Shown here piece by piece: positions 1 to 35,009 of a stretch of DNA of 35,009 nt (positions are counted from its first letter, which is position 1; every line of letters starts with the position of its first letter). A program made the position numbers and the translations under genes. The notes beneath the pieces were generated by a model. The model did not search any database and was not told where the DNA came from. It saw only the letters and a list, made by a program, of their open reading frames with translations. This stretch comes from a virus: the IMG/VR virus record IMGVR_UViG_3300025759_000302, positions 1-35,009 of that record; one strand, written 5' to 3'.

Positions 1-241
1 AGCAACTTCTTCAGTAACTACTTCTTCTGGGGCAGCAACTTCTTCAGTAACTTCTTCAGTAACTACTTCTTCTGGGGCAGCAACTTCTTCAGTAACTACT
101 TCTTCTGGGGCAGCAACTTCTTCAGTAACTACTTCTGGGGCAGCAACTTCTTCAGTAACTACTTCTGGGGCAGTAACTTCTTCAGTAACTACTTCTGGGG
201 CAGTAACTTCTTCAGTAACTACTTCTGGGGCAATAACTTCT
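1..241. repeat. 30/33-base tandem coding repeat
   Basis: The plus strand repeats a unit close to AACTTCTTCAGTAACTACTT followed by CTGGGGCAG. Four 30-base units lie on the right; units lengthened to 33 bases by an extra TTC lie on the left, one with an additional 15-base AACTTCTTCAGT-type insertion. On the coding (minus) strand this reads T/A-A-P-E-(E)-V-V-T-E-E-V. All length changes are multiples of three, so the frame is kept. The array is cut by the window edge, so the copy number is unknown. Confidence 0.9.
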
Positions 242-1683
242 TCAGGAGCGGCAGCAGGAGCAAACTCAGGGCGTTGTAAGTACTCCTCAATCTTAGCAAT
301 TATACTGGAACTTCTCTTGGGGGCACTTGCGTATGCTTCTAATATACTTCTTACTTCCGCTGCCTGCGCTGGGTCTGATATATCCTTACCTGCTAAGGCT
401 CCATCAGCTTTAATTATATCGGCACTAGGGCCTATACCTAGTACAGTTCTACCCCATGCTTTTAAATCAGCAACAGTGTTTGGTATTACTGTAGTAGAAC
501 GTAGAGTGTCAGCTTGCTCTGCCGCACGTGCCTCAGCTCTACGGCGTTCATCTACAGCCAGCAATGGAGCTACCATAGCCTGAGCTTCTTGTTCGGCTGT
601 GCGTGCTTCTACCACGGCGCCAGTAACGGCTTCTTGCTCTGCCCGTTGTTCTGCTTGCGCTGCTTCCTCACCCATACGGAACTCACGTCTTGCACCCAGC
701 GTTTCAACCGCACCACGTGGGCCAGCAAGACCACCACCAACAACCAAGGCGGCATAAGCGGCGTCACCGTATTCCTGTAAGGCATCATCAGACAAGACAT
801 CCAAGCCAGCTTGGTACCGCTCAACAACTTGTTGTGCAATCTCTACGGGTACTTCAGCAGCGGCACCACCAAGGGCTGCCCGACGAGCTCCACCAGCAAG
901 GCTACGCTGTGAACGCTCTAGTAACTGCTGTCTGGCACGGTTTGTCTGTATTGCTACATCACCTGCTTCGTCAGCAAGACCCAGTACTTTCTTAACAAGT
1001 TTTTTACCTAAGATAACCCCAGTACCTACAGATTCAAACGCAGATTGCGCAGCAGCACCAGCGGCAGCACGGGCACGGTCAATATCAACTTCTTCACCAC
1101 GTTCAATCTGTACTTGAGCTTGGCGCTCTATGTTTGCTCCATAAAACTGCGGAAAGAGGGCAAGAAGGCCCCCACCAATACCACCTATTGCCCCCCCATA
1201 AGGGCCAAGGGGAGCTCCTGCCATGGCACCCAACCGAGAGCCAGCTACAAGGCTAGTAATTACAGGGGCTTGGCTACCAATAAATTCAGGCACATCGCTT
1301 ATAGCTTCGCCTATAGCGGGGAGTAAACCTTCTTCACGGTAAGTTTGTACATAATCTTGGAAAGATGGAGCGGCGCCATAACGCTCTGCTATAGCTTGTT
1401 GCCTTTCTAATCCTGCTTCAGCAGCAGTGGCAGCCTCTTCCTTACCTAATAACGAGCCGAAGCCAGTGCGTACGCTGGACGCAAGAGACTCTGCGCTTCT
1501 TGCAGCTTCGCCGAGAAAAGAAGTTTCAGGAGGTGGACGGCGAAATATAGTTTCTTCAGGGGCGGTGGGGGCGCTACCTTGCATAGCCCTTTGGAGTTCT
1601 CGCGCAAGTATACGCGCATCCTCGGTATTGCCAGCCTTATCTGCATTGATTAAGGCTTGTTCCAGTTCAGCAACAGTCGCCAT
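1..1683 (-). CDS. Large internal virion (ejection-like) protein, C-terminus cut by the window edge
   Basis: The frame is open for 561 codons from the ATG at 1683 to base 1, so the C-terminus lies outside the window. GGGGAA sits just upstream of the ATG. The N-terminal 130 residues are charged and probably helical. Residues about 140-183 form a Gly/Ala-rich hydrophobic stretch (segments such as GAPLGPYGGAIGGIGGG) that could insert into a membrane. A second Ala-rich helical region follows, and residues about 481-561 are a Pro/Glu/Val tandem repeat (TAPEVVTEEV). It is the last visible gene of the structural operon, 11 bases after the 869-residue gene. Large proteins of this build at this place in short-tailed phages are often ejected with the DNA, which is my inference. 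No lysozyme or transglycosylase motif was recognised in the visible part. Confidence 0.7.
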   Translation of the reverse strand, partial: MATVAELEQALINADKAGNTEDARILARELQRAMQGSAPTAPEETIFRRPPPETSFLGEAARSAESLASSVRTGFGSLLGKEEAATAAEAGLERQQAIAERYGAAPSFQDYVQTYREEGLLPAIGEAISDVPEFIGSQAPVITSLVAGSRLGAMAGAPLGPYGGAIGGIGGGLLALFPQFYGANIERQAQVQIERGEEVDIDRARAAAGAAAQSAFESVGTGVILGKKLVKKVLGLADEAGDVAIQTNRARQQLLERSQRSLAGGARRAALGGAAAEVPVEIAQQVVERYQAGLDVLSDDALQEYGDAAYAALVVGGGLAGPRGAVETLGARREFRMGEEAAQAEQRAEQEAVTGAVVEARTAEQEAQAMVAPLLAVDERRRAEARAAEQADTLRSTTVIPNTVADLKAWGRTVLGIGPSADIIKADGALAGKDISDPAQAAEVRSILEAYASAPKRSSSIIAKIEEYLQRPEFAPAAAPEEVIAPEVVTEEVTAPEVVTEEVTAPEVVTEEVAAPEVVTEEVAAPEEVVTEEVAAPEEVVTEEVTEEVAAPEEVVTEEVA

Positions 1684-1694
1684 TATTTCCCCAG

Positions 1695-4304
1695 CTATTG
1701 GTTACGTTCGAGTGCTGCTTGCCCTTCAGGGGAAGGGGTAAAGCCCTCGCTACCACCACTTGGTGCCCCAGTAATCCTTGCTTCTTCTTTATCTAAGTAC
1801 CTGTTTAAGTGTTGTTGCTCCACCGTTCTACGTACAAGTTCTTTAAATTCCTTACTTGGTCCTCCAAGCCCTAACCATGTACGAGAGCTTAAACCGGTAA
1901 GCGCTTCATACTGTCTTCTTGTCTCCGGGTCATTTTCGATGGCGCGTAGTTCTTGTTCTACTAGAGCGTCTACTTCGGCAACGAAATTCATGTCCGCATT
2001 AGCCCTTATATTTTGTATTATATCTTGCCGTACATCACTAGATGTCCTTCTCGCTAGTTCATCTAAATCGGCAGTTAGCCTTGCATTTGCTACATCAAGC
2101 TGTGTCCGCATCTGCTCACGAGCAATGGTACTCTCCTCACCCAGTATTTCACGTCGTAAATCACGTTCTAAGTCAGCTTCTTCCCTCTCAATGGCTAGAG
2201 CTTCTTGGCGTCGTCGTTCAGCTTGACTACCCATACCATAACCACCTAAGGCGGTAGCAGTGCTGGTGCCTTGACCAGCAGCCAACAGTCCAGAAATCAA
2301 AGAATCCCAGTTAATCTCACGGCCTTCTCTACGAGCGGCGTCTAGTTCGTCTATTACGTCTACTTTAGTTGTATCGCCAGTAGCAGCAGGTTCAGTTGTA
2401 TCGCCAGTAGCATCAGGTTCAGTTGTATCGCCAGTAAGTAGGTCTACATCAGCAACGTCAGGTGCAGCTTGCTCGGATTCTAGTATAGCTTGACCTTCCG
2501 CTATGTCCGCCGGGTCAACACCTGCCTGTGTAAGGTCTGTAGAAACCAAGGCTTCAAGTGCTTCGGGGGGTAAATCTTCTTCACCCGTAAAAATATTTCT
2601 TAGTCGTTCTTGGTTTATTAAACCTAAACCTAGCAAAGTGGTGCTTATGTTGGGGTATTTTGTTAAAAGTTTTGTTCCCCACTTAAGTAGCCCGCCTCCG
2701 ACAGAAACAACACCACGCGTAACGGGGAACGCGGTTAGTGCATACCCAGCGGCTTCTATTGGGTTTTCCAGAACGTAGTCTCTACCAGAACGTAAAAAAT
2801 TAGCTATATCTTCATAGTCAGGTCCACGAGACGGTTCCTCTTGTGCCCTCGTACGTAAAGCAGCAATCCTCTGGTCCTGCCGATTCTGTCCGGGTGGTAA
2901 AAGCATTGATTCTTCAGCACGTGGTTCTTCGGCACGGGGAAGATTCGGCATACCACCCATAATACCTGTCCTAGGCCCTGCGAACTGCTCAACTATAGAA
3001 CGACCATAACTATCTGCTTGTGCCCGTTCTCTAGTTCGCTGCCTAGTAAGTTCGTTCTGTTCTCTAGTTATCTGCCTAGTAAGTTCGGCACTTGCGTCTG
3101 CTGGAGTTATTAGCGGCATCCGCTCTTCTGGTGCTTCAGGCACTTGCATAGAACGATTTATATCTGTCAGATTTGAAAGCTCGCGCTCTATCTGCCTTAT
3201 GTCACGGTTATAAGCATCTTGGCTTATTTCCCCAGCCTCCATACGCCTTCTCAGGTTTCTTGCTCTAGTAACAAGGTCACGCCTAGCTTCAAACTCTAGT
3301 TCTGCTTGCCTTTCTGGGCTCGCCTCGTACATTCTTCTATTACGGTCCGCAATCCTCAGGTCCTGCTGATTCTGTCCGGGTGGTAAAAGCATTGGTTGTA
3401 CGTCTTGTGGATTAACTGGTTCTTCTGGCCTTTGAGGTCTTTCTCCAGCAGCATATGCGGCAGATTCTGAAGCTAAGTTTTCCAACAACCTTCTTTCTAC
3501 TTCTGCTTCAAACTCCTGTTGACGTGCGTATTCACTTGGGTTAAGCCTAGCCCGTGTTCCAGACATTAAATCTTTAAGGAGCATAGCATCAATTTCCCCC
3601 TCACTACGTACTAAATCACCAGCCTGATACCGCTTAACATAGCCACCGCCAGCCATTTCCATATCCATGGTGCCTGACATCTCAGCCACTCGGCGACGTA
3701 CTTGACCAATCCTAGAGCCAGCCTGTGCGTTTATCATATCAATCTGACGCTGGGCATTAGCTTTTTCTTCAGGAGTAGCAGCAGGGTCATACAGCTTATC
3801 AGAGGCTTGTTTATACAGCGCAGCCATGGCACCAATATCATCATAAATTTCACCACCTTCCTGATAACCAACAATACCACCGTCCATCATACGAGCCATA
3901 TTCGGCGCAGCCTGTGTAGGTAGTCCTGCCTGCCTAGGAGCTTGCATAGCCGCCATCTGCATACCGCGTTGCTGCATACCCGGCATAAGTTGTTGTAGGA
4001 GCCCAGCTACCCCTTGCTGTATACGTTGCTGTACTTGTTGTTTACGTTGGTCAACGACTTCAGGGGGTGTCGGCTGGGGCTGTTTCATTGCCAAATTCCG
4101 CTCGGCTGAGGCCAGCAGGTCAGAGGCTTCTTGTACTTTCAAGGCATATTCTGTACGTGGGTCTAGATTCAGGTTTTCAATGTCGTTATTGACGACTTCC
4201 ACAGCGTTATCCATACGTGGGTTCATACCCGGCATAGGGGCCTGTGGGGTTTGCTGAGGCTGCCCTTGAGGAGCTTGTTGCATTAAAGAGGCTAATCCGT
4301 CCAT
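1695..4304 (-). CDS. 869-residue coiled-coil structural protein, probable internal/ejection protein
   Basis: The start is the ATG at 4304 with AGGT eight bases upstream. The N-terminus is Gln/Pro/Met-rich. Residues 139-153 (MMDGGIVGYQEGG) and 215-231 (EMAGGGYVKRYQAGD) carry the Tyr-Gly-Gly motif shared with neighbouring proteins. Long Arg/Glu/Gln-rich stretches (about 250-450 and 690-800) look like coiled coils. MLLPPGQN followed by QD-RIA occurs twice, and a GDTTEPDAT repeat lies near residue 650. A short hydrophobic Gly/Leu segment lies at roughly 530-570. There are no recognisable catalytic motifs. Its place after the tail genes, next to two similar low-complexity proteins, suggests a DNA-ejection or inner-core protein; this is inference from context. 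Confidence 0.7.
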   Translation of the reverse strand: MDGLASLMQQAPQGQPQQTPQAPMPGMNPRMDNAVEVVNNDIENLNLDPRTEYALKVQEASDLLASAERNLAMKQPQPTPPEVVDQRKQQVQQRIQQGVAGLLQQLMPGMQQRGMQMAAMQAPRQAGLPTQAAPNMARMMDGGIVGYQEGGEIYDDIGAMAALYKQASDKLYDPAATPEEKANAQRQIDMINAQAGSRIGQVRRRVAEMSGTMDMEMAGGGYVKRYQAGDLVRSEGEIDAMLLKDLMSGTRARLNPSEYARQQEFEAEVERRLLENLASESAAYAAGERPQRPEEPVNPQDVQPMLLPPGQNQQDLRIADRNRRMYEASPERQAELEFEARRDLVTRARNLRRRMEAGEISQDAYNRDIRQIERELSNLTDINRSMQVPEAPEERMPLITPADASAELTRQITREQNELTRQRTRERAQADSYGRSIVEQFAGPRTGIMGGMPNLPRAEEPRAEESMLLPPGQNRQDQRIAALRTRAQEEPSRGPDYEDIANFLRSGRDYVLENPIEAAGYALTAFPVTRGVVSVGGGLLKWGTKLLTKYPNISTTLLGLGLINQERLRNIFTGEEDLPPEALEALVSTDLTQAGVDPADIAEGQAILESEQAAPDVADVDLLTGDTTEPDATGDTTEPAATGDTTKVDVIDELDAARREGREINWDSLISGLLAAGQGTSTATALGGYGMGSQAERRRQEALAIEREEADLERDLRREILGEESTIAREQMRTQLDVANARLTADLDELARRTSSDVRQDIIQNIRANADMNFVAEVDALVEQELRAIENDPETRRQYEALTGLSSRTWLGLGGPSKEFKELVRRTVEQQHLNRYLDKEEARITGAPSGGSEGFTPSPEGQAALERNQ
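2863..2908. repeat. Copy 1 of a 46-base repeat inside the 869-residue gene
   Basis: This segment matches 3349-3394 at 44 of 46 bases by eye. It encodes MLLPPGQNRQDQRIA on the minus strand. The two copies are about 440 bases apart in the same reading frame, which suggests an internal duplication of a linker. Confidence 0.85.
3349..3394. repeat. Copy 2 of a 46-base repeat inside the 869-residue gene
   Basis: Partner of 2863-2908, encoding MLLPPGQNQQDLRIA on the minus strand. Near identity at the DNA level, while the flanking sequence has diverged, points to recent duplication or gene conversion. Confidence 0.85.
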
Positions 4305-4313
4305 TATTGATAC

Positions 4314-5138
4314 CTAAACTAAATTTAAGTCTTGTAGAAATTGCAGAATACCACCAGCACCGCCCAAGAATGACGCTAACCCACTAGGCTCGGCGTAGGT
4401 ACGGCTTTGTGTTTCTATGGGCAGGCTTTGCAGTAACGACTGCATGTACTGTACCTGTTTGTATGGGTAATCGCGTTCTTCTTCAAACTGCCCTATATCG
4501 GCAAGTATGCCTTGTTGCTCGATAGCTCTTTGTTCCCCACCGGCAGCGCGTTGTGCACCTGCTACATCTAATCCATACCGATTAGCTAGTTCTTGGGCTC
4601 TCTGTTGCCTTTCTTGTTCAGTATTAAACTGCTGCTGCCCAGACTCAAACGCTCTCTGGTACCCAGTACCGGTAATATCGGCAAGCTGTCTTGTCAGATT
4701 GCGTGCGCCCTCAGACTCCATAATGGCCTGTCTACCACCACCAAACGCACCAGCCCTAGTCAGCCTACCTGCTTGTTGGACGCGCTGTATTTCGGCTTGT
4801 CTTTGAGCTTCCGCCAGTTGCGGTTCAAGTGCTGCTTGCAGGTACGGAGACATGTATTGCTGTGCAGTGCCAGCAGTGGTAAAAGAAGTAGGGGTAAATG
4901 CACCCATGTTTTGGGGCAACGAAAGACCAGCTAACCCTTGGTATGCCTGTTGTTGAAGTTGGGAAGACCCAGCAGTAAGAGGTCCTTGATACGCTTGGTA
5001 TGGCATCTCAGCCAGAGCTTGACCACGACCAAGCATCTCGGTCACATATGGACCAGCCCAACTAGAAAGAGAGGACTCTGTACCGGTTATTGAACCGGCT
5101 AAGGGGTCTACTGTGCCACCTTCTTGATATTCGTACAT
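4314..5138 (-). CDS. Gln/Ala-rich internal virion-like protein
   Basis: The start is the ATG at 5138, with GAGGT at good spacing. The protein has 274 residues. It opens with YEYQEGG (residues 2-8), the same Tyr-Gly-Gly motif seen in its neighbours. A segment around residues 28-70 (PYVTEMLGRGQ, MPYQAYQGP) is followed by a long, probably helical region rich in Gln, Ala, Arg and Glu with a Gly-rich hinge (RAGAFGGGRQ). The end is hydrophobic and Gly-rich (LASFLGGAGG). I recognise this layout from uncultured marine phages, where it is annotated only as structural. The Gln-rich helices and the position between two other low-complexity virion proteins fit an ejected or internal-core protein, but no biochemical function can be read from the sequence. 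Confidence 0.7.
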   Translation of the reverse strand: MYEYQEGGTVDPLAGSITGTESSLSSWAGPYVTEMLGRGQALAEMPYQAYQGPLTAGSSQLQQQAYQGLAGLSLPQNMGAFTPTSFTTAGTAQQYMSPYLQAALEPQLAEAQRQAEIQRVQQAGRLTRAGAFGGGRQAIMESEGARNLTRQLADITGTGYQRAFESGQQQFNTEQERQQRAQELANRYGLDVAGAQRAAGGEQRAIEQQGILADIGQFEEERDYPYKQVQYMQSLLQSLPIETQSRTYAEPSGLASFLGGAGGILQFLQDLNLV

Positions 5139-5146
5139 TTGTTACC

Positions 5147-5767
5147 TCACGCTAAATACTTAGATGGGTTTATTTGGCGCCCCTGAGCGGGATTGCCAGT
5201 ACGGTCTAACCGTACCCTATCCATCATCCTAAAAAGTTCTTTAGCACCTGCATCGGAATTGCCGTTGCCTAAGTGACTTACAACGTCCGCAGGGATAACA
5301 AATTCGCCATCGCTCAAACGAGCTGGCTGTCTTCCGGATATTGTAGCAGGTACTTGGTCCGCCATGCCATCAGTTTTACCGCCTAAATACATGCCTTTTG
5401 GGCGTAGGGAAGCTAGTCCACCTTGCATATAATTAATATAACCACCTTGCGCCGCTTCTACTGGCTGAAAATCTACATCGCTAAAATACCGTCTACCACC
5501 GGAACCGGGTCGGCGATTAGGGTCATAAGGCTGCTGAATAGGTGTACGCTGTGCAGTATATTTAGGGATTCCACCCTGATAGCCTTGGGGTTGGTTTGCA
5601 GTACTACCACTACCCAAAAGACCAATAAGGCCACCAATACCGGCACCACCAAGACCAAGGATTTTCTCCCAGTCTAAGCCAATATTTTTACCTTCTTTAT
5701 TTTGTATAGAAAAAAAGTCGCTTAGTCCGCCTAAAGCACTAGAGCCTAAGTTTGCTAACCATCCCAT
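5147..5767 (-). CDS. Conserved marine-phage virion protein with DGEFVIPADVV domain
   Basis: I chose the ATG at 5767 (206 residues); a GTG at 5776 in the same frame would overlap the upstream stop and has no better ribosome site. Residues 35-55 form a Gly/Leu hydrophobic stretch. Three Tyr-Gly-Gly motifs follow: YQGG (63-66), YINYMQGG (110-117) and YLGG (127-130). The C-terminal domain has GKTDGMADQVPATISG (about 130-145) and LSDGEFVIPADVVSHLGNG (151-169), a combination I recognise as recurring in uncultured marine phage virion genes, with no experimental role known to me. Its position in the distal structural cluster suggests a virion component, possibly packaged or ejected. Confidence 0.7.
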   Translation of the reverse strand: MGWLANLGSSALGGLSDFFSIQNKEGKNIGLDWEKILGLGGAGIGGLIGLLGSGSTANQPQGYQGGIPKYTAQRTPIQQPYDPNRRPGSGGRRYFSDVDFQPVEAAQGGYINYMQGGLASLRPKGMYLGGKTDGMADQVPATISGRQPARLSDGEFVIPADVVSHLGNGNSDAGAKELFRMMDRVRLDRTGNPAQGRQINPSKYLA

Positions 5768-5768
5768 A

Positions 5769-7055
5769 TCAAACACCCAATAATCGTAAAATTTGTTCTA
5801 AATAAGGTTCTTGTATCATACCACCGCTTTTTGCGTAGACATAGGGTCGTGTTGCGTTTTCGTTTTCATCCCGCAGTTTTGGGGCAAAGATGCTTTCTCC
5901 GCCGATATCGTAGAGGTACTGGATGTCCACTACATCCCCGGGCTCCTCAGTAACGGTGCGGTACTGGGGTTGGAGCAAAGCCAGCATAGTCGCTAAATCT
6001 CCAGCACCACTACCTTGCCCGTCACCTTCCCCATCACCTTCGCCATCACCTGAACCATCGCCCGACCCAGTACCACTTCCAGTACCGTCACCACCGCCAT
6101 CACCACCTGTATTAGTAGTATCTGTTCCACCAGTACCAGCATCTCCACCAGTACCAGCATCTCCACCAGTACCAGCATCTCCACCAGTACCAGCATCTCC
6201 ACCAGTACCAGCATCTCCACCAGTACCACCATCTCCACCAGTACCACCATCTCCACCAGTACCACCATTGCTAGGGTCATATATTATTGGGGGTATATTA
6301 AAATCGGGCATATTTTCTGGGAGGAAGATATTCCACCAAGGCTGGTTAGGGTCATATGTACCACTACCGGGTAACTCCACACCCACATCTACAGTACCTG
6401 ATGAATCAGTAGTGGGAGGGGGGACGGATTGCCCAGAACCGCTTGAGCGACCAGAGTCACCAGAGCCACCAGCATCACCACCAGCATCGCCACCATCAGT
6501 AGCAGAACCACCGCCACCGGGTTCTTCTTCCACGGGTGGGACAACAGGCTCATCTATAGGGACTAATATCTTCCCACCGGGGTAATCCCCATAACGCTCA
6601 AGTGCTTCCAGTACACGACTAGCGTACTCAGCATTAGTCTCATAACGGTACGGCTTACCGTCCCTTATAACTACGCCATCTTCTGGCGCTGGTTCAGGTG
6701 TGGGTTCAGGCGCCGGGGTAGGTGCTGTAACAGGCTGGCTACGCTCTGCATCCCTAATCAGTTCTTCGATGTAGGCTAAGTCTGGGATGTCCCAAAGTCC
6801 GTAGTCACTAGGCGAACTAAAAACTGTGTATCCTGCATTTTCAGCTCTTGATACAGGGGCAGTGCTGTAAGGAGGAGCGCCCGGGGTTTTGGTTTTAAAT
6901 GTATATTCATCTCGTATAAGAGCTGGTGCATTTAGCACAGCTTCTACTATGTTTTTACCTCCCTGTACGTACGGGTTAAGAGGCAATGCAGCCAAGCCAG
7001 CGGCAGCTTTGTTATAAGCCCGCTCAAAAAATCCTTGGTCGTCACCGGAAGCCAT
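5769..7055 (-). CDS. Gly/Asp-repeat low-complexity virion protein
   Basis: The protein has 428 residues from the ATG at 7055, with AGGTG upstream. The N-terminal 120 residues look folded and include YVQGG (29-33). They are followed by a Pro/Glu linker, a second small ordered part (about 125-175), and about 200 residues of Gly/Asp/Ser/Thr low complexity containing perfect TGGDAG hexapeptide repeats and GDGEGDGEG runs. The C-terminus is again ordered (YDIGGESIFAPK, then YAKSGG at 407-412 and YLEQILRLLG). Gly-Asp-rich runs may be flexible spacers or bind divalent cations. A structural or ejected protein is likely from context; nothing catalytic was seen. Composition depends strongly on the tandem repeat, so length probably varies between relatives. 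Confidence 0.7.
   Translation of the reverse strand: MASGDDQGFFERAYNKAAAGLAALPLNPYVQGGKNIVEAVLNAPALIRDEYTFKTKTPGAPPYSTAPVSRAENAGYTVFSSPSDYGLWDIPDLAYIEELIRDAERSQPVTAPTPAPEPTPEPAPEDGVVIRDGKPYRYETNAEYASRVLEALERYGDYPGGKILVPIDEPVVPPVEEEPGGGGSATDGGDAGGDAGGSGDSGRSSGSGQSVPPPTTDSSGTVDVGVELPGSGTYDPNQPWWNIFLPENMPDFNIPPIIYDPSNGGTGGDGGTGGDGGTGGDAGTGGDAGTGGDAGTGGDAGTGGDAGTGGTDTTNTGGDGGGDGTGSGTGSGDGSGDGEGDGEGDGQGSGAGDLATMLALLQPQYRTVTEEPGDVVDIQYLYDIGGESIFAPKLRDENENATRPYVYAKSGGMIQEPYLEQILRLLGV
6127..6270. repeat. 18-base tandem repeat, 8 units
   Basis: Eight consecutive 18-base units of CCACCAGTACCAGCATCT type lie on the plus strand. The first five are identical, the next two share a CAGCATCT to CACCATCT change, and the last ends in CATTG. 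On the coding strand they read TGGDAG or TGGDGG. The ordered split into two sub-types indicates unit-by-unit expansion rather than codon bias. Confidence 0.93.
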
Positions 7056-7062
7056 AAGTCAC

Positions 7063-8415
7063 CTATGCCAGCTCGTAAAATTCAAGCGAACCAATAATAT
7101 CGCTTGTACCGGTAAACACACGGGCTGCGAGAGTAAGAATATCGCTAGTCCCACCTATGGTACGCCCAAGCTGCAAGTCAAAGTTATAGTTAAACTCGGT
7201 GCTTATACCCGAAGAACTCTGGTTAGTGCCGCTGATATACTGCAAATCCACAATATTGCCCCCGGAAAGTGCAGTAGCAGAAACATCATAGTCTACGCTG
7301 GGGAACGTAGTAGTGTCCCATGAGGCACCAGTCAGTGTGGGGTTTTTTATCAAAGCAATTTCGTAATAAGCCGGACTCGAACCGGAAGGCAACACGGGGA
7401 TACCCGCTGGGATAATCACTGAATCCAGTCTGTCAGAGGCCAAACGTATAGAAACCAAGGGTTCAAACGACGTACCTACAGTAGTGTCTGCGGTCCTACG
7501 CGCCACTTGTTTCGGTACCGTCTGCTGATAACCCCCTTCAGAAATAACAGTAGAGCATATCTGCTTCATGGTGGATGCCGAAGCCGTAGTATCAGTATTT
7601 GTAATTTCATACCGGATGGGTAGTACAGCAGTCGTCATATACACCGTGTTGTTAATATTAGCGTTATGGAAGGTATGCGCCACAATAAACTGCCCGTTAA
7701 TGACAAACCCACATCGAACAGACCCAACACCCAACCACTCAAAATCCTGCCAAAATAGCTGTGCCTGTGTAAGGTTCAGCGTGTATCCACTATCCCCGGT
7801 ACCATTGAGCTTATCCCCGTTCCAACTGGCTTGGGCTACCTTAGTATCTACGGCGCTTCCGGTCACATAACTACGCATAACGAGGTTTACTGTGGTGTCA
7901 TCCAGTTCAAAGAATACGCCGTTTTGTGCTCCAAAATACCCAACACGCTGCCGCAAGTTTGCTTTAGCTTCATTCATTACAAAGGTATTCATAACCAACA
8001 GGCTTTTCCCGGGCTGGTATGGGAATACTTTAAAGGTTTCTTGGATTATCTCATCCCCAGATACCGTACCCACATCTAGCTCAATAGTGCTTTCGTTTAC
8101 AACATACGTGGTGGACCCACCGCCAGAAGCGCTAGTATCGAAAGCCCCAGAAGCATCATAGCGGTTCTGGCTATCGAACAAGGTAAAAGGCTCGCTGATG
8201 CGAGCACGCCCAAACGCATCTGCGTAAGGACCAGAGGGGTACATGGGGTATGGGCCAGTGCTTGCCATAAGTTCTCTCAGTACCGAGTCAAGTCGGTTAA
8301 AATAAAGTCGGAGTACATTGTTGAACTCATCGTTATACCTTTTGGCGTACTGTGCAGGCGGTTCCGGTAATGCTGGTGGCGCCACACGCCTTGTAAATTC
8401 ACTGATTATAGCCAC
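7063..8415 (-). CDS. Tail/virion structural protein, marine podovirus type
   Basis: The frame starts at GTG 8415 with AAGG upstream and gives 450 residues. The N-terminus (about residues 18-50, PPAQYAKRYNDEFNNVLRLY) is a helical segment I recognise from tail or fibre-attachment proteins of marine phages. It is followed by ADAFGRARISEPFTLFDSQ (about 65-83) and QPGKSLLVMNTFVMN, landmarks of a common uncharacterised virion family. The rest is beta-rich with regular Thr/Ser-rich strands and lacks low complexity. Six bases separate it from the nozzle-like gene upstream, so the two are probably translated together. A tail-tip or fibre-anchor role is inferred from the position. Confidence 0.72.
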   Translation of the reverse strand: MAIISEFTRRVAPPALPEPPAQYAKRYNDEFNNVLRLYFNRLDSVLRELMASTGPYPMYPSGPYADAFGRARISEPFTLFDSQNRYDASGAFDTSASGGGSTTYVVNESTIELDVGTVSGDEIIQETFKVFPYQPGKSLLVMNTFVMNEAKANLRQRVGYFGAQNGVFFELDDTTVNLVMRSYVTGSAVDTKVAQASWNGDKLNGTGDSGYTLNLTQAQLFWQDFEWLGVGSVRCGFVINGQFIVAHTFHNANINNTVYMTTAVLPIRYEITNTDTTASASTMKQICSTVISEGGYQQTVPKQVARRTADTTVGTSFEPLVSIRLASDRLDSVIIPAGIPVLPSGSSPAYYEIALIKNPTLTGASWDTTTFPSVDYDVSATALSGGNIVDLQYISGTNQSSSGISTEFNYNFDLQLGRTIGGTSDILTLAARVFTGTSDIIGSLEFYELA

Positions 8416-8420
8416 AAAAA

Positions 8421-10307
8421 CTACCTTCTACCATCTGGTCGCATATCAAACCTCGGTGAACCTAACTGCCATGCTACACCCGCGGCGGTAGACTCTACCT
8501 TGATAACCATCTGCCTACCCCTCACACGCACATAGACCTGCCCGGTAAACTCCTCAATAGGCACCGTAGCTGTACGTGTTACTGTAGCTGAACTGTTGCC
8601 ACCAGTAGATGCAGGTGACGTATAACCCGCACCTGAGTTTTTGAGTGGGGATAGGGTCATAGATATAGCCGGGGAATCTGTGCTGGACCCATCAAAGGTA
8701 ACGTCAGGCAGCATCCGGTTAATAAACATAAACTGATGCCCATCGTCTAAATCAAACTCAGAAGAAGTAACATAAGCTGTAATAGGTACTGGGCTTACCC
8801 CTTCATTGTCATCGGTTCCAACTTCATGGTAGACCAACTTATTATTGTAGGTTGCCGCTATCGGATTGTCTCTTAGCCCGCTATCTAGCCATGCAGTACG
8901 TGCCATTGTGCCGTAGTACCAAATGTTTTCCACATAGTTATATACAACGTATTTGTCGATAGTGTCAGAGCCCGCAGATGGGTAGAACCACCAGACTTCG
9001 TGGAACTCTTCTAACGTACCGCACGCAACCTGAGCGTACTGAGCATCATTAAAATCGTTAAAAACAAATTTACGTACATTACAAATAAGCGGTTTAACTG
9101 TACCGTCGTACATATAAAACTTGCCTCTACCCATCCAGAAAGCAGCCGCACCTACATACGCTGTAGCGTTTTGGCTGGCGATGGAAATATTGTCTCCAAG
9201 GAGCTGTGCCCCCCACACTTCCGGCGCACCGAGATACTGAAAGCCGTACAGGGCTGAGTCAGTCCATACTAGAATCTCTTGTCGTGCCTGTGCGGCGGTA
9301 ACTATTTCACTACCATGAGATAAACGCAAACTGCCCGCTTGGTTCGTAGCTGCTGGGGTCCAGTTGGCAGCATCTTCTTGGTCAGACCAACGTACTAGCA
9401 TTGGGTCTATTGGGGCAGACCCTGCTTCGTTAGCGCCAAAGGCAAACACAAACCGGCTTATATCAGACACAAATATAGAGTTAACTATGGTAGGTACATC
9501 AGAAGCACCAGCTAATGAGGATAAATAAACAGCTCTGGTACTAACCGTGTTTGTCGCATCCCAGTAATAAATATCCCCATATCTATTAGCAAAAATTAAA
9601 TCTTCTCCAAAATTAGCTTGGCTCCAAAGCCTAATCTGTACGCTGGCTGAACCACCGATACCCCATGTGCCAAAACCAAAATACCCACTACCCCAACCGA
9701 CTGCTGGTGTGCTTATCTCCCCACCTATGTTTATTTGGTAGGCTCCAACAACAGAAGCTCCACCATTGCCTGTGTCACTAGCGTTTGCAAGTACCTCAGC
9801 TCCAGAGGTGTCTTTGGCTTCTATCGTGTATGTATCGTCATCAATTAGGGAAGCTATTTGGTATTCTTGGTTAAGGACCGTGGCAGTAATATTCCCACCT
9901 AAAGAAACAGCGCCGCTGTAAGTAACAAAATCTCCAACAATCGCCCCATGTGCAGTATCGGAAACAGTAAGGGTAGCATCGCCGTTAACAGCAGCAAAGG
10001 TTACATCTCCTGCTGCGGTAGTAGCTCTAATAGGGGTTATGTCGTAGTAGGCAGTACCACGCTCAATGTAGAATTTTAAATTTGTCCCAACACCGACAAG
10101 ATTTTTACCGTCAAGAGTTACCCAGTTCCAAAGAGAACGGCATACGCCAAGAAAAGTGTATGTAGAAATACGCTCCCAACCGCCTATTTTTTCGGGGGAG
10201 CCTTGTCGGAACCGGATTTTATCGGACTCATACCAGCCGCCTTCAGTGGTATACCGCGTGTTTTCTCGGTTAACTCCGGGGCGTATTTGTATCTTCTTGT
10301 ATGGCAT
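8421..10307 (-). CDS. Probable tail nozzle / beta-propeller tail protein
   Basis: The start is the ATG at 10307, with AAGGG upstream; 628 residues. The N-terminus (RPGVNRENTRYTTEGGWYES, then DKIRFRQGSPEKIGGW) is a signature I know from large tail proteins of P22-like and marine podoviruses. The body contains blade-like repeats rich in Trp, Tyr and Gly, for example YGDIYYWDATN, FWMGRGKFYMYDG and YNYVENIWYYG, typical of beta-propellers such as the P22 gp10 or SU10 nozzle type. The role would be to close the tail channel below the adaptor. Family assignment is from memory of motifs; a structure prediction would settle propeller versus another beta fold. Confidence 0.68.
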   Translation of the reverse strand: MPYKKIQIRPGVNRENTRYTTEGGWYESDKIRFRQGSPEKIGGWERISTYTFLGVCRSLWNWVTLDGKNLVGVGTNLKFYIERGTAYYDITPIRATTAAGDVTFAAVNGDATLTVSDTAHGAIVGDFVTYSGAVSLGGNITATVLNQEYQIASLIDDDTYTIEAKDTSGAEVLANASDTGNGGASVVGAYQINIGGEISTPAVGWGSGYFGFGTWGIGGSASVQIRLWSQANFGEDLIFANRYGDIYYWDATNTVSTRAVYLSSLAGASDVPTIVNSIFVSDISRFVFAFGANEAGSAPIDPMLVRWSDQEDAANWTPAATNQAGSLRLSHGSEIVTAAQARQEILVWTDSALYGFQYLGAPEVWGAQLLGDNISIASQNATAYVGAAAFWMGRGKFYMYDGTVKPLICNVRKFVFNDFNDAQYAQVACGTLEEFHEVWWFYPSAGSDTIDKYVVYNYVENIWYYGTMARTAWLDSGLRDNPIAATYNNKLVYHEVGTDDNEGVSPVPITAYVTSSEFDLDDGHQFMFINRMLPDVTFDGSSTDSPAISMTLSPLKNSGAGYTSPASTGGNSSATVTRTATVPIEEFTGQVYVRVRGRQMVIKVESTAAGVAWQLGSPRFDMRPDGRR

Positions 10308-10316
10308 ACATAACCC

Positions 10317-10748
10317 TTACCAATCTTGATATTTACCAGAGACAATCATCTCAGCGACTTCGTTGGCTCTAGCAGGAGTCTGTTTCGCATACAAGCTGTC
10401 CAAAAGGTGCGGGCCAGCTAATTCGTAGTTACCCTCAGCCATTTCGGCTAAGAAGTTTTTGAATTTTAAAAGTTTAGTGATTCCAAGCTGAAAACACAAG
10501 TTAATCATAGCATCCCTACGGGCATTATCTAGGTCAGAAAACCACGCAAACGACTTACCTAGCTCGTTAATGCACCGGGTCACATCGTTAGTAAGTAGGT
10601 AGTCAATCTCGTCTTCTGATAGCCCTAGCCCCACATCTTCTTTGATACAGCGCCCAACGCCAATAGTTTCATAACCAAGGTGGTCAAGATAAACGTGGTT
10701 CTTTACCCCTTCATGCCTTCGTAGTATCTGTAATATTCTGTCGCTCAT
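10317..10748 (-). CDS. Endolysin, T4-type lysozyme (GH24)
   Basis: The protein hydrolyses peptidoglycan glycan strands at lysis. With the ATG at 10748 it has 143 residues, with AGGA seven bases upstream; a TTG at 10754 would add two residues. The T4 lysozyme catalytic triad is present with exact spacing: Glu13 in RRHEG, Asp22 in YLDHLG and Thr28 in ETIGVG (T4: E11, D20, T26). The rest follows the family (GLSEDEIDYLL, RRDAMINLCFQLG, ARANEVAEMI). There is no signal peptide or SAR helix, so access to the wall needs the holin encoded immediately upstream. Length is slightly below T4 lysozyme (164) and typical of compact phage members. Confidence 0.93.
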   Translation of the reverse strand: MSDRILQILRRHEGVKNHVYLDHLGYETIGVGRCIKEDVGLGLSEDEIDYLLTNDVTRCINELGKSFAWFSDLDNARRDAMINLCFQLGITKLLKFKNFLAEMAEGNYELAGPHLLDSLYAKQTPARANEVAEMIVSGKYQDW

Positions 10749-10750
10749 TG

Positions 10751-11224
10751 TCAATCCTGCTTCTGTGAGGCGCCAAAGTAAAAAGAAATAACTGCGCTAA
10801 CAAGTCCACCTAAATAGCCAAGTACAAGGTTAATCAGCTCCATAGAATTTTGCTCAGGAGGCATTATAGTGACCATAGCAATGTAAGCACAGAAAAACAG
10901 TACCATTAATATACCGATAAACTTAGCAGTCCAGTCTTTGGCAAAGTGTTTACGGGCATCCTGCTTGTCTTGGGCCTCAAGGGCAAAAACATCGACTTTT
11001 AGTTCCGCCATTTTTGATTCAAATTCAAGCTCGGCTTCGCGTATTTTTGCTAGGTCTTCGGGACTTGCTGCCTGTACAGCCTGCTCAATACTGCGTTCGT
11101 CTTCTTTGCACCCAAGAGCCTGTGAGATAACTTTAGCGGCTGCGCCCCCTACAGGGCCGCCCAGTGCCGCACCGATTGTAGGTGCTACAGCACCCACTAG
11201 ATTTTTAATTGCACCGAATTTCAT
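10751..11224 (-). CDS. Holin, GTA-type 3TM family
   Basis: The protein has 157 residues. It has an N-terminal Gly/Ala-rich amphipathic segment (5-34, with GAALGGPVGGAAAK), a long charged helix (45-98) containing DKQDARKHFAKDW, and two clear membrane segments (about 102-121 and 130-151) ending FYFGASQKQD. This order, with the charged helix before the membrane hairpin and a YFG-S/A-S end, matches the family described as holin of three TMs for gene transfer agent release. It overlaps the preceding small membrane gene by ATGA and lies directly upstream of the lysozyme, the classic holin-endolysin order. It would form the inner-membrane lesion that releases the endolysin. Confidence 0.85.
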   Translation of the reverse strand: MKFGAIKNLVGAVAPTIGAALGGPVGGAAAKVISQALGCKEDERSIEQAVQAASPEDLAKIREAELEFESKMAELKVDVFALEAQDKQDARKHFAKDWTAKFIGILMVLFFCAYIAMVTIMPPEQNSMELINLVLGYLGGLVSAVISFYFGASQKQD

Positions 11225-11346
11225 AGGACCCCCAGTACGATAATTAGTATAAGTATTCCAAGAAATAAACTGCCGCTTTGCAGGTCAGACATATAGCAGA
11301 GGCGGTAAGTAACCTTTTTACCTATTGTTTTTATTAGTGTTTTCAT
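11221..11346 (-). CDS. 41-residue single-pass membrane protein in lysis block
   Basis: A short gene begins at ATG 11346 inside the stop of the upstream gene (ATGA overlap) and ends at TGA 11221-11223, overlapping the holin ATG. The protein starts basic (MKTLIKTIGKKVTYRL) and ends in one strong membrane helix (residues about 26-41, SLFLGILILIIVLGVL). Basic N-terminus in and helix at the C-terminal end fits a small inner-membrane protein, perhaps a holin partner, antiholin or pinholin-like factor. The perfect tiling with both neighbours is the main evidence that it is real; there is no recognised family. Confidence 0.65.
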   Translation of the reverse strand: MKTLIKTIGKKVTYRLCYMSDLQSGSLFLGILILIIVLGVL

Positions 11347-11558
11347 CGCTTGTCTACTTTGTTGTCTAGTCTTTTAAAGATAGCTCCTAGCAGTTCTTTT
11401 ATTTCATGTATGTCGTCTTTATAGTCGTCTTTACGTACATAGTCGATATGGACCTCTTTCTCTAAGGACTTCACCGCGTCATAAATAGTTTTGAGCACCC
11501 AACCAGTACCGGCAGCGATGACACTAAATCCTAAGTTTATAATTGATTGTTGGTCCAT
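11343..11558 (-). CDS. 71-residue membrane-anchored coiled-coil protein, holin-accessory-like
   Basis: Residues 8-27 (NLGFSVIAAGTGWVLKTIYD) form one membrane segment. They are followed by a charged helix with HIDYVRKDDYKDDIHEIKE and LGAIFKRLDNKVDKR, which looks like a coiled coil. The build recalls XhlA/hemolysin-type and other small lysis-accessory proteins, and similar proteins occur beside lysis genes in marine phages. It is two bases from the 183-residue membrane gene upstream and overlaps the 41-residue membrane gene downstream. A role in holin timing or membrane positioning is inferred from this setting. Confidence 0.72.
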   Translation of the reverse strand: MDQQSIINLGFSVIAAGTGWVLKTIYDAVKSLEKEVHIDYVRKDDYKDDIHEIKELLGAIFKRLDNKVDKR

Positions 11559-11560
11559 AA

Positions 11561-12112
11561 TTACCTCAAAGGGTTACTGACTGCATCAAAGGCTTCCCAT
11601 AAATCGTCGACTTCCTGTGCAAAGCGTTCAACATCTTCTGCAAATTCTTGTACGGCTTCTAGCGTATCCTCTGAAAGCCGCTGGTTTACTGTAACTGTTC
11701 TTTCAGCTTCCTCTATTCTATCTCGTAAATCGAGTAATTGCTGCTGTTGAGTCATAATTGTTTGAAGATTAGTTGCAAGCTCGGCTAATCGACCTTGTAG
11801 CTGAGATATATCCTGCGATTCTAGCTGGTCTTCCATTACTGCAATCCTAGTATCCAACCTAGTTCCAGTACCCCCCAAGTCCTGCTTCATGTCATCAAGT
11901 TCAGTACGTAGTACGGAAAGCTGTTCCTGTAAAGGAGCAATGTCTGGGATAGAAAACTCATCAACCGAGCTTTCCAGCGAATCTATCCGACCAAAAAACT
12001 CAGCAACCGCCCATATGCCCCCAACAACCGGGGTCAAGATGGATAAAGCAACAACAATCCAAGCACCCTTGAGCTTGAAGCCGCCAACTTTAACCTCAGC
12101 ATCATCAAGCAT
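11561..12112 (-). CDS. Membrane-anchored long coiled-coil protein in lysis block
   Basis: This 183-residue protein starts at ATG 12112, sharing the A of the upstream TAA (TAATG). The N-terminus is VKVGGFKLKGAW followed by one membrane helix (about 17-42, IVVALSILTPVVGGIWAV). The remainder is almost wholly heptad-like and rich in Leu, Glu, Gln and Asp (about 45-180), which suggests a long parallel coiled coil. A single N-terminal membrane anchor plus periplasmic coiled coil is the general plan of an inner-membrane spanin, and spanins sit beside holin and endolysin; however, no lipoprotein partner was found, so spanin is only one option. A structural scaffold for the holin is another. Confidence 0.7.
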   Translation of the reverse strand: MLDDAEVKVGGFKLKGAWIVVALSILTPVVGGIWAVAEFFGRIDSLESSVDEFSIPDIAPLQEQLSVLRTELDDMKQDLGGTGTRLDTRIAVMEDQLESQDISQLQGRLAELATNLQTIMTQQQQLLDLRDRIEEAERTVTVNQRLSEDTLEAVQEFAEDVERFAQEVDDLWEAFDAVSNPLR

Positions 12113-12879
12113 TACAGCTTGTTGCCTTCGTAGATAGACTGACCTACGCCCATTACATCAAGTGCAGATTTAATGTCGTTTTGGAAGAAGTTCATAAAGC
12201 CCATAGACTCATTAGTTTGCGCCCAAGTCAGCATCAGGTGGTCAGTAGATTGCGTGTAGGTTGCAGTTGTTTCAAATAAAGAAACATTAAAGTCTTGGCT
12301 CTGCTGGTCAACAGTCTGAGTAATAAAATCGTTCTGACTAGCCTGTATAAACGCAGCAGCCATCTGAGAGTAAGTCTGTACTGATTCCAAAGACTCATTA
12401 TATTCCAGCACCTGACCTTGAGTAATCTCCAGTGAGTTATCAGTCACATAGCTCTGTAGAGCAAGCTGGGTTTCGGTAGTGGCGGCTTCAGATGCCATGT
12501 TAAATACTGTGATAACTTGTGACATTGTACTTGTCGCATCTACAAAGTCATCAATGGCAAGGCTCATCTGTTCAAGCGCAACATCCGCTTGGTCTTGGAA
12601 AAACATCTGCGCATTGTAATAGGTAGCCGACTGGACATCTGCCAGTGCAGAATTATAAGCATCCATCTGAGCTTGAGATATAATGCCGGAGTCAATCGTA
12701 TTAGACTCAGCAATCCCACCAATACCAGCATAGTAAGCAAGACCACTGACAGCATACTGTCCAGCATCCATCGTAGTGATGAGCGAATTACTCGCATTAA
12801 CAAGGTCTGAGATTTCATCAGCGTATGCTTGTCCTGAAACGCTCAGAGATACTGCGAGTGTCATTAGTATTTTCTTCAT
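12112..12879 (-). CDS. Secreted helical protein with Sec signal peptide, function unknown
   Basis: ATG 12879 (255 residues) is preferred because AGGGG lies at good spacing; a TTG at 12885 would add two residues. The N-terminus is a textbook Sec signal: KK, a hydrophobic core (ILMTLAVSLSVSG) and an AYA-type cleavage site before DEISDL. The mature part has no Cys, is rich in Gln, Ser, Ala and Met, and appears all-helical. It overlaps the upstream gene by 62 bases in another frame and the downstream gene by one base. Export across the inner membrane during infection is implied, so outer-membrane disruption, superinfection exclusion or a periplasmic role in lysis are possible. No family recognised. 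Confidence 0.72.
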   Translation of the reverse strand: MKKILMTLAVSLSVSGQAYADEISDLVNASNSLITTMDAGQYAVSGLAYYAGIGGIAESNTIDSGIISQAQMDAYNSALADVQSATYYNAQMFFQDQADVALEQMSLAIDDFVDATSTMSQVITVFNMASEAATTETQLALQSYVTDNSLEITQGQVLEYNESLESVQTYSQMAAAFIQASQNDFITQTVDQQSQDFNVSLFETTATYTQSTDHLMLTWAQTNESMGFMNFFQNDIKSALDVMGVGQSIYEGNKL

Positions 12880-13426
12880 CTTCAACCCCTATGCCAAGCA
12901 CGGCATCGTAAAATTCTCTGTCCTGCCGATAGTTTGGTATCAGCAGCTCTGGGTCACGCCTCATCGCAAAGTACGCTTGCCGACCTACCATCAGGCTACC
13001 TCTAACCATGACAGGGCAATAAGTTCCTGCTTTAAACATTGCCGCCCAGTTCTCGTCTGATTGGCACAACCTTGAGATGGCAGCAATCTGCATACCTAAA
13101 TCGTTTAAAGCTCTAGCGTCACGCCTGCGATTACATTCATCATCCTGCTTGTAACCACCGATGCTAAAGCCTAGTACGTCTAGCTGTATCCCTGCGCCAG
13201 TACCAATTAAGCAGCTATCTGAGCCGTTAAATATATAGCTCGGCGTGATAGCGGAGGGTACGGGAGTTACCCGTGATGCGCTGCCAGCCCCATTAAAGTT
13301 ATTAACTACGGAGTTGTCAGGGTTTTCGCTATTTACTGTACTATTGACGTTGTTGGTGTTTAAGTCACCAGTCTGCTGCCCCAGCGCAATGCAGGGTATC
13401 AATAGAAACAGTAATATCCATTTCAT
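12818..13426 (-). CDS. Secreted Cys-containing protein with signal peptide, marine-phage family
   Basis: The protein has 202 residues. Residues 1-16 (MKWILLFLLIPCIALG) form a signal peptide with likely cleavage before QQTGDLNTNN. LIPC resembles a lipobox, but Pro before the Cys makes lipidation doubtful. An Asn-rich linker precedes a conserved domain with NGSDSCLIGTGAG, GFSIGGYKQDDECNR, ISRLCQSDENW and AGTYCPVM; its four Cys could form two disulfides after export. I recognise this domain from marine phage genomes, where it is unassigned. It stands at the head of the lysis block, and its 3' end overlaps the next exported protein, so the two may act together in the periplasm or at the outer membrane. 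Confidence 0.72.
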   Translation of the reverse strand: MKWILLFLLIPCIALGQQTGDLNTNNVNSTVNSENPDNSVVNNFNGAGSASRVTPVPSAITPSYIFNGSDSCLIGTGAGIQLDVLGFSIGGYKQDDECNRRRDARALNDLGMQIAAISRLCQSDENWAAMFKAGTYCPVMVRGSLMVGRQAYFAMRRDPELLIPNYRQDREFYDAVLGIGVEDEENTNDTRSISERFRTSIR

Positions 13427-13430
13427 TCAT

Positions 13431-13634
13431 CTATTCGTCTTTAAGAGACTCAGTTAGCATATTAACAAAGGCACTCTTGCCGACCTGTAGCTGGTCAAGG
13501 TTGAATCTTGCACTCTGAAGTTTTCTATCCAAGTCAGTAATATGGTTTACCATAGCCTGTTGCTCTGGTGTCATATCTTCAAGCGTGTATTCTTTGTCAT
13601 CAATCGTGATGGGTGTCTTTTTATCTTTTCCCAT
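13431..13634 (-). CDS. 67-residue conserved coiled-coil protein (DUF6447-like)
   Basis: The gene has a strong AGGAGA ribosome site before ATG 13634. The protein has a short beta hairpin (TPITIDDKEYTLEDMTPEQQ) followed by a heptad helix (VNHITDLDRKLQSARFNLDQ). This matches, from memory, the small family named DUF6447 that is common in phages and proteobacteria. It resembles an assembly chaperone or tail-fibre accessory and follows the fibre genes directly, but no function is established. Confidence 0.7.
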   Translation of the reverse strand: MGKDKKTPITIDDKEYTLEDMTPEQQAMVNHITDLDRKLQSARFNLDQLQVGKSAFVNMLTESLKDE

Positions 13635-13657
13635 TGTGATTCTCCTGTTAAGTTAAA

Positions 13658-13960
13658 TTACCAAGGTAAGCCACTTGCGCTGACTGGATTCTCCAGAGCG
13701 TCAATCTGTGCCTGCAAGTTAGCTTCAATAGTGTCAACATCAATGCCTTCAGAAGCCTGTACCCAGCCGATAACAGTAGCTTCATCAAGGCTGTCATAGG
13801 CTACAAAGCCATCAGCAGATGCGTCAGGGCTAAAGCCTACAGAGCTATAGTTGGTTGCTGAGTTATCGCCACTGGTCAGGGTAGCTCTCCAGTGAGCTGT
13901 GGTGACTCCACCATCAGCCGTGTTGCGTTCTAGTTGTTCGATTGTCCAAACTGTTGCCAT
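13658..13960 (-). CDS. 100-residue conserved marine-phage protein next to fibre genes
   Basis: The start is at ATG 13960 with AAGGAG upstream. The sequence WTIEQLERNTADGGVTTAHW at the N-terminus, GFSPDASADGFVAYDSLDEA in the middle, and ANLQAQIDALENPVSASGLPW at the C-terminus are hallmarks of a small family found widely beside tail-fibre genes in marine phages. It appears to have a beta domain followed by a short helix. A fibre accessory or virion decoration role is inferred from location only. Confidence 0.72.
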   Translation of the reverse strand: MATVWTIEQLERNTADGGVTTAHWRATLTSGDNSATNYSSVGFSPDASADGFVAYDSLDEATVIGWVQASEGIDVDTIEANLQAQIDALENPVSASGLPW

Positions 13961-13964
13961 TAGA

Positions 13965-14984
13965 CTATGCTCCTTCTAAGGTTTCTATTCGAGCTTTAAG
14001 GTCATCAATAATCGTTTGCTGTTCTTGGATGGCTTTCATAAGTACAGCTATTGTTTCTGTGTATTGAATACCAAGTTTACCTGTTCGCTCATCTGTAGTT
14101 ACTACTTCTGGGAAGTCATTTATCCAGTCTTGCGCTATAAAGCCTATTTTCTTATCTTCATCGCCAATTAAATTATATTTAACAGTTCTAATACTAGATA
14201 TTTTGTTTAAAACACTTCCAATATCTTCTATGTTTTCTTTGAGAGTCTCATCGGAGCCAGATGTCCATGAAGAACCATTAGCAGCTAAATAAACCCCAGC
14301 TCCTGTTCCACCAGTTACTCCGGGTATAACATAAAAAGGTGAAAAAGATGATACAGTTCCAAAACCATAGCCGTAGGTTGAGTTAGTATTAACTACACTA
14401 AATCTAGCACCGCTTCCATTTTGATTAGTAGTAGTCCCGAGCAGCAAGTTTCCAGAAGGGTCAAGCCGCATACGTTCTCCGGTATTGGTATAAAACCCCA
14501 TAGTTTCTGCTGCTACGGCTAAAATTTCTGTTCCCCCATCCATTTTAAAACCACCAGAAGCTCTTACCTTACCCCCAACATAAACTTTATCGCCAGAACC
14601 GCTAGTATCATTGATAAGCAGGTTTCCAGAGGTGTCGATGCGCATACGCTCTGTGCCGCCTGTAGTAAACAAAACAGGTTTAGAAGTTACAGAGCCTATT
14701 TGTGTAACTGTGCTAGTATCATAAATTAGCGTTTCTCTAGCTCCTGCTCTGCCTAGCTCCAAAGCTGCAACATTAGTTCCGCTAGAATTAATCATGAAAG
14801 CAGATTCACCAGATGCAGAACTTATGCCGACAATTGTACCTGTATAGGCACGACTAAATACATCAGGGCTGCTAGTGCCTATGCCGACATTTTGACTTGA
14901 GTCAATAGTGATAGCAGTAGCTGTGCCATTGTCAGTGATGTTAGGAGTGCTTGATAGCTCTTGTGGTACTGTTGTTTTTGCCAT
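13965..14984 (-). CDS. Tail fibre with C-terminal S74 intramolecular chaperone and coiled coil
   Basis: This 339-residue protein begins with a module (LSSTPNITDNGTATAITIDS, about 10-30) shared with the next fibre gene upstream. NVGIGTSSPD (32-41) and MRIDTSGNLLI-type repeats form the beta-rich shaft. The C-terminal S74 (endosialidase-type) domain begins near residue 235: SGSDETLKENI supplies the catalytic Ser244 and Lys249 five residues apart, followed by KIGFIAQDWINDFPEVV. It ends in a trimeric-looking coiled coil (IQEQQTIIDDLKARIETL). In this family the chaperone folds the trimeric fibre and then cuts itself off at the Ser. AGGAGA precedes the ATG. Confidence 0.88.
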   Translation of the reverse strand: MAKTTVPQELSSTPNITDNGTATAITIDSSQNVGIGTSSPDVFSRAYTGTIVGISSASGESAFMINSSGTNVAALELGRAGARETLIYDTSTVTQIGSVTSKPVLFTTGGTERMRIDTSGNLLINDTSGSGDKVYVGGKVRASGGFKMDGGTEILAVAAETMGFYTNTGERMRLDPSGNLLLGTTTNQNGSGARFSVVNTNSTYGYGFGTVSSFSPFYVIPGVTGGTGAGVYLAANGSSWTSGSDETLKENIEDIGSVLNKISSIRTVKYNLIGDEDKKIGFIAQDWINDFPEVVTTDERTGKLGIQYTETIAVLMKAIQEQQTIIDDLKARIETLEGA

Positions 14985-14993
14985 GTGATTCTC

Positions 14994-16229
14994 CTAAATT
15001 ACTGCAATAATAAATGCTAGTAGTTCTGAGTAGCGTACACCCATGCGGTCTTTTCTAACTGCGCCTTCTGGTGATTCTTCTTCTGTATTGTATATGTCTG
15101 TTCGAGTATAGGCTTCTTTAGCTTCTACAGCCTCAGTGACAACATTGCCATCTTCATCAAGAACAGCATCTTGAGCCTCAACAGCAGGAACATCAGTATA
15201 GGTTTCCCACCATTCGTTGTGAATAAACATTGCATATCTACCAGCGTCTAAGCCTTCAGCTTCAAAAGCAGCTTTCAGGTCTTGTGCGATAATGCCAAAG
15301 TGAATACGGGCATCGTCACCTTTATCAGCTACAGCATCTTTCCAGCGAAATTTGCGTAACAATGCTTTAGCAGATACAGCGACATTCTGTTCAGCTTGGC
15401 TGAGTTCTTCAATGTCCTGTTTCTCGCGTTCGTCAGAAGTTTGAATAGTTCCGTTGGCGGCGTATATATCCTTCCATCTGTTAGTCGCATTACCAAAGCT
15501 AATAGCGTTATCCCTTGCTGCGCCACCTGTTCCTCTTGGTACAATAGCATCTACACTAGAGGCAAACAAAAGCGTAGTATCGCCTTCCCCAATAAAGCCT
15601 GAGCTTATCGTCACTATTCCAGAGGAGTCGATTTGCATGGCAGTATTTCCATCTACATTAAAGTAGATATTAGTAGATGCGCCAGTATTGCCATCATCAG
15701 CACTAATACTTAAATCAGCTCCATTATTAATAAATCTATGATATACGCCACTTGCTGCATTAAGTCGCAAAAGTGAGCCGGGTGTCCCAGTATTAATATC
15801 TACTGTTCTATAACTAGCAGCAGTGTTTATGGTTCCACCACCAAGAGCAATATTGCCAGAGGAGTCGATAGACATTCTGTTTGTAAAAGTTGCAGTTGTA
15901 TCTGCTGTTCCGCTAGGCGCATTGTAAAAGCTCATGCCGCCACCACCAAATTCAAGATAAGCGGCAGTATTGGTTGTTTTATAAGTTAATGCGCCACTGT
16001 TATTACGATAGAGATTATTTGCAAGGAACGTATTACCGCCAAATTGGTCATATAATGCGCTATGCGTACCGACATCTAATGCGTAGTCAGTAAAAGAAGT
16101 TCGCCATGCGCTTGGAGTTGAGCCAATAGCCACGAATCCTGAGCTGTCAATCGTCAACGCTGTAGCTGTACCATTATCATCAATACTCGGAGTTGATGAC
16201 ATAGGCTGTGATACTTTTGTTAATGCCAT
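14994..16229 (-). CDS. Tail fibre with a second, divergent S74 chaperone domain
   Basis: The protein has 411 residues and starts at ATG 16229, with GGAGAA upstream and the upstream stop overlapping (TAATG). Residues 10-30 (MSSTPSIDDNGTATALTIDS) match the downstream fibre's N-terminal module. Beta-rich repeats (FTNRMSIDSSGNIALGG, NTAMQIDSSGIVTISSG) form the shaft. The S74 domain starts at about residue 260: TSDEREKQDIEEL has Ser265 and Lys270, then RIHFGIIAQDLKAAFEAEG and VRYSELLAFIIAVI at the end. It lacks the terminal coiled coil of its neighbour and carries an extra acidic insert (about 345-390, with DAVLDEDGNVVTEAVEAKEA). It probably contributes to the receptor-binding tip and is released from its chaperone after trimer formation. 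Confidence 0.87.
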   Translation of the reverse strand: MALTKVSQPMSSTPSIDDNGTATALTIDSSGFVAIGSTPSAWRTSFTDYALDVGTHSALYDQFGGNTFLANNLYRNNSGALTYKTTNTAAYLEFGGGGMSFYNAPSGTADTTATFTNRMSIDSSGNIALGGGTINTAASYRTVDINTGTPGSLLRLNAASGVYHRFINNGADLSISADDGNTGASTNIYFNVDGNTAMQIDSSGIVTISSGFIGEGDTTLLFASSVDAIVPRGTGGAARDNAISFGNATNRWKDIYAANGTIQTSDEREKQDIEELSQAEQNVAVSAKALLRKFRWKDAVADKGDDARIHFGIIAQDLKAAFEAEGLDAGRYAMFIHNEWWETYTDVPAVEAQDAVLDEDGNVVTEAVEAKEAYTRTDIYNTEEESPEGAVRKDRMGVRYSELLAFIIAVI

Positions 16230-17047
16230 TATAATTTCTCCATTAGTTCAGCGAGTCTAGCCTTATCTTCTTCTGATACTTTCTTGCCTTCAATCATTCT
16301 AGGCACTTGTATCGTCTTAGGCTTAACAATCGGGAACTTCTCATGTGTGGTGTTACAAATATCACAGATGCCATTACCATCTTCGTCTACACAAGGTATC
16401 TGGTCAGTCAATGGAATCTCTACAGTCTTGGTAACTGTCTTAATGACTGCTTTGTCTCCAATGACTTCAGTGACTTCTTCAGTGACTTCTACAGTCTCAG
16501 TAGCTTGGTAATCAGGCTCATCTTTAAGCTGCATTAGTCTAGCTGCTTCCTTATAAATACCACCTGTATCTCTATGGATAGCTTTTGTAAACTCTGCTAA
16601 TTCTGGACAATCACACTGGTCATAGTCTGCGTCTGTACCTTCAACAATCTCACCTGTCTCAGTCTTTTTAACTGGCTGTGCGATTATTGGCGTATTTAAT
16701 TTATCTTTATACATCACTGAACAACATCCGAACAAAGGGTTATTTTCAAAACCTGCTGGTGTTCTTTTCATTCCAGCACCTTCATACTTGACCCGTCTAG
16801 GCATAGCGTGGAATTCAATACATTTAATCTCGGTAGCTTCATTAACAGTCTTAATGTTATTTAAACAGTGCTGTACAATCTCTGGCTCTGTAGCAAGCCT
16901 AGTATCACCATCTTCAAACTTCTCAGTATGGCATTTCCCTTTATCATCCATGTATACAACAAAGACTGCTGGTTTTCTGACTTCTGGTGTACCATCTTTC
17001 AATGTAATGTTGGCTATTGGTTCTGCTGTTATTAGAAATGGTTTCAT
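16229..17047 (-). CDS. Cys-rich protein of unknown function within the fibre cluster
   Basis: ATG 17047 (272 residues) is chosen because GAGG lies eight bases upstream and it follows the fibre stop; an in-frame ATG at 17086 would overlap the fibre. The protein has ten Cys, including C108-C109, C145-x-C147 and a C-terminal motif PCVDEDGNGICDICN (218-232) combining a DxDGNG calcium-loop-like sequence with C-x8-C-x2-C. An acidic Thr/Val stretch (180-212) precedes it. Cys-rich metal- or disulfide-stabilised proteins are unusual among tail fibre genes. It might be a fibre cap, a fibre chaperone or a receptor-binding adhesin; I do not recognise the family. Confidence 0.7.
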   Translation of the reverse strand: MKPFLITAEPIANITLKDGTPEVRKPAVFVVYMDDKGKCHTEKFEDGDTRLATEPEIVQHCLNNIKTVNEATEIKCIEFHAMPRRVKYEGAGMKRTPAGFENNPLFGCCSVMYKDKLNTPIIAQPVKKTETGEIVEGTDADYDQCDCPELAEFTKAIHRDTGGIYKEAARLMQLKDEPDYQATETVEVTEEVTEVIGDKAVIKTVTKTVEIPLTDQIPCVDEDGNGICDICNTTHEKFPIVKPKTIQVPRMIEGKKVSEEDKARLAELMEKL

Positions 17048-17049
17048 AT

Positions 17050-19455
17050 TTATACCTCGTATGCTGCGGTATACATTACACCACAAAGAGTAGCTGTGTT
17101 GAGAGCAGGGCTGCTGACAGTCCCACCACCTACGGGCTGCTGCTGAATTTCAGCATAGTCCGCGTATGTCACTATATACCCGCCAACAACATAATAATTG
17201 GGGGTAAGTGTGAGCTGATATTGATAGTTTAAGGTTATACTTTGGTACTGAAAGGATGTACCAGCAAGTGGTATGCTTAAACGCATATTCCCTGAGCCTG
17301 TGTGACCATTCCACTCAACCCAAGCATTAAAAGCAACAAGTCTGCCTATACGAGTATAAGTTCCATTCTGTTGGCTATATGTTCCAGTCCCTGCCACTGT
17401 GCCGCCTCTTGATATAGGGGTAAAAGTAGACTCAAGATAGTAATCAAGTAGGTTGGCTGCTGCTGTACCGCCTAGGTAAACTCCGTTTTGCGAAAGGTCT
17501 AGCACTCCACTTGAATTAAAGCCTCCCACCTCAACATTATTAATTCTGAATTTATGACTCCCTCCAGATGGAGCAAGGTATAAAACATTTCCACTACTAG
17601 CCGCTACGCCAGAAGTGCCGGTGAATGAGGTCGCCCCATTAAGAGCAAGCATATCGTAAGATGAGATGTTTGTTAGCTTACTGTTTATTACGGTGAGAGT
17701 GTCGCTAAAACTTCCAGCACCAGCAACATCAAGTGTAGTGCTAGGACTGCTAGTGCCAATTCCAACTCTATTATTAGTAGCATCAATATAAAGCGTGTCA
17801 GTATCAAAGTAGAAGTCACCACTAGCAATCTTAGCTGGCGTGATTGTGCCATCTACAGGTACGTTAATCTCGGTCTGCGTGAACGTCATAACCTCAATAG
17901 TTGTACCACTGGCAGGAGCAGCACTAAAGGTTAGTGTAGTGCCAGAAGTGCTATAGGCATCTTTCTGCTGATATACACCATCAATGAATACCTGAGTGTT
18001 ATTTTCATTTACTGGGTTGATAGACAGAGTAAATGCAGTAGTAGAGCCGTCACCGCTAAAGCTATCTTGGTTTAGGTTATTTCCTGAGACTGCTGCGGCT
18101 ACAGAATAAACAATCAGTACATTGCCATTAGCAGGAGCAGTATCAAAAGTCAGGGTAGTGCCTGAGACAGTATAGGCATCTTGATTCTGGAATACACCGC
18201 CATTGAATACAATTAAGTCATTCTCGTCATCTATAGCCTGTGACAGCGTGAAATCAGTAGTTGAGCCGTCACCAGTAAAGGCATCACGAGTAAAGGTATT
18301 AGTTCCACCGCCACCAATGGCACCCCATTCAGTTGTGTAACCCTCGAACTGAGATAATGTAGTGTTATAGCGGAACATACCAGCAGCAGCAGTTGGTCTT
18401 TCAGCAGTAGTACCTACGGGGACATGGACAGCATCAGTTCTGTCACCTACGTCAAGAGAAACTGTAGCAGCAGAATCAAAGCCTAAATTGGTACCAGCAC
18501 CTAAAGTGGCGGCACCAGTTGTGGCAAAGGTAGAGAAAGTTCCGGCTGCTGGTGTAGCACCGCCAATAGTAGTGCCGTCAATGGTTCCACCGTTAATATC
18601 TACTGTAGTTACGGAACCGAGGTCAGACCAAGTGCCAGTTAAAGAGCCACCACCTGTAGCGGTGAGGGAGGTAAACGTACCAGCAGCGGCACTAGAACCT
18701 CCAATAGTAGTCCCATCAATCGTCCCGCCATTTATGTCTGTAGTTGTTAATACAGAGCTAGATATAGTCATTACGCCAGTAGAATCGGCAATAGTAGCAG
18801 AAGCTGTGCCGTCTTTAGCTTTGACATTGGTTACTTCTACGCTAGTAGCGTCTACTGTGGTGGCATTTACAGTCGTTGAGTTTACGGTGGTTATAGCGCC
18901 TGTAGTAGCAGTTGCTGTTGTGAATGTACCTGCGGCTGGACTCGCTGCACCAATAATGGTTCCATCAATGGCCCCACCATTTATGTCTACTGTAGTAGCT
19001 ACTAAGCTAGATACATCTGCCAAGTTTAAACTGGTAAACGCATCGACTACCGCAGCTCCAGCTCCGGCGCCATCTAAGTAAACAACTTTTACGTCCCCTG
19101 TCGGGATAGTGACGGTGCCGCCAGAACCCTGAGAAATAGTAATGCTTTGGCTACCAGTAGTGGCATTCTCAATCCACATAACGCGGGAAATAGTGTTTGG
19201 GGCGATAGTCAGCGTGCGGGTTGCGGTCAACGTAGCAGAAGAAGTTACTTTAAAGTACATAGACCTTGCGGGGTCTGTAGCGGAGTCTGCTACCGTAGTG
19301 GTGGCATCAGCGTCACTGGCAAAGCAGTCTTGTGTGCCATAAGACAAGGCTTCACCAATTAGCTCTAGGTTAACGTTAGTAGAAGTACCCCAAGTACCGT
19401 CTTCGTCACCAGTAGCGATTTCTTTTAATCTAAGGTCATTATCATAAGTAGCCAT
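17050..19455 (-). CDS. Main tail fibre protein
   Basis: This 801-residue protein starts at ATG 19455 after GGAGA. The N-terminus (YDNDLRLKEIATGDEDGTWG, then NVNLELIGEAL) is a virion-attachment module I know from marine phages. Three INGG-IDGT-IG repeats (about 158, 241 and 287) form the shaft. Two tandem modules of about 65 residues (391-455 and 463-527) start with FTGDGSTTDFTLS or FSGDGSTTAFTLS. NNRVGIGTSSPSTTLDVAG lies at 561-579. The C-terminus (LESTFTPISRGG, TYTRIGRLVAFNAWVEW) resembles receptor-binding tips. No S74 chaperone is present, so folding differs from the two smaller fibres. It is expected to form trimeric fibres binding the host surface. Confidence 0.87.
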   Translation of the reverse strand: MATYDNDLRLKEIATGDEDGTWGTSTNVNLELIGEALSYGTQDCFASDADATTTVADSATDPARSMYFKVTSSATLTATRTLTIAPNTISRVMWIENATTGSQSITISQGSGGTVTIPTGDVKVVYLDGAGAGAAVVDAFTSLNLADVSSLVATTVDINGGAIDGTIIGAASPAAGTFTTATATTGAITTVNSTTVNATTVDATSVEVTNVKAKDGTASATIADSTGVMTISSSVLTTTDINGGTIDGTTIGGSSAAAGTFTSLTATGGGSLTGTWSDLGSVTTVDINGGTIDGTTIGGATPAAGTFSTFATTGAATLGAGTNLGFDSAATVSLDVGDRTDAVHVPVGTTAERPTAAAGMFRYNTTLSQFEGYTTEWGAIGGGGTNTFTRDAFTGDGSTTDFTLSQAIDDENDLIVFNGGVFQNQDAYTVSGTTLTFDTAPANGNVLIVYSVAAAVSGNNLNQDSFSGDGSTTAFTLSINPVNENNTQVFIDGVYQQKDAYSTSGTTLTFSAAPASGTTIEVMTFTQTEINVPVDGTITPAKIASGDFYFDTDTLYIDATNNRVGIGTSSPSTTLDVAGAGSFSDTLTVINSKLTNISSYDMLALNGATSFTGTSGVAASSGNVLYLAPSGGSHKFRINNVEVGGFNSSGVLDLSQNGVYLGGTAAANLLDYYLESTFTPISRGGTVAGTGTYSQQNGTYTRIGRLVAFNAWVEWNGHTGSGNMRLSIPLAGTSFQYQSITLNYQYQLTLTPNYYVVGGYIVTYADYAEIQQQPVGGGTVSSPALNTATLCGVMYTAAYEV

Positions 19456-19473
19456 CTATATTCTCCGGTGCTG

Positions 19474-19686
19474 CTACACTAACGTATCGCCTTCGGCGGC
19501 TGGGATACTGGTTGCATATATCTTAGTATTTTGTTTCAAACTTAGCGAAATCCCGCAATCAGAACAAGTATCCGCTTCTAATTCAGATTCGTCTAAGTCA
19601 AAACCACAGGCAGCGCATAGAATTTCCACTTCGTGTTTGGGGTCTATGGTACCCCCTAAATCTTTAGCTTCGTTTATTTTTAACAT
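19474..19686 (-). CDS. 70-residue zinc-ribbon protein
   Basis: The ATG at 19686 lies just after the stop of the 390-residue gene; an ATG at 19743 is in frame but would overlap that gene by 55 bases. Two CxxC pairs (ILCAACGFD and DTCSDCGIS, about 15 residues apart) form a zinc-ribbon fold. A charged N-terminus (MLKINEAKDLGGTIDPKHEV) comes first. The ribosome site is weak, so coupling to upstream translation is likely. A nucleic-acid-binding or structural zinc domain is possible. No family could be named. Confidence 0.68.
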   Translation of the reverse strand: MLKINEAKDLGGTIDPKHEVEILCAACGFDLDESELEADTCSDCGISLSLKQNTKIYATSIPAAEGDTLV

Positions 19687-19688
19687 AT

Positions 19689-20861
19689 TTAAGCCGCAAT
19701 ATCTTCCCACTCTGGGGTCTGTGTGTTGTTTATTGTACCCCAATTTGACGTCTGTGCATCATTTATAGTCTGATAATTAGGGCTATTACTACTTGAAATA
19801 GCAGACCAATTTGGGTTTTGGTTATCTACTACTGGGGTATAGTTCGGGTTTTGGTCAGGCACTATCTCTCCCCAGACCAACACATTCCCTACATAACCAA
19901 CCGCACTTACACCTGTTACAAGTACAGAACTACCCGCAGTTGTAGTAGCAGTACCAAGTACTAAAGTCCCTGATACCCCTGTAACACTAACTGTTTGTGC
20001 GTTTCTTACTTCTACAGTACCTAAATTGCTAGTACCAGAAACGCCAGTAACTTCTACATTACCTATACCTATAACGCTAACATTGCCAGTAGCGCCAGTC
20101 GCTGCGACCCCTACTGGGCTTACCCCTGCTCCAGTCGTAATAGTCGCTGTGCCTAGGGCTGTGGTAGCAGATACCCCGGTTAAAGGTACAATGGCGTCTG
20201 CACTAACAGTCGCTGTACCTATGCTACCAACGGCTTCAACACCGGTTGTAGATATATTCGCATCACCAATTACGGTGGCTGTGCCTAATGCAGTAGTTGC
20301 GTATACGCCCGTTAAGGACACATTTGCATCTGCACTTACTGTTACAGAACCAGTCGCACCAGTGGCTTCCACACCGGTTGGGTATACATTAGCCTCTGCT
20401 ATTATGGATACAGAGCCTGTAGCTCCCGTAGCTTGTAGCCCTGTCGCAGCTACATTAGCTTCTCCGATAACTGATACAACGCCTGTATTACCGGTAGCTT
20501 CAACACCGGTTGGGTAGACATTTGCACCCGCAGCTACTATAACTGAGCCTAGGGTACCAGTAGCTTCAACCCCACTAACATCAATGTTAGCGTCTGTAAT
20601 AACAGATACTGTGCCCGCACTACCAAAACCTGAAACGCCAATAGCAGCTACATTGGCTTCAGCAACTACAGCAGTACTACCAAGGGCAGTTGTAGCTGAT
20701 ACCCCGGTAACATTGACGGTAGCTCCTGCCGATGCAACAACGGTACCTACGGCTGTGGTGCCTTGAGTACCATCTACATACATTTCGATGAGGTCAAGGC
20801 CCCATCTACCCCTGCTCCACGGTCCAGAGCCCCATCCTATATAATCATTAGATGAGGCCAT
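19689..20861 (-). CDS. Beta-repeat virion protein with 13 x 22 and 5 x 11 residue repeats
   Basis: The protein has 390 residues, starting at ATG 20861 after AAGG. After a short N-terminus (IGWGSGPWSRGRWGLDLIEM), residues 53-336 are 13 units of 22 residues (consensus GVxATGxxGxVxVxxxANVxxT), the last two residues shorter. Residues 337-390 are five units of 11 residues with pattern (Q/N)xx(N/E)(Y/W)xxI (QNPNYTPVVDN, QNPNWSAISSS). The alternating Gly/Val/Thr pattern suggests a beta-solenoid or beta-sandwich stack. Proteins with such repeats lie beside adaptor and fibre genes in marine phages and are annotated as structural. A tail fibre, tail spike stem or decoration role is likely. Confidence 0.75.
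   Translation of the reverse strand: MASSNDYIGWGSGPWSRGRWGLDLIEMYVDGTQGTTAVGTVVASAGATVNVTGVSATTALGSTAVVAEANVAAIGVSGFGSAGTVSVITDANIDVSGVEATGTLGSVIVAAGANVYPTGVEATGNTGVVSVIGEANVAATGLQATGATGSVSIIAEANVYPTGVEATGATGSVTVSADANVSLTGVYATTALGTATVIGDANISTTGVEAVGSIGTATVSADAIVPLTGVSATTALGTATITTGAGVSPVGVAATGATGNVSVIGIGNVEVTGVSGTSNLGTVEVRNAQTVSVTGVSGTLVLGTATTTAGSSVLVTGVSAVGYVGNVLVWGEIVPDQNPNYTPVVDNQNPNWSAISSSNSPNYQTINDAQTSNWGTINNTQTPEWEDIAA
19854..20705. repeat. 13 tandem 66-base coding units (22 residues each)
   Basis: The minus-strand reading frame shows 13 consecutive 22-residue units starting with Gly-Val, Gly-Leu or Gly-Val-Ser. The 66-base period is visible at the DNA level but units have diverged, with synonymous changes. 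The repeats remain strictly in frame and the length of all but the last unit is constant. Confidence 0.88.
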
Positions 20862-20869
20862 GATTTACC

Positions 20870-21316
20870 TTACGCAATACGGATAATAGCGTTACTAGCG
20901 TCAGCAGTTGGGAAAACGATAGTGAAATCACCAGCAGTGGAAGTCTTATCCCCACCAAAAGCCAATACTGCGACAGCTTTATCAGACTGAGTGCTGTTAT
21001 AAATCAAGGCACCGTTTGCAGTAATTGTAGCTGTAGACCAAGTAGTGTCGTTGAAGTCTGTAAACGCAGTGGTACCTGAGCTAGTTGGCGCTACATTAGT
21101 CAACGTGTTACCACCAGCAGTATATCCGGTCCCGCTTACTTCATTAGTTACGGAATACGCAGTTGTAGTCGCGTCGAGCGTCGCAGAAGAAGTGTAAAGC
21201 GCAATTTTAAATGTGTCAGCAGTCGTAGCACCACGTACTACAGTAGTGCCAAACGCATGAATGCCGTTCAAGAGCTCTACTTTAAAGCTGGTACACATAG
21301 CTTGAGAAATAGCCAT
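20870..21316 (-). CDS. Beta-rich virion structural protein
   Basis: The protein has 148 residues, starting at ATG 21316 after GAGG. It opens with MAISQAMCTSFKVELLNGIH and continues with FKIALYTSSATLDATTTAY, VSGTGYTAGGNTLTN and GALIYNSTQSDKAVAVLAFG, ending SNAIIRIA. These segments are landmarks of a family frequent in marine and other phages and reported as structural. The predicted fold is beta-rich and compact. It is placed between the 97-residue gene and the repeat protein, within the tail block. A tail or head decoration protein is the best guess; no catalytic residues are evident. Confidence 0.73.
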   Translation of the reverse strand: MAISQAMCTSFKVELLNGIHAFGTTVVRGATTADTFKIALYTSSATLDATTTAYSVTNEVSGTGYTAGGNTLTNVAPTSSGTTAFTDFNDTTWSTATITANGALIYNSTQSDKAVAVLAFGGDKTSTAGDFTIVFPTADASNAIIRIA

Positions 21317-21327
21317 TATTGTGTCCT

Positions 21328-21621
21328 CTATAAATTACTAATAATTTTAGCCATATCAGCATGGCCTTGTTTTGCTAAGTCTGCGCAAAGCGTCGTTTTG
21401 TACGCCCGTATTGATTCGTTCATATAAAAAACCATAAGCTGTCGAATCCGGTCCTGAAACACCATAGCCTGTGCTTTTACCATAGGGTCAGCAGTTTCAC
21501 TAATAGAGATAAGTTTCTCTACAGCACGTTCTGCAAGCTCTTCAGGAGTAAACCCACGATTGTTTGTGGTGTAAACCTTAACGTCAAAACCTTCAACCGC
21601 TGCGCCCTGTACACCGTGCAT
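21328..21621 (-). CDS. 97-residue helical protein conserved in marine phages
   Basis: The ATG at 21621 shares bases with the upstream stop (TAATG), and AGGTAG lies upstream. The protein is helical and includes GFTPEELAERAVEKLISISE, PMVKAQAMVFQDRIRQLMVF and YKTTLCADLAKQGHADMAKI. The last part is a recurrent signature in marine podovirus-like genomes, always near the adaptor gene. Tight coupling to the adaptor suggests a joining-region or tail component. No function is known to me. Confidence 0.7.
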   Translation of the reverse strand: MHGVQGAAVEGFDVKVYTTNNRGFTPEELAERAVEKLISISETADPMVKAQAMVFQDRIRQLMVFYMNESIRAYKTTLCADLAKQGHADMAKIISNL

Positions 21622-22250
21622 TAAGCTACCTGTCTCCTAACTTGACCAGAACGATAAGCATCTTCACGCAATTTCCCATCCCCAAGGTTTTTCAGTAGGG
21701 CTATGGCTTGCACGTACAGCTTTTCGTAGTTGGCAACTATATCAGGTTCCGCTTTCATAAACCTAGCAGCTTCTACCAAGGCACCATTAAGTAGGGCAGA
21801 GTCAAACTCATCACCAAGCCACGTGGTACCTGCGGTTACGATAGATTCTGGGTAGTAACCATAGTGTATTTCGACTGAGTAATTAGAGTCTGGTGTAGGC
21901 CCCAAAATAAAAGTATCGTCGTCAAAAATACCATAATGTACTGGCTGACCAGTACTGGCTACAGCAGGATAGGCTTCTCGAATAAAGTTCGTATCTTTGT
22001 TTAGCAAATACGTATAGTTGCCACTACCATCAATGACGGCTAACGAATACACATACAACATATCAGAAGGCGCTGTTAGGTAAGTATTACTAGCTGTAGT
22101 CGTACCAGTCTGGTTCTTACGCAAAGCAGGTATCTGAACAGTATTATATATCTTCTGCTCGGCCTGCTCTGTGAACATAGCAAGTTGGTCGTCAGTAAAC
22201 GAGTCCTCGCATATATCCTGTATATTTGTCTTTAATTCGGTGTAGTTCAC
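21621..22250 (-). CDS. Head-tail adaptor protein (SU10-type)
   Basis: The start is GTG 22250 with GAGGG eight bases upstream; 209 residues. The N-terminal half (TELKTNIQDICEDSFTDDQL, AMFTEQAEQKIYNTVQIP) is helical, followed by a beta segment with YLTAPSDMLYVYSLAVIDG and HYGIFDDDTFILGP, then helices with LLNGALVEAARFMKAEPD and YVQAIALLKNLGDGKLREDA. This matches the adaptor family named after Escherichia phage SU10, found in podoviruses below the portal. The role is to connect the portal to the nozzle and to hold DNA after packaging. Identification is from memory of motifs, but the combination is distinctive. Confidence 0.78.
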   Translation of the reverse strand: MNYTELKTNIQDICEDSFTDDQLAMFTEQAEQKIYNTVQIPALRKNQTGTTTASNTYLTAPSDMLYVYSLAVIDGSGNYTYLLNKDTNFIREAYPAVASTGQPVHYGIFDDDTFILGPTPDSNYSVEIHYGYYPESIVTAGTTWLGDEFDSALLNGALVEAARFMKAEPDIVANYEKLYVQAIALLKNLGDGKLREDAYRSGQVRRQVA

Positions 22251-22262
22251 CAGAATACCCTC

Positions 22263-22424
22263 TTAGGCCATAGGACCACGTGCCATAGTGCCTTTAGTAG
22301 CAGCACCAACACCACGCATTTTAACGCCTTTGGTTTTCATGTTTATGGGTTTGTTAACATCAGTACCGGCTGGGTACTCTTTTACACCACTTACGTTTTT
22401 TACTTTTGGTTCTTTCATCTTCAT
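22263..22424 (-). CDS. 53-residue basic protein ending RGPMA
   Basis: A short gene runs from ATG 22424 (a second ATG at 22418) to TAA 22263-22265. The product MKMKEPKVKNVSGVKEYPAG followed by Lys-rich residues and a C-terminus VKMRGVGAATKGTMARGPMA strongly resembles small proteins seen next to adaptor genes in marine phages. It is rich in Lys and Gly, probably disordered, with no acidic cluster. Its gene fills the gap between the zinc-binding 116-residue gene and the adaptor, supporting its reality. A possible structural linker or DNA-binding peptide. Confidence 0.62.
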   Translation of the reverse strand: MKMKEPKVKNVSGVKEYPAGTDVNKPINMKTKGVKMRGVGAATKGTMARGPMA

Positions 22425-22432
22425 ATTAGTAC

Positions 22433-22783
22433 CTAACTTATCGTTACTGTTACTGTCCCTAACCCACCTGTAGCTTCTAAATTATCAGGGGTTAGCCCAT
22501 CATTATCGTTAAACCCTACTGGGTTCCAACCCCACTGAATGTCCCTACTTGCGACTAACTCAGCGGAATCAGGTCTTGGGTCCCTTAATGCTTGTGGGTC
22601 TTCTACCGGTATCTCACCTAAATGTAGCTGTGGGTGGTCCGGGTTCCAACACTCAGGACATGCCTTTATGTCGGTAATTCTACCTTTTTGTACGGTACTG
22701 CGTAACTCTCGTAGTTTATACTGAAACCCACATATGTCACATAGGGCGAGAGCTTTATTTCCAGAAGCGTATCTATACCCCAT
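22433..22783 (-). CDS. 116-residue zinc-binding protein, marine-phage family
   Basis: The ATG at 22783 follows GAGG that overlaps the upstream stop. Two CxxC pairs (CDICGFQYKL near residue 15 and CPECWNPDHPQL near 42) are separated by a charged helix-rich loop, giving a zinc-ribbon fold. The segment after it (EDPQALRDPRPDSAE) is a family signature in marine podoviruses. The C-terminus (EATGGLGTVTVTIS) ends with a half-unit resembling the 22-residue repeats of the 390-residue protein. The domain may stabilise the head-tail joint or bind nucleic acid; the role is unproven. Confidence 0.72.
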   Translation of the reverse strand: MGYRYASGNKALALCDICGFQYKLRELRSTVQKGRITDIKACPECWNPDHPQLHLGEIPVEDPQALRDPRPDSAELVASRDIQWGWNPVGFNDNDGLTPDNLEATGGLGTVTVTIS

Positions 22784-22785
22784 AC

Positions 22786-23490
22786 TTACCTCATATTATA
22801 CATACGAGGGACAAAACGAACGGGGGCTTTTTCCCTATCTTCTTCTGCTGCCAGCCTAAACTGCTCTTCATATTCCGCTTTCAGCATAGGCAGCCTTACT
22901 GCTAATTCGGGGTCCTTCATAGCAATATAGTACGCCAACCCAGCTACCAAGCAAGGGAAGAACCTAAAATTCATATCGGGGGTCTGTATACCACTACCAG
23001 CATCCTCAATACGCCGCATACGCCAGTATTTCATAATATAGTACGGGCTCTCAGCAGTTCCTTGGTCCGGTACAGGCCAAACTGTAACTGTGGGGTTATC
23101 TCTGCCACGGTCTATGTACATCTGAATAGGGCGCCCCTGAGAGAGCTTGTTCGGTATAGTTGAGTACGTAGACACGCTGATACGTGAAAGATTGAGGTCC
23201 GCCTGAGTTGTTACGTTACCATCACCCGTACGGATAACATGTTCTAGTAGGTCAATGGTGTCGGCTGGTAGGTTATATGTGGCAGTTCCTGAGACAAGGT
23301 TTAGTGTACCTTCCTCGATAGTCCACATGTTTATTCCACGGTTCTGCCATTCGATAGTCATCAAATTCATAGACCGTCTAGCAGTACGTAAGTCATACCC
23401 TGAGCGCATCTCACGCCCAGCACGCTCCCACGCTTCCTCGGCTACTTCCGTGAAGTCCATTGTAAACGCTGTAGTACCTGATGTAGCCAT
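22786..23490 (-). CDS. Head-tail joining or tail protein, marine-phage family
   Basis: The protein has 234 residues, with its ATG at 23490 overlapping the upstream TAA. Segments VAEEAWERAGREMRSGYDLR, RRSMNLMTIEWQNRGINMWT, GTATYNLPADTIDLLEHVI and TVWPVPDQ are typical of a head-tail joining/tail-tubular-like family in marine podoviruses. The N-terminal helix bundle followed by a beta-rich middle and helical C-terminus resembles adaptor or tail tubular A-like proteins. Its place just before the adaptor genes fits. Exact function is not fixed. Confidence 0.73.
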   Translation of the reverse strand: MATSGTTAFTMDFTEVAEEAWERAGREMRSGYDLRTARRSMNLMTIEWQNRGINMWTIEEGTLNLVSGTATYNLPADTIDLLEHVIRTGDGNVTTQADLNLSRISVSTYSTIPNKLSQGRPIQMYIDRGRDNPTVTVWPVPDQGTAESPYYIMKYWRMRRIEDAGSGIQTPDMNFRFFPCLVAGLAYYIAMKDPELAVRLPMLKAEYEEQFRLAAEEDREKAPVRFVPRMYNMR

Positions 23491-23672
23491 TATGCTCTCC
23501 AGCTCTTACGAGCCTTTTCTTTAGCAGCTTTAGTTAGACTGCCATAGTGGTACAACTTCTTTGAGTTATTTGACATAGTTTTGCCAGTCATCAACGTACC
23601 GTCGGGGTGTTTGTGCATACCCCCTTTATGTTCGGTGCCGTCCTTAAAATAATGTTTTACACCTTTAGCCAT
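23490..23672 (-). CDS. 60-residue His/Lys-rich basic protein
   Basis: The ATG at 23672 overlaps the upstream stop (TAATG). The product begins KGVKHYFKDGTEHKGGMHKH and continues PDGTLMTGKTMSNNSKKLYH, a combination I know from small proteins of uncultured marine phages. The sequence is basic and His-rich, with no acidic cluster. It belongs to a run of similar tiny basic genes, all joined by overlapping stop/start codons. Function unknown; a packaged nucleoid or capsid peptide is conceivable. Confidence 0.68.
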   Translation of the reverse strand: MAKGVKHYFKDGTEHKGGMHKHPDGTLMTGKTMSNNSKKLYHYGSLTKAAKEKARKSWRA

Positions 23673-23932
23673 TATTTAACTTTCCTATGCCTTTTAACCT
23701 TTGTAGCTACCTTTTTTGGCTGTGCTGAAAACTGCTTACCTTTTTTCGTGTCTGCGCGTTTCTTTCTACTCGTAGCCGCGTATTCCTTAGAAGAAAGCGA
23801 TTTTATTGCTTTCTCTGGCAAGTACCGTTCTCCTGTAGCTTTTGCCCCCTGTGTAGAAGGCTTGCCGCTTTTCGTACGCCACTTTTGCTTAGTCCATGAT
23901 TTAAGGGACTTTTGCGACTTACGTAACGCCAT
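23672..23932 (-). CDS. 86-residue highly basic protein (DUF5872-like)
   Basis: ATG 23932 overlaps the upstream TGA (TGATG). The sequence KSLKSWTKQKWRTKSGKPST at the start, ERYLPEKAIKSLSSKEYAAT in the middle and a Lys/Arg-rich end (KKVATKVKRHRKVK) match my memory of DUF5872, a small family of marine phages and some large DNA viruses. It is extremely basic, which suggests binding to DNA or to acidic virion proteins. It is part of the tightly coupled set of small basic genes after the capsid cluster. No mechanism known. Confidence 0.75.
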   Translation of the reverse strand: MALRKSQKSLKSWTKQKWRTKSGKPSTQGAKATGERYLPEKAIKSLSSKEYAATSRKKRADTKKGKQFSAQPKKVATKVKRHRKVK

Positions 23933-24180
23933 CAGTCTCTGTACCCGCCACCTTTGGCTTTGTATTCCTTAGCAAGCATTTGCGCTTTCCTAGCACTCCA
24001 TTGCCCGGGTCTACCACCTTTGCCACCAACTTTTATACGCTCAAACATCTGCTTACGCATGCCGGGCTTAGTGTAATTACCAGCTTCGTTGACGCTAGAT
24101 TTAACTTTACCACCACGCTTTAACGCGGCTGTTGGCATTTTAGCGGGGTTAATCGCCCCCATGCCCCGGCATTCACGCAT
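23932..24180 (-). CDS. 82-residue basic Gly-rich protein
   Basis: ATG 24180 overlaps the upstream TGA. The product contains RGMGAINPAKMPTAALKRGG, SSVNEAGNYTKPGMRKQMFE, and KVGGKGGRPGQWSARKAQML, with C-terminal KEYKAKGGGYRD. These signatures recur together in marine phages next to capsid or adaptor genes. It is strongly basic, with short helical segments and Gly turns. A DNA-associated virion peptide is plausible but unproven. Confidence 0.7.
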   Translation of the reverse strand: MRECRGMGAINPAKMPTAALKRGGKVKSSVNEAGNYTKPGMRKQMFERIKVGGKGGRPGQWSARKAQMLAKEYKAKGGGYRD

Positions 24181-24425
24181 CAGACCATACGTCCTTTGGT
24201 TTTACCTCGCATGGCACAACCGTCAATTTTACCGCCTTTACGGTACTTCTTGACCATACCGCCGCCCATATAGCCCATTTTAGCCATACCGCCTTTTTTC
24301 ATACCTTTTTCTTTTTTCATAAACTCTTCTCCTACAACTTTAGAAACCCCAACTTGTTTTGCAAACTTAGGGTTATTTGCTACAGCAGCCATAAAACGTC
24401 GCTGCTTATTACTTTTTGCTGGCAT
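24180..24425 (-). CDS. 81-residue basic protein with MPAKS N-terminus and Tyr-Gly-Gly motifs
   Basis: The ATG at 24425 directly follows the upstream stop. The N-terminus (MPAKSNKQRRFMAAVANNPK) resembles DUF3008-type small proteins; VVGEEFMKKEKG follows. The C-terminal half has repeated GG elements (KKGGMAKM, YMGGG at 52-56, YRKGG at 61-65) and ends CAMRGKTKGRMV. The Tyr-Gly-Gly elements recall those of the large distal virion proteins. It is basic and mostly disordered. Function unknown. Confidence 0.7.
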   Translation of the reverse strand: MPAKSNKQRRFMAAVANNPKFAKQVGVSKVVGEEFMKKEKGMKKGGMAKMGYMGGGMVKKYRKGGKIDGCAMRGKTKGRMV

Positions 24426-24426
24426 G

Positions 24427-24750
24427 TTAAGACCCCTTAACCCATTTCTTAGAACTAGATTTAGTCTTACTGGGGCTCCATTTCGCCTTGTCCGCCCAAT
24501 AAGCCGCGCTCATCTTACCTTTTTTGATGTTCTTGGCATGGCGGGACTTAAAGGCTTCACGTTGCCCTACAGTCTGATTGGTTTTAACACCTTGCTGCCC
24601 AAACCTAATAGTTTTTACCTTATCCCCTTCTTTAGCCACAACAATGTGGGACTTTGCAGGATGATTAGGCGTCCTCTTAGGTTTGTTAAAACCAGAAACC
24701 CCAGCCCTTGCAAGCCGGGGGTCCCTTTTACTTTTAGTCGTACTAGCCAC
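24427..24750 (-). CDS. 107-residue conserved basic protein (DUF6321-like)
   Basis: The start is GTG 24750, overlapping the stop of the upstream structural gene by eight bases, with only a weak ribosome site, so translational coupling is likely. DPRLARAGVSGFNKPKRTPN, SHIVVAKEGDKVKTIRFGQQ and ARHAKNIKKG-like SRHAKNIKKGKMSAAYWADK match my memory of DUF6321, a family widespread in phages, especially marine ones. The KTIRFGQQG stretch looks like a small beta domain followed by a Lys-rich helix. Role unknown; it heads the run of small basic genes. Confidence 0.78.
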   Translation of the reverse strand: MASTTKSKRDPRLARAGVSGFNKPKRTPNHPAKSHIVVAKEGDKVKTIRFGQQGVKTNQTVGQREAFKSRHAKNIKKGKMSAAYWADKAKWSPSKTKSSSKKWVKGS

Positions 24751-25336
24751 AGAACACCGTTAGGTTGGTAATTTGTGTTAAGGTAATAACCGCAAAGTCA
24801 GTCTTATTACTACGAGTAGTCAAAATACCTTCATTCGGAATTGTTACGCTATCAGAAAATGCTGCTGACCCAGCCGGTGTGTCAATCTGCAATATCAAGT
24901 CGCCACTAGAGCTGTTTGCATTGAATTTGATTGACCCTGCACTAGCAGTACCTACGTAATACAAGCTCTTAATACGAGTTCTTGGTAGTGCCAAAGAACC
25001 AGTAGTGCCGATACTCACATTACCAGCAGAGGCTCCACTAGCTTCAATACTGTCCACATAGGTGTAGAAGTTTGTAGAACTAGCAGTGCTGGCATTAGCG
25101 CCAGTAACTACTTCAGTAGTGTAAGCACCAGTAAGGTCGCCAACTTTAATGCCCGTAATCGTAAAAGTAATCCCGCTATCATTTCCGGCAGAGGTAAATA
25201 GTAACTTATACCCAGTACCGTAAGCGCTTACGTCGTTAGTCAATAAAGTAATAGCGCCCGCGCCACCTATTGATGCCGCAGCTTTAAGTAAAGTAGCACT
25301 TGTAGCGGGTGTAATAGCCCAAATATCATATTGCAT
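24743..25336 (-). CDS. Beta-rich virion structural protein (decoration or head-fibre type)
   Basis: The protein has 197 residues, with AAGGAG upstream of ATG 25336. YDIWAITPATSATLLKAAAS at the N-terminus and AGNDSGITFTITGIKVGDLT, followed by TEVVTGANASTASSTNFYTY, are common landmarks of beta-sandwich phage virion proteins. Ser/Thr/Gly-rich with regular strands and no Cys until the last residues (VFCG). It lies three genes after the capsid protein, so an outer-capsid decoration or fibre is likely. No enzymatic feature. Confidence 0.72.
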   Translation of the reverse strand: MQYDIWAITPATSATLLKAAASIGGAGAITLLTNDVSAYGTGYKLLFTSAGNDSGITFTITGIKVGDLTGAYTTEVVTGANASTASSTNFYTYVDSIEASGASAGNVSIGTTGSLALPRTRIKSLYYVGTASAGSIKFNANSSSGDLILQIDTPAGSAAFSDSVTIPNEGILTTRSNKTDFAVITLTQITNLTVFCG

Positions 25337-25346
25337 ACCTTACTCC

Positions 25347-25460
25347 TTATTTCTTTGCGGCCGCCTTTTTAGTGGCAGCCTTTTTAGGGGCAGTTTTTTT
25401 GGGGGCAGCCTTTCGAGCTGCCCGTTTTTTGCCCATTATGTTACTGTTTAGCTTACCCAT
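25347..25460 (-). CDS. 37-residue histone-tail-like Lys/Ala peptide
   Basis: The gene runs from ATG 25460 to TAA 25347-25349. The product starts MGKLNSNIMGKKRAARKAAP and continues with KKTAPKKA-type repeats, ending AAAKK. It has 12 Lys, 2 Arg and 10 Ala in 37 residues and no acidic residue, like histone H1 C-terminal tails. The gene fills the gap between two structural genes and is preceded by GGGGGTG at fair spacing. DNA condensation in the capsid or neutralisation of packaged DNA is a reasonable inference. Being so short, the call needs proteomic support. Confidence 0.6.
   Translation of the reverse strand: MGKLNSNIMGKKRAARKAAPKKTAPKKAATKKAAAKK
25403..25430 (+). other. Terminator-like hairpin on the strand opposite the genes
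   Basis: The plus strand shows GGGCAGC (25403-25409), a 7-base loop and GCTGCCC (25417-25423), followed by GTTTTTT. It lies inside the 37-residue Lys/Ala gene and would only stop transcription running against the genes. Because Lys/Ala codon runs (GCTGCC, AAAAAA) can create this by chance, the function is doubtful. Confidence 0.3.
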
Positions 25461-25473
25461 GGTTCACCCCCTA

Positions 25474-25956
25474 TTAAGAAACAGCGGCTGAGAACGGAGT
25501 AGCTTCAGTACCAGTAGCAGCGCCACGTAGGACAACAGAGAACTTATTACTTGCTACGTCTTGGATTTCACAAGTAGCACCCAAAATACCACCAGTAGTT
25601 GAACCGTTAAGTGTAATAGTGTCTGTATCAGCAGCAGTTTCAAAAATAGATGCTGAGTTATCAGCATCATTAGCCACAATAGCAACACCTGACATAGTGT
25701 CACTTGCGTTTGCTACTTGGATTTTATAACTGTTTGAAGTTACAGTAGTTTGTACAAAAAAACGATAGATATTACCAGTACCTGTCGCAGCAGGTAGAGT
25801 AAGTGTAGCGCCAGACGCTACGTTAAAGTTCATTGTACGGCCTGCATTAGCAGCAGAAGTTAAAGTTGCGTTAGCAGTAACTGAAACTAAAGAATCTGAA
25901 CCAGAAACAAAACCAGCGGTTGATGTTACCGGACCTGAAAAAGTGGTGGAAGCCAT
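25474..25956 (-). CDS. Beta-rich virion protein after the major capsid protein
   Basis: The start at ATG 25956 (160 residues) is preferred over an upstream in-frame ATG because AAGGGG lies just before it. The product MASTTFSGPVTSTAGFVSGS continues with TANATLTSAANAGRTMNFNV, ATGTGNIYRFFVQTTVTSNS and a C-terminal KFSVVLRGAATGTEATPFSA. It is Ser/Thr/Ala/Gly-rich, without Cys beyond one, and beta-stranded; similar proteins are annotated as structural in marine phages. It is the first gene after the terminator that follows the capsid gene and has its own leader. A capsid decoration role is inferred. Confidence 0.72.
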   Translation of the reverse strand: MASTTFSGPVTSTAGFVSGSDSLVSVTANATLTSAANAGRTMNFNVASGATLTLPAATGTGNIYRFFVQTTVTSNSYKIQVANASDTMSGVAIVANDADNSASIFETAADTDTITLNGSTTGGILGATCEIQDVASNKFSVVLRGAATGTEATPFSAAVS

Positions 25957-26068
25957 TATATACCCCTTGCACAAGGATTAGCGTAATAGTCTGTGCAACG
26001 TCAGGTGGGTGTGTACCTGTCTACTACGCTAAATTTTCACCCAGATATGATACTAAATTAAATTTTAT
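25957..26068 (-). promoter_or_regulatory. Leader between capsid terminator and next gene, with possible stem sequestering the ribosome site
   Basis: TTGCACA and TGTGCAA (plus-strand 25992-25998 and 25967-25973) are perfect 7-base inverted partners in the leader RNA, and the second arm directly abuts the AAGGGG ribosome site. A smaller CAGGT/ACCTG stem lies further upstream. No convincing promoter was found here. Such structure could tune translation of read-through transcripts, which is inference. Confidence 0.35.
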
Positions 26069-26096
26069 GAAAAAGAAAGGGGCACCGAAGCGCCCC
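26069..26096 (-). terminator. Rho-independent terminator after the major capsid gene
   Basis: On the minus strand GGGGCGC-TTCG-GTGCCCC forms a 7-pair stem (one G-T wobble) closed by C(TTCG)G, the very stable tetraloop, followed by TTTCTTTTTC. It begins 26 bases after the capsid stop codon. Partial termination here would give more capsid message than message for the distal genes, a common arrangement in phage late operons. Confidence 0.9.
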
Positions 26097-26121
26097 AATC
26101 TCTTTTACCGGATAGGTAATA

Positions 26122-27030
26122 TTAAGCTCCCGGAGAACCGAAGATACCTAATGGGTCAGACACACCAAAGCTATAACGCTCACGAGCTTTGTATCGGCTG
26201 TTGCCGGTATCAAAGTCAGCGTCCATGGAGGTCTGCATCGGAGTACGAACAAAGTGCTTCAGTCCGTTAGGAACGTCAGTCAACAAGAACCAGCCGTTAG
26301 TGTCGGTCAGGTAATGGTTAACAGTGTATCCCTGCGGGATTGAGCCCATGCTGCGCATCGCGTTGATGTCGTTATCAGCAGTAGCTGTACGCAGCTCAGT
26401 TTCCAGCAGACGGGTAGCAACAAACTGCAATGCAGGTGGTACAACCAGTTTACGGGGTTTAGCTGCAATCAGCAGTCCACGCTCGTCGGTCCAACCAGCA
26501 ATCTGAATAACGGCGGCTTCCAAAGAAGTCTCATTAAGGTCAGCAGCAGTTGTAGGCTCGTTAGAGTTAGTACCACCATCAACCAACGGATGGTCAGTGG
26601 CACACAGCTCTTTGCCGTCACCGTAAGTGTAGTTGCTGTCGAAAGCATTGTTCAGGATAGCTGCGGCTTTAACCTGTTTGGTATAAGCCATAGCGCGTGC
26701 CAGTGCTTTGGTATAACGTGAAGACAGAGAGTCATACAGATTATCTTCAATCGCTTCTTCAGTGACTGAGAAACCCATAGCAATAGTCTCGTGGTTATAA
26801 CGAGCAGTCCACGCTTCCTGAGCGTTGTCATAAGAAATAGCGGAACCCTCGTTTTTAGTGGGGGCAGCGCCAAAGCCTGACAACTTAGTTTCTTCTTCAA
26901 AAGAACGGTCAGAAGATTCAGTTTCAAAAATCTCTGCGTGTTCTTCACCATATTTTGCATACTCAAGGCCGAACAGGGCGTTAAGACCCGGTAATAGTTC
27001 CTTGAGGAGTTGCGCTCTTGAAATAGCCAT
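26122..27030 (-). CDS. Major capsid protein, HK97 fold (Mu gpT-like)
   Basis: The protein has 302 residues, with AAGGAG before ATG 27030. The N-terminus (SRAQLLKELLPGLNALFGLE, then YAKYGEEHAEIFETESSDRS) forms the N-arm. YNHETIAMGFSVTEEAIEDN (about 77-96) and KPRKLVVPPALQFVATRLLE (about 190-210) are landmarks of the Mu gpT-like HK97-fold capsid family. The sequence RSMGSIPQGYTVNHYLTD and the C-terminal KARERYSFGVSDPLGIFG complete the A- and P-domains. The order scaffold, head proteins, capsid and then a strong terminator fits. It assembles the icosahedral shell; no separate protease was seen, so maturation may not need one. Length is typical. Confidence 0.92.
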   Translation of the reverse strand: MAISRAQLLKELLPGLNALFGLEYAKYGEEHAEIFETESSDRSFEEETKLSGFGAAPTKNEGSAISYDNAQEAWTARYNHETIAMGFSVTEEAIEDNLYDSLSSRYTKALARAMAYTKQVKAAAILNNAFDSNYTYGDGKELCATDHPLVDGGTNSNEPTTAADLNETSLEAAVIQIAGWTDERGLLIAAKPRKLVVPPALQFVATRLLETELRTATADNDINAMRSMGSIPQGYTVNHYLTDTNGWFLLTDVPNGLKHFVRTPMQTSMDADFDTGNSRYKARERYSFGVSDPLGIFGSPGA

Positions 27031-27043
27031 GTCTCAATACTCC

Positions 27044-27649
27044 TTAAATACCGGTCTGGTTAGTGTAAGAATGCTGACCCGGATTGAACTTCACAATCAA
27101 ATCGGTGTAAGCATCGCCAACAGTAGAGCCCGGACCTTCGACAAAATCGACGATTCGGAATGCCCATGTAGCGGTGGTGTTAGTAGTAGCAGTTACCGCA
27201 GTGTTGGAATTACCAGTAGTGGTGCTTCCAGTGCTAGTAGACTGTACTGCTGCCAAGTGAGTATTTTGACCCAAATCAGCCTGAGTAACAGCGCCATCGG
27301 CCTGTACTTGGAACAAACAGTCAGGGTCGTCTACAACATAAGCTACTGCGTCACTAGCAACAGTGCCAGTAGGCCAATATTGAGCATAAACTTTCTGTTT
27401 AGTGCTTGGGTCAGTATATGAACAACCTACAAACACGCCGATAGTACCGGCGGGGAAAGTTGTAGAGTTGTCACCATTAGTCGTCACGATTTCGATAGTG
27501 CCGCCAGCAACAATAGCTACGATAGAACCATTGTAGATGTTGGCAGCATATCCGGACGCTATTTTAATCTGACGGGTAGAACCAGCATAAGGCTGACCCC
27601 CAATCAGATTTATGGGTTTAAGCCCATAAGGTTTAGCGGAAGATGCCAT
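27044..27649 (-). CDS. Capsid-associated beta protein, probable decoration/head-stabilising protein
   Basis: The protein has 201 residues, with AGGAG before ATG 27649. KPYGLKPINLIGGQPYAGST at the N-terminus, YAANIYNGSIVAIVAGGTIE, TIGVFVGCSYTDPSTKQKVY and a Thr/Ser-rich linker before TWAFRIVDFVEGPG give a beta-barrel-like profile. This gene immediately precedes the capsid gene in many marine phages and is detected in virions, as far as I recall. A capsid decoration or stabilising role fits both the fold and the position. It lacks a signal peptide. Confidence 0.74.
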   Translation of the reverse strand: MASSAKPYGLKPINLIGGQPYAGSTRQIKIASGYAANIYNGSIVAIVAGGTIEIVTTNGDNSTTFPAGTIGVFVGCSYTDPSTKQKVYAQYWPTGTVASDAVAYVVDDPDCLFQVQADGAVTQADLGQNTHLAAVQSTSTGSTTTGNSNTAVTATTNTTATWAFRIVDFVEGPGSTVGDAYTDLIVKFNPGQHSYTNQTGI

Positions 27650-27662
27650 GATAGACTCCTAA

Positions 27663-28109
27663 TTATCCTTTACCAAAAGTAACCTTCGATTTTCTATCGT
27701 TAAAGATAGGCATACGAGGGTCGCTTTCTCTCATTAAATTATTATCCACAGAGCGCATCTGAGCATCGGTTTGTTGCTGATAATACTCATTACGTTCTTG
27801 GACAAGCTCTTCTGGGGCTCGGCACAACATCAATCCACCTATAATGATGTTATCTTTAAACCGCTCATTTTCGACCTGAGCGAGATAAATCTCCGGGTGG
27901 GCATCAGCTCTTACGGGCTCCCAGCCTTCTCTTAACTTTGAGGTAACATTGGTTGGGTCAGCTTGACCTTGTGTAGAAACACGAATCCAGCGATAAGCAT
28001 ATCCTTTTTCCGGTGTTGGGCTAGGTAACGTTTCCGGTCTAGTCCAAGCACGTTTACGGGTATTCTTCTCGCGTGTACCTAATTCTCTATCTAATCTATT
28101 ATCAACCAT
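27663..28109 (-). CDS. Conserved head-cluster protein between scaffold and capsid genes
   Basis: The protein has 148 residues; GAGGA precedes ATG 28109, and the gene overlaps the scaffold's 3' end by eight bases. EKGYAYRWIRVSTQGQADPT, LREGWEPVRADAHPEIYLAQ and IIGGLMLCRAPEELVQERNE are signatures of a family present between scaffold and capsid genes in marine podoviruses. The N-terminus is very basic (EKNTRKRAWTRPE), the C-terminus Gln/Arg-rich. A head assembly or internal head protein is likely. Exact role unknown. Confidence 0.72.
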   Translation of the reverse strand: MVDNRLDRELGTREKNTRKRAWTRPETLPSPTPEKGYAYRWIRVSTQGQADPTNVTSKLREGWEPVRADAHPEIYLAQVENERFKDNIIIGGLMLCRAPEELVQERNEYYQQQTDAQMRSVDNNLMRESDPRMPIFNDRKSKVTFGKG

Positions 28110-29181
28110 TTTGTTTCCTCGCTAATTCAGCAACCTGTTTGGCGTATGTGTCCAGAGGGACTCCTAAGCGTTTCGCAATAGCAATTTGTGATTGGCTTAA
28201 CCTAATTTTATTAGGTGATGTGCTCCGCGTAGCGGGGGCAACCACATTGCTTCTTGTCTTGGCCTTCGGTGTTTCCTCCGGCTCGTCGTCTATCCCGTCA
28301 TCAAACTGGTCGGGAAATACTTGTCGCATACGAGCGTCAATGCGCTTGTAGTAAGTATCTGATGTAGGGCTTACGCCCTCTTCCTCAGTCAGTTTAGCAT
28401 GTAAACCTAACGCAAATGCAGTCATTTCTCTATCAGAACCGAACCAAGGGTTTTCATCTCGCCATGATTCAGCTCTCTCATCACGTTGTGGTTGCTGCTG
28501 AGGAGCTAATGTTTCATTTTTTACAGGAATTTCACGCTGTTGTAAAGCCTCTGCTTGCCTAGGTCGAATAGAATTTGCTCTATCCATCCTAATTCGGGCC
28601 GCAGTCATCGCTTCCTGTGCTTCTACAATCTTATCGGTGTCACCAGCTTCATAAGCATCTTTATACTGCTTTTTAGCCAGTTCCATCTCTGCGGTGGCCT
28701 GCCTTTTAGCCTGTTCGACCAAGGCGTTATAGCTTTTATCGCCATCACCACGCAGTTTTTTGTTCTCTTCAACCAATGTTTTGGCATATTCCTCCAGCGC
28801 CTCACGCTCTCGCAGTGCCTGTTCTTTGGCCCTACGCTCGTCGTGATACCCTTTACTGAAGTGCTGGATACGTTTTTTGACCTTTTCGGAGTAGTTTTCC
28901 AGCTCCTCATCAGTCACTTCTTCAGGCGGGTCAGACTTTTTGCGGCCTCTATCCTTAACCGGTGTGTCGTCTTCTACTTCGATTTCTAAATCCCCAGCCT
29001 GAATGGTGCCTTCTTCAGGTTCTTTCTGTTTTTTGGGTTTTTCTATAGTTTCACGTCCTACAGCACCTTCTACTTCAATATCAGTGCCTTCATCTGCTGG
29101 CGCTTCTATATCAATCTCAATGCTGCCTTTTTCCTTTTTCTCTGGGTCTGGGAACTCATACTCCACTTCTTGCATTGCCAT
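28102..29181 (-). CDS. Capsid scaffold protein
   Basis: The protein has 359 residues with a perfect AGGAGGT site before ATG 29181. Residues 1-95 are very acidic and disordered (IEIDIEAPADEGTDIEVEGA). Residues about 100-215 are a long coiled coil (ERRAKEQALREREALEEYAK, AKKQYKDAYEAGDTDKIVEA). A Gln/Pro linker is followed by RAESWRDENPWFGSDREMTA, and the C-terminus (NKIRLSQSQIAIAKRLGVPL) is a conserved capsid-binding-like motif seen in marine phage scaffold proteins. Position upstream of the capsid gene and composition define it. It would guide procapsid assembly and leave before DNA filling. Confidence 0.85.
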   Translation of the reverse strand: MAMQEVEYEFPDPEKKEKGSIEIDIEAPADEGTDIEVEGAVGRETIEKPKKQKEPEEGTIQAGDLEIEVEDDTPVKDRGRKKSDPPEEVTDEELENYSEKVKKRIQHFSKGYHDERRAKEQALREREALEEYAKTLVEENKKLRGDGDKSYNALVEQAKRQATAEMELAKKQYKDAYEAGDTDKIVEAQEAMTAARIRMDRANSIRPRQAEALQQREIPVKNETLAPQQQPQRDERAESWRDENPWFGSDREMTAFALGLHAKLTEEEGVSPTSDTYYKRIDARMRQVFPDQFDDGIDDEPEETPKAKTRSNVVAPATRSTSPNKIRLSQSQIAIAKRLGVPLDTYAKQVAELARKQNG

Positions 29182-29190
29182 GTCTACCTC

Positions 29191-29601
29191 CTAAGCTCGA
29201 GTCACTTTGCTCGGTTCTTCTACGACGGCTTCAATAGAATCATCATTCATTAGACGATATTCTTGTTTACCGATTTTAAATCGCGTACCGGTATTGGCAC
29301 GAAACATTACGTAATCCCCTCGTTGGCACCACGGCCCGTTAGGGAAGCGGTCTTTGTCTGAATAGGCTTCAGCGCCCATATCAAGAACAAGTCCAACAGT
29401 GGATAATATATACTCTTCTCTCAGAGCTTGTTGGGACTTAACAATTTTGCTATCCCCATAAGTCTCCTCGATGTTTGGAAGAGCAATCAACAAACGATAA
29501 CCAACCGGGGTTGGTATATGTCCTTCAAGTACTACTTCCTCTTTTTCTTTCTCCACCCACTTACGCTCTAGCGCCGTGGTTTCTACCGCTTCAGTCATCA
29601 T
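29191..29601 (-). CDS. Phage co-chaperonin, GroES/Cpn10-like
   Basis: The protein has 136 residues, with two ATGs in a row (29601 and 29598) after AGGGAG. After a 28-residue charged N-terminal extension, the Cpn10 fold is visible from about 29 to 128: PTPVGYRLLIALPNIEETYG, a loop region (DSKIVKSQQALREEY), TVGLVLDMGAEAYSDKDRFP, QRGDYVMFRANTGTRFKIGK and EYRLMNDDSIEAVV. The GDYVMF-x4-GT-x-FKI-x5-YRLM pattern closely follows GroES. The mobile-loop hydrophobic triad is IVK rather than IVL. It would dock onto the host GroEL to fold capsid proteins, like T4 gp31. Its place between head genes and scaffold supports a capsid-folding role. Confidence 0.86.
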   Translation of the reverse strand: MMTEAVETTALERKWVEKEKEEVVLEGHIPTPVGYRLLIALPNIEETYGDSKIVKSQQALREEYILSTVGLVLDMGAEAYSDKDRFPNGPWCQRGDYVMFRANTGTRFKIGKQEYRLMNDDSIEAVVEEPSKVTRA

Positions 29602-29788
29602 CTGACTCCCTAAAGTTTTGCGAAAGGTCTGCTATTTCACGTCTTGCAAGGGCTAGACCTCGGATTGCCCCCACAGCTTCTCGGTATGCAGGAAAGTCTT
29701 TCGGGACCCCCTGATATACCATTTGCTCTTGCGCTGTTTGTAGTTCAGCTATTTTTTCATCAAGCACGTCAAAGACGGTTTTAGCCAT
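29591..29788 (-). CDS. 65-residue helical protein in head cluster
   Basis: ATG 29788 follows GGGAGA, and the stop overlaps the co-chaperonin's start codons. The product AKTVFDVLDEKIAELQTAQE, YQGVPKDFPAYREAVGAIRG and LALARREIADLSQNF is a two-helix hairpin with a short loop. Similar small proteins lie beside portal genes in other marine phages. It could be a head-assembly or portal-associated peptide. No motif indicates a particular function. Confidence 0.72.
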   Translation of the reverse strand: MAKTVFDVLDEKIAELQTAQEQMVYQGVPKDFPAYREAVGAIRGLALARREIADLSQNFRESDDD

Positions 29789-29794
29789 AAAATG

Positions 29795-29947
29795 CTATCT
29801 CCCTTGGCCCCTATACGGTTTATATGAGGCTTTCTTGTGTTTATTCATTGAACTCAGTTTGTGAGTACCCCCACCAATGCTGGTCTTTTTACGCGCATTA
29901 TGGTTAAGGAGTGTCGTCAAATTGCTCTGTTTTGACATTTTCGCCAT
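29795..29947 (-). CDS. 50-residue basic protein overlapping the portal stop
   Basis: ATG 29947 overlaps the portal stop codon (TAATG), and the gene ends with TAG 29795-29797, seven bases before the next ATG. The product starts MAKMSKQSNLTTLLNHNARK and ends KHKKASYKPYRGQGR. It is basic (about 14 Lys, Arg or His) with Ser, Thr and Asn and no acidic residue. The precise fit between two genes makes it credible. It belongs to the small basic peptides scattered through this operon; function unknown. Confidence 0.6.
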   Translation of the reverse strand: MAKMSKQSNLTTLLNHNARKKTSIGGGTHKLSSMNKHKKASYKPYRGQGR

Positions 29948-32394
29948 TATTGACGTCCTCTTGGCATCTGGTCTTTAGCCATGTCAAGCAGTGTCTTGGC
30001 TGCATCTATGTCAGACTTTCTATCCGCCTGCTGGCGCTGTGAGTCAATGCGCTCGGCTTCAATAGCCTGTGTTGCCATAGCTTTGGATTTATCCAAGTTA
30101 AGTCTTTCTTGCGCAAGCTGCGTTTCTGCGGCGTCTTTAGCAGTCTTGCGTTGTACTTCAGCGCCTTTAATCTGTAGCTCCTGCTGTCGCATCTGCATAA
30201 CAGGGTCTTGGGCTTGTTGTGCTGCGGCTTGTTGTGCTGCCATAGCCTGTTTCTGTTGACTAAGCTGCCCACCTGCATCTGCAACCAAGCGAGATAACTG
30301 TACTTCCATCTCTTCTGGCAAACGTTCTTCTGGTGGAGGCAGAGGTACACCCAGCTTCTGCTCCATCTCACGGTAGTAATTAAACGCAATATGCTCACCG
30401 ATATGGGCTCTCAGGGCTGCCATAATCTGCTGTCCAGCGGGATTTTGCCCAATAAACGCCGCAATCTGCGGGTCTTGTAAGAACGCTTCGTGAGTGGCGA
30501 TATGCGCTGTATGGTCTTGATACAGGAACGCCTTGATGGGTTTGCCTACCATAGCGTTCATATTCTCACTCACAGGGTCTGTCGGCTTAATGTCATCCTT
30601 GGTTGGGACGAGCTTATCAGCGTTTTTAATACCCAAAACCTCAATCATCTGCCTGTGTAACTGCGGCAAATCATAGATTTGTGGGGTGGCCTGCGCCATT
30701 TGAAGGACCGTTTGATACTGCACCACTCTCTGAGCCATCGTGCTGCTGTTCGGGTCACTGACGGGGATTACTTCCACCATGGCGTAGTCCGCTTGTCGGG
30801 CTCTCGGTTCACCACGGTCAGGCACGTACGTATACACTTCCGGCGCGTAATCAGCAATGATGCGCTTCAGGAGCTTAAACTCCTGCTTCATCGCATAGTG
30901 AACCCTAGACTGTACAGCAGCCATGGGCTTCAGGGTACGCTCCAAAAGGGCAAGCGTTGTTCCAACAGGTGCGTTAGCACTCATATCGGAAATGTTCATG
31001 TCGCTGATAGCGCCCAGACGGCGCCCTTCTTCAGTAATCTGTTTCAGTAACGCCAACAGTGTTTGACTTGGCTCCTTGTATGGGAGTGTCATTATGTTGT
31101 CGCGGATAGACCCACTCGGCACATCGACATCACGGAACTCGCCGGGAGATATGGGGGTATCGTCCCCTTTAACCCTCAGACCACGTGACTTTAAGCCACC
31201 GGGCAGATTCGACAATGTTCCAGCATCGACAAGCTGGCGGATGATAGAGGTACCTGCTTTAGCGTAGCCTCCAATGATATGAATAAGACCAAGACCGTAG
31301 AAACCAAACCCCGGTACATATACATAATGTACGAAATACTGGTTCTTCAGCATTAACGGGTCTTCTGGGTTCCAGTTACGGCGTATCGCCAAAACTTCAC
31401 CGGTTCCCCGCTCTATAGTTACTACGTAAGGTTTAGCGATTTGGATTTCTTCTTCGCCTTCACCTTCCTCATCTAAGTCATCAATAATTAAGTCTGCATG
31501 TACTTCCAGCAAAGTATAGCGGTCATCGCTTGTCAGCTCGTAACCACCTTCCTCTGCTTTCTTCTCCTCGATGTCACTGTGGAAAGACATAGGCTCCCCA
31601 AGCTCAACATCACGGTAGAAGCCAGCAGCTTGCAGCTTACGTACTTCATTCTTTGTCTTACGCATTACATGCGTAACACGCTCCGCAGTCTCTATATTAG
31701 ACGCACCATAAGGCACCAATACGTCCTCTGCGGGAATATAAATAGCAACTTGGCGACCCAGACTAGGGTCAAAATAAACTTTCTTAAATGCAGAACCAGC
31801 CAAACCAAGGCTGTACAACATTCTTTCGTGTTCTGGGCGGTACTCAACCATGACTTCTGTAAGCTCATAGTTCATATCCACCTTGACGCGGTTTGCCGCT
31901 TCGACCTTCTCCTTGGTCATTTCGCCAAGAATCTTAGTCTTTACAGGGCCCGCAGCAGGGAAAGTCTCACTCATAGCCTCGGCTTGGAAGCGGATAGCAG
32001 CTTCTGCTAACACGTTTGAGTAGACACCACAGGCATCTTCCCATGGTTCTGAGCGTTCTTCGTACTTGAAACCAATGACATCAAGCCCTTTTACGAACGT
32101 ATCCGCCCAATCTTTGCGGCTATTCTCATCAGCCTGTACGTAACCTACTAGGTCCCCAGAGAGCTGATTAAGGGTATTTTCCTCAAGATATTCAGCTAAA
32201 TTGGCGTCAAAAGGCGCCATCATCGTACCTTCAAGCCCTTCTTCGGGTACCAGAGTAATCTCAACACTGCCATCGTCCATAGTGACCATCTCAGGATTAA
32301 CAACAGTAACAGACATATCTGGACCTTCCTCCATCATGTCCTCAAAATCGTCAAGACCCTCGGGGGCTTGGTATACACCTTTTTCAATAGCCAT
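29947..32394 (-). CDS. Portal protein, P22-type large portal
   Basis: The protein has 815 residues, starting at ATG 32394 with GAGGAT overlapping the terminase stop. The N-terminus is acidic and unusual in length. SRKDWADTFVKGLDVIGFKY, EDACGVYSNVLAEAAIRFQA, LYSLGLAGSAFKKVYFDPSL and YIPAEDVLVPYGASNIETAE are portal-family landmarks. The core contains FYGLGLIHIIGGYAKAGTSI and RQLVDAGTLSNLPGGLKSRG. The C-terminal 130 residues are Gln/Ala-rich helix, like the P22 barrel. It is a dodecameric ring through which DNA enters and leaves, sitting between terminase and adaptor. Length (725 in P22) points to a podovirus. Confidence 0.88.
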   Translation of the reverse strand: MAIEKGVYQAPEGLDDFEDMMEEGPDMSVTVVNPEMVTMDDGSVEITLVPEEGLEGTMMAPFDANLAEYLEENTLNQLSGDLVGYVQADENSRKDWADTFVKGLDVIGFKYEERSEPWEDACGVYSNVLAEAAIRFQAEAMSETFPAAGPVKTKILGEMTKEKVEAANRVKVDMNYELTEVMVEYRPEHERMLYSLGLAGSAFKKVYFDPSLGRQVAIYIPAEDVLVPYGASNIETAERVTHVMRKTKNEVRKLQAAGFYRDVELGEPMSFHSDIEEKKAEEGGYELTSDDRYTLLEVHADLIIDDLDEEGEGEEEIQIAKPYVVTIERGTGEVLAIRRNWNPEDPLMLKNQYFVHYVYVPGFGFYGLGLIHIIGGYAKAGTSIIRQLVDAGTLSNLPGGLKSRGLRVKGDDTPISPGEFRDVDVPSGSIRDNIMTLPYKEPSQTLLALLKQITEEGRRLGAISDMNISDMSANAPVGTTLALLERTLKPMAAVQSRVHYAMKQEFKLLKRIIADYAPEVYTYVPDRGEPRARQADYAMVEVIPVSDPNSSTMAQRVVQYQTVLQMAQATPQIYDLPQLHRQMIEVLGIKNADKLVPTKDDIKPTDPVSENMNAMVGKPIKAFLYQDHTAHIATHEAFLQDPQIAAFIGQNPAGQQIMAALRAHIGEHIAFNYYREMEQKLGVPLPPPEERLPEEMEVQLSRLVADAGGQLSQQKQAMAAQQAAAQQAQDPVMQMRQQELQIKGAEVQRKTAKDAAETQLAQERLNLDKSKAMATQAIEAERIDSQRQQADRKSDIDAAKTLLDMAKDQMPRGRQ

Positions 32395-32404
32395 TTAATT
32401 ATCC

Positions 32405-33937
32405 TCAGTAGTACCCGCCGCGCTTGCGCCTATATAAGTTATCTTCTTCTACTTCGTCTGACGGTAGTCTTATAAAGCCACCTTTCCTGAATCGCATCAT
32501 TGCTAATGACGTAGAGTCCACATAGTCATCATGCGCTCCTGCTGGAAAACTAGCAACCTCATCAATTACTTCTTCCGCCCAGTGACGGTCTGGAGCCCAC
32601 ACCCTTCCAGAAGCAAATAAGTCAGACACAGCATTAAGTCTTGATATTTTATCGTTACCCCTTGTGGGGGTAAACTCCTGCACTGGTATACCCATAGCCC
32701 GCATCTCATAGATGAGAGGCGCTCCTGATGCCTTTTTCTCAACAATTAGTGAGTCAGGTTCCCAACCATCATACTCTTCGACTGCTCTGCGCTTAAGCAG
32801 CGGAAACTCCATTCTATCTCTAAACGCATTCAATAGTATAATGTTTGCTTGTTCTACCCCATTTTCGTCAGGTTTGTAGAATATACCCCATGTTGTACAC
32901 GCAGAATAGTCAGCACGATTAGTTTTCTCGAACGCCGTATCCCACGCCTGCACAATAAATTCACACGGGGGCGGGTCTTCTTCCTCCCATGTCTGCCACC
33001 ACTCACGCTTGACGATAGCTGAAATCTCTGATGTAGGCTCCTGCTGGTACTGAGCCATCCACTTGGCGTTAGGTAACTCCTCTTTGAGGGCTTGTAGCTC
33101 TTCTAAAGACCAAAACTGAGGCCACAGGGCGTTTCCAGAGGGTAATAATGCTGGAAATTCAATAACTTCCCACTCATCACCGCCACGCTGCGCCGAAGAT
33201 TTAAGCACACGCGCCGTAATATCGCGCAATGACCACCTTGTCATTACTATGACGATGGCTCCCCCCGGTTGTAGACGCTGCCGAGGTCCCGAGGTATACC
33301 ATTCGTATGTTTTATCGTAAATATCTGGGTTAGTTTCTGCTAACGCCGCCTCCTGCTCACTATGTGGGTCGTCGATAATGAGCAAGTCAGCACCTTTACC
33401 GGTCACAGCACCACCAACACCGATAGCGAAGTAGTCCCCGCCATGGTTTGTGGCCCATCTACCGGCTGCTTTAGAGTCTGCTTGCAGCCCAACCCCCGGA
33501 AATAGCTCCTTATACGCCTCTTGGTCCACCAAGTTACGCACTTTTCGACCAAACCCTACCGCTAACTCCGCCGTATGCGACGTCTGAATGACTTTTTTAT
33601 GTGGATATTTACCTAAAAACCACGCCGGAAGCAAATAGGACGCAAATTCGGACTTAGTATGCCTAGGTGGCATGTTAATAATGAGCCTTTTACACTCACC
33701 ATTAGCCACCCTCTCGAACGCCGACGCCATTTTCTCGTGGTGCCGCCCACTAATAAACGTAGGCCACACTTTCCTCACGAATGACATGAAGTGTTCTTGG
33801 GAATCTTTACGGGTTTTTAGTTTTTCTAGGTGCTGTAGGTCAGCCAGTAATTTTTCTTGGTCCGCCGGAGACAACAGCGGCAATACCTTGGGTATATCCT
33901 TGAGGGTAATGTTATCGAATGGCGACGTTTCAGTCAT
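32405..33937 (-). CDS. Terminase large subunit
   Basis: The ATG at 33937 (MTETSPFDN, 510 residues) fits the best SD and overlaps the small-subunit stop; an in-frame ATG at 33952 would add five residues. Numbered from 33952, the Walker A region is MPPRHTKS (94-101; canonical relatives have PPRHGKS), Walker B ADLLIIDDPH (188-197), and motif III VMTRW (236-240). The C-terminal RNase H-like nuclease has Asp338 (QAWDTA), Glu405 (LIVEKKASG) and HDDYVDS (474-480), as in the putative large terminase C-terminal family TIGR01630. It packages and cuts DNA at the portal. Length is typical. Confidence 0.93.
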   Translation of the reverse strand: MTETSPFDNITLKDIPKVLPLLSPADQEKLLADLQHLEKLKTRKDSQEHFMSFVRKVWPTFISGRHHEKMASAFERVANGECKRLIINMPPRHTKSEFASYLLPAWFLGKYPHKKVIQTSHTAELAVGFGRKVRNLVDQEAYKELFPGVGLQADSKAAGRWATNHGGDYFAIGVGGAVTGKGADLLIIDDPHSEQEAALAETNPDIYDKTYEWYTSGPRQRLQPGGAIVIVMTRWSLRDITARVLKSSAQRGGDEWEVIEFPALLPSGNALWPQFWSLEELQALKEELPNAKWMAQYQQEPTSEISAIVKREWWQTWEEEDPPPCEFIVQAWDTAFEKTNRADYSACTTWGIFYKPDENGVEQANIILLNAFRDRMEFPLLKRRAVEEYDGWEPDSLIVEKKASGAPLIYEMRAMGIPVQEFTPTRGNDKISRLNAVSDLFASGRVWAPDRHWAEEVIDEVASFPAGAHDDYVDSTSLAMMRFRKGGFIRLPSDEVEEDNLYRRKRGGYY

Positions 33938-34631
33938 CCTCATCCTCACCAACTTGCGTCAACGCGATGTCATCCATGCCCTCGTCATCCTCGTCGTCAT
34001 CCACTTGCGCTAATGCTAGGTCATCGTCGTCCACATCTTCTCCCAGTGCCATTGCATCCCCCAGTAACCCTGTGTTCACCACTCCAAGTTCCTCGTCTAG
34101 GGCCTCACCTAATGGTACTGTATCTACTACCGTAGCATTAAGTAGTTTCTTAACCCGTTCCTTGATGGCGTTCTCAAGGTCAGTCGGGTCTTTATAATTT
34201 ACTGTTATCTCACTTCTCTCAGTAAATATACCTATATCACTATGCTTACCCAGTAACTCCAAGGCTTTGAGCTCATACCGAGTATCTCCACAGTTAGCAA
34301 TCTCCATCAACTTATTAGTAATAGCCGCCCGTGCCTGTGCTGCATCCATCGCTAACTGGGCACCATACTCACGCAAAAACGCAGCCGCCGCATACGCTGT
34401 ATTAGGTTGTATAAGGTTTTTTGTCTTGCGTTGTTTTGTGACTGCCTCAATGAGTGCCTTTTCACGCTCCTCATCTCCTTCAGTCACCACTAGGTTCGCA
34501 CCTAGTTCTACCTGCAATTCTGCCGTATTACCAGCAACCGCTATCTCCTCCAACGTATCCGCAGGTTTATCGTCCCGTGTGTCGTATGGTACGGGGTGCT
34601 CGTCAGTAGGTTCTATAGATACAACAGGCAT
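33930..34631 (-). CDS. Terminase small subunit-like protein
   Basis: The protein has 233 residues; AAGGA lies upstream of ATG 34631. It is the first gene of the operon. The core YAAAAFLREYGAQLAMDAAQ, then ARAAITNKLMEIANCGDTRY with ELKALELLGKHSDIGIFTER, resembles the DNA-binding and oligomerisation region of the terminase_2-type small subunits. SEITVNYKDPTDLENAIKER follows, and a 40-residue Asp/Glu tail (DVDDDDLALAQVDDDEDDEG) ends the protein. It should recognise the packaging site and stimulate the large subunit. Assignment relies on position and the KALELLGKH motif. Confidence 0.8.
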   Translation of the reverse strand: MPVVSIEPTDEHPVPYDTRDDKPADTLEEIAVAGNTAELQVELGANLVVTEGDEEREKALIEAVTKQRKTKNLIQPNTAYAAAAFLREYGAQLAMDAAQARAAITNKLMEIANCGDTRYELKALELLGKHSDIGIFTERSEITVNYKDPTDLENAIKERVKKLLNATVVDTVPLGEALDEELGVVNTGLLGDAMALGEDVDDDDLALAQVDDDEDDEGMDDIALTQVGEDEDD

Positions 34632-34670
34632 TAATATTCGTTTTCCTTATCCGCAAGTGTTAGTAAATCC

Positions 34671-34688
34671 CTTATAGCACGCTATAAG
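34671..34688. promoter_or_regulatory. Palindrome, possible operator
   Basis: CTTATAGC-AC-GCTATAAG is a perfect 8-bp inverted repeat with a 2-base spacer. It lies about 20 bases downstream of the candidate -10 box and 40 bases before the small terminase ATG, a usual location for a repressor or activator site. No protein in the window is an obvious partner. Confidence 0.4.
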
Positions 34689-34707
34689 TTAATACACTGT
34701 TTTGTGA

Positions 34708-34735
34708 AATATACCAGATACTTACGAAGTTGCAA
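34708..34735 (-). promoter_or_regulatory. Candidate sigma70-type late promoter
   Basis: On the minus strand TTGCAA (34735-34730), a 16-base spacer and TATATT (34713-34708) match 4 of 6 and 5 of 6 consensus positions. It would start transcription near 34701 towards the terminase genes, with the palindrome just downstream. Short matches like this arise by chance, so the call is tentative. Confidence 0.4.
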
Positions 34736-34763
34736 CATAAGTGCGAAGCAGAAGTTATATAGG

Positions 34764-34800
34764 AGCCCGCAGTGGGGGAACGAGGAACCCACTGCGGGCT
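34764..34800. other. 13-bp perfect hairpin
   Basis: AGCCCGCAGTGGG (34764-34776) pairs perfectly with CCCACTGCGGGCT (34788-34800) around an 11-base loop. Neither side is followed by a T tract, so it is not a standard intrinsic terminator. It could be a transcribed structure, a packaging signal or a boundary element. Confidence 0.8.
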
Positions 34801-34801
34801 A

Positions 34802-34852
34802 CACCGACGCTGTGAGAGGAGCCAAACTAAAGGGAGGAAGTTTGTGTCGGTG
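34802..34852. other. Second stem-loop adjoining the 13-bp hairpin
   Basis: CACCGAC (34802-34808) pairs with GTCGGTG (34846-34852), and inside it CAAAC (34823-34827) pairs with GTTTG (34840-34844), leaving a 14-base bulge on one side. On the plus strand the loop regions hold AGAGGAG and GGGAGG runs. Only one base separates it from the first hairpin, so the two may form a single folded element. Confidence 0.65.
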
Positions 34853-35009
34853 CTGTTTGATTTTACTGACGTAAGGCTCGTTTGTCCATGTTTGTCTAGT
34901 ATTGTTATTTTTTATCCGGGGAACCTTGTGGGTCCCATAAGGGGGGTGTTTCTAGGTGCGAAGGGGGTGGGTACTGGGGGAAAACGTTTTATAACAAAGG
35001 GGGGTGGGG

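Follow-up and report, generated by a model that had tools for sequence, protein, structure and literature searches.

The window analysed here, a stretch of 35,009 nucleotides (positions 1 to 35,009 of IMG/VR record IMGVR_UViG_3300025759_000302), belongs to an uncultured virus with relatives among the phages of ocean bacteria. All seven small ORFs predicted at positions 22263–25460 are present on the minus strand, and their lengths agree exactly with those claimed (37, 107, 81, 82, 86, 60, and 53 residues, here p37 to p53), and the further 50-residue ORF (p50) was found after the portal gene. The upstream border of this slot is the gene of the major capsid protein (26122–27030, minus strand; phrog_371, 3e-23; PF25209, 7e-14). 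The original prediction had placed the group between capsid and tail genes; this holds for the capsid side, but the genes downstream are adaptor/neck genes and not tail fibres. The first of them encodes an SU10-type adaptor (22786–23490, minus strand; PF24175, 5e-12) and is coupled to the cassette: as expected from the predicted stop/start overlaps, one-base overlaps at 23490, 23672, 23932, and 24180 join the p81, p82, p86, p60, and adaptor genes, chaining four small genes to the adaptor, and the p107 gene overlaps the end of a 197-aa gene by 8 bases. Three non-basic genes lie in the same stretch, namely the 197-aa ORF, the adaptor, and a 116-aa CxxC protein. Against their homologues the small basic genes have pN/pS values of 0.17–0.42 (0.22 over 7 pairs for p60; a single pair only for the 37-aa gene) at near-saturated synonymous change; they are therefore real coding genes under purifying selection.

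The basic character attributed to these proteins was confirmed, as all seven have a pI above 10 (10.2–12.0) and a net charge of +9 to +25. Among the non-overlapping minus-strand ORFs of at least 90 aa in the window, a pI above 9.3 was found only for the 107-aa ORF, and all but three are acidic. The same holds for relatives of the domains described below as modules A to E: every stand-alone member sampled has a pI above 9 (A, 88/88; B, 44/44; C, 99/99; D, 31/31; E, 18/18).

The largest member, p107 (24427–24750, minus strand, GTG start, 107 aa, net charge +23), consists of module A (phrog_7595, 2e-32), a phage relative of Tlr6F/DUF5754. No Pfam match was reported for p107 itself, which stays below the curated cut-off of PF19058. 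Matches to PF19058 under the cut-off (E 0.001–0.08) occur in 15 related records and by coordinates fall inside the p107 homologue in 14 of them, the one in G009 lying elsewhere. The gap is bridged by an intermediate ORF at L198, which matches PF19058 with 64.2 bits and p107 in BLASTP (2e-8) and hhalign (95%), with collinear homology. An alignment of 14 divergent members shows that the pattern K..V..(R/H)FG..G, F..R(H/M), S.AYWA, and W is kept across the family. On these alignments p107 is homologous to Tlr6F/DUF5754, and we file it under the wider superfamily only, and not under the Pfam family, because p107 itself does not reach the PF19058 cut-off. A 2015 study reported that Tlr6F is conserved in almost every polinton-like virus, in several virophages and many giant viruses, and in some phages, and detected no resemblance to any domain whose structure or function is known (PMC4642659). 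Collinear homology and the motif pattern are shared with Tlr6F/DUF5754 of polinton-like viruses, virophages, and Nucleocytoviricota; the phage form differs by an NKPKRTPxHP segment at its N-terminus and by being encoded in a late cassette or as part of a head protein.

Such fusions connect module A with the phage head. An AF2 model of p107 (pLDDT 80.7) retrieved ICP1 ORF125 and an XkdF protein in a model search, and the same domain forms the C-terminal part of the ICP1 prohead protease gp125, whose gene lies directly upstream of the scaffold gene. At CL131, module A is found between portal and Mu-F domains (phrog_220 type), and a Tlr6F-like ORF on a polinton-like contig (L203) matches both phrog_220, a portal-type head protein (1e-12), and phrog_7595 (9e-9). 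Whereas p107 is a free protein, these versions are fused and mildly basic: the net charge is only +5 to +7 for module A fused to protease or portal, and +5 to +8 for fused or divergent A domains overall. Comparison of the p107 fold with the PDB by Foldseek and VIA-align gave no credible match (best E 0.74, best Z 2.3), and searching PDB sequences for p107 and p81 returned nothing useful. No solved structure, nor any DNA-binding fold, was matched.

The neighboring p82 (23932–24180, minus strand; module B, KPGMRK..GQWSARKAQ..GGGY; phrog_17747, 2e-31) and p86 (23672–23932, minus strand; module C, WRTKSGKPS..GERYLP; phrog_14910, 7e-36) form a coupled pair that appears to correspond to the N- and C-terminal halves of DUF5872 (PF19197) of giant viruses. 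Neither p82 nor p86 reaches the cut-off of PF19197. Their assignment is based on intermediates: C variants match DUF5872 at 8e-14, phage D+C fusions (L101/L130) pass the PF19197 cut-off, and B+C fusion proteins exist that match it only at E 0.035–0.05. Modules B and D can be aligned, occupy the same slot, and never occur together; B may be homologous to D. In 28/28 loci, B or D lies directly before C, and isolates with module B always have C too. The two-part architecture of DUF5872, D followed by C in one chain or as coupled genes, was thus found in phages, and a model of the B+C fusion matches CeV-01B DUF5872 over nearly its full length (TM about 0.5). What differs from the giant-virus protein is that the halves in the window are two overlapping genes, with B in place of D. 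The claim that several members belong to DUF-type families was supported. Against the PDB, VIA-align gave no credible fold for the B+C fusion; the best hit, Mu transposase Igamma at Z 2.8, is too weak to use. A weak Pfam match of p82 to Moricin was dismissed as chance.

The p81 protein (24180–24425, minus strand, 81 aa; phrog_16759, 1e-13) combines module E (MPAKSNKQRRFMAAVANNPKFAKQVGV) with a C-terminal tag, DGCAMRGKTKGRMV. Its N-terminal domain matches phiKZ gp165.1 and 121Q gp51 (phrog_16759) and also begins the virion structural proteins phrog_22033/25121 of jumbo phages; module E stands at the start of 121Q gp51, which is annotated as structural, and is located near head genes in phiKZ. 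Unlike these proteins, p81 has an added Gly/Lys-rich tail and a DGxA tag. Several cassette members end in this common, portable C-terminal tag, which we detected on unrelated bodies in 166 sense ORFs vs. 1 antisense ORF. It recurs in p53 (22263–22424, minus strand, 53 aa), a linker followed by the tag RGVGAATKGTMARGPMA with homologues in 75 loci. The remaining proteins are p60 (23490–23672, minus strand, 60 aa, net charge +10; module F, KHYFKDGTEHKGGMHK), p50 (29795–29947, minus strand, 50 aa, basic; C-terminus YKPYRGQGR; phrog_17967, 5e-4), and p37 (25347–25460, minus strand, 37 aa, net charge +14), which is Lys/Ala-rich and resembles a histone H1 tail; its score for histone H1-like HC2 (PF07382) is 16.8 bits, below the cut-off of 40.

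The slot bounded by capsid and adaptor genes is homologous in 53 loci, and its content varies. The median number of small basic ORFs in it is 6, with a summed net charge of +76, and 49/53 loci have a recognised module or tag. The set is not always inherited together: counted by motif, since iterated HMMs for p82 and p86 had drifted into each other, module A is present in 12/53, E in 14/53, and the rare F in 2/53 loci, and p37 has a homologue at one other locus only (L127). The cassette is modular and exchangeable, and members are gained and lost between close relatives. By homology, it is built from a few domain families common to tailed phages, polinton-like viruses, and giant viruses.

Location between head genes had been taken as a sign of packaging. 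Yet the same genes are found near lysis or terminase genes in HMO-2011-type phages, CRP phages, S-CRES1, and pelagiphages (the modules adjoin lysis, tail, or terminase genes in HMO-2011, CRP-13, CRP-603, S-CRES1, HTVC033P, and ICBM2), so that gene position alone is no proof of packaging, and the A-B-C block is mobile among phages with unrelated capsids. Links to head proteins that do not depend on gene position do exist, in the module A fusions and in module E on structural proteins. For two phages with virion proteomics, P-SS2 and S-SM1, the first 50 kb of each contained no match to the modules. ICP1 gp125 could not have been detected in the published particle proteomics, because the database used contained, besides host proteins, no phage proteins other than coat, scaffold, decoration, and TcaP (PMC10945586). 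The accessible portion of the HTVC027P transcriptome paper contains no gene-level statement on the cassette genes. T4-GC15, a candidate for module A, was ruled out as it is a tail protein.

We consider it about an even chance that the cassette encodes exchangeable late proteins that go into the interior of the head and make contact with DNA, in the manner of the T4 internal proteins. In T4, small core proteins are present in hundreds of copies, some are targeted by a short N-terminal tag, and they are not essential for assembly (PMC9958956). The likeness to IPI–IPIII is one of mode of work (small, late, dispensable for assembly, packaged by a short tag; PMC9958956); the candidate tag here, by contrast, is C-terminal. 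The proteins would be made late, together with the head proteins, and drawn into the prohead by binding to coat, scaffold, or portal, with module A, module E, or the tag serving as the address for entry; they would remain with the packaged DNA or bind to it, and might leave the head together with it at ejection. The phage nucleoid initially proposed is possible. As a role common to module A, DNA neutralisation is unlikely because of the low charge of the versions fused to protease and portal.

It is rather doubtful that the proteins are instead non-virion factors of head assembly, small basic partners that attach to the acidic scaffold, coat, or protease while the prohead is assembled and are then degraded or excluded from the mature particle. 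The position of module A at the C-terminal end of a prohead protease, encoded next to the scaffold gene, would fit this, as would the overlap of the cassette with the adaptor gene; the scaffold-like and capsid proteins in the window are acidic (net charge -19 and -16, respectively), and an electrostatic partner is therefore available. Yet free shifts of composition between close relatives are unusual for essential factors, the genes lie away from head genes in other phages, and the polinton-like and giant viruses sharing module A have unrelated capsids.

It is unlikely that the proteins are late, unpackaged nucleic-acid binders with a target inside the cell, for example phage DNA, late mRNA, or ribosomes, and do no more than share the late operon. 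High positive charge, a location beside lysis and terminase genes in a number of phages, and families common to viruses of eukaryotes, which have no phage head (PMC4642659), speak for them, but fusion of module A to portal/Mu-F and prohead protease and the occurrence of module E on structural proteins point to the particle. It is very unlikely that the cassette is a head-carried, swappable arsenal of injected anti-defence or takeover proteins, charged for packaging and entry and not for DNA compaction; turnover of members, the mobile A-B-C block, and the T4 IPI precedent (PMC9958956) agree with it, but module A is highly conserved (55–91% identity to p107 among homologues), unlike fast-evolving counter-defence proteins, and has relatives in unrelated viruses.

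Returning to proteins of the head interior, a broader and quite doubtful extension is that Tlr6F, DUF5872, and DUF6321 represent a common basic toolkit of the virion interior, a protamine-like core system that tailed phages use in common with polinton-like and giant viruses; Tlr6F, an orphan, would then be a prohead- or core-targeting domain, which phages built into portal and protease as well. The occurrence of Tlr6F in a small cassette of culturable phages and in portal and protease gives a first testable hypothesis for this domain, head interior or prohead targeting, for which CRP-603, HTVC027P, and ICP1 are suitable systems. With members in a phage, the job of these puzzling families of giant and polinton-like viruses becomes easier to approach by experiment. 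Abundant marine phages have a whole battery of basic proteins whose families are otherwise known as DUFs of giant viruses, and annotation easily overlooks it, given the tiny size of each gene.

The TerL of the window, a 35,009-base IMG/VR virus record, is nearest to those of Pelagibacter phages HTVC027P and HTVC023P, phage 023Pt_psg01, DSL-LC04 and Planktothrix phage Pag-Yong1 (48–60% identity). On the minus strand TerL is followed by the portal, by two small genes (a basic one of 50 aa and one of 65 aa), GroES, a scaffold-like gene, two more genes and the capsid. Behind the capsid lie a cement-like gene and p37; an ORF of 197 aa separates p37 from p107, after which come p81, p82, p86 and p60, and finally an adaptor, the gene for a 116-aa CxxC protein, p53 and another adaptor. 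The seven small basic genes (22263–25460; named by residue count) have exactly the lengths of the original prediction (37, 107, 81, 82, 86, 60 and 53 residues), their families are indeed known as DUFs, and the stop/start overlaps were found again, p81, p82, p86 and p60 being chained up to the adaptor by one base each. For each of the seven, and for the 50-aa gene, the pI lies between 10.2 and 12.0; the larger non-overlapping minus-strand ORFs of the window are acidic, all but three. Compared with homologues, the seven genes gave pN/pS values of 0.17–0.42 (for p37 from one homologue pair only) at near-saturated synonymous change, in the same range as capsid (0.15), adaptor (0.19) and the CxxC gene (0.33). 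We thus concluded that the basic genes encode genuine proteins under selection.

To compare the interval between capsid and adaptor genes (the slot), we fetched eighty contigs with the adaptor and eighty with p107, and derived statistics, with mechanical gene calls, from 53 loci having both capsid and adaptor. Small basic ORFs numbered 6 per slot in the median, and their net charges summed to a median of +76; by motif, 49 of the 53 slots contained one or more recognised modules or tags. The content differed among loci: by motif, module A (p107) was present in 12, E (the N-terminal part of p81) in 14, F (p60) in 2, B (p82) in 13, D, which takes B's place in other loci, in 15, and C (p86) in 37, while the p37 family was found at just one other locus. 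The slot is therefore conserved and the gene set inside it is not; constant co-inheritance of the set, raised with the original prediction, did not hold, and members have been lost independently, one part of what was to count against the prediction.

Inside this variable set, module C accompanied B or D in 28 of 28 loci (Fisher p 1e-7, kinship between loci ignored). B or D lay immediately before C, overlapping or abutting it in all cases but one, and by motif the two never shared a locus (zero of 53). Among isolate phages, again ignoring kinship, C occurred in 17 of 17 records with B and in only 20 of 50,697 records. B/D and C thus form a real functional pair. Both D+C and B+C are also found fused into one protein, and a D+C fusion scores above Pfam's threshold for DUF5872, which is a family of giant viruses. 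A B+C fusion modelled with AlphaFold2 (pLDDT 86.7, pTM 0.58) was mostly helical and matched the Chrysochromulina ericina virus DUF5872 protein along almost its full length (TM about 0.5, E 0.006). In the window, p82 and p86 correspond to the two halves of such a DUF5872-type protein, module B being likely homologous to module D. A full D+C protein above the DUF5872 cut-off is encoded on a phage-type contig (L101:8525–8869), with a Tlr6F-like gene nearby.

A search of p107 against Pfam did not report DUF5754 (Tlr6F). With the DUF5754 profile, 15 of 41 related records showed matches below the cut-off, and by coordinates 14 of the 15 fell within the p107 homologue. A 105-aa ORF of a related contig, L198, served as a bridge, scoring 64 bits to DUF5754 and being collinear with p107 (BLASTP 2e-8, hhalign 95%). 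An ORF of another contig, L203, matched two PHROGs, p107's own (9e-9) and, in its A region, phrog_220 (1e-12); judged from its capsid-like neighbours L203 looks like a polinton-like virus, with Capsid_N matching only at E 0.02. Judging from these alignments, p107 is a Tlr6F relative. The literature describes Tlr6F, for which it gives no known function, as conserved across polinton-like viruses, virophages and giant viruses as well as some phages (PMC4642659). In L203–L205, contigs resembling polinton-like viruses, the Tlr6F homologue is oriented divergently and adjoins capsid-like ORFs.

Modules A, B and C are also present in HMO-2011, which has a P22-like coat; in the Roseobacter phage CRP-603, a relative of HMO-2011, they are consecutive genes that keep the relative order seen in the window. 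In 20 of the 65 cases on contigs without an SU10-type head gene in view, A had B or D plus C no more than 3 kb away. The A–B/D–C block thus moves among phages of different background. It sits beside endolysin, lysozyme, amidase or terminase genes in several of these other phages, so that gene position becomes a weaker argument. In HTVC027P (L164:26216–28527) the interval from portal to GroES is taken up by successive small ORFs, mostly basic, among them those for D-like, C and DUF6321 proteins.

Links to head proteins independent of position were found for modules A and E. In ICP1 the A domain makes up the C-terminal portion of gp125, the prohead protease, whose gene adjoins the scaffold gene; in HK97, protease segments reportedly govern encapsidation, a precedent. 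It also lies between portal and Mu-F domains in Aphanizomenon phage CL131 gp012 (L168:2399–6580), a protein of 1,393 aa that naturally joins portal, Tlr6F-like, inorganic pyrophosphatase-like and Mu-F domains. Foldseek with the p107 model (pLDDT 80.7) matched ICP1 ORF125, a 1,393-residue protein (the length of the CL131 protein) and an XkdF protein. Module E stands at the start of 121Q gp51, annotated as structural, and as a stand-alone gene in phiKZ close to genes annotated as structural head proteins. As the fused A domains carry only a mild charge (+5 and +7), A may primarily serve for binding or targeting, the free forms having gained positive charge on top.

Otherwise unrelated protein bodies share a short C-terminal tag of the type RGxGAATKGxxARGPMA, RGAGIARKGVRPAKMR, RGCGAVMNNRRKKTLYV or DGIAxRGKTKGRMV. 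It was found at the end of 166 of 3,426 sense ORFs vs. 1 of 4,158 antisense ORFs; of the 191 places where the motif occurred, 179 lay at most 26 residues from the C-terminus. In its simplest reading, the tagged proteins would have a common binding partner. We give about even chances to the small basic proteins being head-interior proteins touching DNA, a proposal whose observed part consists of homology, pairing, tag, charge and fusions; the proteins would be packaged into the head, contact DNA there and be ejected. The nearest working analogy to the cassette is the T4 internal proteins (PMC9958956), a likeness in action and not an established homology. In the open-licence literature searched, no prior description was found of marine phages combining such families into a late cassette with exchangeable members, of the split DUF5872 pair, of the shared tag or of Tlr6F within portal and prohead-protease proteins; earlier descriptions may exist elsewhere.

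Other features of the minus strand were also recorded. GroES (Cpn10; 29191–29601), with the portal on one side and scaffold-like genes on the other, is conserved in this group. Two SU10_adaptor paralogues occur in one neck module (22786–23490 and 21621–22250) and flank the acidic 116-aa protein (22433–22783), which has a CxxC...CxxC pattern, is conserved in ~90 loci and matches Prok-RING_2 only at E 0.018. Two long acidic ORFs of 801 and 390 aa (17050–20861), with repeated Thr/Ala/Val/Gly-rich units, resemble virion proteins of the fibre or adhesin type.
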